A stretch of DNA of 64,000 bases from Medakamo hakoo (lineage: Eukaryota; Chlorophyta; Trebouxiophyceae; Coccomyxaceae): positions 496,001-560,000 of the forward strand of contig CP089454.1 of the NCBI GenBank assembly GCA_026636295.1, given 5' to 3'. Both the position numbers and the translations under genes were made by a program. Below the pieces are notes generated by a model. That model did no database searches, had not been told where the DNA came from, and saw only the letters and a list, made by a program, of their open reading frames with translations. This document shows, one piece after another, positions 1-64,000 of the stretch (position 1 is its first letter; each line of letters starts with the position of its first letter).

Positions 1-957
1 ACGGTGCCTGGGCAGCGGCGCGATGGAGGGGGAGCGTGCGAGTTTTTTGTTTGCGTGTGTCGCCCGTGTTTTGTGTAACTTTTTTTCATTCGCCCTAACC
101 CTATGCTCCAACCTCGTCTGCTGCTGGCGGGTCTCTCTCCTTGCCGCCCGCTCATTCGCCCTTTCTCTCACACACACGCGCGCACGCACGCGTGGTGAGT
201 GTCCACCCAGCGGTGGGCGGCGCGTCGGCGCAGGGCCGGCGAGCGAGTGTTGGCGCCCGGCCTCGTGTCTGGGACGAGAGGCACGAGCCCGCCCCCCCCC
301 CCCCCCTCTGCAGCCCGCGCTCCCGTCCCACACGTTCATCCCCCCACCGCCGTCCCGGGTAGATAAAAGGTGAGAGGCTGCTACTGATACCCGCCTAGCC
401 AAAAAACGCGCCGCGCCCGCCCTTTGCACGCACAACGAGCCGGCTCTTGTGTCTTCTCCTTGACCCGGAGCCGAGGGCGGGAATCGGCCTGCCTCAGTCG
501 ACGGCGCGGACGAAAACGGCTTCGCCAGGCATGGGGCCTCGCCAAGGTGGCGTGGGCCGGCGCTCGAGCGCCGCCTGCCTTTCGACGGCCATTGCCGGCC
601 CATGCAGGCCCTTCCACCCCTACCTACCTCTCTCACGCCAAAGCGTGGCTACCAAGGCCTGATTAAGAGCGGAATTCAGGGCGAGGGAGGCGCGGGAAGG
701 GGTGCGACGGGACGGCGGCTCTAGTGCTTCGCATTCGCCGGCCTCCGCCCGTCTAGCTCGGGGAGCAGACTTCCGCGCCGCCAATGGCGGTGCGATGCAG
801 CCGTCCGCCCATGCACAGCCGTGGTCGATGACTGCAGCGATCGTGGACAGCGAATGCGAGCCCGTGCGCCCTCAACAGCCCTCGCAAAACTCTCACCCCG
901 GCCTCCTCGCTCCAACCAGCGCTATCCCCAACCATCACACCAGGGCCCTCCAACACC
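1..957. other. Left-edge region without a convincing gene
   Basis: Short open frames exist on both strands, but they overlap each other and match no family I recognise. The T-rich stretch at about 60-90 and the CA/CG-rich stretch at 165-195 look like untranslated or intergenic sequence. A run of C lies near 292-306. The last few hundred bases must hold the promoter and 5' leader of the secreted-protein gene that starts at 958. The tail of a gene lying to the left of the window may be present in the first 60 bases, but I cannot show it. Confidence 0.4.
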
Positions 958-1974
958 ATGTGCTGCCGCCGCACCCTCTTCACCGCGCTCCTCATGCTGG
1001 CCGCCGCGGCCGCCGTCGCGGCCGGCGACGCCCCGCCGCCGCCGACCGAACCCGCCAAATCCGAGCTCGTCCCGGAAGCGCTGCAGAAGTCGGGCGCCGA
1101 CGCCGCGAAGCCGGGCGACACCCTGACCGTCGCCAACCCGGCGGGCGACCCCAACCTGCGCGTCGCCTTCTTCGCCAAGGCCGCCAACTTTGAGCCGGGG
1201 GAAGGCAAGCTCATCCTGACCGGCGCGTCTCCACAGGCGCTCATGATCGCCCAAGGCGACGGCATGGAAAACGTGCGGTCCGCCAAGCTGGAAGACATTT
1301 TCGGCGGCGGCAAGCGCCAGGAAAACATGATGCCGCTGTTCGCCAACGCGACGGAAGTGTTGATCGAGGGCAAGCCCGTGCCCTTTGGCAACCGCATCGT
1401 CCTCGTCGTGAAGAACCCTGTGTACACGCAGGCTGGCGGCCGCATCGAGTGGACGGCCAGCTCGCCGCCCAAAGGCCACCTCGGCCTGAAGTCCAACTCG
1501 ATCGCAAAGTCGGCGGCGTCCCTGTCGTCCGAGTCCGTCCTCATCACCGACAAGGAGGCGCGCTCCCCCGTCATCCTGGCCGACGCCGTCATGATCATGA
1601 GCATGTACGTCCCGCACATTTCGGCGGCCATGGCCCTCCAGAAGTCCGCCGCGGAGAAGGCGCCGCCCCAGATCGCCAAGACGCCGCCCGCCACGCCGGA
1701 GTCCAGCAACTTTGCGTCCGCCACCGTGAAGGCCATTGAGAACGCGCCCATTGTCGCGCCATCCACGGGCCGCCGGCTGATGGGCGGGGGGGCCAAAGCA
1801 CCGCCGCCTGTGTGCGGGGTGTGCCAGGTCAAGTCGACGGCGGGCACGTGCGTCGCGCCGCCGCCAAAAGCCCCTAAATGCTTTGGCGAGGTTGGCGCGA
1901 CCGGTTTTTGGGATTGCGGCGTCGGCCAATTCTACACCCAGGACACGTTCATCGGGCACTGCGTGAAAGTGTGA
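958..1974 (+). CDS. Secreted protein of unknown function, Cys-rich C-terminus
   Basis: A single uninterrupted frame of 338 aa starting at the ATG at 958. Residues 1-22 form a clear signal peptide: a short basic start (MCCRR), then a Leu/Ala hydrophobic core ending AAGDA. The body (about residues 45-235) has alternating hydrophobic segments that suggest a beta-rich fold. After a Pro/Ala linker and a GRRLMGG segment (about residue 270), the last 60 residues carry seven cysteines, including a CGVC pair, suggesting disulfide bonds in the secretory pathway or extracellular matrix. I do not recognise the family. Cell-wall or matrix placement is inference from the signal peptide, the linker and the cysteines. 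The next gene, a DNA ligase on the same strand, starts about 680 nt downstream and is functionally unrelated. Confidence 0.75.
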   Translation: MCCRRTLFTALLMLAAAAAVAAGDAPPPPTEPAKSELVPEALQKSGADAAKPGDTLTVANPAGDPNLRVAFFAKAANFEPGEGKLILTGASPQALMIAQGDGMENVRSAKLEDIFGGGKRQENMMPLFANATEVLIEGKPVPFGNRIVLVVKNPVYTQAGGRIEWTASSPPKGHLGLKSNSIAKSAASLSSESVLITDKEARSPVILADAVMIMSMYVPHISAAMALQKSAAEKAPPQIAKTPPATPESSNFASATVKAIENAPIVAPSTGRRLMGGGAKAPPPVCGVCQVKSTAGTCVAPPPKAPKCFGEVGATGFWDCGVGQFYTQDTFIGHCVKV

Positions 1975-2657
1975 ACGGCGGACGTTTTTTTGTTGGCGTC
2001 CGTGAAGAGGTGGGTTGCGCGGGTTGGTTGAACCGGCCGGTTCAAGCCGTCCATCGTCCCCTTCCCTTGCCAATTTTCACCGCCGTGTGCGTGGCAAGGG
2101 GGATGGCGCCTTTTGTGCCCGTGTCCTTACCCACCCCGTGTTTCCCCTGTCCCGTTTGATTGTGCGTCTTTCCACCGCGCTTTCCTCACCACACCCCCCT
2201 CTCTCCCTCGTCCACACGCGCTCGCGGCTGCGACCGTGCGATTTTTTTTGTCTTTCCTCTGTGATCTATGGGGTGTTGCTTGTATGCGCGCCGTGCGTCG
2301 AGGGAGAGAGAGAGAGAGCGTGTGGGAGAGTGTGTGCTTTCGCCTCTGTAAAAAAGTTTGCAGCAGGTTGGGTTTTTCCAGGCGCTAAGGGGCGGGGTTG
2401 GCACAGACCGCCAACCCAAACTGGCGCGCGCGTTTCTGCCGCTGGAACGCGTGCGGCGTCCCACACCCGCTCACCGCCGCTAAGCTGAGACCGTCCATCT
2501 CCCATCCGCAAGCCAGGCTGGCGTCACCGGGCGCCAGGCGCGTTGACAAAGCTCATCGAAAAAAACGCGCAAGTGCAATTCGTTTCGCTCGCGCATCCAA
2601 TCCGTCTCACGCGTTCCCACCCAACGCGCCCTCCACAGGCGAGCCCTCGCCGCCCTC
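1975..2657. other. Tandem intergenic region (3' UTR plus ligase upstream region)
   Basis: 683 nt between the stop of the secreted-protein gene and the ATG of the ligase gene, both on the plus strand. The first part is T-rich and pyrimidine-rich, typical of a 3' UTR here. A short GA run lies at 2303-2317. No ORF in it looks like a real protein and no conserved RNA was recognised. The stretch at 2030-2050 resembles a tRNA B box but lacks the rest of a tRNA. Confidence 0.5.
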
Positions 2658-5003
2658 ATGGCGGCCCGCGGACTCGTGCGTTCAAGTGGTGGGAGTGGTG
2701 GCGGCAGCGTGCGGCAGGGCGCGGCGTGGCGGCCGCCGGCCATGCTGCTGCGCCGCGCGACCACCTCCAGCGCCGTCGCCGCGGGACAGAAAGACGCCGA
2801 GGCCGCCGCCGCGGCTGCGGCAGCCCTGGACCTGTACGACGCCGCCTACTTCAACGAGGGGGCGCCTCTCATCTCCGACGACGCGTACGACTCCCTCAAA
2901 GCCCAGGCCCGCAAGGCCGGCCGCCGGCCTTCTTCCCGTGTTGGCGCACCCCCTCCGTCGACCTCCGCCCTGCCCAAAGCCGCGCACCCGACCCGCCTGC
3001 TGTCCCTGGACGCCGTCCACTCCCGCGAAGAGGCGGAAGCTTGGGGCGCCAAGACTCTGGCGAAGCTGGACACAGCCTCCACCTCCTGGGCCGTCGAACC
3101 GAAGCTCGACGGCTTGGCCGCGCGCTGCACTTTTACAGGCGGCGTGCTGACCGCCGTCGTCACCCGTGGCGACGGGCGGGTCGGGGAAGACGTGACACCC
3201 GCCGCGGCGGGTGGGCGCATTGCAGGCTTGCCACCGGTCCTGTCCAATTCCACGGCGGACGTGGAGGTGCGCGGCGAGGTCTTCATGACGGACGCAGACT
3301 TCGCGTCGGCCAACGCGGCCGCGGCCGCGGCCGGCCTCCCGCCCTTTTCCAACCCGCGCAACCTGGCGGCGGCCACGCTGCGGGCGGCGGCGACGGTGGG
3401 GAGGGGGGACGGCCCGCCCTCAGCCGCCGCCGCCGCCGCAGCGGAGCGCCGCCTGTCCTTCAACGCGTACGAGCTGGTGGTGGCCGGGCGTGGCAGAGGG
3501 GGGCCGGGCGGGGTGGCGGACCCCAACCCGCCGCCGCCGTCCCCGACCCACGCCGCCGCCCTGGCCTGGCTGACGTCCGTGGGCGTCGCCGTCCCGGCCT
3601 CCGCATCCACGCACGCCACGTTTGAATCCGCTTTGGCGGCCGCCCAGGCCTGGATGGCCGGGCGCGAGTCCCTGGGCTTTGCTGTGGACGGGGCGGTGCT
3701 GAAAGCAGACGCGCCGGCCGCGCGCGCTGCGTTGGGCGCGTCGCCCTCCGCGCCACGCTGGGCGGTGGCCTGGAAGTTTCCGGCGACGGAGGCTGTCGCC
3801 ACGCTCACCGCCGTGACGTGGCAGCTGGGCCGGTCGGGCGCGCTCGTGCCCGTGGCGGAGCTGTCGCCGACGGTCGTGGGTGGCGTCACCGTTTCTCGCG
3901 CGTCGCTGCACAACCCGTCCAACGTGCGGGCGTTGGACCTGCGCGTGGGGGACCGGGTCGTGGTGGCTCGGGCGGGGGATGTCGTCCCCCAGGTCGTCCG
4001 CGCTTTGGTGGAAACCCGGACGGGGTCGGAAACGGCGCTGAAGGAGCCGGGCGCGTGCCCGGCGTGCGGTTCGGCGCTCGTCAGCGGAGGCGGCACCAAG
4101 TCCGACGCTCCACCCGCCTCCACCGCCATCGATGACGCGGCCGCGTCCGCCGACGCTTTGCGCTGCGTCAATCGGGCCTGCCCTGGCCGCGCCCTGAAAC
4201 GGGTGCAGCACTTTGCGGCGTGCCTGAGCACGGGCGCGGCGGAACGGCGCGGCGGTGCCTGGGCGGGCGGGCGGGGCGGGACCGACCTGGCGGCGCTGGG
4301 CGGGTTGGGCCCCGCGACGGTGGCGGCCATTGTGGATGCGGGACTAGCGGCCGACGCGGCGGACCTGGTGGGCTTGACGGCTGGCGACTTGGAAGGCCTG
4401 CCCGGCTTTGGCCCGCGCCGGGCGGCCAAAGTTGCGGCCGCGCTGGAGGTTGCTGCCCGGGCCGCCCCTCCCGGCGCTGTGGTTGCGGGCCTGGGCATCC
4501 CAGGCATTGGGCGGGGCGTGGCGGACGCGCTCGTTGCATCGACGGGCAGCTTAGCCGCCCTGGCAGACGCGGCGGCGGACGAGGAGCGGCTGACGGCCGT
4601 CCCCGGGGTCGGCCGGGTGACCGCGGCCGCGCTCGCGCGCTGGTGGGCGGCCGACGACAACGCGGCGTTGGTTGCACGCTTGTTGGCTGCTGGTGTGGGC
4701 ACGGATGTCGTGCAAGCAGCTGCTGCGCCGGCACCGTCGCCGTCCCCATCCCAGCCGTGCGCGGGCGGGACGTTTGTTGTGACCGGCAAGGTTGAGGGCC
4801 TGACCCGCGCGGGCGCGGCCGCGGCGGTGGCCGCGGCCGGTGGCAAAGCTGCCGCGAGTGTGTCGGCTTCCACGACGGCCGTGGTCGCTGGTGCAGCACC
4901 GGGAGCGGCCAAGCTGGCGGCGGCAGAGGCGGCGGGCGTGCCCATCATCCCGGCAGGCGAGTTTTTCGGGGCGGACGGAAAAGTTGTGTGGACGGGCTTG
5001 TAG
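2658..5003 (+). CDS. ligA: NAD+-dependent DNA ligase (LigA type), probably organelle-targeted
   Basis: Single-exon gene of 781 aa that should seal nicks in DNA using NAD+. The domain order is that of bacterial LigA. The NAD+-binding Ia domain is at about residues 55-90 (ISDDAYDSL). The adenylation motif KLDG is at 149-152, with Lys149 the predicted nucleophile. Further motifs include GEVF and NPRNLAAATLR, and an OB fold follows. A four-Cys zinc finger (CPAC ... CVNRAC) lies at about 471-520, then helix-hairpin-helix repeats and a C-terminal BRCT domain (about 700-775). Bacterial LigA is about 670 aa. The excess comes from low-complexity inserts and about 45 extra N-terminal residues that are Arg/Ser/Ala-rich with few acids, suggesting a plastid or mitochondrial transit peptide (inference). 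Eukaryotic ligases are normally ATP-dependent, so a bacterial or organellar origin is likely. Base composition matches the neighbours and the flanking genes are eukaryotic, so contamination is unlikely. Confidence 0.93.
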   Translation: MAARGLVRSSGGSGGGSVRQGAAWRPPAMLLRRATTSSAVAAGQKDAEAAAAAAAALDLYDAAYFNEGAPLISDDAYDSLKAQARKAGRRPSSRVGAPPPSTSALPKAAHPTRLLSLDAVHSREEAEAWGAKTLAKLDTASTSWAVEPKLDGLAARCTFTGGVLTAVVTRGDGRVGEDVTPAAAGGRIAGLPPVLSNSTADVEVRGEVFMTDADFASANAAAAAAGLPPFSNPRNLAAATLRAAATVGRGDGPPSAAAAAAAERRLSFNAYELVVAGRGRGGPGGVADPNPPPPSPTHAAALAWLTSVGVAVPASASTHATFESALAAAQAWMAGRESLGFAVDGAVLKADAPAARAALGASPSAPRWAVAWKFPATEAVATLTAVTWQLGRSGALVPVAELSPTVVGGVTVSRASLHNPSNVRALDLRVGDRVVVARAGDVVPQVVRALVETRTGSETALKEPGACPACGSALVSGGGTKSDAPPASTAIDDAAASADALRCVNRACPGRALKRVQHFAACLSTGAAERRGGAWAGGRGGTDLAALGGLGPATVAAIVDAGLAADAADLVGLTAGDLEGLPGFGPRRAAKVAAALEVAARAAPPGAVVAGLGIPGIGRGVADALVASTGSLAALADAAADEERLTAVPGVGRVTAAALARWWAADDNAALVARLLAAGVGTDVVQAAAAPAPSPSPSQPCAGGTFVVTGKVEGLTRAGAAAAVAAAGGKAAASVSASTTAVVAGAAPGAAKLAAAEAAGVPIIPAGEFFGADGKVVWTGL

Positions 5004-5029
5004 AAATCAAACAATCATTCACAGTTTTC

Positions 5030-6277
5030 TCACGGCGCCGGGTTTGGCCACCGCGCGTGTATCCTGTCGATGGCGGCTAAAAGGTCCGGGTCTAGGGGTC
5101 CGGCCGCCGCGGCGGCTACGGCAGCGTCCAGCTGGTCGAGGCCGGTGACGCCGAGGACGGCCGCGCCGACGAGCGGCCGGCCCAACACCCACCGCAGCGC
5201 GAGCGCGGCTGGGGCCAGGCCGGCTTGGCGGGCGAGCCGGCCGTACGCCGCGACCGCCGCCCGGACGGGCGTCGACGGTCCGTACCGGGCTTCGCCCTCC
5301 GCGTACCTGCCGGCGTACTTGACGAAGCGGGCGGCGGCCGGGCCGTCCCACCAAAAGGTGCGGCCGTCGGCGGCGCGCCTTCGCGCCCCCAGGCCGTACT
5401 TGCCGGTCAACAGCCCGCCCGCCAGCGGGGCGTACGCCAGCAGGGGCACCCCGCCCTCAAAGCACGTCTCGGCGAGCGTGGCGTCAAAGTCGCGGGCGAG
5501 CAAGGAGTACGCGTTCTGGAGGGCGGACACGGGCGGGGACGGGGCGGCCAGGGCGCGGGCCAGGCCCCACGCGCTCTCGTTCGACAGGCCGGCCGCGCGC
5601 ACCTTGCCGTCCCGCACCGCCCGCTCGCACGCTGCCCATGCCTCCTCCACCGGGGCCGCGTCTCCGTACGCCCGGCTCACGTCGTACTCGGTCTCGCCCC
5701 ACAGCGGCACGTACCGGTCGGGCCAGTGCAGGAGGAGGAGGTCCAGGGCGTCCGTCCCCAGGCGGGCCAGGCTGCCCTCCAGCGCGGCCGTGACGCTCCG
5801 CCCGTCCAGGCGGGGCGGCCCGCCCCGCACCCAGGCCATGCCTCCTGGGCCCGACACTTTTGTGATGAGTTGGACGTCATCCCGCCTCTTTCGAGCTTTC
5901 AGCCAGGTGCCCAGTATGGATTCTGCCGCGCCGGCGGTGGTCGGGGATTGGGGGACGGGGTACATCTCGGCGGTGTCGAAGCTCGTCACCCCGCGCTCGA
6001 CGGCAGCACTGCACAGGTTATGCGCGTCTGCCTCGCGTATGCCTTCTCCGAATTGCATTGTGCCCAGGACGAGGCGGGAGAGGGAAAGCGTGGGCAAGAG
6101 CGGCGTGGAGGACGGGAAGGAGGTGTAGGGCGGAGGGAGGCGGGCGGTGGCCAGGTTGGTCGTCGGCCGAGACGGCGCCTTCGGCGGGCCCGCGTGCACA
6201 GAGGCGCATCGTCGGTTGGGTGCGTCGCCCACTCGCCTGGCGGTTTGGGGTCCGCCTGCACTCGCCATGCGAGTCAT
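5030..6277 (-). CDS. Aldo/keto reductase, Tas/At1g04420-like, probably plastid
   Basis: 415 aa from the ATG at 6277; a second in-frame ATG lies at 6268. The catalytic tetrad of the aldo/keto reductase superfamily is complete: Asp101 and Tyr106 (DTAEMYP), Lys140 (LITK) and His184 (HWPDRY). The signature FDTAEMYPVPQ, the KVSGPG segment and WGETEYD match the Tas-like subgroup seen in plants (At1g04420), so it is an NADPH-dependent carbonyl reductase of unknown substrate. About 65 N-terminal residues before LVLGTMQFG are rich in Arg, Pro, Ser and Thr, consistent with a transit peptide. The gene converges on the DNA ligase with only 26 nt between the two stop codons, so their 3' UTRs must overlap. 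No intron is needed. Confidence 0.9.
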   Translation of the reverse strand: MTRMASAGGPQTARRVGDAPNRRCASVHAGPPKAPSRPTTNLATARLPPPYTSFPSSTPLLPTLSLSRLVLGTMQFGEGIREADAHNLCSAAVERGVTSFDTAEMYPVPQSPTTAGAAESILGTWLKARKRRDDVQLITKVSGPGGMAWVRGGPPRLDGRSVTAALEGSLARLGTDALDLLLLHWPDRYVPLWGETEYDVSRAYGDAAPVEEAWAACERAVRDGKVRAAGLSNESAWGLARALAAPSPPVSALQNAYSLLARDFDATLAETCFEGGVPLLAYAPLAGGLLTGKYGLGARRRAADGRTFWWDGPAAARFVKYAGRYAEGEARYGPSTPVRAAVAAYGRLARQAGLAPAALALRWVLGRPLVGAAVLGVTGLDQLDAAVAAAAAGPLDPDLLAAIDRIHARWPNPAP

Positions 6278-6517
6278 CTTGGCATGAGAGCGGGTCGGCG
6301 GGGTTGCAGGGGCGTGACGGAAAACACACAATGAAGCAATTGCCGTCGGCGTGTTGTTTCGCTGTCGCTTCCTCAACCTCGAGAGCGACGCAGCTCCACG
6401 GTCTCCTCTCCCATCCCCTCTGGCTCTTCCGCCCCCGTCCGCCGATTGTTGACGATCCCAACGCTCAAACACACAGCATTTACACCACACACCCCCCCCC
6501 CCCCCTCTCCCTTCTTC

Positions 6518-9500
6518 TCAAAGCTTGCGCATACGCTTTGCCGCGTGCTTCCCCCTCCCCTCCGCCGCCGCTTTGGCAGCAACAATGCCGTGCAGGCCTT
6601 TGGCCGCGGCGACCTGCTTGCTCGGCCGGCGGTTGAGCATCGACCGGTCCATGGGCCAGTACGCGTACGGCTCGACTTTGTTGCCCGACCGGCGGACGTC
6701 GCCCGACGCGCCGCCTTTAGCGGCACGGAAGCGGGCGCCCGTGTGGGCGCGCGAAGACGGCTGACCGGGCTGGGTCGCGGTCGACCGCCCGCCGACGGAA
6801 CGCCCGCCGACCGACCGGCCGCCGGCAGATTTGCCGGACCGCCCGCCCACGGACTTGGCGGCGGTGGAGCGAGGGGGGCCTGGGCGACCACCCCGACCCC
6901 GGCGGACGTCGCCGAAATCGGAGCCCGAGTCGTCGTCGTCGCCGTCGTCTTCAAAGGCGGCCGACCGGCTGCGCTTCCCACCACCGCCTTTGTCCTCATC
7001 CCGGACGACCAGGCGGCCGTCGTCGCCGACCTCAAAGTCCGAGTCCTCGCCATCGGAGGCGCGTCCACGGCCGCCGCGGCCGCCAGCACGGCGGCCGGCC
7101 CCGCGCGCGCCCGCCGCCAGGGCGCGGGCCGCGCCGCCGCCCAGCAGGTCGACCGGGTCGGCGCCAGACCGGTCGCCCGGCAGGGCGCCGCCGCCTCCAC
7201 CGGGCCCGCCCAGCGCCGTGCGCGGCGGCTTGCCCGCTTTCGTGAAGCCGGTGCGGCCGGTGCGCGCAGAAAACAGGGCCGTCGGCGCCCATTCCGAGCG
7301 CGCGCCCGTCTTGCCCGTGCGGGCGGTGCGGCGGTCGTCCTCTCCCTCGCCCTCACCCTCTCCATCCGACCACGGCTCGTCGCCTTCCGCGCCCGCCGCC
7401 TTCTTCCGCGCTTTCCGCGCGCCCTGCTTCCGGATGTGGGCCAGCAGCTTGGCATCCTCGGCCGGCATGGCCGTCGCCACGGCCTCAAACCCAATCCGCC
7501 GTGCCAGGCGTTCGACGATGACGCGCACCTTCAGCCGGAACTTGTTTTTCGGGTCGTCCGACCAGCGCAGGAGGCCGTCGAGCAGCGCGGGCGCGGCGGT
7601 CTCCAGCTCGTTCGCCGGCAGGCGGCCGACACACACTTTGGCAAAGCCCAGGACGGCTTTGATGACTTCCCGGGCGGGCGTGCGGAGGAGGGGCAGGATG
7701 GCGGACAGCAGGCGGCCCGCGTCGCAGCCGAGCGGGCCGGGCACAAAGGCGTGGACCAGGCGGGCGGCGGCCATGGTGGCGGCGGAGACCATGTGCGGGG
7801 AGCCGCCAGCCAGGCCGCCCAGCACCACAGCAAACGTGTCGCGGAGGGCCGTGCCGGGCTCCGCCCCGGGCGGGTCGGCCGCCGGCGACGCCAGGTCGAC
7901 GAGCAGCGCGTACGCGGCCGCGCGCGTCTTGCGGTTGGCTTCCTTCACGCACAGGACGACTTCGGCGACGAGCGTGGCCGCGTCGGACGACTGGGGTCCG
8001 GCGCCCTGGCCTCCACGGGCCCGCAACGCCAGCACCGCTTCCCGGACGACGGCCAGGCGGTGGCGCTTGGCGGCGGGCAGCGTTTTCGGGCCGGCGGCCA
8101 GGAGCGTGCTCAGCAGGCCGCCCAGGCCGTCCGGCCCGTCGCCTTCCAGGAAGTCGGGCCGGCCCACACAGACGGTCGCCAGCAGTTTGTACGCCCGCTT
8201 TTGAACCGCGGGCGCCCGGTCGGTCAGGCCGGGCGCGGCGGCGGCGGCGAGCGCGCGCACGTCTTCGACGGGCAGGCCCGGCGCGAGCGCGAGCGCGGCG
8301 TCCATAAAAGTCACGCGCCGCGCGGCTGGGCTCGTCCCGCCCTGGGCCGCGGTCGTGGGGGGGATGGCACCCTGGTCCGGCGCTGCGGCGTCGCGCGTCG
8401 CGGTCGCGAGCTGGCCCAGCGCCGCGGCGAAATGCTCGCGGACCAGGGCGGGAGGCGCGGCGGACCGGGCATAGGAACCGACCGCGGCCGCGAGCGGCCC
8501 GCGTTCGGGCGGGTCCGCACCCACCAGCGTGTTGAGCAGGAGCGGCAGCCAGTTTTTAGCCTGGGTGGACAAAGCCCTGCGAGTGGCGGCCGCGACGGCG
8601 GGGGTGTACTGCGGCGGCCGCGGGCCGGTGGAGGCACGGGTGGCGGGCGTCGCGGACGGCCGCCCGCCTTCGTCGTCAGAGAGGTCGAGGTCGCTGTCGT
8701 CGGAGAGGGTTGCAGCGCCGCCGCCGCTCTCTCCTTCCTCCGCGCACTGGTCACACAGGCGGACGAGGGCGGCACAGATGGAGGGCCGCAAGTCCGGGCG
8801 GGCGGTGAAGGCGCGGGCGACGTCGCGGGCGTGTGTCCTGCGGTGTGGTGGGGAGGCGTGGATGGGTGAGCACCAGAACACGCGCGGATGGGGGGGAACG
8901 GCTCTGGGCCCCGCGCACACGCGGGCGGAAACCAGGCCTCAGTGGTAGTGACAAAAGAACGTTGGTGTCCGCAGGGACGCCCTCGGTAGAGAGACGCCTC
9001 GGCTCTCAACAACGATAAAGTTTTTCGTGGTGTCTCGTCCTTGGCCTGGATGGACATAAAAAAGCGGCAGCAAAAAAAAAAAACAAATCAAGACGCACTT
9101 TAACGCGTCGCCGCCGTCGACGGCCCAGTTGGCAAACGCGGGCAGAGCCTGCCAGATCTGGAGTTCAAGCGCCCGGGTTTGTAAAGCGCGCAGCCGGTCA
9201 CCGGCAGCGGCCGCGGCGGATGAGCGGCCCCCCATCTCACGGCCGAGCGGCAAGAGGTGCGTGCACCAAAAGGCGAGGCGCGCGCCGCGGACGCCGGTCC
9301 GCAACGCCGGCAGCAACCAGGTGCGCGGGTCGGGCGCGCCGCGCACGCCGTCCAGGGCCGGGCCCAGGCCCAGGGGCAGGATTTCCAGGACGGCTTCCGG
9401 GCCCAGGGCGGCGAGGGCGGCTTGGAGGGCGGCCGCGGCGGGCGCCGCGAAATCGGGCGGCGGCGCGCCCGGGTCGGCTTCGGCCGCGTCGGCCGCGCCA

Positions 9501-11206
9501 GCGCACAGGGCGCCCACCCTGGCGACGAGCGGGGTCAGGGCGGCCACGGCGTCCGGGGAGGGAGGTCCCGCGCTCGCAGCGGCGGTGAAAAGGTCGGCGG
9601 CGGCGGGCAGGGCCGCCGCCCAGCCCGGCCGGGCGCCCGGGCCGAGCGCAGAGACGAGCGTCGCGGCGAGCGCGGCCGCGGGCGGCGGGTGGTGCCGCGC
9701 AGCCCGGCCGCCGGCGGTCGCTGCAGCCGCCGCCGTCACCCCGCCCGCCGTGCCTAGGGCCGCGCGCAATGCCGCCGCGGCAGCAGCACGCACGCCATCC
9801 GAGTCGGAGGCGAGCAGCGGGGCCAGGGCGGCGGCGGCGGAGGGCAAGGCCGCGGCCGCGGCCGGCGGGTCGGCCGCGGCGAGGGCAGCGAGGCCGGCGT
9901 CGAGCGCGGCCGCCGCCGCCGCCAGCGCGTCCGCGTCCCGGCCTTCCCACGCTCCTGGGGCGACGATGAGGCCAGACACTAAGGCCGAGATGTCAGGCGG
10001 GGTCAAGCTCAGGGCTGCCGCGGCTTTGCGGGGAGGGGCCAGCGGGCCGCCGCCGGCCGGCCGCACCGCCTCGGCCAGGAGCGCGCGCAGCGCGTCGGCC
10101 GCGTGCCGGGCCAGCAGTGGGTTGCGCAGGCTGAACAGCGGCAGGATGAGCGGGAGCGCCACGTCTTTGACTGCTGCGGACGCCGGAACGAGCAAAGGCA
10201 GGCCGCCGCGCAACAGGCCGAGGAAGTGGAGCGCGTCCGCGGCCGCCCGGCCGACGGCTTCGTCCGCCGCGGCGCGCGCGGCGGCGCCCGTCGCGCGCGC
10301 CGCGGCCGCGGCCGCCGCCGCTGGCCCCGGCAGCACGCCACCCGCCGCCCGGACGACGGCGTCACTGGCCGCAGTGGCGAGTGGCGTCACGCCTCCCGCC
10401 CGTAAAGCCGCTAAGACCGCGACCGCCCCGCTCACGGCCGCGCGGCGGGCTTTCGGGTTGGGCGCGAGCGCCAGGCCGAGCAGGGTAGAAAACGGTCCCG
10501 CCAGCGCCGCCCACGCGGTCGGGGAGGTGGTGGACGCGGGGTCGGTGGCTGCGGCGGTGAGGAGAGTGGACAAGCAGCTGGCGACGTGGCGCAGGGCGGC
10601 AGGCTGGTGGGATGGTGGGATGTGTGGGGCGTGAGGAAAAAAAGGCCGGGGATGGGAGTGGGGTGGTGGCTGATGCGGGAGGAAAAAAAAGAACGCCGCT
10701 CACGTTTTCGGCCGCGCGCGCGGCGTCGACGGCCGCGCCCAGGACACGCGCGGTCTCGCCAAACCGCGACCGCAGGACGGGAGACGGCACCCGGACCAGG
10801 ACCAGGTCCAGGAGGTGGGCCATGGCGGTGAAGGCCTGTCGGATGAGCGGAGGGGGGAGAGCGCGTGAGGACGACGACGGCTAGGCCGCAGACGCATTGG
10901 GCCGCCGCATACGACGGCACAACAAAGAAGAAACGCCGCCAACGGCCTCTCACCACCCCCTCCCTTCCTCACCTGCGCATCGTCCATGGCACCAGGACCG
11001 TCCAGGGCCACCATGACGGCAGCAAACAACGCGGTGGGTGAGGGCGAGAGCCCACGCGCGGCGACCGCTTCGAGGACGGCGCCGAGCACGCCAACGAGCG
11101 CCCGCGACTCGGCGCCTGGTTTACCCGCGTGGCGACGCAGGATTTCGAGGTGGACGCCGGGCTGTGAGGGGGTGTCTCCACCGTCTAGCGGCGGCGGGCC
11201 CGTCAT
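6518..11206 (-). CDS. RRP12: Ribosomal RNA-processing protein 12 (RRP12-like)
   Basis: Four exons: 11206-10973, 10835-10704, 10603-9099 and 8837-6518, giving 1396 aa (human RRP12 about 1300). All junctions are GT-AG and keep frame. RRP12 is a HEAT-repeat protein that helps export and mature pre-ribosomal subunits. The N-terminal region (AFTAMAHLLDLVLVRVP) and the NUC173 region (DPRTWLLPAL, GARLAFW, LQIWQALP) match the family. Towards the C-terminus come KVRVIVERLARR, then MPAEDAKLLAHIRK and a basic/acidic nuclear tail with repeated GGRSVGGRS units. The protein ends with the typical YAYWPMDRSMLNRRPS motif. The start at 11206 is the first ATG of the open first exon, and an earlier non-coding exon cannot be excluded. 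A C-run lies just past the stop (6492-6505). Confidence 0.92.
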
Positions 11207-11425
11207 CGGAATTCGGAGACGGGTGTGTGGAGCACCGAAAAACAAAACTAGTTTTGGCGGGCGGGCGGCGGCAACGACCCCGTCTTGTCTCGACCTTGCC
11301 CGCCTTTTTTTTGCGGCGCCGGCCGTGGAGGTCACGACGCCTCGCCACCACTCACCCACTCCGTCCGGGGGCTCACCCTTGATCATACTGCAAGAAAAAA
11401 CTGGTGACAACACCTCTCTCCTCCT

Positions 11426-12107
11426 CTACTCACTGTCGCCCGAGCTGTCCCCTCCACCACCTTCGTCGCCTCCATCCTCCATCGCGGCCAACAGCCTGCT
11501 TGCAAACGCGGCCGCCGCCGCCCGGCGCTCCGCGTCCGGCAAGCCGCGAATGCGGTCCCGGGCGGCGGCGGCTTCGGCCAAGAGGGAGGCAAAGCCGTCG
11601 CCGTCGTCGTCTTGCTCGTCGGCGTCGCCGTTTTCGGGGAGGAGCGAGCGCGGCGCGGTGGCGGTGGCTGCTGGCGCCCCACGGCCGCCACCGGTCACGG
11701 CAGCCTTCCGCACCAGCCCCGGCCACATGTGGGCGGACAGGGCTTCACGCACACGGACGGAGCCTGACGCTTCAGGCGGGCCGGCGTCGTCGGCGTCGTC
11801 GGCGCCAGCGCCCAACAACGCCGCCGCTTCATCCGCTGCGCCCGCGGCCGCTTCCACCCACTCAAACGCGGATTCGGCCGCCCACTCTCCTGCCGGGCCG
11901 TGCCAGGCGGGGCGTGGGGCGTCAACAGGCAGCCGGTCGGCTTTGGTCGCGACGGCCAAGCGGACGGATACGGCGTCCAGGGCCGGGCCGGCGGCGGTGG
12001 CCCAGGCGCGGGCAGCCTGTGGGTGACGACGGAGTTGTTTTGGGCCGGTGGGTGAGGACGCGGGGCGCGCACACCGCCTCCGCAGCGCGCGACACACCCC
12101 TCCCTGC

Positions 12108-12188
<81 letters not shown>

Positions 12189-12571
12189 ACACACACACAC
12201 ACACACACCTCGAAGCTGGCCTCGTCGCCCGAGTCAAAGACGAGGACGACCGCTTCGGCCGTGGAGGCCAAAGCGGGTGGAGAGGAGGCGCTGGAACCGC
12301 CCTCGTCGGCTTCGTGCCCGCCGTCGGCGGCCAAACGAACGCTGGCCAGGTCCACGGTGACCGTGTAGTACTTGGTGTCGAGGCGCCAGGGCGTGCGTGC
12401 GGGCGGCGTGGGCGATGGTGCGGCAGCAGCAGGTTGGGACGCAGCGATGCCTTCGCTGCGCCCCGCCTGGACGAGGCGGTCGATGAGGGCCCGCTTCCCT
12501 ACGCCGGCCGCGCCGAGGACGGCAATGAGCGGGCGGGCCTGCGGCATGGGTGGGGGTGGGTCCGTCGTCAT
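11426..12571 (-). CDS. AAGAB: Alpha- and gamma-adaptin-binding protein p34 (AAGAB)
   Basis: Two exons, 12571-12209 and 12016-11426, encode 317 aa (human AAGAB is 315). The family has an N-terminal Rab-like G-domain fold and acts as an assembly chaperone for AP1 and AP2 clathrin adaptors. Visible features are a P-loop-like GAAGVGKRAL (Arg where a GTPase has Ser/Thr), the WRLDTKYYTV strand and EAVVLVFDS. The diagnostic C-terminal helix is also present (FASLLAEAAAARDRI ... RRAAAAAFASRLL), followed by an acidic tail ending SSGDSE. Met12571 is chosen as the first ATG before LIAVLG; a second is at 12547. The 192-nt intron begins inside a GT repeat and holds a long GA tract. It is divergent from the ARID-ELM2 gene. 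Confidence 0.88.
12111..12208. repeat. Compound microsatellite (TC)n-(CA)n in p34 intron
   Basis: About 75 nt of uninterrupted TC dinucleotide, a few T-rich bases, then about 10 CA units up to 12208. On the transcribed (minus) strand this reads as a GT repeat starting exactly at the 5' splice site, then a long GA tract. Length is likely to vary between strains. Confidence 0.97.
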
Positions 12572-12914
12572 TTGCAACAGTGCGAGGCGTGTTTTCTGTC
12601 CCCCCCTCTCCCTTATCGGCGGTCTGCTGCCTTTCGCCCACCGCCCCCCCTCCCACACAGACCTGCGTTCCCCCGCACGTCGCACGCGGACGCCTGCGCC
12701 GGCCTGGGCACGCCTCCTCGGCCTCGTCCTTCTCTCTCAATTGTCAGGCCGTGTACCTGGCCACCCACCCTCAGGCGGCGGGAGCGTTTCTTGTCGGCTC
12801 TGCAGCGACTGCCGGCGCCAAAAAGCAGGCCATCGGGCCTTCGAAAAAAAAAAACAACTCCGCCGCGGCCGCCCTTCCCCCAGCAAAGCAACAACCGGGC
12901 CGCCCTGAGGAAAT
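12572..12914. promoter_or_regulatory. Divergent promoter region, p34 / ARID-ELM2 genes
   Basis: 343 nt between the start codons of two divergent genes. The sequence is C-rich near 12600-12660 and has an A-run at 12844-12853. No TATA box or known motif stands out. Promoter function is inferred from gene orientation only. Confidence 0.4.
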
Positions 12915-15904
12915 ATGCCCAGCCCTCGCGCCTTTGCCAAGGACTTTGCGGAGTGGGCGACCTCTGCTGGTGAGTGATAGGAGGGCGTTTGGTGGCCGCC
13001 CAGCCGCGGGGGCCGCCGGTGAAGGCACGGCGCTGTCGCAGCGTGGTCGGCCGGCCCCGGCCAACCAGGGCTGGCGCCCTGCCCGCCTTTCGGCGCCCGC
13101 CGTGACCGCCCGCGGGCGTGACGCCTCCCGTTTCCGGGCCAGGCACGCTGAGTAAGGCTTCGCCCGTCCGCCGGAGCCGGCCAGGTCCGCCCTGGCGCCC
13201 TCCTTCGCCTCGCGCGGAGTTGCGCTCGCACCGGGCCGCCGGCCCTCCGGCCGCTCGCTTCGCTGCGCCGCCCGCCGCCTGCCCGCCTTTCCGCTCGTGC
13301 CGCGCGCCGCAGGGGCGTCCATCCGCCGCGGCCGCCAGTTCGTCGGGGAAACATGCACAGTGGCCGTAGCCCTGGGTGGTCTGGGTGCGACCTGGCCGCC
13401 GGCTGGGCCGGCCTCGCGCGGTCGGGAGGGGCGCATCGCGCGCCCCCCCCTCCTCACGGCCGGCCGGCCGCCAACAGCACCTTCTTCCCTCCCTTTTCCT
13501 TCCACACTGCTGCCCGGCAAGCACCGCGCGCGCACACGCCCCCCTCACGAACACACTCCCACACTCCCCCTTCACCCACCACCCGCCGCCAGGCGCCTCC
13601 CCCTCCCTCACCGCCCAAGCCGGCCCGTCCACCATCGACCTGGCCGCCCTCCACGCCGCCGTCCACGCGGCCGGCGGTCCCGCGGCGCTGCCCACCCCAG
13701 CCGCCTGGGACGCCTTGCCCGTCTCAGCTGACGCGCCCGTCCCGCCGGGCACTTACCACCGCCTGTACGACGCCCACCTGGCCGCCTTTGACGCGGCGCG
13801 CGCCGGTGGAGGGGCCGACGACGCCCCCCCTCGCCGCGCCCGCAAGCAGGCCCGCCTGGACACGGCCACACCCGCTGCCCTCCCGCCGGCCGGTGCCACG
13901 CCCACTCCAGGTCTGGGCGTCGCCGGCGGCGGCGGCACCGCGGGCACGACGCCGGCCGTGTCAGCGGGCGGCGGCGGCGGCGGCGGGTCGAACGGCGGCG
14001 ACGATGTCGACATGCAGGACGGCGGCGGCGGCGGCGGCGGCGGCCACGACGACCAGGACGGCGAGGACCGGGCCATCATGACGGGCATGCTCGCGTACGT
14101 GCGCCGCCTGGGCTTGCGGGGCGCGCTCCCCTCCGCCCGGCCCGGCCTCCTCGTGTCCCTGCCCCCCAACACGGCCGCGGGCGCCGCCGCGAAGGAGGCC
14201 GCCAAGTACGCGCGCCGCGCGCGCGTGGCCCTCCGCTGCGCCAACCTGGGCGAACGCCCGCGCAACGTGGCGGGCCAGGGCGCCCGCTGGCGGGCGGCAC
14301 TGGCCGCCGAAGAAGCGTTCTTGGGCAGCGGCCTGGGCGGCCGGCTCGGCGGCGGCGGCGACGACCGGGGCGACCGCGAGGACGGCGGCGCGCGGCGCTC
14401 GGGCCGCCAGCGCGCCGCGCCCACGTTCTTCGCCCAGACGGCCTGGGACAAGGACCGCAACCGGGACGGGTCGGATTCCGAGTCGTCCTCCATGGTCTGG
14501 TCCGTGGGCGGGCCCGGCGGCGCGCGCGCCGACTCGCCCTCGCGCGTCGCGCGCGCCGCGCGCCGCGCCGCCACGCGGGTCGGCCCCGCCTTCCAGTGCG
14601 ACCTGCCGGACGTGCGCCCCAAACCCTCCGCCAAAAAGGACGCGCCCCTGCCAGACGGCACGACGGCCGCCATGGACGCGGCCGAAAAGGCGTGGCTGGC
14701 CCGCCGCGTCCTGGTCCCCGGCGGGATGGGCGTGCCGCCGGGCGTGGTCGCGCCCTTGCTCGGCCCCGCCCCCCCGCCCACCGCGCCCGACGCGGTGGGC
14801 GACGCCCTCGCCGCGGCCGACCGCCCGCAGGCCGAGTGGACGTACGCGACCGCGACGGGCGCGGACGCGGTCGCCGCCGTCACGGGCGCCGGGCTGAAAG
14901 CTGGCGCGGGCGACGACGGCGCGTCCAAGGCCGGCACGCCCGGCCCGGACGGCAAGGGCGGCGGCGGCGGCGGCGGCGGCGTCGCCGGCGCGGCTGGCGC
15001 GCCCGCCGTGGCGGCCGGTCCGCCGTCCTCCCTGGCGCCACCCACCCTGCCCATTCCATCCGACGCCGTCGCCGCCGGCCTGGGCCTCGGCACGATGGGC
15101 CCGCCCGCGGCGTCCGGCTGGTCGGCCGCGGACGCGGCCGCCTTTGCGTCCGCCCTGGCCGCCGTCGGCCGCCAGGTCCTTGTGTGGGGCCTGCCCCTGC
15201 CGGAAGACATGCGGTCCAGCCTGGCCTCCGCCGGCGCGGGCGTGGGCGGTGGCGCGGGCGGCTGCGGCGCGGGCGCCGTCCCGGGCGGCGTCGGCATGCC
15301 GGGCGGGCCCGACCGCCCGCGCACGCCCTGGGAGTGCGCCGACTTTTACTACAACGTGTGGAAGGCGCGGTCCACGCCCTCGGCCCGGCTGTGGTACTTG
15401 AAGGGCGAGCTGTCGTTCGCGGACGCGGCGCACGCCGCGGCGGGCGGCGTCGGCCCGGGCATGGTGCTGCCGCCCTGGCTGGCCGCCGCGGTCGCGGCCG
15501 CGGCCGGCCCGCCCGGCGCGGCCAAGGTGCCCGGGTCCGGCGGCCTCAGCTTTGCGAGCCTGACCGCCGGGCGCGGGACGGGCGACGCGTACGGCGGCGG
15601 CGGTGGCGGTGGCGGCGGCGGGTCCGCGCCCATGACGGCCGCGCCCAGCGGGGTCGGCGGGGATGGGCGGACAGCCGCCGCGACCGCGCGGTCGGAAGTC
15701 GCGATGGAAGCGCAGCGCAAGCGGCGCATGCGCGAGATGGCGGCCTGGGCGCGCGAGTGCGGCCGGGCCGCGCCGACCGTGCGCTTCGACCTGTACGGCA
15801 CCCGCCTGCGCCGGTTCCGGCGGGCGGCGCGCGCGATCGCGACCGCCAACGTGGCGGCGGTGACGGGGCAGCGCGGGGCGAGCCTGGAGGTCGAGAGTGC
15901 TTGA
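12915..15904 (+). CDS. ARID-ELM2-SANT domain chromatin protein
   Basis: Two exons, 12915-12969 and 13593-15904, joined in phase 1 (GTGAGT donor, CCAG acceptor), 788 aa. The first exon gives MPSPRAFAKDFAEW, which looks like the first helix of an ARID. Exon 2 continues with an ARID-like segment (PSTIDLAALHAAVHAAGG ... PPGTYHRLYDAHLAAF). An ELM2-like motif (RVGPAFQCDLPDV) lies near residue 345. A SANT/Myb-like domain at about 525-620 (WSAADAAAFASALAAVG, then TPWECADFYYNVWKAR) matches the one that follows ELM2 in MIER-like and plant ELM2 proteins. Large Gly/Ala/Asp linkers separate the domains, and a basic C-terminus ends the protein. ELM2-SANT modules recruit histone deacetylases and ARID binds DNA, so a co-repressor subunit is inferred. 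The 623-nt intron is the longest in the window. Confidence 0.72.
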
Positions 15905-16402
15905 TGGGGGTGGGGTCTGGGACGGGACCACGCGTGTGAAAAAAAAGGGGTGGGGTGCCTTTTTTCATTCTTTTACACACACCACACACACACACACACA
16001 CACCACACTCAACGTGTACACAGAGTAGAAGACGACTGAGGAAAACACGGGGCGCGAGAAGGGGGAGGGACAGCGAGAGAGCGCTCTCAGTCTTCCCCCT
16101 CCCCACCGCACGACCCGTGCGCTGCGCGCCTTTCCTCTCTCTCAACGCCGCCTAGAGGCTCAGAGAGAGCAACAGACCCACAGCTGCCTAAGCAACGACA
16201 CACTGAACAGGCGTGCCCGCACGAAAAAAACAGCCCGCCTATCGGGCTGCAGGAAGAATGCGTCCAAAAAAACACACACGCCAAAAAAAGGAGTTTTGCC
16301 GTGGAAAGGACAAAAACAAAAACGCACACCCGCCTCGCTAGCAGGCCGGGGCGGCGCACAAAACAGCGTGAGGGGGGAAACAACTAAAGCGCTTGCTCTC
16401 AA
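15905..16402. other. Convergent 3' region with CA repeat
   Basis: 498 nt between two convergent stop codons. It contains a CA-rich microsatellite at about 15976-16008, GA/CT-rich stretches and several A-runs. No coding or structured RNA signal was recognised. It most likely holds the 3' UTRs of both flanking genes. Confidence 0.5.
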
Positions 16403-17569
16403 TCACGTGGGGCAGTGCAGCAGGGCGGCCGACCGGGCGGACCGGGCCGCCGCCTTGGGCGGCGGCGGCCCGTCCCCGCCGGGTGGTGCTGTCGGCGGTG
16501 GCGCCCACTCTGCGAGCGGCGTGCGCGCCTGCGCGGTCGCAGCCGCGGCCGCCGCGGCCGCGGCCGCGGTGAGCACACCAGAACTCCCCAAGCTCCCGCC
16601 ACTCGACAGCCGTCCCGCCGACCCGGGCCGCGACCGCGGCGGCGACGAGCCGGCGGACGCGGGCGAGGACGACGACGCCCCGCTCCCGCCGCTGGCGCTC
16701 CGCCCGCCGGCCGCCAGGCTCGCGGCCTGGGCCAGCAGGGACGCCGTGGCGGTCGGGGAGGGGCCGCCCAGGCTCCCCGACGCCGTCCGCGGCGGCGTGC
16801 GCACCAGCACGCCCGCCGACCCGCGGCGGGGCCGGCGGCCCAGCCCGCCGCCGCCGCCGCCGCTCACCCGCAGCGCAAACCGCTTTTTGATGGTCACCAC
16901 CTGGTGGCAAAACACCTCGACCGCGGACGCGGTGAGGTGCTGCTGCTGTTGGTGCAGGGGCGGGATGGCGTGGTGGTGGTGGTGGTGGTGGCGCGGCGGC
17001 CCGGGCCCCGTCACCACGGACGCGACCCAGGCCAGCCAGCCGAGCACGAGCGCAGCCGGCAGCACCGCGAGCGCCAGGGCCGCCTTGCCGGCCGTCTTGG
17101 CCGCCGCCGCGGCGCGGGACGCGCTGCTGGCCGCCCGCCCTGACGCGGCGCGGGCCACGTCGGCTGCCGCCGGCAACACGATGCGGGCGGCGGCCGTGGA
17201 GGCGGCGGACGCGGCGGCGGCGGCCAGGTAAAGCGGGGACGGCGGCGGGCTGTGCGTGAGCATGCGGAGTGGGAGGGCGTTGGCGCGAGTGAGGTGAGTG
17301 TGTCGAGGGCGCCGCCGTTTTGTTTGGCGGCCCAACACCGCACCAGCGAGTGATCTGGGTGAAGGATGCGTGCTCCCGCCCATCGGGCACGGCAGCGAGT
17401 GGGGAAAGGGGCGGGAGCGGCGAGGCCCGACGAATTTTTCGGCGGCGAGGTGCGAATGCGGACTCGACGGCCCGGGCGTTTTTTTTTTCGCGCGCGCGGG
17501 GGCGCCCGCGCCCCCTGATTCCTCATCCAACCCCTCAAACCGGGCGCACCTTGATGTGGAGGGCGCCAT
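16403..17569 (-). CDS. Small single-pass membrane protein, unknown function
   Basis: Proposed exons 17569-17550 and 17249-16403 (288 aa), joined in phase 2 with a GTGCGC donor and CACAG acceptor. The alternative is a single exon starting at the ATG at 17263, and I cannot decide without transcripts. One strong membrane segment (ALALAVLPAALVLGWLAWVA) lies near residue 75, after an Ala/Ser/Arg-rich N-terminus. The C-terminal part is mostly low complexity: a His run, a Gln run, then Ser/Gly/Pro-rich sequence with a short ordered patch (VEVFCHQVVTIKKRFALRV). I do not recognise the family. The open frame is long, but in DNA this GC-rich that is weak evidence by itself. The membrane helix and the consistent intron are what support a real gene. 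Confidence 0.45.
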   Translation of the reverse strand: MAPSTSRCARFEGLDEESGGAGAPARAKKKTPGPSSPHSHLAAEKFVGPRRSRPFPHSLPCPMGGSTHPSPRSLAGAVLGRQTKRRRPRHTHLTRANALPLRMLTHSPPPSPLYLAAAAASAASTAAARIVLPAAADVARAASGRAASSASRAAAAAKTAGKAALALAVLPAALVLGWLAWVASVVTGPGPPRHHHHHHHAIPPLHQQQQHLTASAVEVFCHQVVTIKKRFALRVSGGGGGGLGRRPRRGSAGVLVRTPPRTASGSLGGPSPTATASLLAQAASLAAGGRSASGGSGASSSSPASAGSSPPRSRPGSAGRLSSGGSLGSSGVLTAAAAAAAAAATAQARTPLAEWAPPPTAPPGGDGPPPPKAAARSARSAALLHCPT

Positions 17570-17703
17570 GGCGCGGGAGCGTGCGAAGCCTGTGCGTGTC
17601 AAGAGCCGTCGGGGCCCGCGCACTCCACTCGTGCGCCCCCGCAAGAACAACTCAAGTCTGTGGCGCAAGCATCACGAAAAAATCGGGTCCCCATCTGCTC
17701 TGC

Positions 17704-18612
17704 CTACAGTGCCGCCCCGCCGCCACCATCCCCACTGCCCACAAACACCTGCGGCATCCACACCCGCCGCCACTCCCTCCCCAAATTCGGCCCGGACCCG
17801 TGCGGCAGGCTGCACGCCATGATGACCGCATCCCCGGGAGCCGCGACGATGGCGTAGGTCTTGCGCGGCCGCGCGGTGGCCGTGGTGGTGGAGGGGGTGG
17901 TGGTGGTGGTGGCGGGGCCGCCGTCGCCGCGCTCGTCCGCCTCCCCACTCTCGCCAACCAACCCAGCCCCGACCGCGGCCTCCCAGCTCACTTCCAACGT
18001 CCCGTTGGCGGGCCCGACCGCGTCCAGCGGCACCCAGACGGACGCGTAAAAAAGAAGGGGGCGGCCGCCGCTGGAGGAGGCGGTGGTCGTGGTTGCTGTT
18101 GTGCGTCCGCCCCCCGCCCCTCCCGGCTGCCCGCCCACGAGGTACTGCCCGTCTGTGTGCCAGGCGAACCCCGACGCCGGGCAGGCGGGCGGCTTGACGA
18201 TGAACTGCTCGTTGAGCAGGCGGATGGCGTGCGCCCGGGCGGCCGGGTGTGCGCCCCCACCCCGACCCCCACCCACCCGCCGCGCTCCGTCCCCGGCCAG
18301 GACCGCCCGCCCCAACCGCGCCAGCGCCTCCGCCAGCCTGGCATCGCTCCGGGCGCACGCGATGGCGCCGTCACTGCCGGCACCACCCGTCTCCAGGATG
18401 CAGCCCCGGTGCGACGCCGCCCAGCCCGGGCCCAAGTCTGCGCCGCCCGCGGCCGCTTCGTCTGCCGCGCGGGCACGGGCGGTTAGCGCGTCCGCCGACG
18501 CTGTCAGGGCGCGCACATGAGGCGTAAAATAGTCGCGGACGACGGCCAGGCCGCAGGTCCGGAAGGTGGCGGCCGCGGACGCCAAGCCGTCGGCGGACTC
18601 TGAAGGAGGCAT
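17704..18612 (-). CDS. PhyH-family Fe(II)/2-oxoglutarate dioxygenase
   Basis: 302 aa, single exon, ATG at 18612. The phytanoyl-CoA dioxygenase (PhyH) fold is indicated by the iron-binding facial triad: His152 and Asp154 in FAWHTDGQYLVG, and distal His271 in SLPHGSG. Arg residues follow (WRRVWMPQ) that would hold 2-oxoglutarate. The strand LLFYASVWVPLDAV and the turn GTLEVSW are also typical of PhyH proteins. A Thr/Ser-rich insert lies at about residues 170-182 and another at 233-250. The substrate is unknown, since PhyH proteins hydroxylate many lipids and small molecules. There is no clear targeting signal. The gene is divergent from USP39, with only 81 nt between the two start codons. Confidence 0.85.
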   Translation of the reverse strand: MPPSESADGLASAAATFRTCGLAVVRDYFTPHVRALTASADALTARARAADEAAAGGADLGPGWAASHRGCILETGGAGSDGAIACARSDARLAEALARLGRAVLAGDGARRVGGGRGGGAHPAARAHAIRLLNEQFIVKPPACPASGFAWHTDGQYLVGGQPGGAGGGRTTATTTTASSSGGRPLLFYASVWVPLDAVGPANGTLEVSWEAAVGAGLVGESGEADERGDGGPATTTTTPSTTTATARPRKTYAIVAAPGDAVIMACSLPHGSGPNLGREWRRVWMPQVFVGSGDGGGGAAL

Positions 18613-18693
18613 GCGTTGTTTCGCACGAGTGCGCACAGGGGCGGTCGCATCAAAACGGCGATAGAAAACAGAAAAAAAGGACACATCCGAACA
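18613..18693. promoter_or_regulatory. 81-nt bidirectional promoter, PhyH / USP39
   Basis: The start codons of two divergent genes are separated by 81 nt, so both 5' UTRs and core promoters must lie here or overlap coding sequence. The plus side has an A-rich patch (18665-18678) just before the USP39 start. Function is inferred from orientation. Confidence 0.5.
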
Positions 18694-21424
18694 ATGCCGC
18701 CCCGCCGGTCCACGCGCGGCGGCGGCGCGGCAGATCCGGAGCCGGCCTCCGAGCCGGAAGCCAAGCCGGCTGCCCGGGCGACGCGAGGCACCCGCGCAAA
18801 AAAAGCCGACGACGCATCTGCCGACCCGCCACCATCCTCTCCGCCCCGCCCGCGCCGGGGCAAAGCCGCCGCCGGGGCAGCTGCGGCTGCTAAGGAAGAA
18901 GAGCTGGCACCCGCACCCGCTGGCCGGGCGACGCGGGCGGGGCGTGGCAAAGCTGCTGCTGCTGCAGCTGTTGCTCCAGAAGAGGCCGTCGCGCCTCCAC
19001 CCAGTGCGACGGCCCGCGGAAAGGCCGCGGCCGCGGCTGCGGCCACGGCGGCACCTGCGCCATCCCCGCCGCGGCCACGTCGTGGCAAAGCGGGTGCAGC
19101 GGCTGAGGAGGAGAAGAAAGAGCCCGCGCCGGCGCTGGCGGCCGACCCGCCACCGCCACCGCTCGCTGCGGCCTCGCCCGGCCGAGGGCGGAGGGGCAAA
19201 GCCGCCGCCGCCGCCGCGCCTGCCGACGACCCTGCTCCCGCACAGGCTGCTGCGCCGCCGCGCACGGCCGGGCGGGCCGGTGGCCGCACATCCAGGGCGG
19301 CGGCGGCGGCGGCGGCGGAAGGTGCGCCGCCCCCACCTGCCGAGCCTTCGCGCTCGCCGCCTGCAGCTGAGCCGTCGCCGCCGCCGCCGCCGGCGCCTCC
19401 TGCGGCTCCTGCCGCTCCCGTCCCGGATGACGATGAGGCCATGGAAGACGCGCCGGTGGAAGAGGAGGCGCCGGCCGCACGCGAGCCCAGCCTGCCGCCT
19501 TCCGTGGCGGCCCCGCCTGCGGCGCCGCCACCACCCCCACCCCCTCCGCCACCGCCTCCACCTCCACCTCCCGCGCCCGCGCCGCAGGCCGCACCCCCGC
19601 CGCCTGGCGGTGCTACGCCAGTCCCGCCACCCGCACCGCCCGCCGCGCCGCCGGCTCCCCCATCCGACGACGACGACGGCGCCCCAGCCCTCCCGCCGCG
19701 CGCCGGCCCGCCACCCAAGCGGTCTGGCGCCGACTGCCCGTACCTGGCCACCGTGCGCCGGTCCGCCCTGGACTTTGACTTTGAAAAGTGCTGCTCTGTC
19801 AGCCTGTCCCGCGTCAACGTGTACGCGTGCCTCGTGTGCGGGCGGTACCTGGCCGGGCGGGCGCCGGGCACGCCTGCGCACACGCACGCGCTGGAGGCAG
19901 GCCACCACGTCTTCATGAAGCTGGGCGACGGCAAGGTGAGGGCGTGGGCGTGGGCGTGTGTGTGTGCGTGCGTGCGCACGCGGTGTGTCCTGGCGTGCGG
20001 CCTGTGTGCGCAGACAGCGGCGGCGGCGTGTGCGTCCCGCCGGCCCCCTTTAAAAGGGGGCCGGCGGGACCCTGACCCACTAAAAAAAACCATGTTCCAC
20101 CTGTCACACACAGACGTACGTCCTGCCCGACGGCTACGAAGTCGACGACCCGTCCCTGGACACGATTCGCGCCGTGCTCAACCCAACCTACACAGAAGCC
20201 GACATCGCGCGCCTGGACGCCGACCCGGGCTGGGCGCGGGCCCTGGACGGCGCGCCCTTTGCCCCCGGCGTCGTCGGGCTGAACAACCTGGGGTCGACGG
20301 ACTACGCCAACGCGGCCATCCAGGCCCTGGCCCGCGTCGGTCCCCTGCGCGACTGGTGCCTGCGCGCCGCGGGCGTGGCGCTGCCCCCCCTGTCGTCCGC
20401 GTTCGCGGAGCTCGTCCGCAAGATGTGGAACGCGAGGGCCTTCAAGGGCCACGCGTCGCCGCACGAGTTTTTGGTCGCGTGCGGGGCGGCGTCGCACGGC
20501 CGGTTCGGCCCCGCCCCGCCCGCCTCCGGCCCGGGTGCGGGGGGCGCCGCCGCGCCGACCCGCCGGGGGCGGGGCGACCCCGTCGACTTCCTGGCGTGGC
20601 TGCTCAACGCGCTGCACGCGGAGCTGGCTGCGCCGCCCCGCCCGCCGGGCGCCGACCCGCTGCCGCCCGCCGCCGCCGCCCGCGCCGCCGCGGGCCGCCC
20701 CTCCATCATCACCCGCTGCTTCCAGGGCGCGCTCACCGTCACGACGGAAGCCGGGAGCGGGGGCGTGCCCGCCGGCGGCCCCCCCCGCACGCAGACGACC
20801 CCGTTCCTCATGCTGGGCCTGGCCCTCCCGCCCGCGCCCCTGTACCCGGACGCGCTGGAGGCGCGGGCCATCCCGCAAGCCCCGCTGCCCGACCTGTTGC
20901 GCCGGTACGACGGCGTGCGCGTGAGCGACGACCCGGCCCGCGGCCGCCAAACCTTCCGCATCGCCCGCCTGCCGCCGTTCCTCATCCTTCACGTCCGCCG
21001 CTTCGCGCGCGCGGGCGCCGGCCTGCTGGGCGGCGACGCGCCCCTCGAGAAAAACCCGACGGTCGTCACCTTCCCCGTCCGCGGCCTGCGCCTGGGCGAC
21101 ATCATCCCCCTGCCGCCCCCGTCCGAGCACGCGGTGTTCGACCTGGTGGCGAACGTCGTCCACGACGGCCCCGCCGCGGCGGTCGGCGGCGGCGGCGGCG
21201 GCGCCCTGGGCGGGTCGTTCCGCGCGCACGTGCGGCGCAAAGCGGACGGCGGCTGGTACGACGTCGCGGACTTGGCCGTGGCGGACGTCCTGCCGCAGGT
21301 GGTGGCGCTGTCGGAAGCGTACGTGCAGGTGTACGAACGGGCTGATGGTGGGGGTGACGGCCGGGTGGCGGAGGACGAGGCCGCCCGCGCGGCGAAGCGG
21401 CCAAAGCCGATGGAGGAAGGGTGA
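18694..21424 (+). CDS. USP39: U4/U6.U5 tri-snRNP protein USP39/Sad1
   Basis: Two exons, 18694-19935 and 20114-21424, phase 0, 850 aa. The conserved part starts near residue 345 with a ZnF-UBP domain (CPYLATVRRSALDFDFEKCC, CLVCGRYLAG, then HALEAGHHVF). It continues with TYVLPDGYEVDDPSLDTIR and a peptidase-C19 fold (VVGLNNLGSTDYANAAIQAL). The position of the catalytic Cys of true ubiquitin proteases is Asp, as in USP39, so it is an inactive homologue that acts in spliceosome assembly. Human USP39 is 565 aa. The difference is about 340 N-terminal residues with five RGKA-Ala repeats resembling AT-hooks, an acidic patch and a run of about 16 prolines. The intron contains a perfect inverted repeat. 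The gene converges on the At5g02240-like gene, with 68 nt between stops. Confidence 0.92.
20034..20070. repeat. Perfect inverted repeat in USP39 intron
   Basis: Two 18-nt arms, GTCCCGCCGGCCCCCTTT and its exact complement, are separated by a single A, so the RNA would form a very stable hairpin. It lies between the donor (19936) and acceptor (20112-20113), about 43 nt before the acceptor. Confidence 0.95.
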
Positions 21425-21492
21425 AAGACACACACCCACACACAAAAAATGAGATTGTTTTTTTTTTCACGCAACCACACCCTCCGTCTTCT

Positions 21493-22356
21493 TCACACGC
21501 GCGCGTCCGCCGGCAAAGGCGCGTACGCCGCCGTCCCGCTCACGCCTTTGAACAGCGCTTCAAAGTCGGTCGTTGGCGCGACCCCGTCCGCCGGGTCGTC
21601 CGCCACGCAGTCGAGCGACCGGTTTTTCGCGGCGGGGGACGAGATCGCCGCCACGGCCAGGGCCGCGACGTCCGCCCGCGGGATGCGCCGGGTCTCACGC
21701 TTCAGGAGCGTGTCGTCCACGCCCAGGACCAGCCGGCGCTCGCCGCCGGGCGCGTCGATTAGGCCGCCGGGGTGCAGGATGACGGCTTCGACCTTGCCGC
21801 CCGCGGCCAGGCCCATGAGGTATTCCTCCGCCTTGCGCTTCCACAGCAGGATCTTGCCCTGTCCAATGGAGTTCAGCATGTTGTCCACTTGCGTGACGCC
21901 CATCGACGACACCAGGACGATGCGGGACACGCCGGCGGCCAGAGCCGCGTCGAACTGGACTTTTTGGCCTTCCCAGTCCACCTTTTGCGGGGTGCCGGCC
22001 TCCCCGCCCTTCCACCGGAATTCGGGGCGGACGCCCTTCTTGCCCGTGAACTTGGCGAGCATGAGTTTGATGATGGACCGTTTTTTGATTTGGGGCACGG
22101 CGGACGTGGCGACGACGAGCGCGTCGGCGCCTTTGAGGGCGGCCGCGAGTTGCGCGTCCGCGCCGGGCGCCGTCACGTCAATGACCACCACCTCCGCGCC
22201 CGCGGATTTGGCGGCCGCACCGGATTTGGCCGACCGCACGACCGCGACGGGCGGGGCGAACGACGCCGGGTCGGCGGCCAGGCGCTGGACGACGAGGCCG
22301 CCCGTTTTCCCGCCGGCGCCCGTGACGACGACCTTCTTTTTGCCGCCGGACGCCAT
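21493..22356 (-). CDS. NAD(P)-binding protein, At5g02240-like (atypical SDR)
   Basis: 287 aa from the first in-frame ATG at 22356. The N-terminal Rossmann motif is VVVTGAGGKTGG. Other landmarks match the plant At5g02240/At2g37660 family: ALVVATSAVP, GGEAGTPQKVDWEGQK, VLVSSMGVTQ, LWKRKAEEYL, VILHPGGLID and RIPRADVA. The reaction is not established for this family, which belongs to the NmrA-like atypical SDRs. The frame stays open for 42 codons upstream of the ATG, up to a stop. That stretch (about 22357-22482) is Ala/Arg/Thr/Ser-rich with no acidic residues, like a plastid transit peptide, but I find no ATG for it. A hidden 5' exon or a non-AUG start is possible. It is divergent from the methionine-salvage fusion gene. 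Confidence 0.88.
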   Translation of the reverse strand: MASGGKKKVVVTGAGGKTGGLVVQRLAADPASFAPPVAVVRSAKSGAAAKSAGAEVVVIDVTAPGADAQLAAALKGADALVVATSAVPQIKKRSIIKLMLAKFTGKKGVRPEFRWKGGEAGTPQKVDWEGQKVQFDAALAAGVSRIVLVSSMGVTQVDNMLNSIGQGKILLWKRKAEEYLMGLAAGGKVEAVILHPGGLIDAPGGERRLVLGVDDTLLKRETRRIPRADVAALAVAAISSPAAKNRSLDCVADDPADGVAPTTDFEALFKGVSGTAAYAPLPADARV

Positions 22357-22706
22357 GACGGGGGTGGCGGTGGTTGCGCGGGCGGTCGCGGTGCGGGCGG
22401 GCGCGGCCTGTTTCTGTTTGGCGGGATGGGAGTGCGCAGGTTGGAGAGAAAGCACAGGCGCGCGCCGCGCGCTGGCTAGCAAGGCCCCCCGCCTTGTTCA
22501 GCGTTCTCGCACCCCCTCCTCGCCAGTTCTAGCCCCATTGTGGCGATTGTACACTGCCAAACGTACCACGGGCGCGGAAACGCGGAGAGACATGGAAATG
22601 GGTCGCGGGGACGGTGCAGAGGAGCGACAAAGAAAAAGAAGCCAAACACCGCTGTGGAGCGAGCGATGGGTCTCCACTTCCGGTCTTCCCTCCCCCTCCC
22701 GAAAAA
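22357..22706. promoter_or_regulatory. Divergent region, At5g02240-like / MtnA-MtnK genes
   Basis: 350 nt between the assigned start codons. The half nearest the minus gene (22357-22482) is open in that gene's frame and may encode a targeting leader. The other half is less GC-rich and is the best place for a bidirectional promoter. No core motif is obvious. Confidence 0.4.
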
Positions 22707-25700
22707 ATGCCGCCCCTGGAAGCCATTCGCTGGGCGGCCGGCCCGCCGGCTAGCCTGCAACTCCTAGACCAGCGGCTGTTGCCCGGCGAAATGATTTATC
22801 TGGACGTGCCCGACTCCAAAGCCGCGTGGACGGCCATCAAGGTATGGACGGGGGAGAAGCGACGGCCGCGTCGAGATGCGTTGGTTCTTGCGCACAGCGT
22901 GCGGGCTGGACCAGCCCACGCGTCTCCTACCCAAACTACACACACTCCCGGAATACGGAGCGTTGGGAGCGTGCTTGGAGCGGAAAATGGGACAGCGTGA
23001 GAGGCGCGTCGCTGCACACGTGCCGAACATCGGAGCACGCACCCACGCCCCCCTCACTGCCTCGTCCCATCCCCGGTGCCCCCCTCCCCCCTCATGACCC
23101 CAAAAAAGGACATGGCCGTCCGGGGCGCGCCCGCCCTGGCCATCGCCGCCGCCCTGGGCTTAGCCGCGGAACTGGCCAACGGTCCCGGCTTCCCAGACGC
23201 GGCGTCCGCGGCCGAGTTCGTGGCACGGCGCGCCGCGTTCCTCGAGACCGCCCGCCCGACGGCCGTCAACCTCGCTGAAGCGGCCCGCCGCCTGGCGTCG
23301 GCCGCCGCGTCGTCCGCGTCCGCTCCCGGCGCGGCCGGCGCGTCCGTGTGTGCAGCCGTCATTGCTGCTGCCGAAGACATGCTGGCGGACGACGTCGAAT
23401 CCAACCACGCCCTGGCCGAGGCGGGCGCGGACGCGCTGCTCGCCGCCGCGGCCGGGCGGGGGCTGGCCCGCCCGGGCGCGCCGCTCCGCGTCCTCACGCA
23501 CTGCAACACGGGCGCGTTGGCGACCGCCGCCCACGGCACGGCCCTGGGCGTCATCCGCACACTCGCCGCCCGCGGCGACCTGGACCGCGCCTTTTGCACG
23601 GAGACCCGGCCGTACAACCAGGGCGCCCGGCTGACGGCCTTTGAGCTCGCGCACGAGGGCCTGCCCGCCACGCTGCTGTGCGATTCCGCGGCGGCCGGGC
23701 TGCTGCTGCACGGCGGGTCGGGGCCAGCCGACCCGCCCGAGTCCACCAGTCAGACGGGCGCAACCTGGTCCGGCCGCCCGCACGCCGTCGTGGTGGGCGC
23801 CGACCGCGTGGCGGCCAACGGCGACACGGCCAACAAAGTCGGCACGCTCGCGCTCGCGGTCGCGGCCGCCCGGGCCGGCGTCCCTTTCTTCGTGGCGGCG
23901 CCCACGACGACGCTGGATGCCGACTTGCCAGACGGGGCGGGCATCCCCATTGAGCAGCGCCCACCAGACGAAATCACGCACGCGGCCGTGTATGGGAGCG
24001 GCCTGGGCGGTGGCAGCGAGCGGCCGCGCGTGGCAGCGACCGGCGTGTCCGTCTGGAACCCATCATTCGACGTCACGCCCGCGTCCTTGATCACGGGCGG
24101 CATCATCACCGAGGTCGGCCTGGTGCGCCGCGTCGTGGACGGGGATGGCAAGGTTCGGTTCGACGTGGCGGGCGCGGTGGAGGCCGGGAAAGCGCGGCGG
24201 GCGGCCAGAGGCGCGGCGGGTGGAGGGGCGGCTGCTGCGGGCGCGCGCCCGCCGGCCGCGGCAGCGCACCCCGACGCGCCTGCGCCCGCCGACGACGCCG
24301 CCCCCGCGCCATTTGACCCGGAAGCTGTCCGCGCCTTCATCGCCGCCCGCCCTGCCTTGGCCGAACGGCTGGGCGGGACCTCCCCTGCCGACTGGGCCGT
24401 GACCGAGCTGAGCGACGGCAACCTGAACTTTGTCTTCCTTGTGCGCGGGCCGCACGACGACAGGGAGGGCGACAACGTGGCCGCCGGCGCGCTCGTCCTC
24501 AAGCAAGCCTTGCCGTACATCCGCATCGCCCGGGACTGGCCCCTGACGGCGGGGCGGGCGGCGGTCGAGGCCGCCGCCCTGGCCGAACACGGCCGCCTCG
24601 CGCCCGGCCTCGTCCCGGCGCTCTACTCGTTCGACCCGGCGACCTCTGCCCTGGCGCTGGAGTGGGTGCGCCCGCCCGCCACCGTCGTGCGCGGCGCGCT
24701 CGTGGCCGGGGCCATCGTCCCCGGCTTGGCGGGTGATGTGGGCGAGTACGTGGCCCGCACCGCGTTCGGCACGTCCCTGTTCGCCCTCAAATCCGACGCG
24801 TGGCGTGAGTTGGCGGGCCGGTTCCCGAACGCCGACCTGTGCGCGCTGACGGAGCAGGTCGTGTTCGACGACCCCTTCCACGCCGCGCCCACCAACGCCG
24901 ACCACAGTGACGCCGTCGCGGCCTGCCCCGCCCTGGGCGCCGCTCTCGCCGCCCTGCGCACCGACTCCCCCGCCCGCGCCGCCGCCGCGGGTGTCAAGGC
25001 CCTGTTTTGCGAGCGGCGGCAAGCGGTCTTGCACGGCGACCTGCACACGGGGTCCGTCATGGGCGTGCCCGTCGACGCCAGCGTCACCGACTGGGAAGCG
25101 CTGGAAGCCGCCGCTGTCAAGGACGCCGAAGCCGGCACGCGCCACCGGGCCGTCGTCATCGACCCAGAGTTTGCGTGCTGTGGGCCCGTGGCCTTTGACG
25201 CCGGGAAATTTGCGGCCAACCTGGCCATTGCCTACCTCGCCGCCGACGGCCGGCGGGACGGCAGCCGGGCTGTCGATGCGGCCGTCGACGCCCAACAAGC
25301 CTGGTTGGCCGCCTCCATTCCAGCCTTTTGGCGGGCTTTCACAAGTCGGTTTGCCGACCTGTGGAGCACGGCCGCCGCGACGGGCACGGGCGGCGCGCTA
25401 GCGCCCGCGCCGCTCGTCGGCGCTGACGCCCTGGAAGGCGCCCAGGCCCTGGCACTCCAGCAACAAACCTTCTTCGCCGACACGTACGACGCCGCCGTCC
25501 GCTTTGGCGGCGCCGTCCTGCTGCGGCGCGTCGTCGGCATTGCGCAAGTCGCGGATTTCAAGGCCATCCCCGAGCCGGGCGCGCGCGGCGCGGCCATGGT
25601 CGCCGCCCTGGACCTGGGCCGGGCCATGCTGGTGGGTGGGGCTGCCGCCTTCCCGGATTACGGGTCTGTCGTGCGGGCGGCGGCGGACGCGCGGGAGCGA

Positions 25701-25733
25701 GCGAGGGCGAGGGAGGGCGTGGCGGTGGCGTGA
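22707..25733 (+). CDS. Methylthioribose-1-phosphate isomerase / methylthioribose kinase fusion
   Basis: Two exons, 22707-22841 and 23109-25733, phase 0, 919 aa. The N-terminal half is MtnA: the first exon gives AIRWAAGPPASLQLLDQ, and exon 2 gives DMAVRGAPALAIAAALG. These are followed by the isomerase signatures THCNTGALATAAHGTALG and VVGADRVAANGDTANKVGT. After an Ala/Pro-rich linker (about residues 390-430), the C-terminal half is MtnK, with ELSDGNLNFVFLV, LVLKQALPYIRI, VLHGDLHTGSVMG and VIDPEFACCGPVAFD (the kinase HGD and DPE motifs). The two domains catalyse consecutive steps of methionine salvage: MTR to MTR-1-P by the kinase, then MTR-1-P to methylthioribulose-1-P by the isomerase. In plants and most bacteria they are separate proteins. 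No frame break separates them. No targeting peptide is apparent, so it is probably cytosolic. Confidence 0.93.
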
Positions 25734-25802
25734 AGAAAAAAACTGGATGGACCACACCCGCTGCGTTTTGTTTTTCCAACCCTCGTTCACTCTTGCTGAC
25801 CT

Positions 25803-25820
25803 CCCCCCCCCCCCCCCCCC
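25803..25820. repeat. Poly-C run in convergent intergenic region
   Basis: 18 consecutive C between the stops of the MtnA-MtnK gene and the pyruvate kinase gene. The rest of this 221-nt gap is also C-rich, with a second run near 25947-25953. Confidence 0.95.
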
Positions 25821-25954
25821 GCCCGCGTCCGCCGCGACACCCACTCCCACCGCGACACCTCCCCAGGGGGACACGCGCACCCCGCCACACAGAAAAATCA
25901 GGACGAAAAAACAAAACATCCTCTCCCTCCCCTCCCTCACCCTCCCCCCCCCCT

Positions 25955-27985
25955 TCAAGACACCCGCCGAATTTGGGCCGAGCGCACGACCTGGTCCGTG
26001 CCCGGCCCCGTCCGAATGTCCGAGACGACGACGACCAGGTCGCCCTGGGAGACGAGGCCCCGGCGCTTGAGCAGGGAGAACGTGCGCGCGACGTTCACCT
26101 CCGGGTCCGCGTCAAAGTCCAGGCGGAAGGGCATGACGCCCCACCGCAGGTTCATGCGCTGGCGGACGGGCTGCTGGTCGGTGAACGCAAAGATGGGGCA
26201 GTCGGGCCGGCACCGGGACAGGAAGTTGGCCATGTAGCCGCGGCGGGTGAAGACGAAGATGGCGCGGGCGCCCAGGTTGTTGGCCATGGCGGCCGCGGAC
26301 GCGCACAGCTCCTCCGACACGCGGCCGGCGGGCGCGGTTGTCAGGTGCGGCAGGACGAGCTGGCCGTGCTTTTCCTGGCGCACCCACTCCTCCGACCGCG
26401 TGGCCACGGCCCGCAGCACGTCCACCGCCTTGCCCGGGTACGCGCCGACGGCCGACTCGCCGCTGAGCATGAGGGCGTCCGCCCGCTGGCGCACGACGTC
26501 CGACACGTCCGCGACTTCGGCGCGCGTCGGCGTCGGGTACTCGATCATGGATTGGAGGAGGTGCGACGCGACGATGACGGGCTTGCCCGCCTGGCGGCAC
26601 CGGGCGACGACCTCCTTTTGGACGGACGGCACGTCCTCCATGTTGATCTGGGCGCCCAGGTCGCCGCGCGCCACCATGACGGCGTCGGACGCCGCCACGA
26701 TCTCGGCCAGGTTGGGGACGGAGTCGAAGGACTCGACCTTCGCGATGACCTCGATCTCGCCGTCGGCGCGCGACGCGAGGTACGACTTCAGGTTGTTGAT
26801 GACGTCAGCATTTTTCACGAAGGACACGGCGATGAAGTCCACTTTCTCGGCGATGGCGAAGTCGATGTCCAGCCAGTCCTTGGCGGACAGGACGGGCAGC
26901 ATGGCGTTGCGGGCGCGGACGACGGTGCCGCCGCGCCGGAACGTCAGGTTGGCGCGCGACAGGATGATGCCCGGGTCGACGACGCGCGCCTTCACGTCCG
27001 GGCCCGCCTTGGCCGTGACCTCCAGGCTGACCATGCCGCCGTCCACGATGACCATGTCGCCCGGCTGGACGTCGTCGACAAACGCCTCGTACGACACGCC
27101 GATGGCGTTCGCGCCGGCGGCGGCCGGGTCGCGAATGGTGAGCGTAAACTCCTCGCCCGTCTCGGCTTTCAACGGCGATTCCAGGGCGGACGTGTGGACT
27201 TCACTGCCCTCCGTGTCGACCATGATGGCGACGGAGTACCCTTTTTCCTTGTTCAAAGTCCGGATGCGGTCGATGACGGCTTTGTGCCAGGCGTGGTCGC
27301 CGTGGCACATGTTCAGCCGGGCGACATTCATGCCGGCAGCGGCCAATTCACCCAGAGTTTCGGCGGAGGAGGAGGACGGGCCGATGGTGCAGATGATTTT
27401 GGTGCGGCGGGTGGAGCGGAAGCCTGCGTTGATTTTTTTTTTTTTTTTTGTTGTTGGGTTGGGTTGAGTGGTTGAGGGCGGCGTCTGGCCGAGAGAGCAG
27501 GGGCGCACGGTCGCGGCGGGGAGAGAGACGTGCGTCCCAGGAGAGGGCGTCAACGCAGGCTCCTCCTCGTCCGGCTGGCAAGGGCAGGGCGGTCTGCGCC
27601 TGCCGCGACGGGTGAAAGGCCAGGGCGGCTGCCGCATCACCCCTGCAAACCTCGCGGAAAAAAACTAGCCAAGGTTTTTTTTTCGCGGCTGGGGCTGCGT
27701 TATCTTGCGCCTCGCCTCACCGTTTTCGGCCAGCTCTTTCGCCAGCACGGCATCCACTTCCAGGTCGCATGCCGGCCCGGACGGCGTGACGGCCTCGGCC
27801 GTCGCCGCGCCCTTGGTGGCGGCCGTGGAGGTCGGACCGGGCCGGCGGGCGACGGCCGTGGACACGGACCGGCGAGACGCATGCGGGTTCGGCGCGGCCG
27901 CGTTGCGAGGCGGGGTGCGCGGCTTGACGCCGGCTTTGACGCCAGCGTTGACGCCGCCTCCCAGGCAGCGGACGGGGGCGGGCAT
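25955..27985 (-). CDS. PK: Pyruvate kinase, plastid type
   Basis: Two exons, 27985-27721 and 27423-25955, joined in phase 1 to give [21 protein letters not shown] across the junction; 577 aa. The enzyme converts phosphoenolpyruvate and ADP to pyruvate and ATP. Family motifs are [42 protein letters not shown], a region with [15 protein letters not shown] (which replaces the usual ATQML motif) and [15 protein letters not shown]. The NMCHG and DTEGSEVH variants are the ones found in plant plastid pyruvate kinases, which supports plastid location. The first 65 residues are basic and rich in Ala, Ser, Thr and Pro, fitting a transit peptide. The 297-nt intron carries an A-run just before the acceptor on the coding strand. 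The start at 27985 is divergent from exportin-7. Confidence 0.93.
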
Positions 27986-28288
27986 CGCGGCGTGCGGGCG
28001 CCTGTGGTAGTGGGCGTGCGTGTGCCGGACGGGACGAGCCGGTAAGGAAACTTGTGCTCTCGTTCTTCGGCCAGTTTGTGTTTTGCGCAGCGCAGGTCGT
28101 TTCGTTGCTCAGAGCGGAGAAAAAGGAGCAAATAAGGGGCCGCGCCTCTGTTTCTGCACGCGCGCGTGCCCGCACCCGCACGGAGCACGCAGGGCTCCTC
28201 TCCTCGCACACGCACCAGGCCCCACCCCTTGGCCACACGCACCAGGCGCTGAGAGAGGGAAGCGAGGAGCGGGCAATAGTTGCACGCA
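27986..28288. promoter_or_regulatory. Divergent promoter region, pyruvate kinase / exportin-7
   Basis: 303 nt between divergent start codons. The stretch 28190-28250 has two near copies of a CACACGCACCAGGC-type motif about 25 nt apart. Promoter role is inferred from orientation, and the repeated motif may be chance in such biased sequence. Confidence 0.4.
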
Positions 28289-31200
28289 ATGGCCGGCGCG
28301 CCGGCCCCGGCGCTCAGCCTGCCCGAGGTGGAGGCCGCCGCCCAGAGCCTGTACATGTCGCAGGTGAGCACAGGGGCTGGGAGGCTCGTAAGCTGGCGGT
28401 GGTGGCCCTGGTTTCTCCCCCACGCCGGCGCTGCATCACGCGCAAGGCGGGAGGCGATGAGCGGCGCGCTCTGCGTCTGCGGCGCCTTTTTTTTCTCACG
28501 CCCTCTCCCACGCCCGCACCCACACCACAGTCCAACGAGGAGCGGGCCCGGGCGGAAGAGGCGCTGGCCGCCTTCCGGGCGGGCGTGCCCAGCATCGGGC
28601 CGTGCAAGGTGAGGTGGGAAGGAGGCGGGGAGGCGCGGAAGCGAGGAGCGGGCGATGACACCGCCAACGGCCACCTCCCTTTTTTTGGGGGTGGCCACCC
28701 AAACAACACGTCCGTCCATCCTCACACACACGCACACGCACTCACACGCACACATAACAGAGCCTCCTGGACGCGACGGCATCGCCGTACGCCCGCTTGC
28801 TGGCCCTGTCGTCCCTGCTGAAGACGGTGACGGAGGCGCCGCTAGAGTGAGTTGGCTGAGGTGGTGGGCTGGTCGTGGCTCGCGCCCCCCCCCTCCAAGC
28901 CTTTGCCTTCTTGCCTCACGCCCCTCCCCACACCACCCACCCTCCAAACAGCCCGGCCGTCAAGGCCGAGATGACGGCCTACTTCACCCGGTACCTGGAA
29001 GCGCACGCGGCGGGCATGGAGCCCTTTGTGGCGGCGGCGCTGGCCCAGCTGCTGGCGCGCGTGGTGAAAGCCGGGTGGGCGGACGGGCCTGGCTCCGCGC
29101 CGCGGGCCGCGCCGGGCGCGCTCATTGATGCCCTGGCTCGGTCGCGCGCCGCGGGTGACCGGGCGGGGTACGGCGCCGCCCTGCGTGGCCTCACCGCGCT
29201 CGTCACGGAGTTCAACACGCCCACGCCCGGCCGCACGCTCACCGCCCACCGCAAGGCGGCCGTCGCCTTCCGGGACGCCGCCCTCCTGCCGGCCTTCACG
29301 GCGGCCCTGACAGAAGCGCGGCGCTTGGCAGCACCCGCCGCCGGCCGGGCCGTCGCCCTCGGCCTCGTCCCCCCTCCCGGCGTCGGCCCGCCCGACGGAC
29401 CCGACGCGGGCGGGTTTGGCCCGGCCTGGACTGCCACGCCCGCGCCGTCCGCGTCGTCGCCGTCCGACGCCCGCCTGCTGGAGTCCGCCGTCGCCCTCGC
29501 CTTGGCCTGCCTGTCCTTCGACTTTGTGGGCACGTGCCTGGACGAGTCCGCGGACGACCTGGGGACGGTCCAAGCCCCGGCGTCGTGGCGGGCTGCGATC
29601 GCCGACCCGGCGACGGTCGCCCTCTTTTTCCAGATTTACGCGAGCGCGGCCCCGCCGCTGGCGCCCGCCGCCCTGGAATGCCTGGTCCGCCTCGCCTCTG
29701 TGCGCCGGTCCATCTTTGGGTCGGACGCCGAACGCGGGCGGTTTCTGGCCGCGCTCGTCACGGGGACGACGGGACTGCTCGCCGGGCGCGTGGGCCTGGA
29801 CTCGCACGCCTCCTACCACCAGCTCACCCGCCTGCTCGGCCGCCTCAAGACCAACTACCAGCTGTCCGAGCTGGTGGCCGTGCCCGGGTACGCGGACTGG
29901 GTGGCGCGCGTCGCCGAATTCACGGTCTCGTCCTTGGCCGCGCCGGCCTGGGCGGGCACGTCCGTCTTCTACCTGCTCGGCCTGTGGTCGCGCCTGGTCA
30001 CGTCCGTGCCGTACTTGAAAGCCGACGCGCCCGCGCACCTGGACGCCCACGTCCCGGGAGTCGTGCGCGCGTTTGTGTGCTCCCGCCTCAACGGCAGTGG
30101 GCCGGGCGGTGGCGGCGGCGGGTCCCGCCGCGGGTCGCGCGGCCTGCTGTCCGGCTCGGGCGACGGCGCGCGGCCCGCTGGGTCGTCGGCGCACCCATCT
30201 GGCGACGGCGGCGCCATGAACGGCAATGGCCACGGCCACGCCCACCCCACGCCCACCGCCACGCTCTCTGACGACGACGACGAAGAGGGTGAGGACGACG
30301 AGCTGTTGGACGCGGCGGGCGGGGCCGACGGCGGCGGGCTGGCGGACCAGATGGACGCGCTGCCGCACTTGTGCCGCTTTCGGTACGCGGAGACGGCGGC
30401 GCTCGTCGCGTCCGTCTTCGACCCTCTGGCTGCTGAGTTTGCGGCGCGGGCGGCGTCCGGCAACGCGGGCCCGTCGGCGGGCGGTGGCGGTGCGGCCGCG
30501 GCGACGTCCGCGCCCGGCACGCCTGCCGCGGGTGGTGGTGGCGGGTGCGGGGGCGGCGCCGGCGCGCAAGACCCGTCCACCCTCCCCGCCTCCGCCCTGG
30601 AAAACCGGTTGGCCTGGCTCGTCCACATCATCGCCGCCATCATCAAAGGCCGCTTGCTGTCGTCTTCATCTGCCGAAGCCACGGAAGCCGTGGACGGCGA
30701 TTTGGCGGCCCGCGCGTGGGCGGTGTCGCGTAGCGCGGCCGCGCCCGCGCTGGCTGCTGCCCGCGCGCGGTCGCGCTCGCGCGCCCGCTTGGAGCTCGCC
30801 CTCCTCTCCTTTTTCCAGGCCTTCCGCAAGGTGTACGTGGGCGAGCAAGTCGTGCCCAGCGCCAAGGTGTACGCCCGCCTGGGCCCCGCTGTCGGCCTGA
30901 CGGACGCGCGGGCCGTGTTGGACGCCATGGTCTCCAAGATTGGCGCCAACCTCGCGTGCTTTGGCGGCGCGTCGCCCCCGGCCGTCGTCGACGCGTCGCT
31001 CGCCCTGTTCGCCGACCTGACGTCCGGGTACTCCTCCGGCAAAGCGCTCCTGGCCCTGGACTCGACGCGCTACCTGCTGGCCACGGACCCGGCGTCCGCC
31101 TTCCCCGCCCTCATGGCGGCCGGGCCGGGCGGGTGCGCGGGCCGCGCGCGCACCGCCCTCCACGCGACGCTCGCCCGCCTCCTGTTCATGGACCCGTCGC

Positions 31201-32636
31201 CGGCGTCTTTCCGGGCGTTCGTGTCGCCCCTGGACCGGGCCCTGACCGCCATCGGTGCGGCCGCTGCCCGGGCGGGCGTGCCGCCCGAACCGGTGGCCGG
31301 CGGGCCCGGCGGCGCGCCGCCCCCGCCGCCGGCTGCGTTGGCGTCCGCGCCCGTGCCCGTCCCCGACCCGGCGTCCCTGCGCGCGGCCGTCCCGGCCCCT
31401 GCCCTGGCCGGCCTGCTCCGCGACCTGCGCGGCATCGCGTCCTCCACCAACTCCCGCCGGTCCTTTGGGCTGCTGTGGGACTGGCTGCTGCCGTCTGGGC
31501 ACGTGCGCGCGCTGGCGGCCGCCCTGGCCGCGTGGGCGCCGGACCCCGACGTGGCGACCCCCGCCCTGAAGCTATGGGCGGAGCTCGCCCTGAACAAGGC
31601 GCAGCGCCTGACCTTTGAGCCGTCGTCGCCCGGCGGCATCCTCCTCTTCCGCGAGGTGTCGCGCGCCGTGGTGACGTACGGCGCGGCGGCCCTGGGCGCG
31701 GGCCCGCCGGTCCAGGGCGCGGCGGCCCTGGACCCGTACACGTCGCGGTACAAGCCCACCGCCGCGGCGCTGGCCGCCCTGACGCGCGCCCTGGCCGGCG
31801 GGTACGCCAACTTTGGCATCTTCACCCTGTACGGCGACCCCGCGCTGTCGGACGCCCTGCGCGCGGGCCTGGGCCTGGCCCTCGCCATCCCGCTCCCGGA
31901 CGTCCTGGCCCACAAAAAGGTGGCGAAAGCCGTGTTTGGCTTCCTGGAGACGCTCGCGTCGTCGCAGCCCGGCGCCCTGGCCGAGGCCGACACGGCCACG
32001 TTCGCGGCCGTCGTGGAAGCCCTGGACGCCGGCCTGCGCTCCCTGGACGTGGCCGCGTCCTCCCAGTGCGCGGCGGGCGTGGACGCGCTGGTCGCGTTTT
32101 ACCTGCGCGGGTGTGCTGCTGCGGCGGCCGCGGCGGCTGCGGGCGGCGCGCCCACCGCGCACGGCTCGGCCGACGGCGGCCGGGCCGTCAACGGCTCCGG
32201 CACGCCCCACCCGCCGCCCACTCCGTCGGGCCTGCCACCCCTGCCCCCGCCCCTGGAGGAGGGGGGCGGCGACGCCGCGGGCGGGCCCGCCGCCGCGGCG
32301 GCGGCCCTGGCCATCGCGGCCCACCTCGCCGCGCGGCCCGACCTGCTGCCCCGCCTCCTCGGCTCCCTGCTGGAGGTCGCCCTGTTTGAGGACTGCCCCA
32401 ACCAGTGGAGCCTGTCCCGGCCCATGCTGGCGCTGATCCTGGTGGTGGGCGAGGGCGTGGCCGTGGAGCTGGCCGACCGCGCCCTGGCCGCCCACGCGCC
32501 CGACCGCCGCCCGGCGTTGGCGGCCGCGCTGGGCCGGCTGATGGCGGACGTCAGCCGCTCGCTCGAACCGCGCAACCGGGACAAGTTCACGCAAAACCTG
32601 ACGCTCGTCCGCCACGAATTCAAGGCCAAAGCGTAG
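28289..32636 (+). CDS. XPO7: Exportin-7 (RanBP16), importin-beta family
   Basis: Four exons: 28289-28363, 28531-28608, 28761-28846 and 28952-32636; 1307 aa (human XPO7 is 1087). The first three are short and the last holds almost the whole protein. Exportin-7 is a RanGTP-dependent nuclear transport receptor built of HEAT repeats. The N-terminus matches the importin-beta N region (LPEVEAAAQSLYMSQ, SNEERARAEEALAAF, YARLLALSSLLKTVTE). Later landmarks are YHQLTRLLGRLKTNYQLSEL and RLAWLVHIIAAIIKGR, then LELALLSFFQAFRKVYVGEQV. The C-terminus is CPNQWSLSRPMLALILV, then RDKFTQNLTLVRHEFKAK. The extra length is in Gly/Ala/Pro-rich loops at about residues 455-530, 575-610 and 1135-1180, including an acidic DDDDEEGEDDE patch. 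The gene converges on the Nit1-like gene, with 134 nt between stops. Confidence 0.93.
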
Positions 32637-32770
32637 AGCCGTGCCAAACAATTTTGTGCAGCCGCAGGCAGCAATGGCAGCCGCTTTTTATTTCCGCTAG
32701 GGGTGGATGGAAATGGATGTGGACGGAGAGAGTGTGCAAGACCTTTTTTTTTTCTCACCGTTTTTTTTTT

Positions 32771-33760
32771 CTACAGTCCCACCGCCTCTAAACCCTTTGC
32801 TCGTGCAGCGGCCAGGGGCATGCGCGCCCGCACGTCTTCCACCGTCGCGGGCGTCAGGTCCGCGATGGCCAAGCCTTCACCGGACAGGGCCGCCTCGTCG
32901 CCCGGGTCGGCTCCACCCACCCGTGCCAGCGCCCGGCCCCACGCGTCAAAGATGGCCGTGTGCCCATAACTCCTCCTTCCACCGGGTGCGTGCTCCCCCA
33001 CCTGGGCGGCAGCCACAACCACGGCCTGACATTCGATTGCGCGGGCACGGAGAAGAACCTCCCAGTGCGCGGCGCCCGTCGGGACGGTGAAGGCCGACGG
33101 GACGGCGATCACTCGCGCCCTGTGCGACGCCCGGCCTCCGCCACCGCCGCCGTACTGCAGCCGGTCGTACAAGCCCGCAAACCGCAGGTCAAAGCAGATG
33201 GACAGGCCCAGCGGGCCGCAGGGCGCGTCGGGGACGACGGGCGGCGGCGACGCCCCGGGCGCGGTCGAGCACGATTCGACCAGGCCTTCAGCGTCAAAGA
33301 GGTGGAGCTTGCGGTACGAGGCGCACAGCCGCCCGGCCGCGTCCACCACGACCGCCGTGTTCCAGCAGCGCGGCGCGCCGCCAGGGCCGGGCGGCGCGCC
33401 CGCTTCGGGGACGCAGCCCGTCAGCCAAATGCCGAGGGACGCGGCCAGGTCGCGGTAGCGGCGCAGGCGGGGGCCGGCCTCGAGCGGTTCGGCCGCCGCG
33501 ACCGTGTCGGCTGGAGTCGGTCCGAGGAACGAAAAGGCTTCGGGCAGGAAGAGGATGGAACACCCCCTGCCGGCCGCGTCGTGCGCCAGGCGAGCGACGG
33601 CCGCGAAATTCGCGTCGGCGTCGGCCGTGGAGCAGAGCTGTGCGGCCGCGACGCGGGCGGGGTCGCGCGGCGTGGCCAGGGGCGGGTGCGGGCGCGGCGT
33701 CGCCTCTTGCCCCGGTCGATCGTCCGCCTCTCCCACGTCCCGGCTTGCGTTGGCGCGCAT
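32771..33760 (-). CDS. NIT1: Nit1-like amidase (deaminated glutathione amidase)
   Basis: 329 aa, single exon, ATG at 33760. It belongs to the nitrilase superfamily with the catalytic triad Glu74 (FLPEAF), Lys151 (YRKLHLFD) and Cys189 (SICFDLRF). The details YRKLHLFDAE and ICFDLRF, together with ATVEDVRARMPL near the end, are those of Nit1, which hydrolyses deaminated glutathione as a metabolite-repair step. A related omega-amidase (Nit2) is the main alternative. A Gly run at about 205-210 (LQYGGGGGGRASH) is a local insert. The first 35 residues before RVAAAQLCSTADADANF may be a weak organelle signal or simply an extension. The gene is divergent from the cyclase-like gene, with 201 nt between start codons. 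Confidence 0.88.
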   Translation of the reverse strand: MRANASRDVGEADDRPGQEATPRPHPPLATPRDPARVAAAQLCSTADADANFAAVARLAHDAAGRGCSILFLPEAFSFLGPTPADTVAAAEPLEAGPRLRRYRDLAASLGIWLTGCVPEAGAPPGPGGAPRCWNTAVVVDAAGRLCASYRKLHLFDAEGLVESCSTAPGASPPPVVPDAPCGPLGLSICFDLRFAGLYDRLQYGGGGGGRASHRARVIAVPSAFTVPTGAAHWEVLLRARAIECQAVVVAAAQVGEHAPGGRRSYGHTAIFDAWGRALARVGGADPGDEAALSGEGLAIADLTPATVEDVRARMPLAAARAKGLEAVGL

Positions 33761-33961
33761 GGCGGGGGACGCCGCAGCGGGAGCGCACGGAGGCGGATCG
33801 CGACGCCGCCTCTCCCTGCAGGGCCTCCCCCCCAGTCGTTTTGTTGTTGTGAGGGCATGCGTTTTCTTTTTTCTGCCGCAGACTGGAGTTTTTTTTGTCT
33901 TTCTCTCGTCGGGGGGCGAGCAAGGCGCCAAGCAACACGCGCGGCTGACGCCACCGTCCCA
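33761..33961. promoter_or_regulatory. Divergent promoter region, Nit1-like / cyclase-like genes
   Basis: 201 nt between divergent start codons, with an unusually T-rich core on the plus strand (33838-33903) flanked by GC-rich sequence. This is the expected place for a shared promoter, inferred from orientation and the composition dip. Confidence 0.4.
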
Positions 33962-36166
33962 ATGCCCGCCGCGCCCGGGCAGCCCGTGGGCTGCCACGCC
34001 GGCGCGGCCACGCTTGTCGGTCGCCTCTCCCCAGCCTGTTCATCCGGTCTGGCAGGCACCGACCCAGCCGCGGCCCTGGCCGCGGCGCACGCCCTGGCCC
34101 TCCGCCTGGACGCCCTGCTGGCCCGGCACGGCCTGACCAAGGCCGGCCTGGCCCTGGACCTGGCGGGCGACCTGTTCGTGGCGGTGGCTTTACCGAGCAC
34201 TGCCTCTGCACCGCCCCCCTCCGACGCCGGGCGCCGCGAGTCGGGCCCAGACTCGCCGTCCTCTTTGGGCGGCTCGTCCGCGTGCGCGCCGCCTCGGACG
34301 GCTGGCAGCGACGCACCCTCGACCTCTGGCGGGGCGGGTGCAGGCGGAAGCGGGCTGCGCGGTCGCCCAGGCCTGCCATCCTCCTCCCTGCGCGGCGAGG
34401 GCGGCGACGGGGCGACGCCGACGCTGCCGGCCGCCGGTGAGGCCGGTGCGGCGCCCCTCCTGGCCGCGCTGCGGGCGGCAACTTCGGTGCACGCTTCTCT
34501 TGGCCAGGTACGAGGGTCGGGGCATGGCCTGGCGGGGACGGAGCCGCCGCTGGAGGCTGCGCGCACGCGGCCCGGGCTCCCCCTCTGCCTCGATCGAGCA
34601 CCACCACGGCCTCACTCTCTCGCGCATGCGCGCTACGCCACGCACGACACACACACCAACAGGTCGCCCTCCCCTCCGGCGCCCGCGCCGTCCTCCAGCT
34701 GGGCGTGGCGGCGGGGGACGTCGTGGACGGCCTCATCGGGTGCGGCAACACCCTGGACTACCGGTGAGCTTGGCGGGGCGGGGGGTTCCTTGCGTGTCGC
34801 GGCCGCGCCCACCCCCCACCCCCCCACCCCCGCCCCCCTCACGCTCGCCCGTCCACCCCCCACCCACCCTCTCAAATTCAACCACAGCATCGCCGGCCCG
34901 GCCCTGGAACTGGCCCGCCGCCTGGCGGCCGCCGCGCCGCCGGGCGGCACGCTCGTCTCGGCTGACGCGGCGGCCGCCGTCGGCGGCCCGGGCGCCCCGC
35001 TGCCGTGGGGTGGAGCGCTGCGGCCCGCGGCCGGCCTGCCGGGCGGCCCGCCGCCCGGGTGCGCGGCCCTGCTCTCGCCCGCCGAAGCCGCGGACGCGCC
35101 GCCCGTCAAGAAGGGCGGGGCCGGGTCGGGCGACGGGCGCGCCAGCCCGGGCGACGCCTGCCACGCTGCCGCGGGCGCAGACCCGGCCGGCTCGGCCGGC
35201 GCGTTGGGGCCGCACGCCGGCGGTGGCCCGCCCACGCCAGGCGGCGCGTCGCTGCGCTCCCTTTCCCACGGGTCGTCGAGCTCCTCCGGCCGGTGGGTCG
35301 GCGGCCTGCTGCCCACGCCCCTGTCGGTGGCTGCGTCTGCCGCGTCCCTCGCCGCCCGGGCCCGCCGCGTCTTCTCCCTGCCGTCATTTGCCGAGACGGG
35401 CGCGGCCGTGTCCGCACTCGACCACCAGGCCAGCGGGTCGGCGTCCGCTGCCGCCTTGGAAGCCGGCTTCCGGGGGTGGTGGGGCCGCACGCGCGGCCGG
35501 CACGACGCGCTCGTCGCGGGCGTGGCCTTGGTGGTGACGGCCGTGCGCGTGCGCCAGGCGCTCGTCGCCGCGGCTGCTGCCGGCGGCGGCCATGGGGGGT
35601 CGACCCCCGCCGCCGCCGCCGCCACCCGCCCGGCCCTGCCGGCCGCCCTCCTAGCCGCGGACGCGGCGCTCATGGCGGTCGTCGCGGGCTGCTTGGCCGC
35701 CAGCGGCGTGGGGCACCGCGTGCGCGCCCCGCTCGCCGCGGGAGTGCGCGCCCTGCGTTCGGCCGGGATCCTCGCGGCCGCGGCCGCCGCTGCGTCGTCC
35801 GCGGTGCCGGCCGCACCTGCCGCCGCCGCTGCCGCCGCCGCCACGCCCGCCGCGCCGGCCGCGGCGCTGGCCGCCTGCCGGGCCGGGTGCGCCGGCCCGC
35901 TCTTGCTGGCCTCCCTGGCCGAAGCAAACCTGGGCGCCTGGCACTTGGGCGCCGACGCGGCGGTCGTGGCGGCGGCCGTGGTCGCGCGCGCGGCCGGCGC
36001 GGCCGGCGCCGGCGGCGTGCGCTGGTCCGCGGCCGTCCTGGCCGCCCAAGTCCTCGTCGGCACGCTCCTGCCGACCGCGCTGCTCTTCACGTGGGAGCGC
36101 GGGATGCGGGCAGACTACGCCGACGCGGTGGCTGCGGCGCGCGCGCGCGGGCGGTGCCGCGGGTGA
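33962..36166 (+). CDS. Degenerate class III nucleotidyl cyclase with C-terminal membrane bundle
   Basis: Three exons: 33962-34507, 34663-34763 and 34888-36166; 641 aa. The N-terminal part resembles a class III adenylate/guanylate cyclase domain: RLDALLARHGLTKAG ... LAGDLFVAVALP. After a Ser/Gly-rich insert come LQLGVAAGDVVDGLIGCGN and LDYRIAGPALELARRLAAA. The first metal-binding Asp of active cyclases has no equivalent near the start, although the second (GDLF) is kept. The usual Asn in the VNLAxR motif is Glu. It is therefore probably not an active cyclase, which is inference from a by-eye alignment. The C-terminal 250 residues contain about five hydrophobic segments (for example LVAGVALVVTAVRV and AALLAADAALMAVVAGCLA) and end in VLVGTLLPTALLFTWERGMR. 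Cyclases usually carry their membrane part at the N-terminus, so this order is unusual. Confidence 0.7.
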   Translation: MPAAPGQPVGCHAGAATLVGRLSPACSSGLAGTDPAAALAAAHALALRLDALLARHGLTKAGLALDLAGDLFVAVALPSTASAPPPSDAGRRESGPDSPSSLGGSSACAPPRTAGSDAPSTSGGAGAGGSGLRGRPGLPSSSLRGEGGDGATPTLPAAGEAGAAPLLAALRAATSVHASLGQVRGSGHGLAGTEPPLEAARTRPGLPLCLDRAPPRPHSLAHARYATHDTHTNRSPSPPAPAPSSSWAWRRGTSWTASSGAATPWTTGELGGAGGSLRVAAAPTPHPPTPAPLTLARPPPTHPLKFNHSIAGPALELARRLAAAAPPGGTLVSADAAAAVGGPGAPLPWGGALRPAAGLPGGPPPGCAALLSPAEAADAPPVKKGGAGSGDGRASPGDACHAAAGADPAGSAGALGPHAGGGPPTPGGASLRSLSHGSSSSSGRWVGGLLPTPLSVAASAASLAARARRVFSLPSFAETGAAVSALDHQASGSASAAALEAGFRGWWGRTRGRHDALVAGVALVVTAVRVRQALVAAAAAGGGHGGSTPAAAAATRPALPAALLAADAALMAVVAGCLAASGVGHRVRAPLAAGVRALRSAGILAAAAAAASSAVPAAPAAAAAAAATPAAPAAALAACRAGCAGPLLLASLAEANLGAWHLGADAAVVAAAVVARAAGAAGAGGVRWSAAVLAAQVLVGTLLPTALLFTWERGMRADYADAVAAARARGRCRG

Positions 36167-36509
36167 GGGAGGCCGGCCGCAGCACCCCATGCCTGCTGTT
36201 GCTTCTCCGCCTCCGCCGACTGTTCGATTGTTGCCTTGAGAAAGACACGGTCCGCAGGTTTGGGAAAACGCCACCCTTGTTTTTTTTTTCCATGTTCCAG
36301 CGAAGCCTTGCACGAGAGAGTTTGTCTGAGAGTTTGTGAGAGAGCGTGAAGAAGAGTGAGGGCGGGCGCGCCCCGCCCCGCCCGCGTTTGAGTTTGCAGA
36401 AGACACCGACACCAAAGCCCTTATTTTTCATCGTGTTTGTTCGCTCTCTCTCTCTCCATGCCATGCCATTCCATTCCATTCCCCCCCCCCCCCCCCCCCA
36501 AAAAAACAC
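36167..36509. other. Convergent 3' region with CCATT and poly-C repeats
   Basis: 343 nt between convergent stops of the cyclase-like and DDT/HARE-HTH genes. It has several T-rich stretches. A short pentamer array (CCATG twice, CCATT three times, 36457-36480) runs directly into 19 C and then an A-run just before the minus-strand stop. No gene was seen. Confidence 0.6.
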
Positions 36510-37273
36510 TCATTCCTGTTGTTTGTCCTCCACCCGCGCTTCCTTCGCGTCGGGCGCGTCGCCGGGCGGTGGGCCGGGCGGCGACCGCTTGCGGGCGGGC
36601 GGCGGCGGCGCAGCAGCTTCAGCCGCGTCTTGCGTGACTTCCGGCGGCGGCGGGCCAGGCGGTGGCGGTGAGGGCGCGGCCGCGCGCAGCGCGTCCGCTG
36701 CCGCCTCGTCCTCCACCGCCTGCCCGGCCGCGGCCGCGGCTTCTTCAGCAGAGATGCGCGCCACGCGCTCCTCTTCGGCTTCCTGACGCCCGGCCAGCGC
36801 TTGCATGCGGCGTTCCTCGGCCGCGGCCGCGCGCGCGCGAGCCATCTTTTCCCGGCGTGCCGCTTCAGTCGCCCGCTTCTTTTCTTCCGCCTTGCGCGCG
36901 GCCTTGGCCTCCTCCTCCCGCCGGGCCGCGTTCTGGCGCGCGCGGATGGCCTTTTGGCGTTCCTTCTGCCGAGCGGCCGCGCGCTTTTCTTCCAGTCTGG
37001 CCTCTTCTTCCGCGGCTTCTTCGGCCGCCGCGTCGGCTTCCGCGGCCTTGCCCGCAATGTGAGACGCCGCGTCCTTCGCCCGGGCCGCCAGCATGGACGC
37101 GACGAACGCACAGCGGGCCAGGACGCCGGACGAGGCGGCGGCGTCGGCGGCGCCGGCCACGTCGGCGACCCAGGCCCGGCGTTCCGCCAGCGTGCGCCAC
37201 ACCCGGCCCTGGCGCCCCGCGCCGCGCGGCGGGCGCACGTCTTCGGGGAAGCCCGCCAGGCCGCCGATGGGGC

Positions 37274-37305
<32 letters not shown>

Positions 37306-40300
37306 TCGCCGTCGCCGTCGTCGCCCTCGTCCTCGTCTTCGTCGTCGGGGCCCACGGACGCGGCGCGGCGCCCGCGGCGGGACGCCTCGATGACGCCGGC
37401 CAACCATTCTTCGACCGTGCCCGCGTTGGTGCCGCGCAGGGTGCCCCACCACCCGGGCGCGGGCGGGACGACCGCGTGGTAGGCGTAGTGCCCGTCCCGG
37501 GACTCGCGCTCCGTGCCGCGCGCCGCCCGGAACAGGTTGCGGTCCCTGTCTTGCAGCCAGTACCGGACGGCCCGCCGGCCGTCCGCCAGGACAAACGGCT
37601 CGCGGAACCACCGCTTGAAGATGGGCGGGCGGGACGGCGCGGGTCCGCCGCCGACCGGCCGGGGCCCGGCGCCGTCGCGTCCGCGCCCGCCGGACGAGCC
37701 GCCGGTGGTGCCCGCGCTGGCAGAGGGCCCGGGCGACGCGCCACGGGAGGACGGCCGGCCAGGCGACGCGCCGCGGGAAGGCCCGCCGCCGCCGTCCCAC
37801 TTCAGCTCCGGGTCGCCGCCGTCGTCGCCGACTTTTTCAAAGGGCCAGCCGTCGTCGTCGCCCATGTCGCCGGCCGGCGCGGTTGCGACCTTGTCCAAGG
37901 CCGTGTCGGCGGCAAGCAGCGCGTCAGCCAGGGTTTTGGAGGCAGAGGCGCGGTCGTCGGTCGACGGTGACGGGCGGGTGCCGGGCGCCAAGGTATCGAC
38001 CGCGGCCAGGGCCGCGCCCGCCCACGCCGCCCAGGCCGCCCGGCCGGCAGACGCCGCGTCGGACGACGCGCCCCCGCCGCGTTCGTCCCCGTCTTCTTCC
38101 ACGGCGTCCGCGCCGGCAGGCGGCAAGCCCCACGCCCGGGCGCGCACGGCCTGGGCCTGGATGGCCCGGATCGCGGCGCGCGTGTCGGCCGCGGCGGCCG
38201 ACGCCACGTCGACGACGGCCGCCCCATCCACCGGCGCGAAAAACTTGGCGCCCGACCTGGCCGCCGGGCCGTCGCCGTCCTCGGACGGGCCGGGCGAGCC
38301 GGCCCGGCTGCCGCCGCGGGAGCCACCGCCGGCCGCGCGGGCGGCGCCGGGCGGTGGACCGCCGCCGCCGCCGCCGCCGCCGCCGGTGGAGTAGACGGGC
38401 GCGGGCGGGCGGCGTTCGCGCGACGACACCCGGCGCTCCGCGTTTTCGGACGCCAGGGACCGGGCCAGGGCTTCATCCCGCTTGCGCTGGGCTTCGGCCT
38501 CGGCGGCGGCGGCGCGGGCGGCGGCTTCGGCGGCGGCCCGGCGGTTGGCCGCGGCGGAGTCGAGCGCGGCCGCCAGGCCCGCCTCACGCTCGCCGCGCGT
38601 GTCCAGGCCGGCGCGCAGGGCGTCCGGGTCGGGCACGGTGCCCCAGGCCGCGCCGGACGGGGCGGCCCCGTCCGGGCCGACGGCGACGAGCGTGGCGCGG
38701 GACAGGCGGCGGAGCAGGGCGGCGTCGACGGCTGGGCCGGCAGCAGCGGCTGCCGCCGCCGCGCGGCCGCCGCCGTCGTCACTCCCGCTCCCTCCCCCGC
38801 CTTCTTCGTCGTCGTCCACGACCAAGTCCGCCCAATAGTAGTACCGGTGCGCGCGGTCCTGGCCCACGGCTTCCAGGGCGCGCGGATTGGCGGCTTTGGC
38901 AGCGGCGCGCGCGTCTTTCGCCGCGTCCAGCGCCGCGTGCGCTTTCGCGCGCGCCCTCTCCAGCGCGGCCGTGTCGGGCGCGGCCGGCGCGGCCTTCTTC
39001 TTCGCCGCCGGGGGTGGCGTCCCCCCCTTGGCTTTGGCCGCCGCCGCCGCTTTCTTGGCGGCGCGCAGGGCGCGGTCCACGTCCGCCAGCTCGTCCGTCG
39101 CGGCCCTGATGGCGTCGGACGCGGCCTTGAGGGCGTCCGCGGCCGCGGCCGCGCGCGCGTCCTGCGCCAGGCGCGCCGTGTCCGAGTCGGCGCCGTCGCA
39201 GACCAGCTGCTCCAGCAAGGCGGCCCGGGCGGTGGGGGGCAGGGCCAGGGGCCCGGCAGCAGCGGTGGCCAGCGCGGCCGCGGCCGCCTCGGCCTCGGGC
39301 GAGACGGGCGCGGCGTCGCGGCGGCGGGCGCGGGCCGCGGCCGCTTCGTCCTCGTCCGGCTCGCCCACCGGCTCCGGGACGGCCGCGGCCACCAGGACGT
39401 GGCGGCGCAGGACTTCCGGCCACGTCCCGGGCGACAGCAGGTCGCGCCGGTCCCTGGCCCCGGTCTGGCGTTCCGGGCGGGCGCGGCGGGCGGCGCCCGC
39501 GCTCAGGGCCTGCAACGCCTGGAAGTAGGACGGCGGCAGGGGCTGGAGCGCGAGGCGCAGCGACGCCACCAGCAGCGCCGACAGCGCGGCCGCGGCGGAC
39601 CGGTCGCCCGGGTCGGCCAGGGACGCCGGGTCGCCCGCGGGCAGGAGCAGGGCCTTGCGCAGGACCGCGACGGTCGGCGGCGGGGACGCGCCGTCCGGGA
39701 CGACGGGCTTCTTGGGCGGCGGACCGCCGGCCGCGGCCGCCGCGGCCTTCCGCGCCCTGGCCGCGCCCGCGACCAGGCCGGCGACGGCCTTGTCCGGCGC
39801 GTACCCGAGCTCGGGCGCGTACCGCCGGGCAAAGTCGCCGGCCACCAAGGCCGCGCCCAGCGCCGCCGACTCGTCGTCGGACAGGCGGGTCGGGCGCAGC
39901 CCGGCGGGCAGGTCGCAGGCGTCGGAGCCGTGGACTTGTTCGTCGGGGCGCAGGCCCCCGCCGCCGGCGCCCTTGGCCGCGGCGGGCGGGCGGCCGGGTT
40001 TGCGCCCGCCACCCGGCCCGCCCGGCGCACCCACCGCCGCCGCGTCCGCCCGGGCCGCGCGCGCGATGGCTTTGGCTTCCGCCGCCGCGGCTCGCTGGGC
40101 GCGGGCGGCTTCTTTTTCCGCCTTTTTCGCGACCTCGGCCGCGCGCTTGTCCCGGCGCGAGGCCAGCGCGCCGGCTTTCTTGGACGCCGCCGCCCGTTCG
40201 GCCCGCGCCTTGTCCGCGGCCGCGCGCAGGGAGCCGACGGCCACCTCCAGCAGCGTGACCGCGCGTTCCAGCTTGGCGATGCGTGGGTCGACGTCGGACG

Positions 40301-41633
40301 AGCCGGCGGCGCCTTTTTCCTCCCCACCACCACTGCTGCCGCCTTCCCCGCCCGCGGCTTTCTTCTTCTTGCGCGGCGGCGGCAGCGGGCCCAGCCCGCC
40401 GGGAGCTTTGGCCGCCGCCAAATCAGCGCGGGCTTTGGTCAGCGCGGCTTCTTTGGCGTCGACTTCCGCGTCCGCGTCCGCGACTTTCTTGTCCGCGGCG
40501 GCGACCGCGCCCTCTGCCGCCGCGATGCGAGACGCCAGCAGCGCGTCTTCATCGCCCGCCGCGGCGGCGCCGCCCGCGACAGCCGCGGCTTCAGCGGCCT
40601 GGCCACCGAACAGAGCCGCCAGGGCGTACACGCCTTTCCGGACACGGCGGAAGATGTCGGTGCGGCCCGACATGGCGTTTTGCAGCGCGCGCGTTGCCCC
40701 GTCGAGCGTCATGTCGCCCGACCCGTCCGGGTTGGGGTAGTTGGGCCGGCCCGCGGCGGCCGCGGCGGCTTTGGCGACGGCGGGCGCGGTCATGCCCGCC
40801 CGCCCCGCCGTGCGCAGCGTGTTGAAGGCCGTCAGGGCGTGGGAGGAGGCCTTGACGGCCTTCAGGATGGCTTCGTGCGCGGCCAGCGCGCGCGCGACGA
40901 CCGCCGGGTCGGGCTCTTCCTCGCCGTCGTCCGAGTCGGAGTCAGAGTCGGAGTCGGAGTCGGAGGAGGAAGACGAGTCGGAGTCGGAGTCGGAGTCGGA
41001 GTCGGAGTCGGAGGAGGACGAGCTGCTGTCGTCGTCAGAGTCGGAAGACGACGACGAGCCGTCCGAGTCGTCGCCGCCGCCGCGCCGCTTGTCCTTCGCC
41101 TTGGCGGGCGGCGCGCCGATGCGCGGGCGGGTCATGGGTTTGGCCTGAGCGGCTGCGGCGGCAGCTTTGGCCGCCCGTTGTTCGGCGGCCGACGGCGGGC
41201 GGGCGGCGCGCGCCAGGCCGCCGCGGCCGCCCGCCGCCCGGGCGACGGCGTCGGGCGCCAGGGCCGCGGCGGCGAAGACGCCCTTCGACACGCGCACAAA
41301 GGCGGGCGGTTGGGCGAGGCAGGCCGAGGCGAGCGCGCGGGCGAGCGCGTCGGCCGCGCCAGGGGCGGCGTACGCGTCGTTGCCCGCCGCGGCGGCGCGG
41401 CGCGCGATGGTCGGGCAGTCCAAGCCGGCTGCGCCCGCGCCGCGCAGGACGGTGAAGGCGACGGCGGCGTGGGAGCCGGGCTTGAGGGTGGCCTCGGCCG
41501 ACGCGAGCGCGGACGCGGTTGCGGGTGAGGGGGCGGGTCCTTCGGCCGCCGCCGGTGACGGTTGGGCGCTGCCACCACCACCACCACCACCACCACCGCG
41601 GTCCGCGGACCGGCTGCGGGCTTTGGGTGGCAT
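36510..41633 (-). CDS. HARE-HTH / DDT / WHIM chromatin-remodelling subunit (RINGLET-like)
   Basis: 1707 aa, one exon. The frame is open upstream as far as 42665, but the ATG at 41633 (MPPKARSRSADRG) is chosen because the upstream part overlaps the divergent gene. Two HARE-HTH-like winged helices lie at about 35-110 (GSHAAVAFTVLRGAGAAGLD) and 245-330 (ILKAVKASSHALTAFNTLR), each ending in RVxKGVxAxAAL. Between them is a Ser/Asp run. A DDT-like region is at about 585-690 and TWPEVLRRHVLVA fits WHIM1. ALEAVGQDRAHRYYYWADLV fits WHIM2, and WGTVPDPDALRAGLDTRGERE fits the following motif of plant RINGLET proteins. A long charged coiled coil (about 1500-1640) ends the protein. RINGLETs are ISWI partners in nucleosome spacing, so nuclear function is inferred. 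No homeobox was seen. Confidence 0.78.
40925..41060. repeat. Coding GAGTCG-type hexamer repeat
   Basis: Imperfect GAGTCG/GAGTCA units on the plus strand encode, on the minus strand, alternating Ser-Asp and Ser runs in the DDT/HARE-HTH protein. A similar trinucleotide tract (GTCGTCGCC units) encodes Asp/Gly repeats at about 37272-37345. Confidence 0.9.
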
Positions 41634-42402
41634 GGCGGCGGGCGCGGCGTCAGGCGGCGCGCGGGCGTACGTGTTTTCCTTGCCGGGCCGGGTGGGTGCG
41701 CCGCCGCCCGTGGGCGCGGGCGTCTGCGAACTCGGCGCGCGCTGCTTGGTCTGTGGGTGGAGGTTTTTTTTTGGTAGTGGTGCATGAGTTTTTTCGTTGT
41801 GAGACGGTGTCTCGGTGTGTGATGCTCGATCTCGGTGCGAGTGAGGGCGGTTGCGGGCGGGCGGGCGGGCGGGCGAGGCGAAAACGGGGAAGGGGGGAGC
41901 GCGAGATGCGCCCGCGCTTTCGCAGGACGCTCGCGCGCGCACTGCGCCCGATTGGTGCCGCTCCGCATCCCTTCCCTGGGCGCTGTGGATGCAGCGATAA
42001 CCGGGCCTCCCATCTGTGCATTCTGGTGGGCGTGGTAGGCGCGCTGGGCCCGGCAGGCGCGCGTCCTGTGTGCGCGAATGGGCGGCGAAGCAAAAGACGG
42101 GCGCGCCGGCCATCAAACCCACGTCCCCCGCACCTTGCCACCAGCCGGCGGCATGTGACGGGCCCGGCGGGCCCGGCGAGGCGGGGCCCGGAAAGGCTGG
42201 CGACTGCCGTGAGTGCGCCGCGCGGGGAAAGGCGCGGCGGCTCGGAACAGGGAGGCGAAACTCCCTCCTCCCTCTGCGCACAAAAAAATGGGACTGGAGT
42301 CTCGTTGGGCGGGATGGAGGGCAGGGCAGCGCAGCACGCGCGAGCAGAGGAAAAAAATTTCTCGCACTGTTTTCTCCCACGCGCGGACGCGCCCGCCCAC
42401 CG
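41634..42402. promoter_or_regulatory. Divergent region, DDT/HARE-HTH / ferredoxin-like genes
   Basis: 769 nt, the longest gap between divergent starts here. T-rich patches occur at 41763-41800 and an A-run at 42281-42288 and 42350-42357. Open frames run through it in several directions but encode only low-complexity sequence, so I call no gene. A 5' exon of either neighbour could be hidden here. Confidence 0.45.
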
Positions 42403-42846
42403 ATGTCGCCCATCCCGTCAGCCTCCGCCGCTTGCAGGCGATCTGCGGGGCTTCTCATGTCCCAAATCCGGCGCCCCACACCCACGTACCCCCGTCCACG
42501 CCTGCGTTCGCGGCCGCACGCGACGCCGGCGCCGGCCGACGACGCACCCACCGCCCTGTCAACCCCTGTCGCCGTCACTTTCCATTTCGACGGCACCCCC
42601 ACGCCCGCGGCCGCCGCGCCCGGCACCAACATCATGGAGCTCGCCTCCTCTGTGGGCGTCGACATCCCCGCCGGCTGTTACTCCGGCTCGTGCGGCCTGT
42701 GCGAGTGCGAGCTGCTGGCGGACGGCAGCGCAGAAGCCAGCGTCGTCCGCGCGTGCGTGGCAGTCGTGCCCGCCGGCGTGGGCAAGGTGCGCATTGACCC
42801 GCTGCCGGACGACGCGGCCTGGGGACAGGATGGGTGGGACACGTGA
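42403..42846 (+). CDS. [2Fe-2S] ferredoxin-like protein, probably organellar
   Basis: 147 aa, single exon, ATG at 42403. After a basic N-terminus of about 50 residues (Ser/Arg/Pro-rich, transit-peptide-like) comes a ferredoxin beta-grasp domain starting VAVTFHFDG. The cluster loop is IPAGCYSGSCGLCECELL, so Cys92, Cys97 and Cys100 follow the plant-type C-x4-C-x2-C pattern. The fourth ligand is Cys118 (VVRACVAVV), only 17 residues later. Plant and cyanobacterial photosynthetic ferredoxins have about 29 there, so this is a shortened variant and probably not the main photosystem I ferredoxin. It may serve as a specialised electron carrier or as a subunit of a larger complex. The stop lies 82 nt from the convergent amidohydrolase stop, with a TC microsatellite between them. 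Confidence 0.82.
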   Translation: MSPIPSASAACRRSAGLLMSQIRRPTPTYPRPRLRSRPHATPAPADDAPTALSTPVAVTFHFDGTPTPAAAAPGTNIMELASSVGVDIPAGCYSGSCGLCECELLADGSAEASVVRACVAVVPAGVGKVRIDPLPDDAAWGQDGWDT

Positions 42847-42892
42847 CGAGTAAAATGATGGGTAGCACTGCACACTGGTTTGTCACACTAAC

Positions 42893-42893
<1 letters not shown>

Positions 42894-42928
<35 letters not shown>
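42894..42928. repeat. TC microsatellite between convergent stops
   Basis: About 17 TC units ending one base before the amidohydrolase stop codon on the minus strand. It occupies nearly half of the 82-nt gap between two convergent genes and would sit at the start of the amidohydrolase 3' UTR as a GA tract. Confidence 0.97.
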
Positions 42929-42930
<2 letters not shown>

Positions 42931-44848
42931 ACGCCGCCGCCCGCCGGCCCAGCGCCGCGCCGACCGCGACCGCGCCCGCGACCGCGCCGGCCAACGCCGC
43001 CAGAGCAAGCGCGGCGGGCGGCGGCGCGCTCGCGGCACTCTCCTTCCCCGCCGCCTCTCCCCCTCCTCCTCCTCCTCCTCCTCCAGCAGCGGCGGGCAGG
43101 GGCACGCCCAGCGACGGCTGGGGCGTCAGCGCCCGTTTCGCGCGCAGCCCAAACTCGTAGTCGACGCCGCCCTCCAGCCCACGGGGCGGGCCGGGGGGAG
43201 GGGAGCCGGCGGACGCGCGGAGGGCGGCGGCCGCAGCCGCGGCGGCGGCCGGCATCGCCCCGGCCGCGCCGGCCGGCGGCTTGGCGGGCGTGGCGACGCC
43301 GGACGTGGCGCCCGAGCTGTCAAAGCCGCGCTGCGGCCGGACGTGGGCGAGCTCCTCGTATTCGGGCAGCGACGTGTCGATGGCGGCCCCGGCCCGGATG
43401 ACCACCCGGTCGGCCTGCGGGCGGGACAGGAGCTCGGAATAGGACCGGGCCTTGAAGGCGACCAGGTCGGCGCGGCCGCCGACGCGCAGGGACCCGACCC
43501 CGGACGACTCCAGTCCCATGGCGGCCGCGGGCGTGGCCGTGATGGCCGCCGCCCACCCGCCGTACGGGCAGTCCAGGTGGCCCGCGCGCACGCCCTCGCG
43601 GAAGACTTCCAATAGGTCGAAGTCGCCGTACGAGAAGAACTGGTCGCGCACGTTGTCGGACGCGAGCGCGACGGGCACGCCCGCGGCGTCGAGCTCGCGG
43701 AGGGGGGGGATGCCCCGCCAGCGCGGCGTGCGGGCCGCGGCCCGGTCGCGGTCCTGCGTCCACTGGTTGACCAGGGGCAGGGAGACCACGGTCACGCCCG
43801 CGGCTTTGGCCGCCTCCAGCGCGGCCGCCAGCCTGGCGGGGGGGTACGCGGCCAGCGCGCAGCAGTGGCCGCAGACGACGCGGCCGGTGAAGGGCGGGGT
43901 CGCACCCCGCGCGCGGACCGCGGCGGCGCACACGTCCACCAGGCCGGTCGCGCCCGCGTTTCCGTTTTCATCGGTGTGGAAGTCCAGGTCCAGGCCCCGG
44001 GCCGCCGCCAGGCCGAAGATGCGGTCCAGCAGGGCGTGGCGGTCGCCCGGGCAGGTCGTCCACTCGTCGGCCGGGTCGCCGCCGTCTTCGGCGCAGCAGA
44101 CAGCGGCGCCCAGCGCGCCGCCCGCGGACGCGACGGTGTCGGCCAGGGCTTCGGCCGCGGCCGCGTCCCGGAAAAAGGAGAGCACGACCAGGGACACGCC
44201 CTGCAGCTCCACCCGACCCGCCCACCGTTCCCGCGCCTTCACAAAGGCCGGCCAGGTGAGCGCCACCTGGCGCGGCGTCATGTTGATGAGGTGCGTGCGC
44301 AGGGCCGCCGTGCCGTGCGCCCACGCGCAGCGCAGGCTGAAATCCATGCGGGCCTCGACGTCCGCGCCATCCCAGAACGCCGCGTCGGCGGCCGTGGACC
44401 GGTCCGCGCCAGTCAAACTCCCCGTCGGATTGCGGGACCGCTCGCACGTGAACGCCTTGTCGATGTGGGTGTGCAGGTCGGCAAAGGCGGGCAGGGCGAT
44501 GCCGCCGCGCAAGTCGATGACAGGGACGGGGGGAGGCGGGGCGCGGCCGGCGCTGCCGCCGTTGGCCGGCGGCGGGACGGGCGGGCGGGCGACCGCGCGG
44601 TCAATGGCGGCGATCTTGCCGTCGGACACCGTGATGTCGACGTGGACCAGGCGGTCGACGTCGCCCGCGCAGGAGGCCAGGCGCTCCAGGCGCGGGGTGG
44701 CGGCGGACGCGGTGGGTGCGGTCGCCCCGTCTTCCAGCGGCGGGCCCAGGCACACGTCCGGGACGAAGCAGTTGGCCAAGATGTAGGAGGGCGTGTCCGG
44801 CGGCAGGGTGAACCAGCCCGGGCGGGCTGGGCGACCCGACGCGGGCAT
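42929..44848 (-). CDS. Cytosine-deaminase-like amidohydrolase with C-terminal hydrophobic tail
   Basis: 639 aa, single exon, ATG at 44848. It has the metal-dependent amidohydrolase fold of the CodA (cytosine deaminase) group. The HxH motif is in LHTHIDKAF, LDFHTDENGN carries the next His, VVCGHCCALA a further His, and ALASDNVRDQFFSYGDFDL the final metal Asp. AAMGLESSGVGSLRVGGRADLVAF is the typical return to the composite beta-sandwich. The N-terminus has the matching strands (YILANCFVPDVCLG). True CodA is about 430 aa. The extra 120 C-terminal residues are low complexity and finish in a hydrophobic Ala/Val/Leu segment (ALALAALAGAVAGAVAVG) followed by Arg residues, which looks like a tail anchor. 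The substrate could be cytosine or another ring amide. The first ATG is used, with no clear transit peptide. Confidence 0.85.
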
Positions 44849-45296
44849 GGGCGTGGTGCAAGGGGCAGGCGAGGGTTGTGGGGGAGGGGGGGGGGGGAGT
44901 CGGACGGGCGTGGCGAGCGAGAAAAAAGCCGAGGCACACAGAAAAATGTCACGACAAGGCGGAGCAACACCCCCGTCCGGTCTACGGGTGCCTGGGACCT
45001 AGGACGGAGCGGCAGGGAGGTCAGGAGACGGGTGTGCCGGCCCCCCGGGTCGCGGAGGACAAGGAGAGAGAGAGAAAAGGAACAGTGGCGCGCCGCGAGC
45101 GCGGCGGACGTTCTTCTGCACACGTCGCTTCGTCTGCGGGCTCCGTTTTTGAGGGGGCACCCGCCCGCCCGCTCAGCCGCCACGCTGCCCGGTCGCTGAC
45201 GCCAAGAAGCGACCCTACACCCGCACAGCGGCAGTTGTGCGAGAACACGCTGTGGCGCCGGGCCGCACACGGGCGCGAAGCGGACTTCTTCTTCCA
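44849..45296. promoter_or_regulatory. Divergent region, amidohydrolase / secreted unknown
   Basis: 448 nt between divergent start codons, with a G-run at 44886-44897, an A-rich patch at 44922-44949 and a GA-rich stretch at 45064-45080. No gene is supported. It probably holds the promoters and 5' UTRs of both neighbours. Confidence 0.4.
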
Positions 45297-47159
45297 ATGC
45301 GCGCCCGTGCGCAGCTGCTGCGGCGCGTGCCCGCCGCCCTGCCCGCCTGCCTGTCCGCGTTGCTCCTGCTGCTGGGTGCGGCAGCTGCCGCCGCCGCCGC
45401 TGCCGTTGCCGACGCTCCGCCGGCCCCACTCCCGGGCGTTTCCCCGGCCTGGGCCGACCTTGCCCGCCTGGCGGCAGACGCCACGCTCGCCGCCCTGCGG
45501 GCAGAGGGCGGGAGTGGCGGCGCCGGCGACGAGCCCACCACCCTGCCAGCGCGGGCGGGCGCGCCCCACTACTCTTTGGAGGCCATCCACGCGGGCTCGG
45601 TCCGCCTGACGACCGGCCAGGAACAGGCTGTGACACTGGACATCGACGGCACGCCCTTTCGCCTGCTCTTGCACGACCAGGACGCGAGGGACGGAGCCGC
45701 GGACGAGCGCGGGCTGTTGGCGTCGCTCGGCCCCGACCGTGCGGCGCTGGAGGCGCGCGCCCGCGCCGTCGCCGCCGCCGCCGCGGCCACTGCCGCCGCT
45801 GCCTTCCCGGGGACGCCCGGCTCGCCAGGCGACGGCTGGGATGAGACGGGCGCGTGGCCGCCGGCGGTGGTGAGTGCTGAGGCCGACGACGGCGGGGTGG
45901 GCGCGTCTGTCGCGACCATCACCCCCGCCACCGCCCCGGCCCCGCCGTCCCTCGCCTTGCCGCCCTTCACCGTCGCCGGCCCGCTGGAGCTGCGCCTGGT
46001 GGGTGCTGGGGCCGGGGAAGGCGTCCCCCTTGCCCTGCGCCTGCCGAGCACCGTCGAACTGGCCGACCCTGACGTGTCCGCCGTCCGCCTCCCCGCTGGC
46101 GTCGCGGTGCGGGTGGTGGGCGCAGCCCGGGCCGGCCTCGCGCCCTCGAAAGCCGGCGGCGTCGCCCTGGGCGCGCCACCTCCCGCCTGGGCCGCCGCTG
46201 CGTACGGCGTGGCCGTGGACGGCGTGCCCCCTCCACCCCGCGGCGGCCTGGTGCCCGGAGCGGGGCTGCTGGCCGCCGCGGACGGCGCGCGCGCGGCGGC
46301 CGAACGCGCGGCCGTCGACGACGGGGGCGCGCCGCCCGCCGTTGTGCTGGAAGTCGCGTTTGGCGACGCGTCCGCCGCCGCGGTGGAGGCGGCGCCCCAC
46401 CCGGACGCACCGCCTGGTTCTCCACCCGTCCCACTGCGCGCCCGGTCCGTGGGAGGGAGGACCATCGAACTGGTGCCGCGCGGGCGGGAGGGTGGGGGAG
46501 GCGCGCCCTCTGAGGCCGCCGCCGCCGTCCCTGCGCGCCCGCGCGCCGGCGACGCCCGCGCCTGGGCCTGGCCCCTCCCCGGCGCGCGCGGCCCGGCCCT
46601 GGCGCGCTTCGATGCTGCGCTCATGGAGCTGGTGGCGGCGGCGCGGGCCACCCGGACCGCGCTCTGGCGGCGGGGCGGGGGTGGTGGGGACGCCGCGGAC
46701 GGCGGCAGCGCGGCCGAGGCCCTCGCCCCGCCGTCCCTGCGCCTGGGCGCCGCCTCGTCCGAGGCCGTCGCCTTTGTCCGCCTGCGCCTCGCGTTGAGGC
46801 GGTCGGGTCCGCCCGACGCGGATGCCGTGGCTGCCGCAGCCGCCATGGGCCACGTCGGCGGCGACGCCGCGTCCGGCGACCCGGCCGTCGAGCATTGGGA
46901 GGCCCTCGTGCGCGTCGCGCCGCCGACCACGCCCGGCGGCCCGCCGCGCGTGGCCGCCCTGCGCGCCGACCGCGTGGGCGCCGGCGGCGCGGGCGCGCCA
47001 CGCTCCCTGACCGTCTCCCCACTGGCAGAGGCGGCCCTGCGCGGCAATGCCACCCTGCCGGGCGATGGGGAGCTGGACTTTGTGTACCCCGTGCCGGGCG
47101 TGGCGTATGGAGGCGGAGGTGGGGCGGGTGGCCGGCGGGCGGTGGGTGTTGCAAGGTGA
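45297..47159 (+). CDS. Secreted or lumenal protein of unknown function
   Basis: 620 aa, one exon, ATG at 45297. The start MRARAQLLRRVP followed by ACLSALLLLLGAAAAAAAAA is a strong signal peptide or signal anchor. After it come HYSLEAIHAGSVRLTTGQ, LDIDGTPFRLLLHDQDARD and, near residue 220, LPPFTVAGPLELRLVGAG. These alternating strands suggest a beta-sandwich-like fold. Long Ala-rich and Gly-rich stretches are inserted between the ordered parts, and the C-terminus is Gly/Arg-rich. I do not recognise the family. The ordered strands and the signal sequence favour a real gene over a GC-driven open frame. Its stop is 54 nt from the convergent gene's stop. Confidence 0.65.
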   Translation: MRARAQLLRRVPAALPACLSALLLLLGAAAAAAAAAVADAPPAPLPGVSPAWADLARLAADATLAALRAEGGSGGAGDEPTTLPARAGAPHYSLEAIHAGSVRLTTGQEQAVTLDIDGTPFRLLLHDQDARDGAADERGLLASLGPDRAALEARARAVAAAAAATAAAAFPGTPGSPGDGWDETGAWPPAVVSAEADDGGVGASVATITPATAPAPPSLALPPFTVAGPLELRLVGAGAGEGVPLALRLPSTVELADPDVSAVRLPAGVAVRVVGAARAGLAPSKAGGVALGAPPPAWAAAAYGVAVDGVPPPPRGGLVPGAGLLAAADGARAAAERAAVDDGGAPPAVVLEVAFGDASAAAVEAAPHPDAPPGSPPVPLRARSVGGRTIELVPRGREGGGGAPSEAAAAVPARPRAGDARAWAWPLPGARGPALARFDAALMELVAAARATRTALWRRGGGGGDAADGGSAAEALAPPSLRLGAASSEAVAFVRLRLALRRSGPPDADAVAAAAAMGHVGGDAASGDPAVEHWEALVRVAPPTTPGGPPRVAALRADRVGAGGAGAPRSLTVSPLAEAALRGNATLPGDGELDFVYPVPGVAYGGGGGAGGRRAVGVAR

Positions 47160-47213
47160 AAACCCCGGAGCCGCCTCTCCCTGTTTTCACGCCTCTCGCA
47201 CTCTTTTCATTTC

Positions 47214-48479
47214 TTACACGTCCAGGAAGAAGCTGACTTCCTTGACGTCGACGGCCACCCCGTTGCCCTTCCCGCCGTCCGTGCGCTGCGCGGCAAAGCG
47301 GCCGTCGGCGCGGATGGCCCACGCGTCGTACAGGGACGGCAGCCGCACGACCGCGGTCGCCAGCGGCCGGGCCACGGACAGGCACTTGCCACTGGCCAGC
47401 GCCGCGCCGGCCGCTGCCGCGACCAGAGGCACGGGCTTGACGTCGTCCACGTCGAAGGAGAATTCGGGCTTGCGGTTCCAGCCCAGGCCCGCCATGCCGC
47501 GCGCGCGCACGGCGACCCGGCCGCCCGTGAAAGGGAGGGTGAGCGTGAAAACGCGGCAGGCGTGGACGCCGCCGGGCGAGACGCGCAGGGCGGCGAGCGG
47601 GGTGGACCCCTTGGTGGCCTGAGGGAGGAGGAGGGGGATGAGCGGCAGGGAGAGCGGGGGGATGAGGGGACGGGAGAGGGGGTTTGAGTGAGGGGGCAGG
47701 GCGCGGTTTTGCTCGACCTGGGAGCGGGGGGGGGGGGGGGGGGGGGGGGCACCCCCTCCTCTTCCATCCGTTTTTTTTTTCCTCTGCCGTCCATGCCATC
47801 AGCCCACCCTCACCTCGTACGTCACGGCCGCCGTGCGCAGCGTGGCCCCCGTCTTCAGGTCCGTGTCCAGCCCCAGCTCGCCGCACAGGCCGCGCGGGCC
47901 CAGCGGCAGGCGCTTGCGCAGCCGCACGTGGTGCGCGACGTCCCCCAGGCCGAGCAGTCCGCCCCACCGGCGCTGCTGCGGCGGTGCGGCTGCGGACGGC
48001 CCGGGCGCCGCCGCCGCCGCCAGCGCAGACGCGGACGGGCCGTCATGCACATCGGCCGGGCCGAGGCTGCCCATGGACGGCGGGCGGAGGAGGGAGGAGC
48101 CGGGCGCGGCGGCCGTGCGGACGACGACGGGGGGTGGGGCGGGTCGCGGGTGTGGAGGCGCGGGCGCGGGCGGCGGCGCGCCGCCGCCCGCCGCACTCGC
48201 CCGCGGCGACACCGCCGCCTTCACCGTCCCGGCCGCCGCCCGCGTGTCCGCCGCCCGGTCGCCTGCTTTAGCGTCTGGCGGCGTGCCAGCCGAGACGGCG
48301 CGTGGCGAAGAAGGCGCCGGGCGGAGGGCTGCGGCAGAGGGCGGGCGTTCATGTTCGGGCGTGACCGACTTCCCGGCAGCCGACGCCTCTTTGGCCAGGG
48401 CTGGAGGCATGGGCCATGGCGGCGGGCTCGTCCCTGGTTTGAACTTGGGCGTCCCGGCGTCGCTAGTACGGCGACTCAT
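47214..48479 (-). CDS. Unknown protein with C-terminal beta-rich domain
   Basis: Two exons, 48479-47814 and 47618-47214, phase 0, 356 aa. The N-terminal 170 residues are Ala/Pro/Ser-rich and disordered. The C-terminal half has regular alternating strands: HHVRLRKRLPLGPRGL, GATLRTAAVTYE, VHACRVFTLTLPFTGGRVAVR and FSFDVDDVKPVPLV, ending VDVKEVSFFLDV. That pattern would suit a beta-barrel of the plastid outer envelope (OEP21 or similar), but I cannot align it with confidence, so this is only a suggestion. The 195-nt intron contains a 24-nt C tract on the coding strand. The gene is divergent from the WrbA-like gene (173 nt between starts) and convergent with the secreted unknown (54 nt). Confidence 0.65.
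47726..47749. repeat. 24-nt poly-G run in an intron
   Basis: An uninterrupted G run on the plus strand, read as poly-C in the minus-strand transcript, roughly 105 nt before the acceptor at 47619. It resembles other C-rich pyrimidine tracts in introns of this window. Confidence 0.97.
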
Positions 48480-48652
48480 CCGGCGGTCTACCTTTTGTCT
48501 TTCGACGGATAGAGTTTTGTGAAGGCATGCGATTTTTTTTTTTCGGTCGCCTCACTTGTCGTTTTATCACGGGAGGGCAGGGGGTCCCGCTCAATCCGCG
48601 CTTTTCCGCGCGAGTGCGCACACGTCTGGACGCCACATCCCACCCATTCAGC
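48480..48652. promoter_or_regulatory. Bidirectional promoter region, beta-rich unknown / WrbA-like
   Basis: 173 nt between divergent start codons with a T-run at 48533-48543 and lower GC than the flanking coding sequence. Function is inferred from orientation and composition. Confidence 0.45.
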
Positions 48653-49834
48653 ATGGGCTTCAACGTCGCGGTCGTCTACTATTCTCTCTACGGACGACTG
48701 GTGACACTTGCCAATGTCGTGGCAGAGGGAGCGCGGTCGGTGCGTTTGGCCGTGTCCCAATCCCCAGTTGACTCGGACGTGGTGGAGAGGCGAGATGCGG
48801 ATCACACACACGCATGCGTGTCAGGCGGTGGGACGATGCCCCGGGCGTGGCGACACCGCCGCCTTTTTTTTTGGAACGTGGCCGCTGGCCAGGTCCTGAC
48901 AACTCCCCCCCCACCCCCCGCCATAACCCCCCGTCTTCATCATCGACAACGACCCACCCACACACAGGTCGCCGGCGCCCGGGTCACCGTCTACCGCGTG
49001 CGCGACCCGGTCCGCGGCGATGACCCGGCCGCCTTTGACGAGGGCGTGCTGGACGCGCCCGTCGCGGACGCGCGCGCCCTGGAGCGGGCGGACGTCATCC
49101 TGCTGGGCGCCCCCGCCCGCCAGGGCGGCCTGTGCGGGGAGATGCGGTTGTTCCTGGACTCGGTCGGGCCGCTGCAGGCGGGCGTGCGCCCTGCATCAGC
49201 CGCCAGTGGGCTGGGCGGCCCCGGCGCGGGTGGGTGGGTGCCGGCCCGCGCGCCGCCGCCGCCGCCGCCGGCGCTGGTCGCCGCGGCTGCAGGAGGCGAG
49301 CCGTCGTCCAGCCGCCCGCCCACGCCGCAGCCGCCGCCGCCGCCTCTGACAGGCGCCCTCTTGAAAGGCAAAGTCGGTGCAGCGTTCACGTCCGTCGGCG
49401 GCCCCGTCCGCGGCCCGGGCGGCGCCGAGACCGTCCTCGCGTCCATCCACGCCACGCTCCTGGCCCACGGCATGGTCGTCGTCGGCGCCCCGCCCGGCCC
49501 GACCCTGTCGTCCTGCCCGGGCGCCACCCCGCTCGGCGCCGTGGTGACGGAAGCCTGCCCGCCAACGCCCACGACCACCAGCGCCGGCTTTGACGGTGGG
49601 CAGGCGGAGCTGGAGGCGGCCGCCGCGGCCGCGGCCGCCGCAGCCAACGGCGCGCGGGCGGCGGCTAAAGCCCCGCCACTGACGGAGGCGGAAGTGCGCA
49701 TCGCGTTCGCCACGGGCCAGTGGGCAGCGCAGGTAGGGAGGCTGCTGCACGACGCGGAACTGGACGCGGGCGGCGGGAGTGGCGGGGAGGAGGCGGCCCA
49801 GGCCGGGCTGTGCATCGACGGGTATGGCCTGTGA
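48653..49834 (+). CDS. WrbA-like flavodoxin-fold NAD(P)H:quinone oxidoreductase
   Basis: Two exons, 48653-48739 and 48968-49834, phase 0, 317 aa. The first exon gives MGFNVAVVYYSLYGRLVTLA, the FMN phosphate-binding strand and loop of the WrbA/flavodoxin family. The second gives VAGARVTVYRVRDPV, ADVILLGAPARQGGLCGEMRLFLDS and LKGKVGAAFTSVGGP. SIHATLLAHGMVVVGAPPG is the typical fourth helix, and RIAFATGQWAAQVGRLLHD closes the fold. WrbA proteins reduce quinones by two electrons with FMN. Bacterial WrbA is about 200 aa; the excess is Ala/Pro/Gly-rich inserts at about residues 95-130 and 190-240 and a C-terminal tail. The usual GT tandem after the VGG loop is not obvious, so activity is unproven. 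No targeting signal is seen. Confidence 0.83.
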   Translation: MGFNVAVVYYSLYGRLVTLANVVAEGARSVRLAVSQSPVDSDVVERRDADHTHACVSGGGTMPRAWRHRRLFFWNVAAGQVLTTPPPPPAITPRLHHRQRPTHTQVAGARVTVYRVRDPVRGDDPAAFDEGVLDAPVADARALERADVILLGAPARQGGLCGEMRLFLDSVGPLQAGVRPASAASGLGGPGAGGWVPARAPPPPPPALVAAAAGGEPSSSRPPTPQPPPPPLTGALLKGKVGAAFTSVGGPVRGPGGAETVLASIHATLLAHGMVVVGAPPGPTLSSCPGATPLGAVVTEACPPTPTTTSAGFDGGQAELEAAAAAAAAAANGARAAAKAPPLTEAEVRIAFATGQWAAQVGRLLHDAELDAGGGSGGEEAAQAGLCIDGYGL

Positions 49835-50065
49835 CAGCGACGGATTTCGTTTTAACCACCGGTTTCCTGTCACTGTGTGCCACGGACCCAGGCGAGAGGC
49901 AGCGCGCGTGCGTTGCGTCACAAGTGAAAAAAAGGACGGGCGTCGAAAGTTTTGTTTACAGCGCCCCTCCTCAGCAGTGAGACAGCCACCACCCCCGCTC
50001 CCCAGTTTTTTTTTAACAAAAAAGAATGGTCGTTTTCCCGTAGAAGGAACGTCACAGGCACGCGC

Positions 50066-51284
50066 TCATTTCTTCTTGTTGGCGACGGTTTTGGCTTTGC
50101 CCTTGCGAGTGCGGGCATTCGTCTTCGTCCGCTGGCCCCGCGTCGGCAGGTTGGCGATGTGGCGCCGCCCGCGGTAGCACTGAATTTCTTTCAGCCGTTT
50201 GATGTTGAGGGCCGTGAACCGGCGCAGGTCGCCCTCCGTCGTGTACTTTTCCACCTCGTCACGCAGCGTCGTCAGCTCGGTCTCCGAGAGCTCGCGCGTC
50301 CGCTTGTTCTCGATGCCCTGTGTTGTGGCGTGATGAGTGGGTGGGTGGGGTGGGGTGGGGTGGGGGGGGAGTGGGTGAGGGGGTCTAGTAAAGACCGATC
50401 TGTTGCCGTTTCCGGCGCCGTGGAGAGCGAGTGCGCTCTTTGCTCGCCGCACGCATCCCACCAGTCTAGGCTCCACTCCTGCCTGCTCTATATGGAAACT
50501 CACCGTGTCCGCCAGGATGGCCTTGGCCGTCGTCGGCCCGACGCCGTAAATGTATTGCAGCGAAAACTCGATGCGCTTGGCGTTCGGGATTTCCACGCCG
50601 GCCACACGAGCGGCGACGACGTGCAAGCCACGGCGGCCGGCAGGAGGCGCGCGCGGGGCGGCGACGGTCGCGGGGCGCTGTGGAGGCGGGCGTGAGTGTG
50701 TGTGTGAGTGGGAGGCGGTGGGGGTGAGGCGGGTGAGCGAGAAGCGTGGGAGGAAAAAAAGACGGGGGGCGGCGGCGGCTCTCAACGGGCGAGCGGTGCG
50801 CGGGCTTGCGTGGTTGTTGGCCGGGCGCACCCAGCTCATTGAGTAGCATGGACTCTAGACTTTCGAATGAAGGCACTGGAGGGCGCAGGCGACCGCTCGC
50901 CTGCGCCCGAGCGACGTCCAACGCGCCGCAGTCGGGCCCAGAGCCGCCACACGCGGCTAGGGGGGGCAGGGATAGCGTGCGGGCGGGAGGCGCGCGCCGC
51001 GGCGCGGGGAGTCGGAATGGCCTGGGCTCCCGTCCAGACAAGCTCACGACGCTCGGCAACAGTCTGAGCGGGATGGAGGGCGGCGGGCCGGCTCCCCCAG
51101 CGCAGGCAGCGGCGCGCGGCGCCTGCCCTCGCACCGGCGGCCACACAAAAAACTCGCCGGGCGCGGAGCCGCAAGGCCAGGAAAAACGCAAACTCCCGGG
51201 CCGTCTAGCGGTCGATTCGCCTCCATGTTCGCTCACCGTCGACGTCAGGGACATGCCGGACAGCCTGGAAGCGAGGCCGGCCAT
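50066..51284 (-). CDS. RPS13: Plastid ribosomal protein uS13
   Basis: Three exons: 51284-51237, 50677-50504 and 50317-50066; 157 aa. The mature part starts [18 protein letters not shown] and continues [18 protein letters not shown]. The C-terminus has [39 protein letters not shown] and [17 protein letters not shown]. These are the bacterial/plastid-type sequences that bind the head of the small subunit. The short N-terminal stretch ([16 protein letters not shown], then [16 protein letters not shown]) lacks acidic residues and should act as a plastid transit peptide. Green plants have this gene in the nucleus, whereas red-lineage algae keep it in the plastid, which supports a green host. Both junctions are GT-AG and phase 0. 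The last intron has a G4-like repeat on the plus strand (50340-50370). Confidence 0.92.
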
Positions 51285-51444
51285 GGTGAGGTGGGGTGTC
51301 GTCTGTGGGGAGGGACGCAACGAAAAGAGGGGGAGCGTTGCGCCGCTGCAGTGCCGGAGTGAGAGAGGGCGGGGGGCCGAGCGCGAGTAGGTCCCAGTCC
51401 TCTGTCTCTGTTCGCTCAGACACACGCACACGCACGCAAGCCCC
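51285..51444. promoter_or_regulatory. Bidirectional promoter region, uS13 / cyclophilin
   Basis: 160 nt between divergent start codons. A CACACGCACACGCACGCA stretch precedes the cyclophilin start. Function is inferred from orientation only. Confidence 0.45.
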
Positions 51445-52713
51445 ATGTTTTCCCGCCGCGTCACCTTGGCCCTCGTCGCCCTGGTCGCCCTCATGGCCGG
51501 CCTGGCCCACGGCGCGACCAAGGCCTCGTCCGACCGCACCATCACCAACAAGGCACGGCGTTTTGGTGCCCGTTTTGGTTTCGAGCGCGCCCAGTCGGGC
51601 GGGAACCCAGCCCGCCACACCTCACGCCCCCTCCTCCCACCCCTCTCGCGCAGGTCTTCTTCGACGTTTCCATCGGTGGCAAGCCGGCTGGTGCGTGGTG
51701 GGCGTGGGGAGGTAGAGGGCGCCACGCACACAACTCCATCGATCGACCGAAAAGCGCGCCATTCGTTTTTTCTTTCAGTCCGTCCTGACGCCCGACCCAC
51801 TCCCCGCCCCACACCTTTGCCCCCCATTCTCGCAGGCCGCATCGTCATGGGCCTGTACGGCAAGACCGTCCCCAAAACCGTGGAAAACTTCCGGGCCCTG
51901 TGCACGGGTGCGTTGGGCTTTTGGGCGGACGGGGAACCCTGCGCCCCCACCCCCTGCCCGCCCTCTTCACTCGCTCATCATCCTCCCCCCCACCCCCGCA
52001 TCCGCCGCCACCAATCTCGCAGGCGAGAAGGGCATCGGCACCAAGGGCAAGGCCCTGGCCTACAAGGGCTCCACCTTCCACCGGTGAGAGAGGAGGGGCG
52101 GGGAGGGCAGGGGGATACAGGGGGGGCCGCAAACCGCCTGGGTTTCAACCGCCCGCGCCCTCGGCCCGCCCCCTCACCTCCGCCGCCCCTCACACGCCCG
52201 CCCGCCCCCCTCCGGCCCCCATGCCCCCCCAGCATCATCCCCAACTTCATGCTGCAGGGCGGCGACTTCACGGACGGCACCGGCGTCGGCGGCGAGTCAA
52301 TCTACGGCGCCCGCTTCCCGGACGAGAACTTTTCGCTGACGCACGCGGCGCCGGGCACGCTGTCCATGGCCAACGCGGGCCCCGACACCAACGGGTCGCA
52401 GTTCTTCATCACGACGGTCGTCACGTCCTGGCTGGACGGGCGCCACGTCGTGTTTGGTGAAGGTGAGGCGAGGGGATCCGTCGGTCGGTGTGGAGCGCGC
52501 CTGGGCGGCCTGTGTGTTCACGTGGGGGCCGGGGCCCGCTCACCCCCCTCCTCCAACCATCCCTCCCCCCTCCCTCCCGCAGTCGTCGACGGCATGGACG
52601 TCGTCAAAAAGATCGAGGCCGTCGGCTCCGCGTCGGGCAAGCCGTCGCAGGTGGTGACCATCACGGACGCGGGCGAGCTGCCCGTCAAGAAAAAGTCTTT
52701 CTTCAAGAAATGA
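51445..52713 (+). CDS. Cyclophilin (peptidyl-prolyl isomerase), secretory-pathway type
   Basis: Six exons: 51445-51552, 51654-51690, 51836-51907, 52023-52083, 52233-52462 and 52583-52713; 212 aa. This is the most intron-dense gene here. Residues 1-23 are a signal peptide ([20 protein letters not shown]). The cyclophilin domain runs [70 protein letters not shown] and [20 protein letters not shown]. It includes the catalytic Arg of FHR, the QGGDF loop and the Trp associated with cyclosporin binding. The family isomerises X-Pro bonds. With the signal peptide it resembles cyclophilin B of the ER. The C-terminus is KKKSFFKK, with no KDEL-type retention signal. The first intron needs a GC donor (AAG|GCACGG), since a GT donor would disrupt the conserved NKVFFDV strand. 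Confidence 0.92.
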
Positions 52714-52927
52714 AAGCAGCAGCAAAAAAAGTCTTTCCCTTTAAGACATTGACACACGCGGCGGGGGGGGGGTGGTGCCTCCGTGCTCCATGCAACCCAG
52801 CGAGCACGCGTGAACGAATGAGAGGCGTGCGGAGAGTGGCGGCCGCCCGCGCGCGCGCTGGCATGTGTGTAACACCCCACACCACCGTGTGTGCAAGGGG
52901 GCGCCCCTCCTGTCCCTACATCCCCGG

Positions 52928-54607
52928 TCACTGGCCGCCCGCGTCGTCGTTCACGCCCCAGTCGTACGGCGCGTACGCGACGCGCACCCGGTCCACCCGC
53001 CCGCCGGCCGCCTGCACCACTCGGTCCAGGGCCGCCGCCTTGTCCGGCGGCAAGAAGGGCGCCAGCCAGGCCAGGACGCACGTCCCTGGCGGGAAGTCGC
53101 GGGCGTACCATTTGAAAATGGACGAGAGCGTGACGGTCCGCGCGCCCTCGTCGACGGAAAACGCGTCGTCGCCCTCGACAAAGGCGGCGACGGCCGCGTC
53201 CAGGGCCGCGTCCAGGCCGCTCGCCCCGTAGACGCGGACGGGCGGGCAGGACTTGGCGCCGCACACCAGGGCGGCGTGGATGCGCGGGTCGACGGGCGGG
53301 GGCAGCGTGAGAGCGGCGCGCGGGTCGCCGCCCTTGAAGTGCGTCGCGCCCGGCCACCGCACCAGGCCGGCCAGGCTGCCGGGGGAGGGGGCATTGCACC
53401 GCAACACCCCGTGCTCCAGGTCGTCAGGCGAGAAGGCGGGCAGGCCGCGGCCCAACAGATAACCGGGCGCGCCGAAGAAGCGGGCGCGCGCGGGCGGGCT
53501 GTCAGCCGGCGGGCCCCGCTCCGCCGTCGCGTGAATGATCAGCGCGTTGTACAGGTTGATCACCAACGCCGTGCGGTCCGGGCGGGCGGGCAGGTCCGCC
53601 GCGTCGCCACACGCCTGGAGCTCGGACGTGGCGAGGGCAAAGTCCGTGAAGGCCGGGTCGGACGCCAGGGACGCATAGTTGACGCCCCGCCCGCCGGCCG
53701 CCAGGTGTCTGTCGTACAGGCGCAGGATGCGGGCCCGCAGGCCGGCCGCCACCGCCGCTGCCGGCCGGGCGGGGCCCAGCCAGGCAAAGCGGGCGTTGAG
53801 CGGGGCGGGGGGCGGGGACGGGGCCGCCGCCCGCACGAGCAGGAGGGGCGTGGCGGCCGGGCAGGCAGACAGGCGGGGGACGGGCGCCGCCGCGTCAAAC
53901 CCGGGCGGGGCGGCGCCGCACGGGAAGGAGAGCAGGCGGGCGGCCGCCAGGGCGTCGAGCGTGGTGCCAGGTTCGCCTGCGGTGTCCAGCCACGCCGACG
54001 CGGCGCCCACCGTGAAAGCCGCGCCCAGGCCGGTCGCCAGGCCGGCCGCGGTTTGTTCCAGGCGCGCGAGGTCGGCCGCACCCAGGCCGCTGCCCGCGAT
54101 GGGTGGCGGCGGGCCGGCGTCCGGGACGGCCGCCGCGGCCGCCGCGTTTTTGCTGTCTCCGAGAGCGTCCACGATGGCCGGCGGCAGCGGCGCCTTGCCC
54201 GCCGCGGCAGCGACAGCGCCCGCGAGCGTGCCGGCTTCCAGCGCGGCGACCGCCTCGTCCGCCCCGCCGAGCAGCGCGCCCGCGATGAACACCTGGGGCA
54301 CGGTCGCCCGCCCGGACGCGGCCTTGACGGCGGCGAGGGCACCGGGCGCCGCGCCCAGGTCGTATTCTGCGTACGGAATGCCCGCCTCTGACAGGGCTGC
54401 TTTCGCTTTCGCGCAAAAACGGCAGCCGGCCTGCGCACGCGTGGGTTTGGACAGGGGGGGGGGGGGGGGGCGTGAGGTGTGGTCGCACCGTGTGGAAAGG
54501 CGCGCCGTCCGTGCAGTTTGCTTCCTTTCCCTCACCGTGGTGATGATGGCTACAGCAGGCGTGGACGGACCGCTTTCATCAGCTGCAACCGCACGGGTGG
54601 GCGGCAT
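52928..54607 (-). CDS. Glutaredoxin-DUF547 fusion protein
   Basis: Two exons, 54607-54536 and 54430-52928, phase 0, 524 aa. The intron falls inside the glutaredoxin strand, so splicing restores VAIITTAGCRFCAKAKAALS. The active site is Cys-Arg-Phe-Cys, a dithiol type, and GRATVPQVFIAGALLGGADE carries the cis-Pro and the glutathione-binding GG. The middle region (about 110-255) is Ala-rich. The C-terminal half is DUF547: RTALVINLYNALIIHAT and FFGAPGYLLGRG, followed by DLEHGVLRCNAPSPG, DPRIHAALVCGAKSCPP and IFKWYARDFPPG. DUF547 resembles transglutaminase-like Cys proteases, and the CGAKSCPP cysteines and nearby His may be catalytic, though function is unknown. Fusions of glutaredoxin to DUF547 are seen in other algae (from memory). 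No targeting signal is evident. The 105-nt intron has a long C tract. Confidence 0.87.
   Translation of the reverse strand: MPPTRAVAADESGPSTPAVAIITTVRERKQTARTARLSTRCDHTSRPPPPPLSKPTRAQAGCRFCAKAKAALSEAGIPYAEYDLGAAPGALAAVKAASGRATVPQVFIAGALLGGADEAVAALEAGTLAGAVAAAAGKAPLPPAIVDALGDSKNAAAAAAVPDAGPPPPIAGSGLGAADLARLEQTAAGLATGLGAAFTVGAASAWLDTAGEPGTTLDALAAARLLSFPCGAAPPGFDAAAPVPRLSACPAATPLLLVRAAAPSPPPAPLNARFAWLGPARPAAAVAAGLRARILRLYDRHLAAGGRGVNYASLASDPAFTDFALATSELQACGDAADLPARPDRTALVINLYNALIIHATAERGPPADSPPARARFFGAPGYLLGRGLPAFSPDDLEHGVLRCNAPSPGSLAGLVRWPGATHFKGGDPRAALTLPPPVDPRIHAALVCGAKSCPPVRVYGASGLDAALDAAVAAFVEGDDAFSVDEGARTVTLSSIFKWYARDFPPGTCVLAWLAPFLPPDKAAALDRVVQAAGGRVDRVRVAYAPYDWGVNDDAGGQ
54454..54470. repeat. 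17-nt poly-G run (pyrimidine tract on coding strand)
   Basis: Read on the minus strand this is a C17 tract lying about 23 nt before the acceptor of the glutaredoxin-DUF547 intron, so it probably serves as the polypyrimidine tract. Confidence 0.95.
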
Positions 54608-54688
54608 GGGCGTGGGCCGGCGCAGCGCCGTCCACGTCGGTTGCGGCTCAATGCCTGGCCGCGCGCGGGCGACGGGCCGACGACGGGC

Positions 54689-54760
54689 CGTGCTCGCCAC
54701 GCACGCAGGACTGTGGGCGTGCGCCGTGCTCGTCACGTACGCAGGACTGTGGGCGTGCGC
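54689..54760. repeat. Tandem 36-nt direct repeat, two copies
   Basis: Two adjacent 36-nt copies (54689-54724 and 54725-54760) differ at two positions; both contain GCAGGACTGTGGGCGTGCGC. They lie in the 243-nt gap upstream of the glutaredoxin-DUF547 start and downstream of the next minus-strand gene. Confidence 0.93.
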
Positions 54761-54850
54761 GGAGAGCCCGCGCATCAGCAGGAGGCGAAGGTGACGGGGC
54801 GTCGCCGGCCGTGTCGGGTTTCTTGGGAGTAAACACCACCCCTCCATCAT

Positions 54851-56467
54851 TCACTTTTTCTTTTGCCGTTTCTTCCCTCCCCAGCCACCGCCGCCGCGGC
54901 CACCACCACCGCCGCCGCGGCCACCACCACCGCCGCCGCCCCCACCGCCGCCTCCTTTCGCCCGTGGCGCCCAAGCCGGCCCCACTCCACCGGGCCGGCC
55001 TTCCCCCACCCGCCCGCCGCGGTCGGGGACGGGGCCGACCGTCACTCGCTTGATGGACGCGCCGGCTGTGGCAGCCACCGCCGCGCCGGGCGCGCCCGGC
55101 ACCCGCACGCTCGTGGGCCCACCGGAGGCCAGCACATCGCGCACCGTGACGGCCGCGATGGCACCTAGGTCGACGGGCGAAGTGGTGGACGGCGTTTCGG
55201 CGATGAGGGCGTCGACCGCCGCGCGCGCCGAGGCGGCGGCCCGCCCGCCGGCCTCACCACCGTCGCTCAGCCGGGGCGCGGCCAAGAGGGCGTCCAGGGT
55301 GACGCGCGCCCGGCCGACGGCCAAGCGAGTGCGCAGCGCGGCGTCGGCCGCCAGGGCCGGGCCGGCGGCGGCCAAGGCGGACGCGACGGCAGGGTCGGCC
55401 AGCGCGGCGGGCGGGACGAGCGGGGCGGACAGCAAGGCCTCCGGCACCGCCGCCGCCAGGCCGGCCGCGACGGGGGCCAGGGCGGCCAGGGACGCGGCCG
55501 CGGTCGGGCCAGGCGCCACGCCGGCCGCCCGGCACAGGCGGCGCAGGGCGGCCGTCGAGGCCGCGGCCGCGGCGGGGTCGGCCCCGGCGGGCAGCGACGC
55601 GGCGGCGGCGGCGGCGGCGCTGGCCGTGGCCGCCGGCGCGTCGCCGCCCGCCTCCTTCGCCAGCCCTGCCAGCCGGGCCGCCGCAATCCGGGCGCCGACG
55701 CGTTCCAGGGCGGCCAGGCGGCGCGTGTTGGGGCCGGACGTGTCGGAGGCGGCGGCGGCGGGCGCGGACACGGCGTGGCCGGTCAGCGCGGCGTCCAGCG
55801 CCGCCAGCGCCGCGTCGACCGCCGCCGCGGGCGCGCCCTCGTCGCCCGCCGCCGCCCGCACCGCCCGCGCCGCGTCCACGACGGCGGCAGGCGCGGCGGG
55901 AGAGCCGGCCGACGCGACCGCCGCGGCGGCCAGCATGGACGCGCCCTCCCGGAGCGGCGCGCGCGCAGACCACCCGCACACGTCCTCCTCCGTCAGGCCG
56001 TCGGGCAGGCTGTGTTGTGTGTTGTATGTGTGTTGTGTGTGGAGTGTGAGCGAGTGTGCTCACACTCGTGTCCGCGCCGGCCTTTGCCGGGTGGGTGGAG
56101 GCGTGTGGGAAGAGGGACGCGCGGTGGGCTGGAGGCGCGCGTCAGCACGCCCACGACAGCCCCGGCGCCGCGTCCCTCCGTTTCCTCCCATGTTGACCCG
56201 GCCTACGGTGGAGCTCTAGGCTTCACCACGCACGCGGTTTGTGCTGTGACCCCTCGCCGGACCGCGGGCCGTGAGAGAAGGGATGGGCGCTTCTCCAGGC
56301 GCTCGAAAGAGGCGGTGGCAGGAGGGGGGGGGGATTGGGCTAGGCGGCGGAGCGGCAGCCGCTCGCGCCCTCACGGGTCGCCCCACACCCCTTTCCACCA
56401 TGCACACGCACCCCAGGTCGGCCAGCAGGTCGACGACGTCTGACGCCCGGTCATCCAGTGGGGCCAT
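54851..56467 (-). CDS. Ala-rich helical protein, unknown function
   Basis: Two exons, 56467-56412 and 56009-54851, joined in phase 2 to give DVVDLLADLG then LPDGLTEEDVCGW; 404 aa. The join restores a continuous sequence with a plausible N-terminal helical domain (residues 1-50), followed by SARAPLREGASMLAAAAV. The rest is mostly alpha-helical and extremely Ala-rich, with likely coiled-coil stretches. The last 60 residues are a Gly/Arg-rich tail ending GKKRQKKK, which may bind nucleic acid or act as a nuclear signal. I do not recognise the family. The N-terminal layout weakly recalls small subunits of augmin/HAUS-like complexes, but that is only an impression. It is divergent from the myosin gene, with 185 nt between start codons. 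Confidence 0.55.
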
Positions 56468-56652
56468 TGTCGGTGGGCGTGCTTTGGTTTTGCGGCCACA
56501 AAATGAACGAGCCGCAGCAGAAACCCGGCTCTGGCTCGCGCACTCGCTGGCCCGGCACAGCCGCGTTGAGCGCGCGCACAGCAGAAAAAAAAAAAAAGAG
56601 AGGGGCGGAGCGCGGGCCACGAACGCCTCCCACTCGAAACCACACACGCACC
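56468..56652. promoter_or_regulatory. Bidirectional promoter region, unknown / myosin XI
   Basis: 185 nt between divergent start codons with an A-run at 56584-56596 close to the myosin side. Function is inferred from orientation. Confidence 0.45.
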
Positions 56653-59600
56653 ATGGCGCCCCGTCAGCCCGGCCCGGGCGCCGACGCGGCCCACCACCAC
56701 GTCGGCTCGGCCGTCTGGGTGGCGGACGGCGGCGCGGACGCCGCGCCGTCGTCCATGCGTCCGAAAGCGCCGACGCGCTGGGTCCGCGGCACGGTTCGCG
56801 CCGTGGGCTCAGGCGGCCTGACCGTCGAGACGGAGGACGGCGCTACCCTGACCGCCATCGACCCGGAGGCCGCGCCCCTGCAAAACACGCGGGACGACGC
56901 GCTGGACGACCTCGTCCGCGCCGACTTTTTGCACGAGCCAGGGTGAGTCGTGGTGTTGGGGGGTGGAGGGGTTGCAGGTGCCGCCTTGCTGAGCCTGCGC
57001 GCTCTGAGAGCGCGACGTGCGGGACCTCGGCTTGAGGGAGGCTGGGCTGCCGCAGCGGCGCGTGCACCCCGAAAGGCCGGACCGAAAAGGGCGGGCGTCG
57101 CGCGCATCGACCGCTCCCCCTCCCCCCCTCCGCAGCTGCGCCCCGCCTTCACACGCCCCGCCCCTCTCCCACAATGCAGCATCCTGCACACGCTGCGCGT
57201 CCGGTACCAGCTGGACATGATCTACACGTACTCGGGCAACATCCTCATCGCGGTGAGTCGGGAGTGGTGAGGGAGCGCGGGCGTCTTTTTTTTTTTCTCT
57301 CTCGCGCACTCGCCCTGACCCACCCACCGCCGTCCACCCCTCCACCCCCCAGGCCAACCCGCACAAGCGGGTCCGCCACCTGTACGGCCCGCGCATGATG
57401 GCCTCCTACCGCGGCGTGCCGCTGGGTGAGCTGTCCCCGCACCCGTACGCCATCGCGGAGCAGGCCTACGGCGCGATGAGCGTCGACGACGCGCGGCAGG
57501 CCATCCTGATTTCGGGCGAGTCCGGCGCGGGGAAGACGGAGACGGCCAAGCTGGTCATGCAGTACCTGGCCGCCCGGGCGGGCGGCGCGGTGGATGAGGA
57601 CGGGTCCCTCGTCCCCGGCGCGCCGGGCGCCCGCGGCGGCGGCCGCCGCCAGGTCGCGCCGTCCAGCCCGCGCGGCGGCGGCGGCGGCGGCGGACCGTCG
57701 GCGGCGCCCATCGAAGAACAGGTGCTGGAATCCAACCCGCTGCTGGAAGCGTTCGGCAACGCCAAGACGGTGCGCAACGACAACTCCTCCCGCTTTGGCA
57801 AGTTCGTGGAGATCGGCTTCGACGGCGCCGGCCGCGTGGCGGGCGCGACCATCTCCACGTACCTGCTGGAACGGTCCCGCGTGGTCGGCGCCGGTCCCGG
57901 CGAGCGGTCGTACCACATTTTCTACCAGCTCGTCGCGGGGGCGTCCCCCTCCCAGCGCAAGGCCTGGCACCTGCCGTCCGCCAAAGAAGGCCCCAAAGCC
58001 TTCCGGTACCTGGCCGGGACGGGGACCTACACGCTCGACGACGTCGACGACGGCGAAGGCCTGGCCGCCACGCTGGGCGCGATGCGGGTCATCGGCCTGG
58101 GCGAGGAGGCGGCCGACTCCGTCCTGCGCGGCGTGGCCGCCGTCCTGCACCTGGGCAACATCGAGTGGGCGGCGGACGGGTCGGAGGGGGCCAAGCCCAA
58201 GGACAAGGGCGCCAAGGCCGCCCTGGCCAAGGCGGCGGAGCTGTTGGGCGTGGCGGCGGACGCGCTCCTGGCCGCGCTGACCACGCGCGCCATCGAGACG
58301 GCGGGCGAGCGCATCGTCAAGCCGCTCGACCCGGCCGCCGCCGCGGAATCCCGGGACTCCCTGGCCAAGACGCTGTACGCCCGCCTGTTTGACTGGCTGG
58401 TCGCGGCCATCAACCGCCGCATCTCGATGTTGGGGGGCGGCGGCGGCACCGGTGCCAACGGCGCGTCCTCCGCCCACCCGGCGCCGCCCGCCGCGCCGCC
58501 CACCCGCCGGTCCATCGGCATCTTGGACATCTACGGCTTTGAATGCTTCGAGACCAACTCGTTCGAACAGCTGTGCATCAACCTGGCCAACGAACGGCTG
58601 CAACAGCAGTTCAACGCCCAAGTCCTGGCGGGCGAGCAGGCTGAGTACGCGGCCGAGGGCGTCGACTGGTCGTACGTCGACTTTGTCGACAACCAGGACT
58701 GCCTGGACCTGCTGGAGGGGGCGGCCGGCGTGGAGGGCGTCTTCCCCCTCATCGACGAGGCGTGCCGGCTGCCGCGGGCGACGGCGGCGGACCTGGCGCA
58801 AGCGCTGCGCACGCGCCTGGCGTCCCACCCGCGGTTTGCCGCCCCGAAACGGCCGCCGACCGCGTTTGCGGTGGAGCACTACGCGGGCGCGGTCGTCTAC
58901 GACCCGGCGGCCCTGCTGGACAAGAACCGGGACTTCACGGTCGCGGAGCATGCGTCGCTCATGGCGGCGTCGTCCGTCCCCTTCTTGGCCGACCTCTTCG
59001 CGCCCGACCCGGCCGACGCCGCCGCCGAGGGCGCGGCGTCCGGCCCCGCCGCCGCCTCCCGCGGCGGGCGCTCGGCCTTCAAGCTCAACTCGGTCGGCGC
59101 CCAGTTCCGCCGCCAGCTGGCCGGGCTGATGGCCACGCTCAACGCGTGCCAGCCGCACTACATCCGGTGCATCAAGCCCAACCCGGCCTCGTCCCCCGGC
59201 GCGCTGGCGCCCGAGTACGTCATCGACCAGCTGCGCGCGGGCGGCGTGCTGGAAGCGGTGCGCATCGCGTGCGCGGGCTTCCCCACGCGCAAGCCCTTCC
59301 GGCCCTTTGTCGCGCGGTACGCCATCCTGGTGGCGGACGGGCGGGGCAAGTACGAGCCGGTGGATGTGGAGGGCCTGGACGACGCGGGCGCGGCGGAGGC
59401 GGCCCGGGCGGTGCTGACGTGCCCGGCCGCCAACGCCGGCGGCGCGCTGGAAGGGTGGCAGCTCGGGCGGACGCGCGTGTTTTTGCGCGCAGGCCAGCTC
59501 GCGGCCCTGGAGGGCGCCCGCGGCCGGGCCCTGACCCGGTCGGCCATCGTCATCCAATCGGCGTGGCGCGGGCGCGAAGCCCGGGCCCAGCTGCGCGAGG

Positions 59601-62359
59601 CGCGCGCCGCGGCCACGCTCATCCAGGCGCGGTGGCGCGGCGTGTTGGGCCGGCGCGCGGCCCGCGACGCGCGCGGCAGCGGCGCGGCCCTCAAGATTCA
59701 GGCCGCCTGGCGCGCGCACAAGGACCGGCGCGCCTTCCTGGACCACGTCGCCAACCGGCGGGCGACGACCGTGCAAAAGTACGCGCGCGGCTGGCTGGCC
59801 CGGGCCCGGTTCCGGCGGGCGACGGACTTGGGGCGGCGCCAGGCCGCGCGCGCGGCGGCGGACGAGAAGCGGGCGGCCGCCGCGACAAAGATCCAGGCGG
59901 CCTGGCGCGGGCGGGCGGCCCGGGACCGGGTGGCGGGCATGCGGGCGGACGCAGCCCGCCTGGCCGAACTGGAGGAGGGCAAGGCCTGGCTGGAGACGCA
60001 GGTCGGCCAGTTGCGGTCGGCGCTGGCGGACGCGGAGGGCCGGGCCGCCACGGCCGAAGCGGCCGCGGCCGCGGCCGCGTCGGCGGCCGCGGCCGCCCGC
60101 CTGGAAGCGTCGTCGGCCCGCGAAGCCGCGGCGGCCGCCGCAGCGTCGTCCACGCCCCGCGACCCGGGCGCCCTGCCCGCCGCTGCCGTCGCCGAGCTCG
60201 AAGCCGCCCAGGCCGCGGCGACGGCCGCCCTGCGCGCGGAAGTCGAGCTGCTGCGCTCGCAGCGCGACGCGGCCGAAGACGCGGCGCGGCGGGCCGAGGC
60301 GGCCGCCGCCGAAGCCCGGGCGGGCGAGGCCGCCGCGCTCGCCGCCGCCGAAGAAGCGGCGTCCGCCGGCCGGGCCAAAGACGCCGAGAACGCCCGGCTC
60401 TGGGACCAGGTCCGGTCCGCGGCGGAGGAGTACGCGGCCGAGTTCGAGGCCAAGGAAGCGACGATCGCGGCGCTCGGGGCGGAAGCCGAGGCCGGGCGCG
60501 CGGTCGCGCAGGCGGAGATCGACGCGCTGCGGACGGCCATGGAAGCCGAGGTGGCGTCCGCCCGGGCGGCCATGCACCGCCGCGTCGACGAGGCTGTGGC
60601 CGAGGCCGAGGCCAAGGCGGCGGGCCTGCGGGACGCCCGCGAGAAAAACGTGCACTTTTCCGCGCGCGTCGTCGCGCTCAACTCGCGCGTGGCTGCGCTG
60701 CAGAAAGCCGCGCGCGACGCGGCGGGCCGGGAACGCGAGTTGCTGGCGGAGTTGGAGGCCCTGCGCGCGGCGTTGGCCCACGGCGGCGCGCCCGCCGAGC
60801 CTGGGGCCGCCTACGCCAACGGGTCCGACTCGCCGCGGGCGTTGATGGCGGCGACGCCGGCCCGCGGCGGCGGCGGCGGCGGCGGCGGCGCCGGCCCCTG
60901 GGCGTCGCTCTCGCCCGACCAGGACGGCGCCCTGTCCGCGCTGGTGGACGCGTCCGTGCCGCGCCGCCTGCCCATCGTCAACATCCAGCACGGCGCCACG
61001 CCGTCCGACGCGGTGGGCCTGCCCTTTGCGGCCTGGCTGTTGGGCGAGTGCCTGCTGACGTGGGCGGGCGCGTGGCGGCCGGCGGAAGTCGACGCGGCCG
61101 CGACCCGGCTGCGCGACGCGGTCCTGGCCGCGGCCGACGCGGAAGGCCTGGGCTGCCAGGCCTACTGGCTGTCGGCCACCCTGGCCCTGGGCGCCCTGCT
61201 CAAGGTCCGGTCCATCGGGCGGCGGGACTGCGGCGGCCTGTTCAAGCTGGGCGACGACATGATCCAGTTTGGCGGCCTGCACGCCCTGCTGGCGGGCAGC
61301 GTGGCGGAGCAGCTGCCCGTGTCCGCGGCCGTCCTGCTCGGCGACGACGCAAAGCGCGCGGCGCGCGCGGCCGCGGCCGCCGCGCGCGGCGGCGGCCGCG
61401 GGCCGGGCGCCGCCGCCGCCGACGCGTCGCCGCCCGCCCGGTCGTACGAAGACCTCATGGCCTCGCCCTGGAAGGGCCTGCTGGGCGGCCTGTCCAACGT
61501 GCTGGAAGCGTTGCGGGGCGAGGGCGCGCCGCCGCCCGCGTGCCGCGCGGTCGTGCACGCCGCGCTGCGCACCGTCGACGCGGAGCTGGTCAACGCCCTC
61601 ATGCTGCGCCGGGACTGCTGCTCCATTTCGGCGGCCAAGGCCCTGCAGGCCGGCCTGGCCGACGTGGCGGCGTGGGTGGGGTACGTGGGCCCGGAGTGGG
61701 CGGGCGACCCGGCCGACGCGGGCGCCGCGCTCGCGCGCTCGTCCCAGGCCGCGGCCTACCTCCTGACGGGCAAGGCCGACTGCGTGCGCCGGGCGGCCAA
61801 GGGCTTTGACGTGTCGGCCGACTTGCGGCGCGCCTGCCCGTCCCTCACCCTGGCCCAGGTCTACCGCCTGACGGAGCACCACCACGACGACTGGATCGCG
61901 GGCGCGGGCGGCGGCGCGGACACGCTGGCGCTGCTGCGGGAGTTGAAGGCCGCGGTCGACAGCGCGGCCGCCCACCCCGGCTCGCCGGCCGGCCGCGCCA
62001 AGTCCGGCGCGTCCACGCCCTTCACGTCCCCGGGCTCCAACCCGTCGGCTGCAGGCGACTCCGTCTACGACGACGCGGACGACGGCACGCTCGGCGGCGG
62101 CGGCGGCGGCGGGCACGTGGACGAGGAGGCGCTGCTGGTCGACCCGCACGCCGCGTTTGTCCTGCCGCGCCGCCTGTTGACGGACGCGGCCCGCCACTAC
62201 GTCCAAGCTCCCCGGCCCTACCACTCCGCCGCGCCTGGTGTGTCCCTGCTGGACCGCATCGAAGCCTGCTGCCGCGGGTCGGTCGCGCTGCCGCCGGCGC
62301 TGCGGTCCCGGCCGGACTTTGCGTTTTTGCTCGGGACGGCCGCGGCGGGGCGGCGGTGA
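56653..62359 (+). CDS. Class XI-type myosin heavy chain
   Basis: Three exons: 56653-56942, 57180-57252 and 57353-62359; 1789 aa. An actin motor for organelle transport. After an SH3-like N-terminus (VGSAVWVADGG) the motor domain shows the P-loop GESGAGKTE (about 176-184). NDNSSRFGKFVEIGFD is switch I, LDIYGFECFETNSFEQLCIN the switch II/relay, and QPHYIRCIKPNP the actin-binding side. A converter region follows. Five IQ motifs lie at 59540-59940 (for example AIVIQSAWRGREAR and ALKIQAAWRAHKDRR). A coiled coil comes next and then a globular DIL tail with LMLRRDCCSISAAKALQAGL and CPSLTLAQVYRLTEHHHDDW, as in plant myosin XI. Loop 1, near the nucleotide pocket, is expanded by about 45 Gly/Pro/Arg-rich residues. 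The stop is 190 nt from the convergent WD40 gene's stop. Confidence 0.94.
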
Positions 62360-62549
62360 AAAAGCGAGAGAGGGGGATGGGGTGGGGTGGGGAGGGGGAG
62401 GTTGTGTGTGTGTGTTTCTTCTTCGGCGTGGGCGCGTGGGAGAGGCTGTGCTCGCACAGGGCGTGCGTGTGACCCGAGAAACGAGCGTTGATACGGAAAC
62501 AAACCAACACGAAAAAAAAAACGCGCACAAAACAGCCCTACACGCCCTC

Positions 62550-63874
62550 TCACCCGCCCCCGCTGTACACCAGCACGGACTTGTCGTCCGACACGGCCGC
62601 CAGCCGTGCCCCGGCCGGATCCCATGCCACGCCCCACACCTGGTCGGCCGCATCCCTGCACACCTGCAGGGCGGAACCGCGGGACCGCAAGTCCCACGCC
62701 CGCACGGACGCGTCGGCCGAGCACGTCGCCAGGTGGGCGCCGCCCGGGTGCGGCGCGACGCCCAACACCCACGACTCGTGGCCGGACAGGGCGTCGACGA
62801 GCGTGCCGCCCTCCACGTCGTACAGGTGGACCAGCATGTCATCGCAGCCCGTGACCAGCGTCCGGCCGTCGGGCGCCCAGGCCAGGGTGCGCACGGGCTT
62901 GAAGTGCCCGGGGAGCGAGTGGAGGAGCGCGCCCGTCCCGGCGTCGAAGACGGCCACGCCGCCGTCCATGGACCCGCACGCCAGGCGGCGGCCGTCCGGG
63001 GAGTAGGCCACGGACAGGACAAACCGGTCCGGGCGGCGCGGCTGGGCAGCGCCGGACGTGGTGGCGGCCGCGGCCGCGGCGTCGGCGGCGTCTCCGCCGT
63101 CGGCGCCTTCGGCTTCCGGCAGTAAAAATTCCGCCACTTTCTCCGCGTCGTCCGTCGACCAAATTACCACCCGGTTGGACGCGCCGCCCGCCGCTGCGAG
63201 CAACACGTCATCCCCACGCTGCTGGGCGGCGGGCGGGGCGAACGTGATCTGCCACGTCTCGCCGGGCGGGGTTTCGATGACGGCCTTGGTGCTGGTGTGG
63301 ATGGATGGAGTCGGAGCGGGGTGGGTGGGTGAGGGCGGCCGTCAGGGGGAGAAAGACGGGCCGTCGCCGAGCGAGCCGGCCTTCTGTCCATCTCCACTCC
63401 ATTTGCCCAGGCGTGCGCCGATGCCTGCACTTCCCTGCAGACCCGTGATCGTGGCCAGGCACGCTCGTCCTGGCCCCGCGTTCCGCGCGCACTTTCTCCA
63501 CCCCATCGCCATCGCCCAGAACCGCAACAAAACAAAAACACTCACGTCGCGTCCGCCAGGCTCCACACGCGGACAAAGGAGTCCAGGGAAGCCGACGCGC
63601 CGTACGTGCCACTGCCGTCCACGGCCACGGACACGGCTCCCAGCGTGTGGCCGACGTACGTGTGCAGCGGCTCGAGCGGGGCGGGCGCGGCGTCGGCCGC
63701 GCTCGCACCGTCACCTCCGCCGCCCGCGGCGGGGGGCCGCCACACTTTGACCGACTCGTCGACCGAGCCTGTGATCAGGTCGCCGCCATGGGGGCCGGTC
63801 CCAGGCACCCAGGCGCAGCACCAGACCGCGTCGTCGTGCGCGTCGTCGACCTTGACCGTGCGCGTCAGGCGCAT
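62550..63874 (-). CDS. WD40 protein, WDR61/SKI8/VIP3-like
   Basis: Two exons, 63874-63546 and 63291-62550, phase 2, 356 aa. The protein is a WD40 propeller starting DDAHDDAVWCCAWVPGTG. It continues with LITGSVDESVKVW, GASASLDSFVRVWSLADA and LACGSMDGGVAVFDAG. HFKPVRTLAWAPDGRTLVTG, MLVHLYDVEGG and HLATCSADASVRAWDL follow, ending DKSVLVYSGGG. The opening and the HFKPVRTLAW blade match WDR61/SKI8 (plant VIP3). That protein is shared by the Ski complex (cytoplasmic RNA decay with the exosome) and the PAF1 complex (transcription elongation). Human WDR61 is 305 aa; the extra residues are Ala/Gly/Asp-rich loops between blades. The acceptor used here (CACCAG|C) keeps the frame; an alternative AG seven nt downstream would not. 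Another seven-blade WD40 is a less likely reading. Confidence 0.85.
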
Positions 63875-64000
63875 TTTTTTGTGCCAGCGGCGAGGAGCGG
63901 GTTGCAGAAGCTTCGGCGGGGGGAGAGGGGTGCAGGTGTCGGGCTAGGCGGCGAGAGTGGGGCGCGGTCGCGTGCCCGGGAAGCGCCCGAAGATGATGGA

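What the first reader, a model, noticed from the sequence alone, without database searches (positions are those of the whole stretch)
2658..5003. Bacterial-type NAD+-dependent DNA ligase encoded in a eukaryotic nuclear genome
The gene has the full LigA domain set (Ia, KLDG adenylation site, OB fold, Cys4 zinc finger, helix-hairpin-helix, BRCT) and an extra basic N-terminus of about 45 residues. Nuclear eukaryotic genomes normally encode only ATP-dependent ligases. The surrounding genes are clearly eukaryotic and the gene shares their GC content and compact spacing, so contamination is unlikely. An organelle-targeted enzyme acquired by transfer, or from the plastid ancestor, would mean an unusual NAD+-linked repair or replication step in an organelle.
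Basis: partly seen in the sequence, partly recalled or inferred. Interest (0 to 1): 0.82.

Follow-up and report, generated by a model that had tools for sequence, protein, structure and literature searches.

The report
Bacterial-type DNA ligase in green algae
A tiny green alga appears to carry in its nuclear DNA a bacterial-style, NAD+-using DNA-joining enzyme; related genes turn up in other green algae, liverworts and a moss, so it looks like an old inherited green-lineage enzyme that may repair or copy DNA in the chloroplast or mitochondrion.

Summary
Window 2658-5003 (+) is one open 781-codon LigA frame: NCBIfam LigA 468 bits, cut-off 369; catalytic Lys149 aligned. The genome matches Medakamo hakoo. 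It holds one PF01653 match, a LIG1 and a second ATP ligase frame. Neighbours include RRP12 and an adaptin-binding protein.

It is not an isolated transfer. Homologues are encoded by 10 named green-lineage species. In a 66-row mixture-model tree the 16 rows taken as eukaryotic (window, 8 named species, 7 unnamed) form one group at 100/100, split into bryophytes (100/100) and chlorophytes (100/98). I infer one acquisition before those lines parted, then vertical descent with losses. The donor is unresolved: cyanobacteria are not nearest but not rejected (p-AU 0.223); alphaproteobacteria, thinly sampled, are (p 0.00044).

Best reading: an organelle-targeted, NAD+-dependent nick-sealing ligase, plastid most likely, mitochondrial or dual possible. 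Location and activity are inferred. A new member of a known family with an unexpected distribution; I found no description of it in the open papers searched.

The parts
2658..5003 (+). ligA, NAD+-dependent DNA ligase, 781 aa, one open frame without intron
2658..2810 (+). N-terminal extension, about residues 1-51, basic; residues 1-40 have pLDDT under 50; putative organelle presequence
   Evidence: function inferred
2742..2744 (+). second in-frame ATG (Met29, MLLRRATTSSAVAAG...), possible alternative start
   Evidence: sequence; use not tested
2811..2933 (+). domain Ia, residues about 52-92, with Y64, D74, Y77, D78
   Evidence: alignments; Pfam Nlig-Ia not reported
2964..3785 (+). adenylation domain PF01653, residues 103-376
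3102..3104 (+). Lys149 codon, adenylation nucleophile (EPKLDG)
   Evidence: alignment to E. coli LigA
3798..4028 (+). OB-fold domain PF03120, residues 381-457
4056..4181 (+). Cys4 region, C467/C470/C503/C508 with a long inner loop
   Evidence: alignments; Pfam ZBD not reported
4302..4673 (+). helix-hairpin-helix domain, residues about 549-672
4749..4964 (+). BRCT domain, residues 698-769
   Evidence: 9vse_A, E 5.8e-10; Pfam BRCT not reported
5030..6490 (-). neighbour: aldo/keto reductase, convergent with ligA
   Evidence: PF00248 212 bits
6518..10573 (-). neighbour: RRP12-like HEAT protein in two frames
   Evidence: PF08161 78 bits and PF25772 51 bits in one frame; 19 bits, under cut-off, in the other
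11426..12685 (-). neighbour: alpha/gamma-adaptin-binding protein p34-like
   Evidence: PF10199 41 bits

Best explanation
The gene encodes a NAD+-dependent DNA ligase of the LigA family that belongs to an old nuclear gene lineage of green plants. The green ancestor, before chlorophytes and the line to land plants parted, acquired it once from a bacterium; it then passed down vertically and was lost in many lines. The protein is made in the cytosol, carries a basic, acid-poor N-terminal extension and is probably imported into an organelle, most likely the plastid, perhaps also or instead the mitochondrion. There it would use NAD+ to put AMP on Lys149 (domain Ia binding the NMN half), pass the AMP to the 5' phosphate of a nick and seal it, finishing replication and repair of organelle DNA, while LIG1 and a second ATP ligase serve the nucleus. 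Shown: gene, domains, catalytic residues, nuclear context, one match in the genome, grouping with green-lineage LigA. Inferred: import, compartment, activity, losses, division of labour. The reaction steps are recalled textbook LigA chemistry.
For: LigA profile match and residues; fold. One PF01653 match in the own genome; ATP-ligase frames on C3 (A_N 163, A_M 174, A_C 69 bits) and C9. Eukaryotic neighbours. Codon usage: RSCU correlation of ligA with 8 other frames 0.605-0.937; the other pairs 0.663-0.963, mean 0.843 (two of the 8 frames have no Pfam match, and are unproven genes). Homologues: 11 unnamed proteins at 45-70% identity and 496-942 bits, then 351 bits and below; named Edaphochlamys, Calypogeia, Volvox africanus, Chlamydomonas schloesseri, Pleodorina, two Marchantia, two Riccia and Physcomitrium. 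Trees: group of 19 rows SH 1.0 of 95; group of 16 rows 100/100 of 66, bryophytes 100/100, chlorophytes 100/98. N-termini: in 14 eukaryotic proteins that I chose as full-length (3 of them unnamed), 0-4 D/E in the first 50 residues, against 6-15 in 12 chosen bacterial ones (the bacterial first 50 residues include domain Ia, so the contrast is partly trivial). Precedent: a nuclear Paulinella ligA with a chromatophore-targeting signal that its authors infer to be imported (PMC7826189, passages).
Against: No transcript, protein, localisation or activity data were available, and no targeting predictor. The maximal N-terminal helical moment is not raised: 0.27 here, 0.27-0.44 in the 14 eukaryotic proteins, 0.38-0.52 in the 12 bacterial ones. 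By plain scores the link to the named green proteins is not visible: one search lists none of them in its best 120, and bacterial rows (up to 500 bits) outscore Edaphochlamys (475) and Calypogeia (472); the grouping rests on the trees and. The sister group is unresolved. Many rows, eukaryotic ones first, have odd composition (warning). LIG1 may do the job: C. merolae sends its single ligase to plastid and mitochondrion, AtLIG6 has a putative plastid peptide, and the ligase row of a table, seen in a passage, gives plastid predictions for LIG1 entries that I take to be those of the moss and of a green alga (PMC4166229). Seeing this again on recheck I lowered this confidence from 0.70 to 0.65 and the novel case from 0.35 to 0.30.
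Confidence: 0.65

Rival explanations
1. The same inherited enzyme, but working in the mitochondrion rather than the plastid, or equally in both through two start codons.
For: Met29 begins MLLRRATTSSAVAAG, and three of the four volvocine N-termini begin MRRHV or MRRLL, presequence-like by eye only. Published LIG1 cases use two start codons for two places (PMC4166229, passages).
Against: The named eukaryotic members listed are all of the plastid-bearing green lineage; the alphaproteobacterial grouping is rejected (p 0.00044), though origin need not decide location.
Confidence: 0.3
2. A nuclear or cytosolic backup ligase with no organelle role; the N-terminal extension is a disordered tail.
For: The extension has low pLDDT and its sequence differs between close relatives.
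Against: Few acidic residues in the N-termini of the 14 eukaryotic proteins examined; two ATP-dependent ligase frames are already present.
Confidence: 0.15
3. A recent bacterial transfer private to this alga, or bacterial contamination of the assembly.
For: Bacterial family; no intron in the frame.
Against: Homologues across chlorophytes and bryophytes in one group; codon usage; eukaryotic genes on the same contig; the authors report PacBio reads, 246.8x coverage and telomere-flanked contigs (PMC9871001, sections 8 and 21). I did not see reads, nor the ends of contig C7.
Confidence: 0.03
4. As to origin: a cyanobacterial gene moved to the nucleus from the plastid ancestor, with its signal eroded by time and composition.
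For: Holding eukaryotes and cyanobacteria together is not rejected: lnL 12.49 lower, p-AU 0.223; with bryophytes as the only eukaryotes, p-AU 0.253.
Against: The best trees put cyanobacteria far away; in the bryophyte-only tree bryophytes join a Chloroflexota/Rubricoccaceae-type set at 95/90.
Confidence: 0.3

Closest known systems
Bacterial LigA (E. coli, Thermus and other solved structures)
   Same: Domain order Ia, NTase, OB, Cys4, HhH, BRCT; catalytic Lys; best sequence and Foldseek matches
   Different: Nuclear eukaryotic gene, N-terminal extension, longer inner Cys4 loop. A BRCT GxxxGxxK stretch of 8 rather than 7 residues in 17 of 19 eukaryotic rows, against 0 of 21 cyanobacterial, 6 of 43 bacterial and 2 of 12 viral rows, by a crude regular expression with at least one mis-hit
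Nuclear LigA of bryophytes and volvocine algae (database entries named DNA ligase (NAD+), hypothetical or uncharacterised)
   Same: One group, same domains, N-terminal extension
   Different: 35-42% identical to the window protein in the 8 compared; in the bryophyte proteins the Ia motif lies at residue 342-844, so extensions of roughly 300-800 residues
Paulinella ligA inferred by its authors to be imported into the chromatophore (PMC7826189, passages)
   Same: Nuclear-encoded LigA for a photosynthetic organelle
   Different: Separate endosymbiosis; its sequence was not at hand, relation untested
LigA-like ORFs in Ulva and Bryopsidales chloroplast genomes (PMC4388391, PMC10151680, passages)
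   Same: NAD-dependent ligase in a green algal plastid
   Different: Encoded in plastid DNA and treated as foreign sequence in PMC10151680; relation untested
LIG1 (ATP-dependent) of plants and red algae
   Same: Role in organelles reported or predicted (PMC4166229, PMC3914683, passages)
   Different: Other subfamily, uses ATP; the alga has its own copy on C3
LigA of nucleocytoplasmic large DNA viruses (PMC2806865, passages)
   Same: NAD+-dependent ligase in a eukaryotic setting
   Different: 12 of the 80 IMG/VR loci kept were put in the tree and none joined the green group; whether any is a giant virus was not checked

Membership tests
NAD+-dependent DNA ligase LigA | Adenylation domain with KxDG lysine | tested here: met
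   PF01653 167 bits; Lys149 aligned to the E. coli KLDG lysine
NAD+-dependent DNA ligase LigA | Domain Ia residues that bind NMN (E. coli Y22, H23, D32, Y35, D36; numbers and role recalled) | tested here: met
   Y64, F65, D74, Y77, D78 by alignment: four of five identical, His replaced by Phe; Pfam Nlig-Ia not reported
NAD+-dependent DNA ligase LigA | OB fold | tested here: met
   PF03120 92 bits
NAD+-dependent DNA ligase LigA | Cys4 zinc finger | tested here: met
   four cysteines aligned, inner loop longer; Pfam ZBD not reported
NAD+-dependent DNA ligase LigA | HhH and BRCT at the C end | tested here: met
   PF14520 and PF12826; BRCT by the 9vse_A match, Pfam BRCT not reported
NAD+-dependent DNA ligase LigA | Nick sealing with NAD+ as cofactor | not testable with these tools
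   needs an assay
Green-lineage nuclear LigA group | Groups with bryophyte and volvocine LigA apart from bacteria | tested here: met
   100/100, SH 1.0
Organelle-targeted replication or repair enzyme | N-terminal presequence and organelle location | tested here: inconclusive
   extension present and acid-poor; helical moment not raised; no predictor or localisation
Gene derived from the plastid ancestor | Groups with cyanobacteria | tested here: inconclusive
   not in the best tree; not rejected, p-AU 0.223 and 0.253
Gene derived from the mitochondrial ancestor | Groups with alphaproteobacteria | tested here: not met
   p-AU 0.00044, with only two alphaproteobacterial rows and one viral row that joins them

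The most novel reading that the evidence does not exclude
This is the missing plastid DNA ligase of the green lineage: a NAD+-dependent LigA gained once by the common ancestor of green plants, kept as the organelle ligase in chlorophytes and bryophytes, and replaced in vascular plants by a retargeted ATP ligase, which would tie plastid DNA sealing to the organelle NAD+ pool in the lines that kept it.
Probability: 0.3. Interest if true: 0.78.

Novelty: new member of a known kind. Interest (0 to 1): 0.6.

Why it matters
A review and a study of organelle replication say that the enzyme sealing plastid DNA in plants is unclear (PMC4166229, PMC3914683, passages), and a plant repair review says NAD+-dependent ligases are identified only in eubacteria (PMC6728418, passage). 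A conserved nuclear LigA in algae, liverworts and a moss gives that question a concrete candidate, testable in model plants such as Marchantia and Physcomitrium, and would show a bacterial-type replication-core enzyme surviving through much of green-plant history.

Tried and rejected
Isolated transfer or contamination: rejected on distribution, trees, neighbours and codon usage. Alphaproteobacterial origin: rejected by the AU test on thin sampling. Cyanobacterial origin: neither shown nor rejected, also with bryophytes as the only eukaryotes. Viral origin: not fully tested. One search found 310 stretches encoding a relative and kept 80; 12 of these were in the 95-row tree and none joined the green group. 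One search gave 6 further or overlapping loci, not put in a tree.

Led nowhere: a regular-expression count of the Cys4-HhH linker missed many rows and is not used. The sample meant for Pseudomonadota returned the pool (58 of 59 genomes shared), because the genome used as centre, labelled Tatlockia, evidently belongs to the same phylum as Calothrix; its LigA lies inside cyanobacteria. The weak PF01068 place on C4 was not identified; the frame I scanned from that locus matched no Pfam family and may be the wrong strand. Whether the unnamed close homologues sit beside eukaryotic genes could not be checked, as no metagenome scans were allowed. The status of Chlamydomonas reinhardtii, vascular plants and streptophyte algae is unknown beyond their absence from the 120 rows listed in each.

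Rows dropped: one search uses 66 of the 95 rows. I left out 11 viral rows, one divergent row of the cyanobacterial-phylum sample (G078), 3 unnamed rows of the green group and 14 bacterial or cyanobacterial rows. One search uses 54 rows. Of the 23 loci I used 18 (not L147, L150-L153); of the 28 new loci. P0006, P0011, P0226, P0227, P0229, P0230, P0231, P0234 and P0236 were in no tree (fragments, isoforms, near copies).

Full report
WHERE IT IS. The window is G000:C7:496001-560000 of an assembly of 15,638,232 bases in 16 contigs, about 73% GC in the window. TTAGGG repeats on contig 1 reach at least 1,473,231. The Medakamo hakoo genome paper gives 16 telomere-flanked nuclear contigs, 72.7% GC and a longest contig of 1,473,234 bases (PMC9871001; outline with abstract, passages, sections 8 and 21). 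I take the genome to be M. hakoo, a Trebouxiophyte; no tool named it. The word ligase does not occur in the main text of that paper. The ends of contig C7 were not seen, as the list was cut.

THE GENE. The frame 2658-5003 (+) codes 781 residues. It scores 468.3 bits to NCBIfam LigA NF005932 (cut-off 369) and 447.1 to TIGR00575 (cut-off 444.45). Pfam finds adenylation, OB and HhH domains. Alignment to E. coli LigA puts Lys149 on the catalytic KLDG lysine. D151, G152, E207, R234, R242, K349, K373 and R392 are invariant in a 47-sequence alignment; K149 and R438 are kept in at least 90% (catalytic roles are recalled). The four cysteines are kept, with 32 residues between the second and third. Pfam models for Ia, the Cys4 finger and BRCT were not reported for this protein; bryophyte members match BRCT and come near or reach the Ia cut-off. 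The AlphaFold2 model has mean pLDDT 83.2 and pTM 0.70, with residues 1-40 under 50. The best Foldseek matches are NAD+-dependent ligases, at high rmsd over the whole chain (13-25 for the five best after the first, 15 for the first), so domain placement is not reproduced or not predicted.

RESIDENT GENE. The convergent neighbour is an aldo/keto reductase; beyond it lie RRP12-type HEAT and adaptin-binding p34 domains, eukaryotic families by recall. The upstream frame 958-1974 (+) matched no Pfam family. GC3 of ligA is 0.839 against 0.825-0.923 for eight other frames, and its codon-usage correlations (0.605-0.937) lie within the spread of the other pairs (0.663-0.963) apart from the one at 0.605. 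PF01653 gives one match in the genome. PF01068 gives four matches at three places: LIG1 on C3, a second ligase frame on C9 with A_N and A_M domains and a zinc knuckle, and a weak place on C4. The LIG1 frame of 878 codons has its ligase N domain at residue 245; where its protein starts, and whether an upstream exon exists, was not settled.

RELATIVES. A search with residues 51-781 gave 888 proteins from 7992 scored candidates, 120 listed; the first 11 (P0002-P0012) have 45-70% identity and 496-942 bits, the next 351 bits. None of the 11 bears an organism name. Six of them (P0004, P0005, P0006, P0008, P0009, P0010) begin at or a little before MLSLDS, two of these after residues that read like an intron end, which suggests spliced genes cut by a prokaryotic gene caller (inference). 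A profile of the 12 gave 1643 proteins, 120 listed, with the first named eukaryotes: Edaphochlamys debaryana (475 bits) and the liverwort Calypogeia fissa (472 bits), both below the best bacterial rows (up to 500 bits). A six-row profile that included these two gave 7395 proteins from 7999 candidates; among the 120 listed are Riccia sorocarpa, R. fluitans, Marchantia paleacea, M. polymorpha, Physcomitrium patens (three rows), Volvox africanus, Chlamydomonas schloesseri and Pleodorina starrii, at 657 bits or more; the next row, P0185, unnamed and among bacteria in the trees, has 656. That makes 10 named species. No vascular plant is named among the listed rows, which is weak evidence of absence because lists are cut and candidates limited.

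TREES. A 95-row FastTree (668 columns) gave one group of the 19 rows that I took as eukaryotic (window, 8 named species, 10 unnamed) with SH 1.0. A 66-row tree under LG+C20 PMSF (667 columns) gave 16 such rows (window, 8 named, 7 unnamed) on one side of a branch at 100/100, bryophytes 100/100, chlorophytes 100/98, and 14 rows counted as cyanobacterial, among them the one labelled Tatlockia, as another group at 100/100. The inner order matches that of the organisms, so I infer one acquisition before the chlorophyte-streptophyte split and vertical descent. The root is a midpoint, and the attachment among bacteria is unresolved. Holding eukaryotes and cyanobacteria together costs 12.49 log units, p-AU 0.223; with two alphaproteobacteria and the viral row beside them 52.69 units, p-AU 0.00044. 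With bryophytes as the only eukaryotes (54 rows) they joined a Chloroflexota/Rubricoccaceae-type set at 95/90, and cyanobacteria were still not rejected, p-AU 0.253. Many rows have unusual composition, which the models do not fully handle.

WHERE IT WORKS. The 14 eukaryotic proteins that I chose as full-length carry an extension before domain Ia (Ia motif at residue 72-844, against 30-69 in 12 chosen bacterial proteins) and 0-4 acidic residues in the first 50, against 6-15. Part of this contrast is trivial, since the bacterial first 50 residues lie in domain Ia. The maximal helical moment is not raised. So an organelle presequence is plausible, not shown, and plastid versus mitochondrion cannot be told here. 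I favour the plastid because the named eukaryotic members listed are green plants and algae and because a Paulinella LigA is inferred to be imported into its chromatophore (PMC7826189, passages). Against a need for LigA stand the LIG1 enzymes reported or predicted for plastids (PMC4166229, PMC3914683, passages).

WHAT IS IN PRINT. Yutin and Koonin note NAD-dependent ligases only sporadically in eukaryotic genomes (PMC2806865, passages). Moriyama and Sato and co-authors treat LIG1 as the organelle ligase and call the plastid enzyme of Arabidopsis unclear (PMC4166229, PMC3914683, passages). Ulva and Bryopsidales plastomes carry LigA-like ORFs (PMC4388391, PMC10151680, passages). The Marchantia plastid proteome preprint and an organelle protein atlas do not mention a DNA ligase in the passages found in their main texts (PMC13419835, PMC11135702); their supplements were not open to me. 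Complete lists: (NAD-dependent DNA ligase with Physcomit-) found 0 papers, searches found 3 each. Capped lists: searches showed 20, 20, 20, 5 and 15 of 1600, 6038, 412, 3666 and 238 papers. None of the listed titles or abstracts deals with this nuclear group. The library holds open-licence papers only, and database entries already bear the automatic name DNA ligase (NAD+), so the claim is only that I found no description.

Noticed in passing
window 12110-12185: Perfect CT dinucleotide run, 38 copies, inside the frame of the adaptin-binding protein gene; perhaps an intron microsatellite.
   Followed up: partly
window 6518-10573 (-): RRP12-like gene split between two frames near 8930, with HEAT profile positions 34-211 in one and a weak 216-285 in the other; an intron between them is likely.
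   Followed up: partly
window 52928-54850 (-): Glutaredoxin domain joined to DUF547 in one frame.
   Followed up: no
L133 (genome of L057): A MAG labelled Tatlockia carries a LigA that lies inside the cyanobacterial group, and its phylum sample is the one of Calothrix; the label looks wrong.
   Followed up: partly
G000:C9:562075-563964: Second ATP-ligase frame of 1540 codons with A_N and A_M domains and a CCHC zinc knuckle; not identified further.
   Followed up: no
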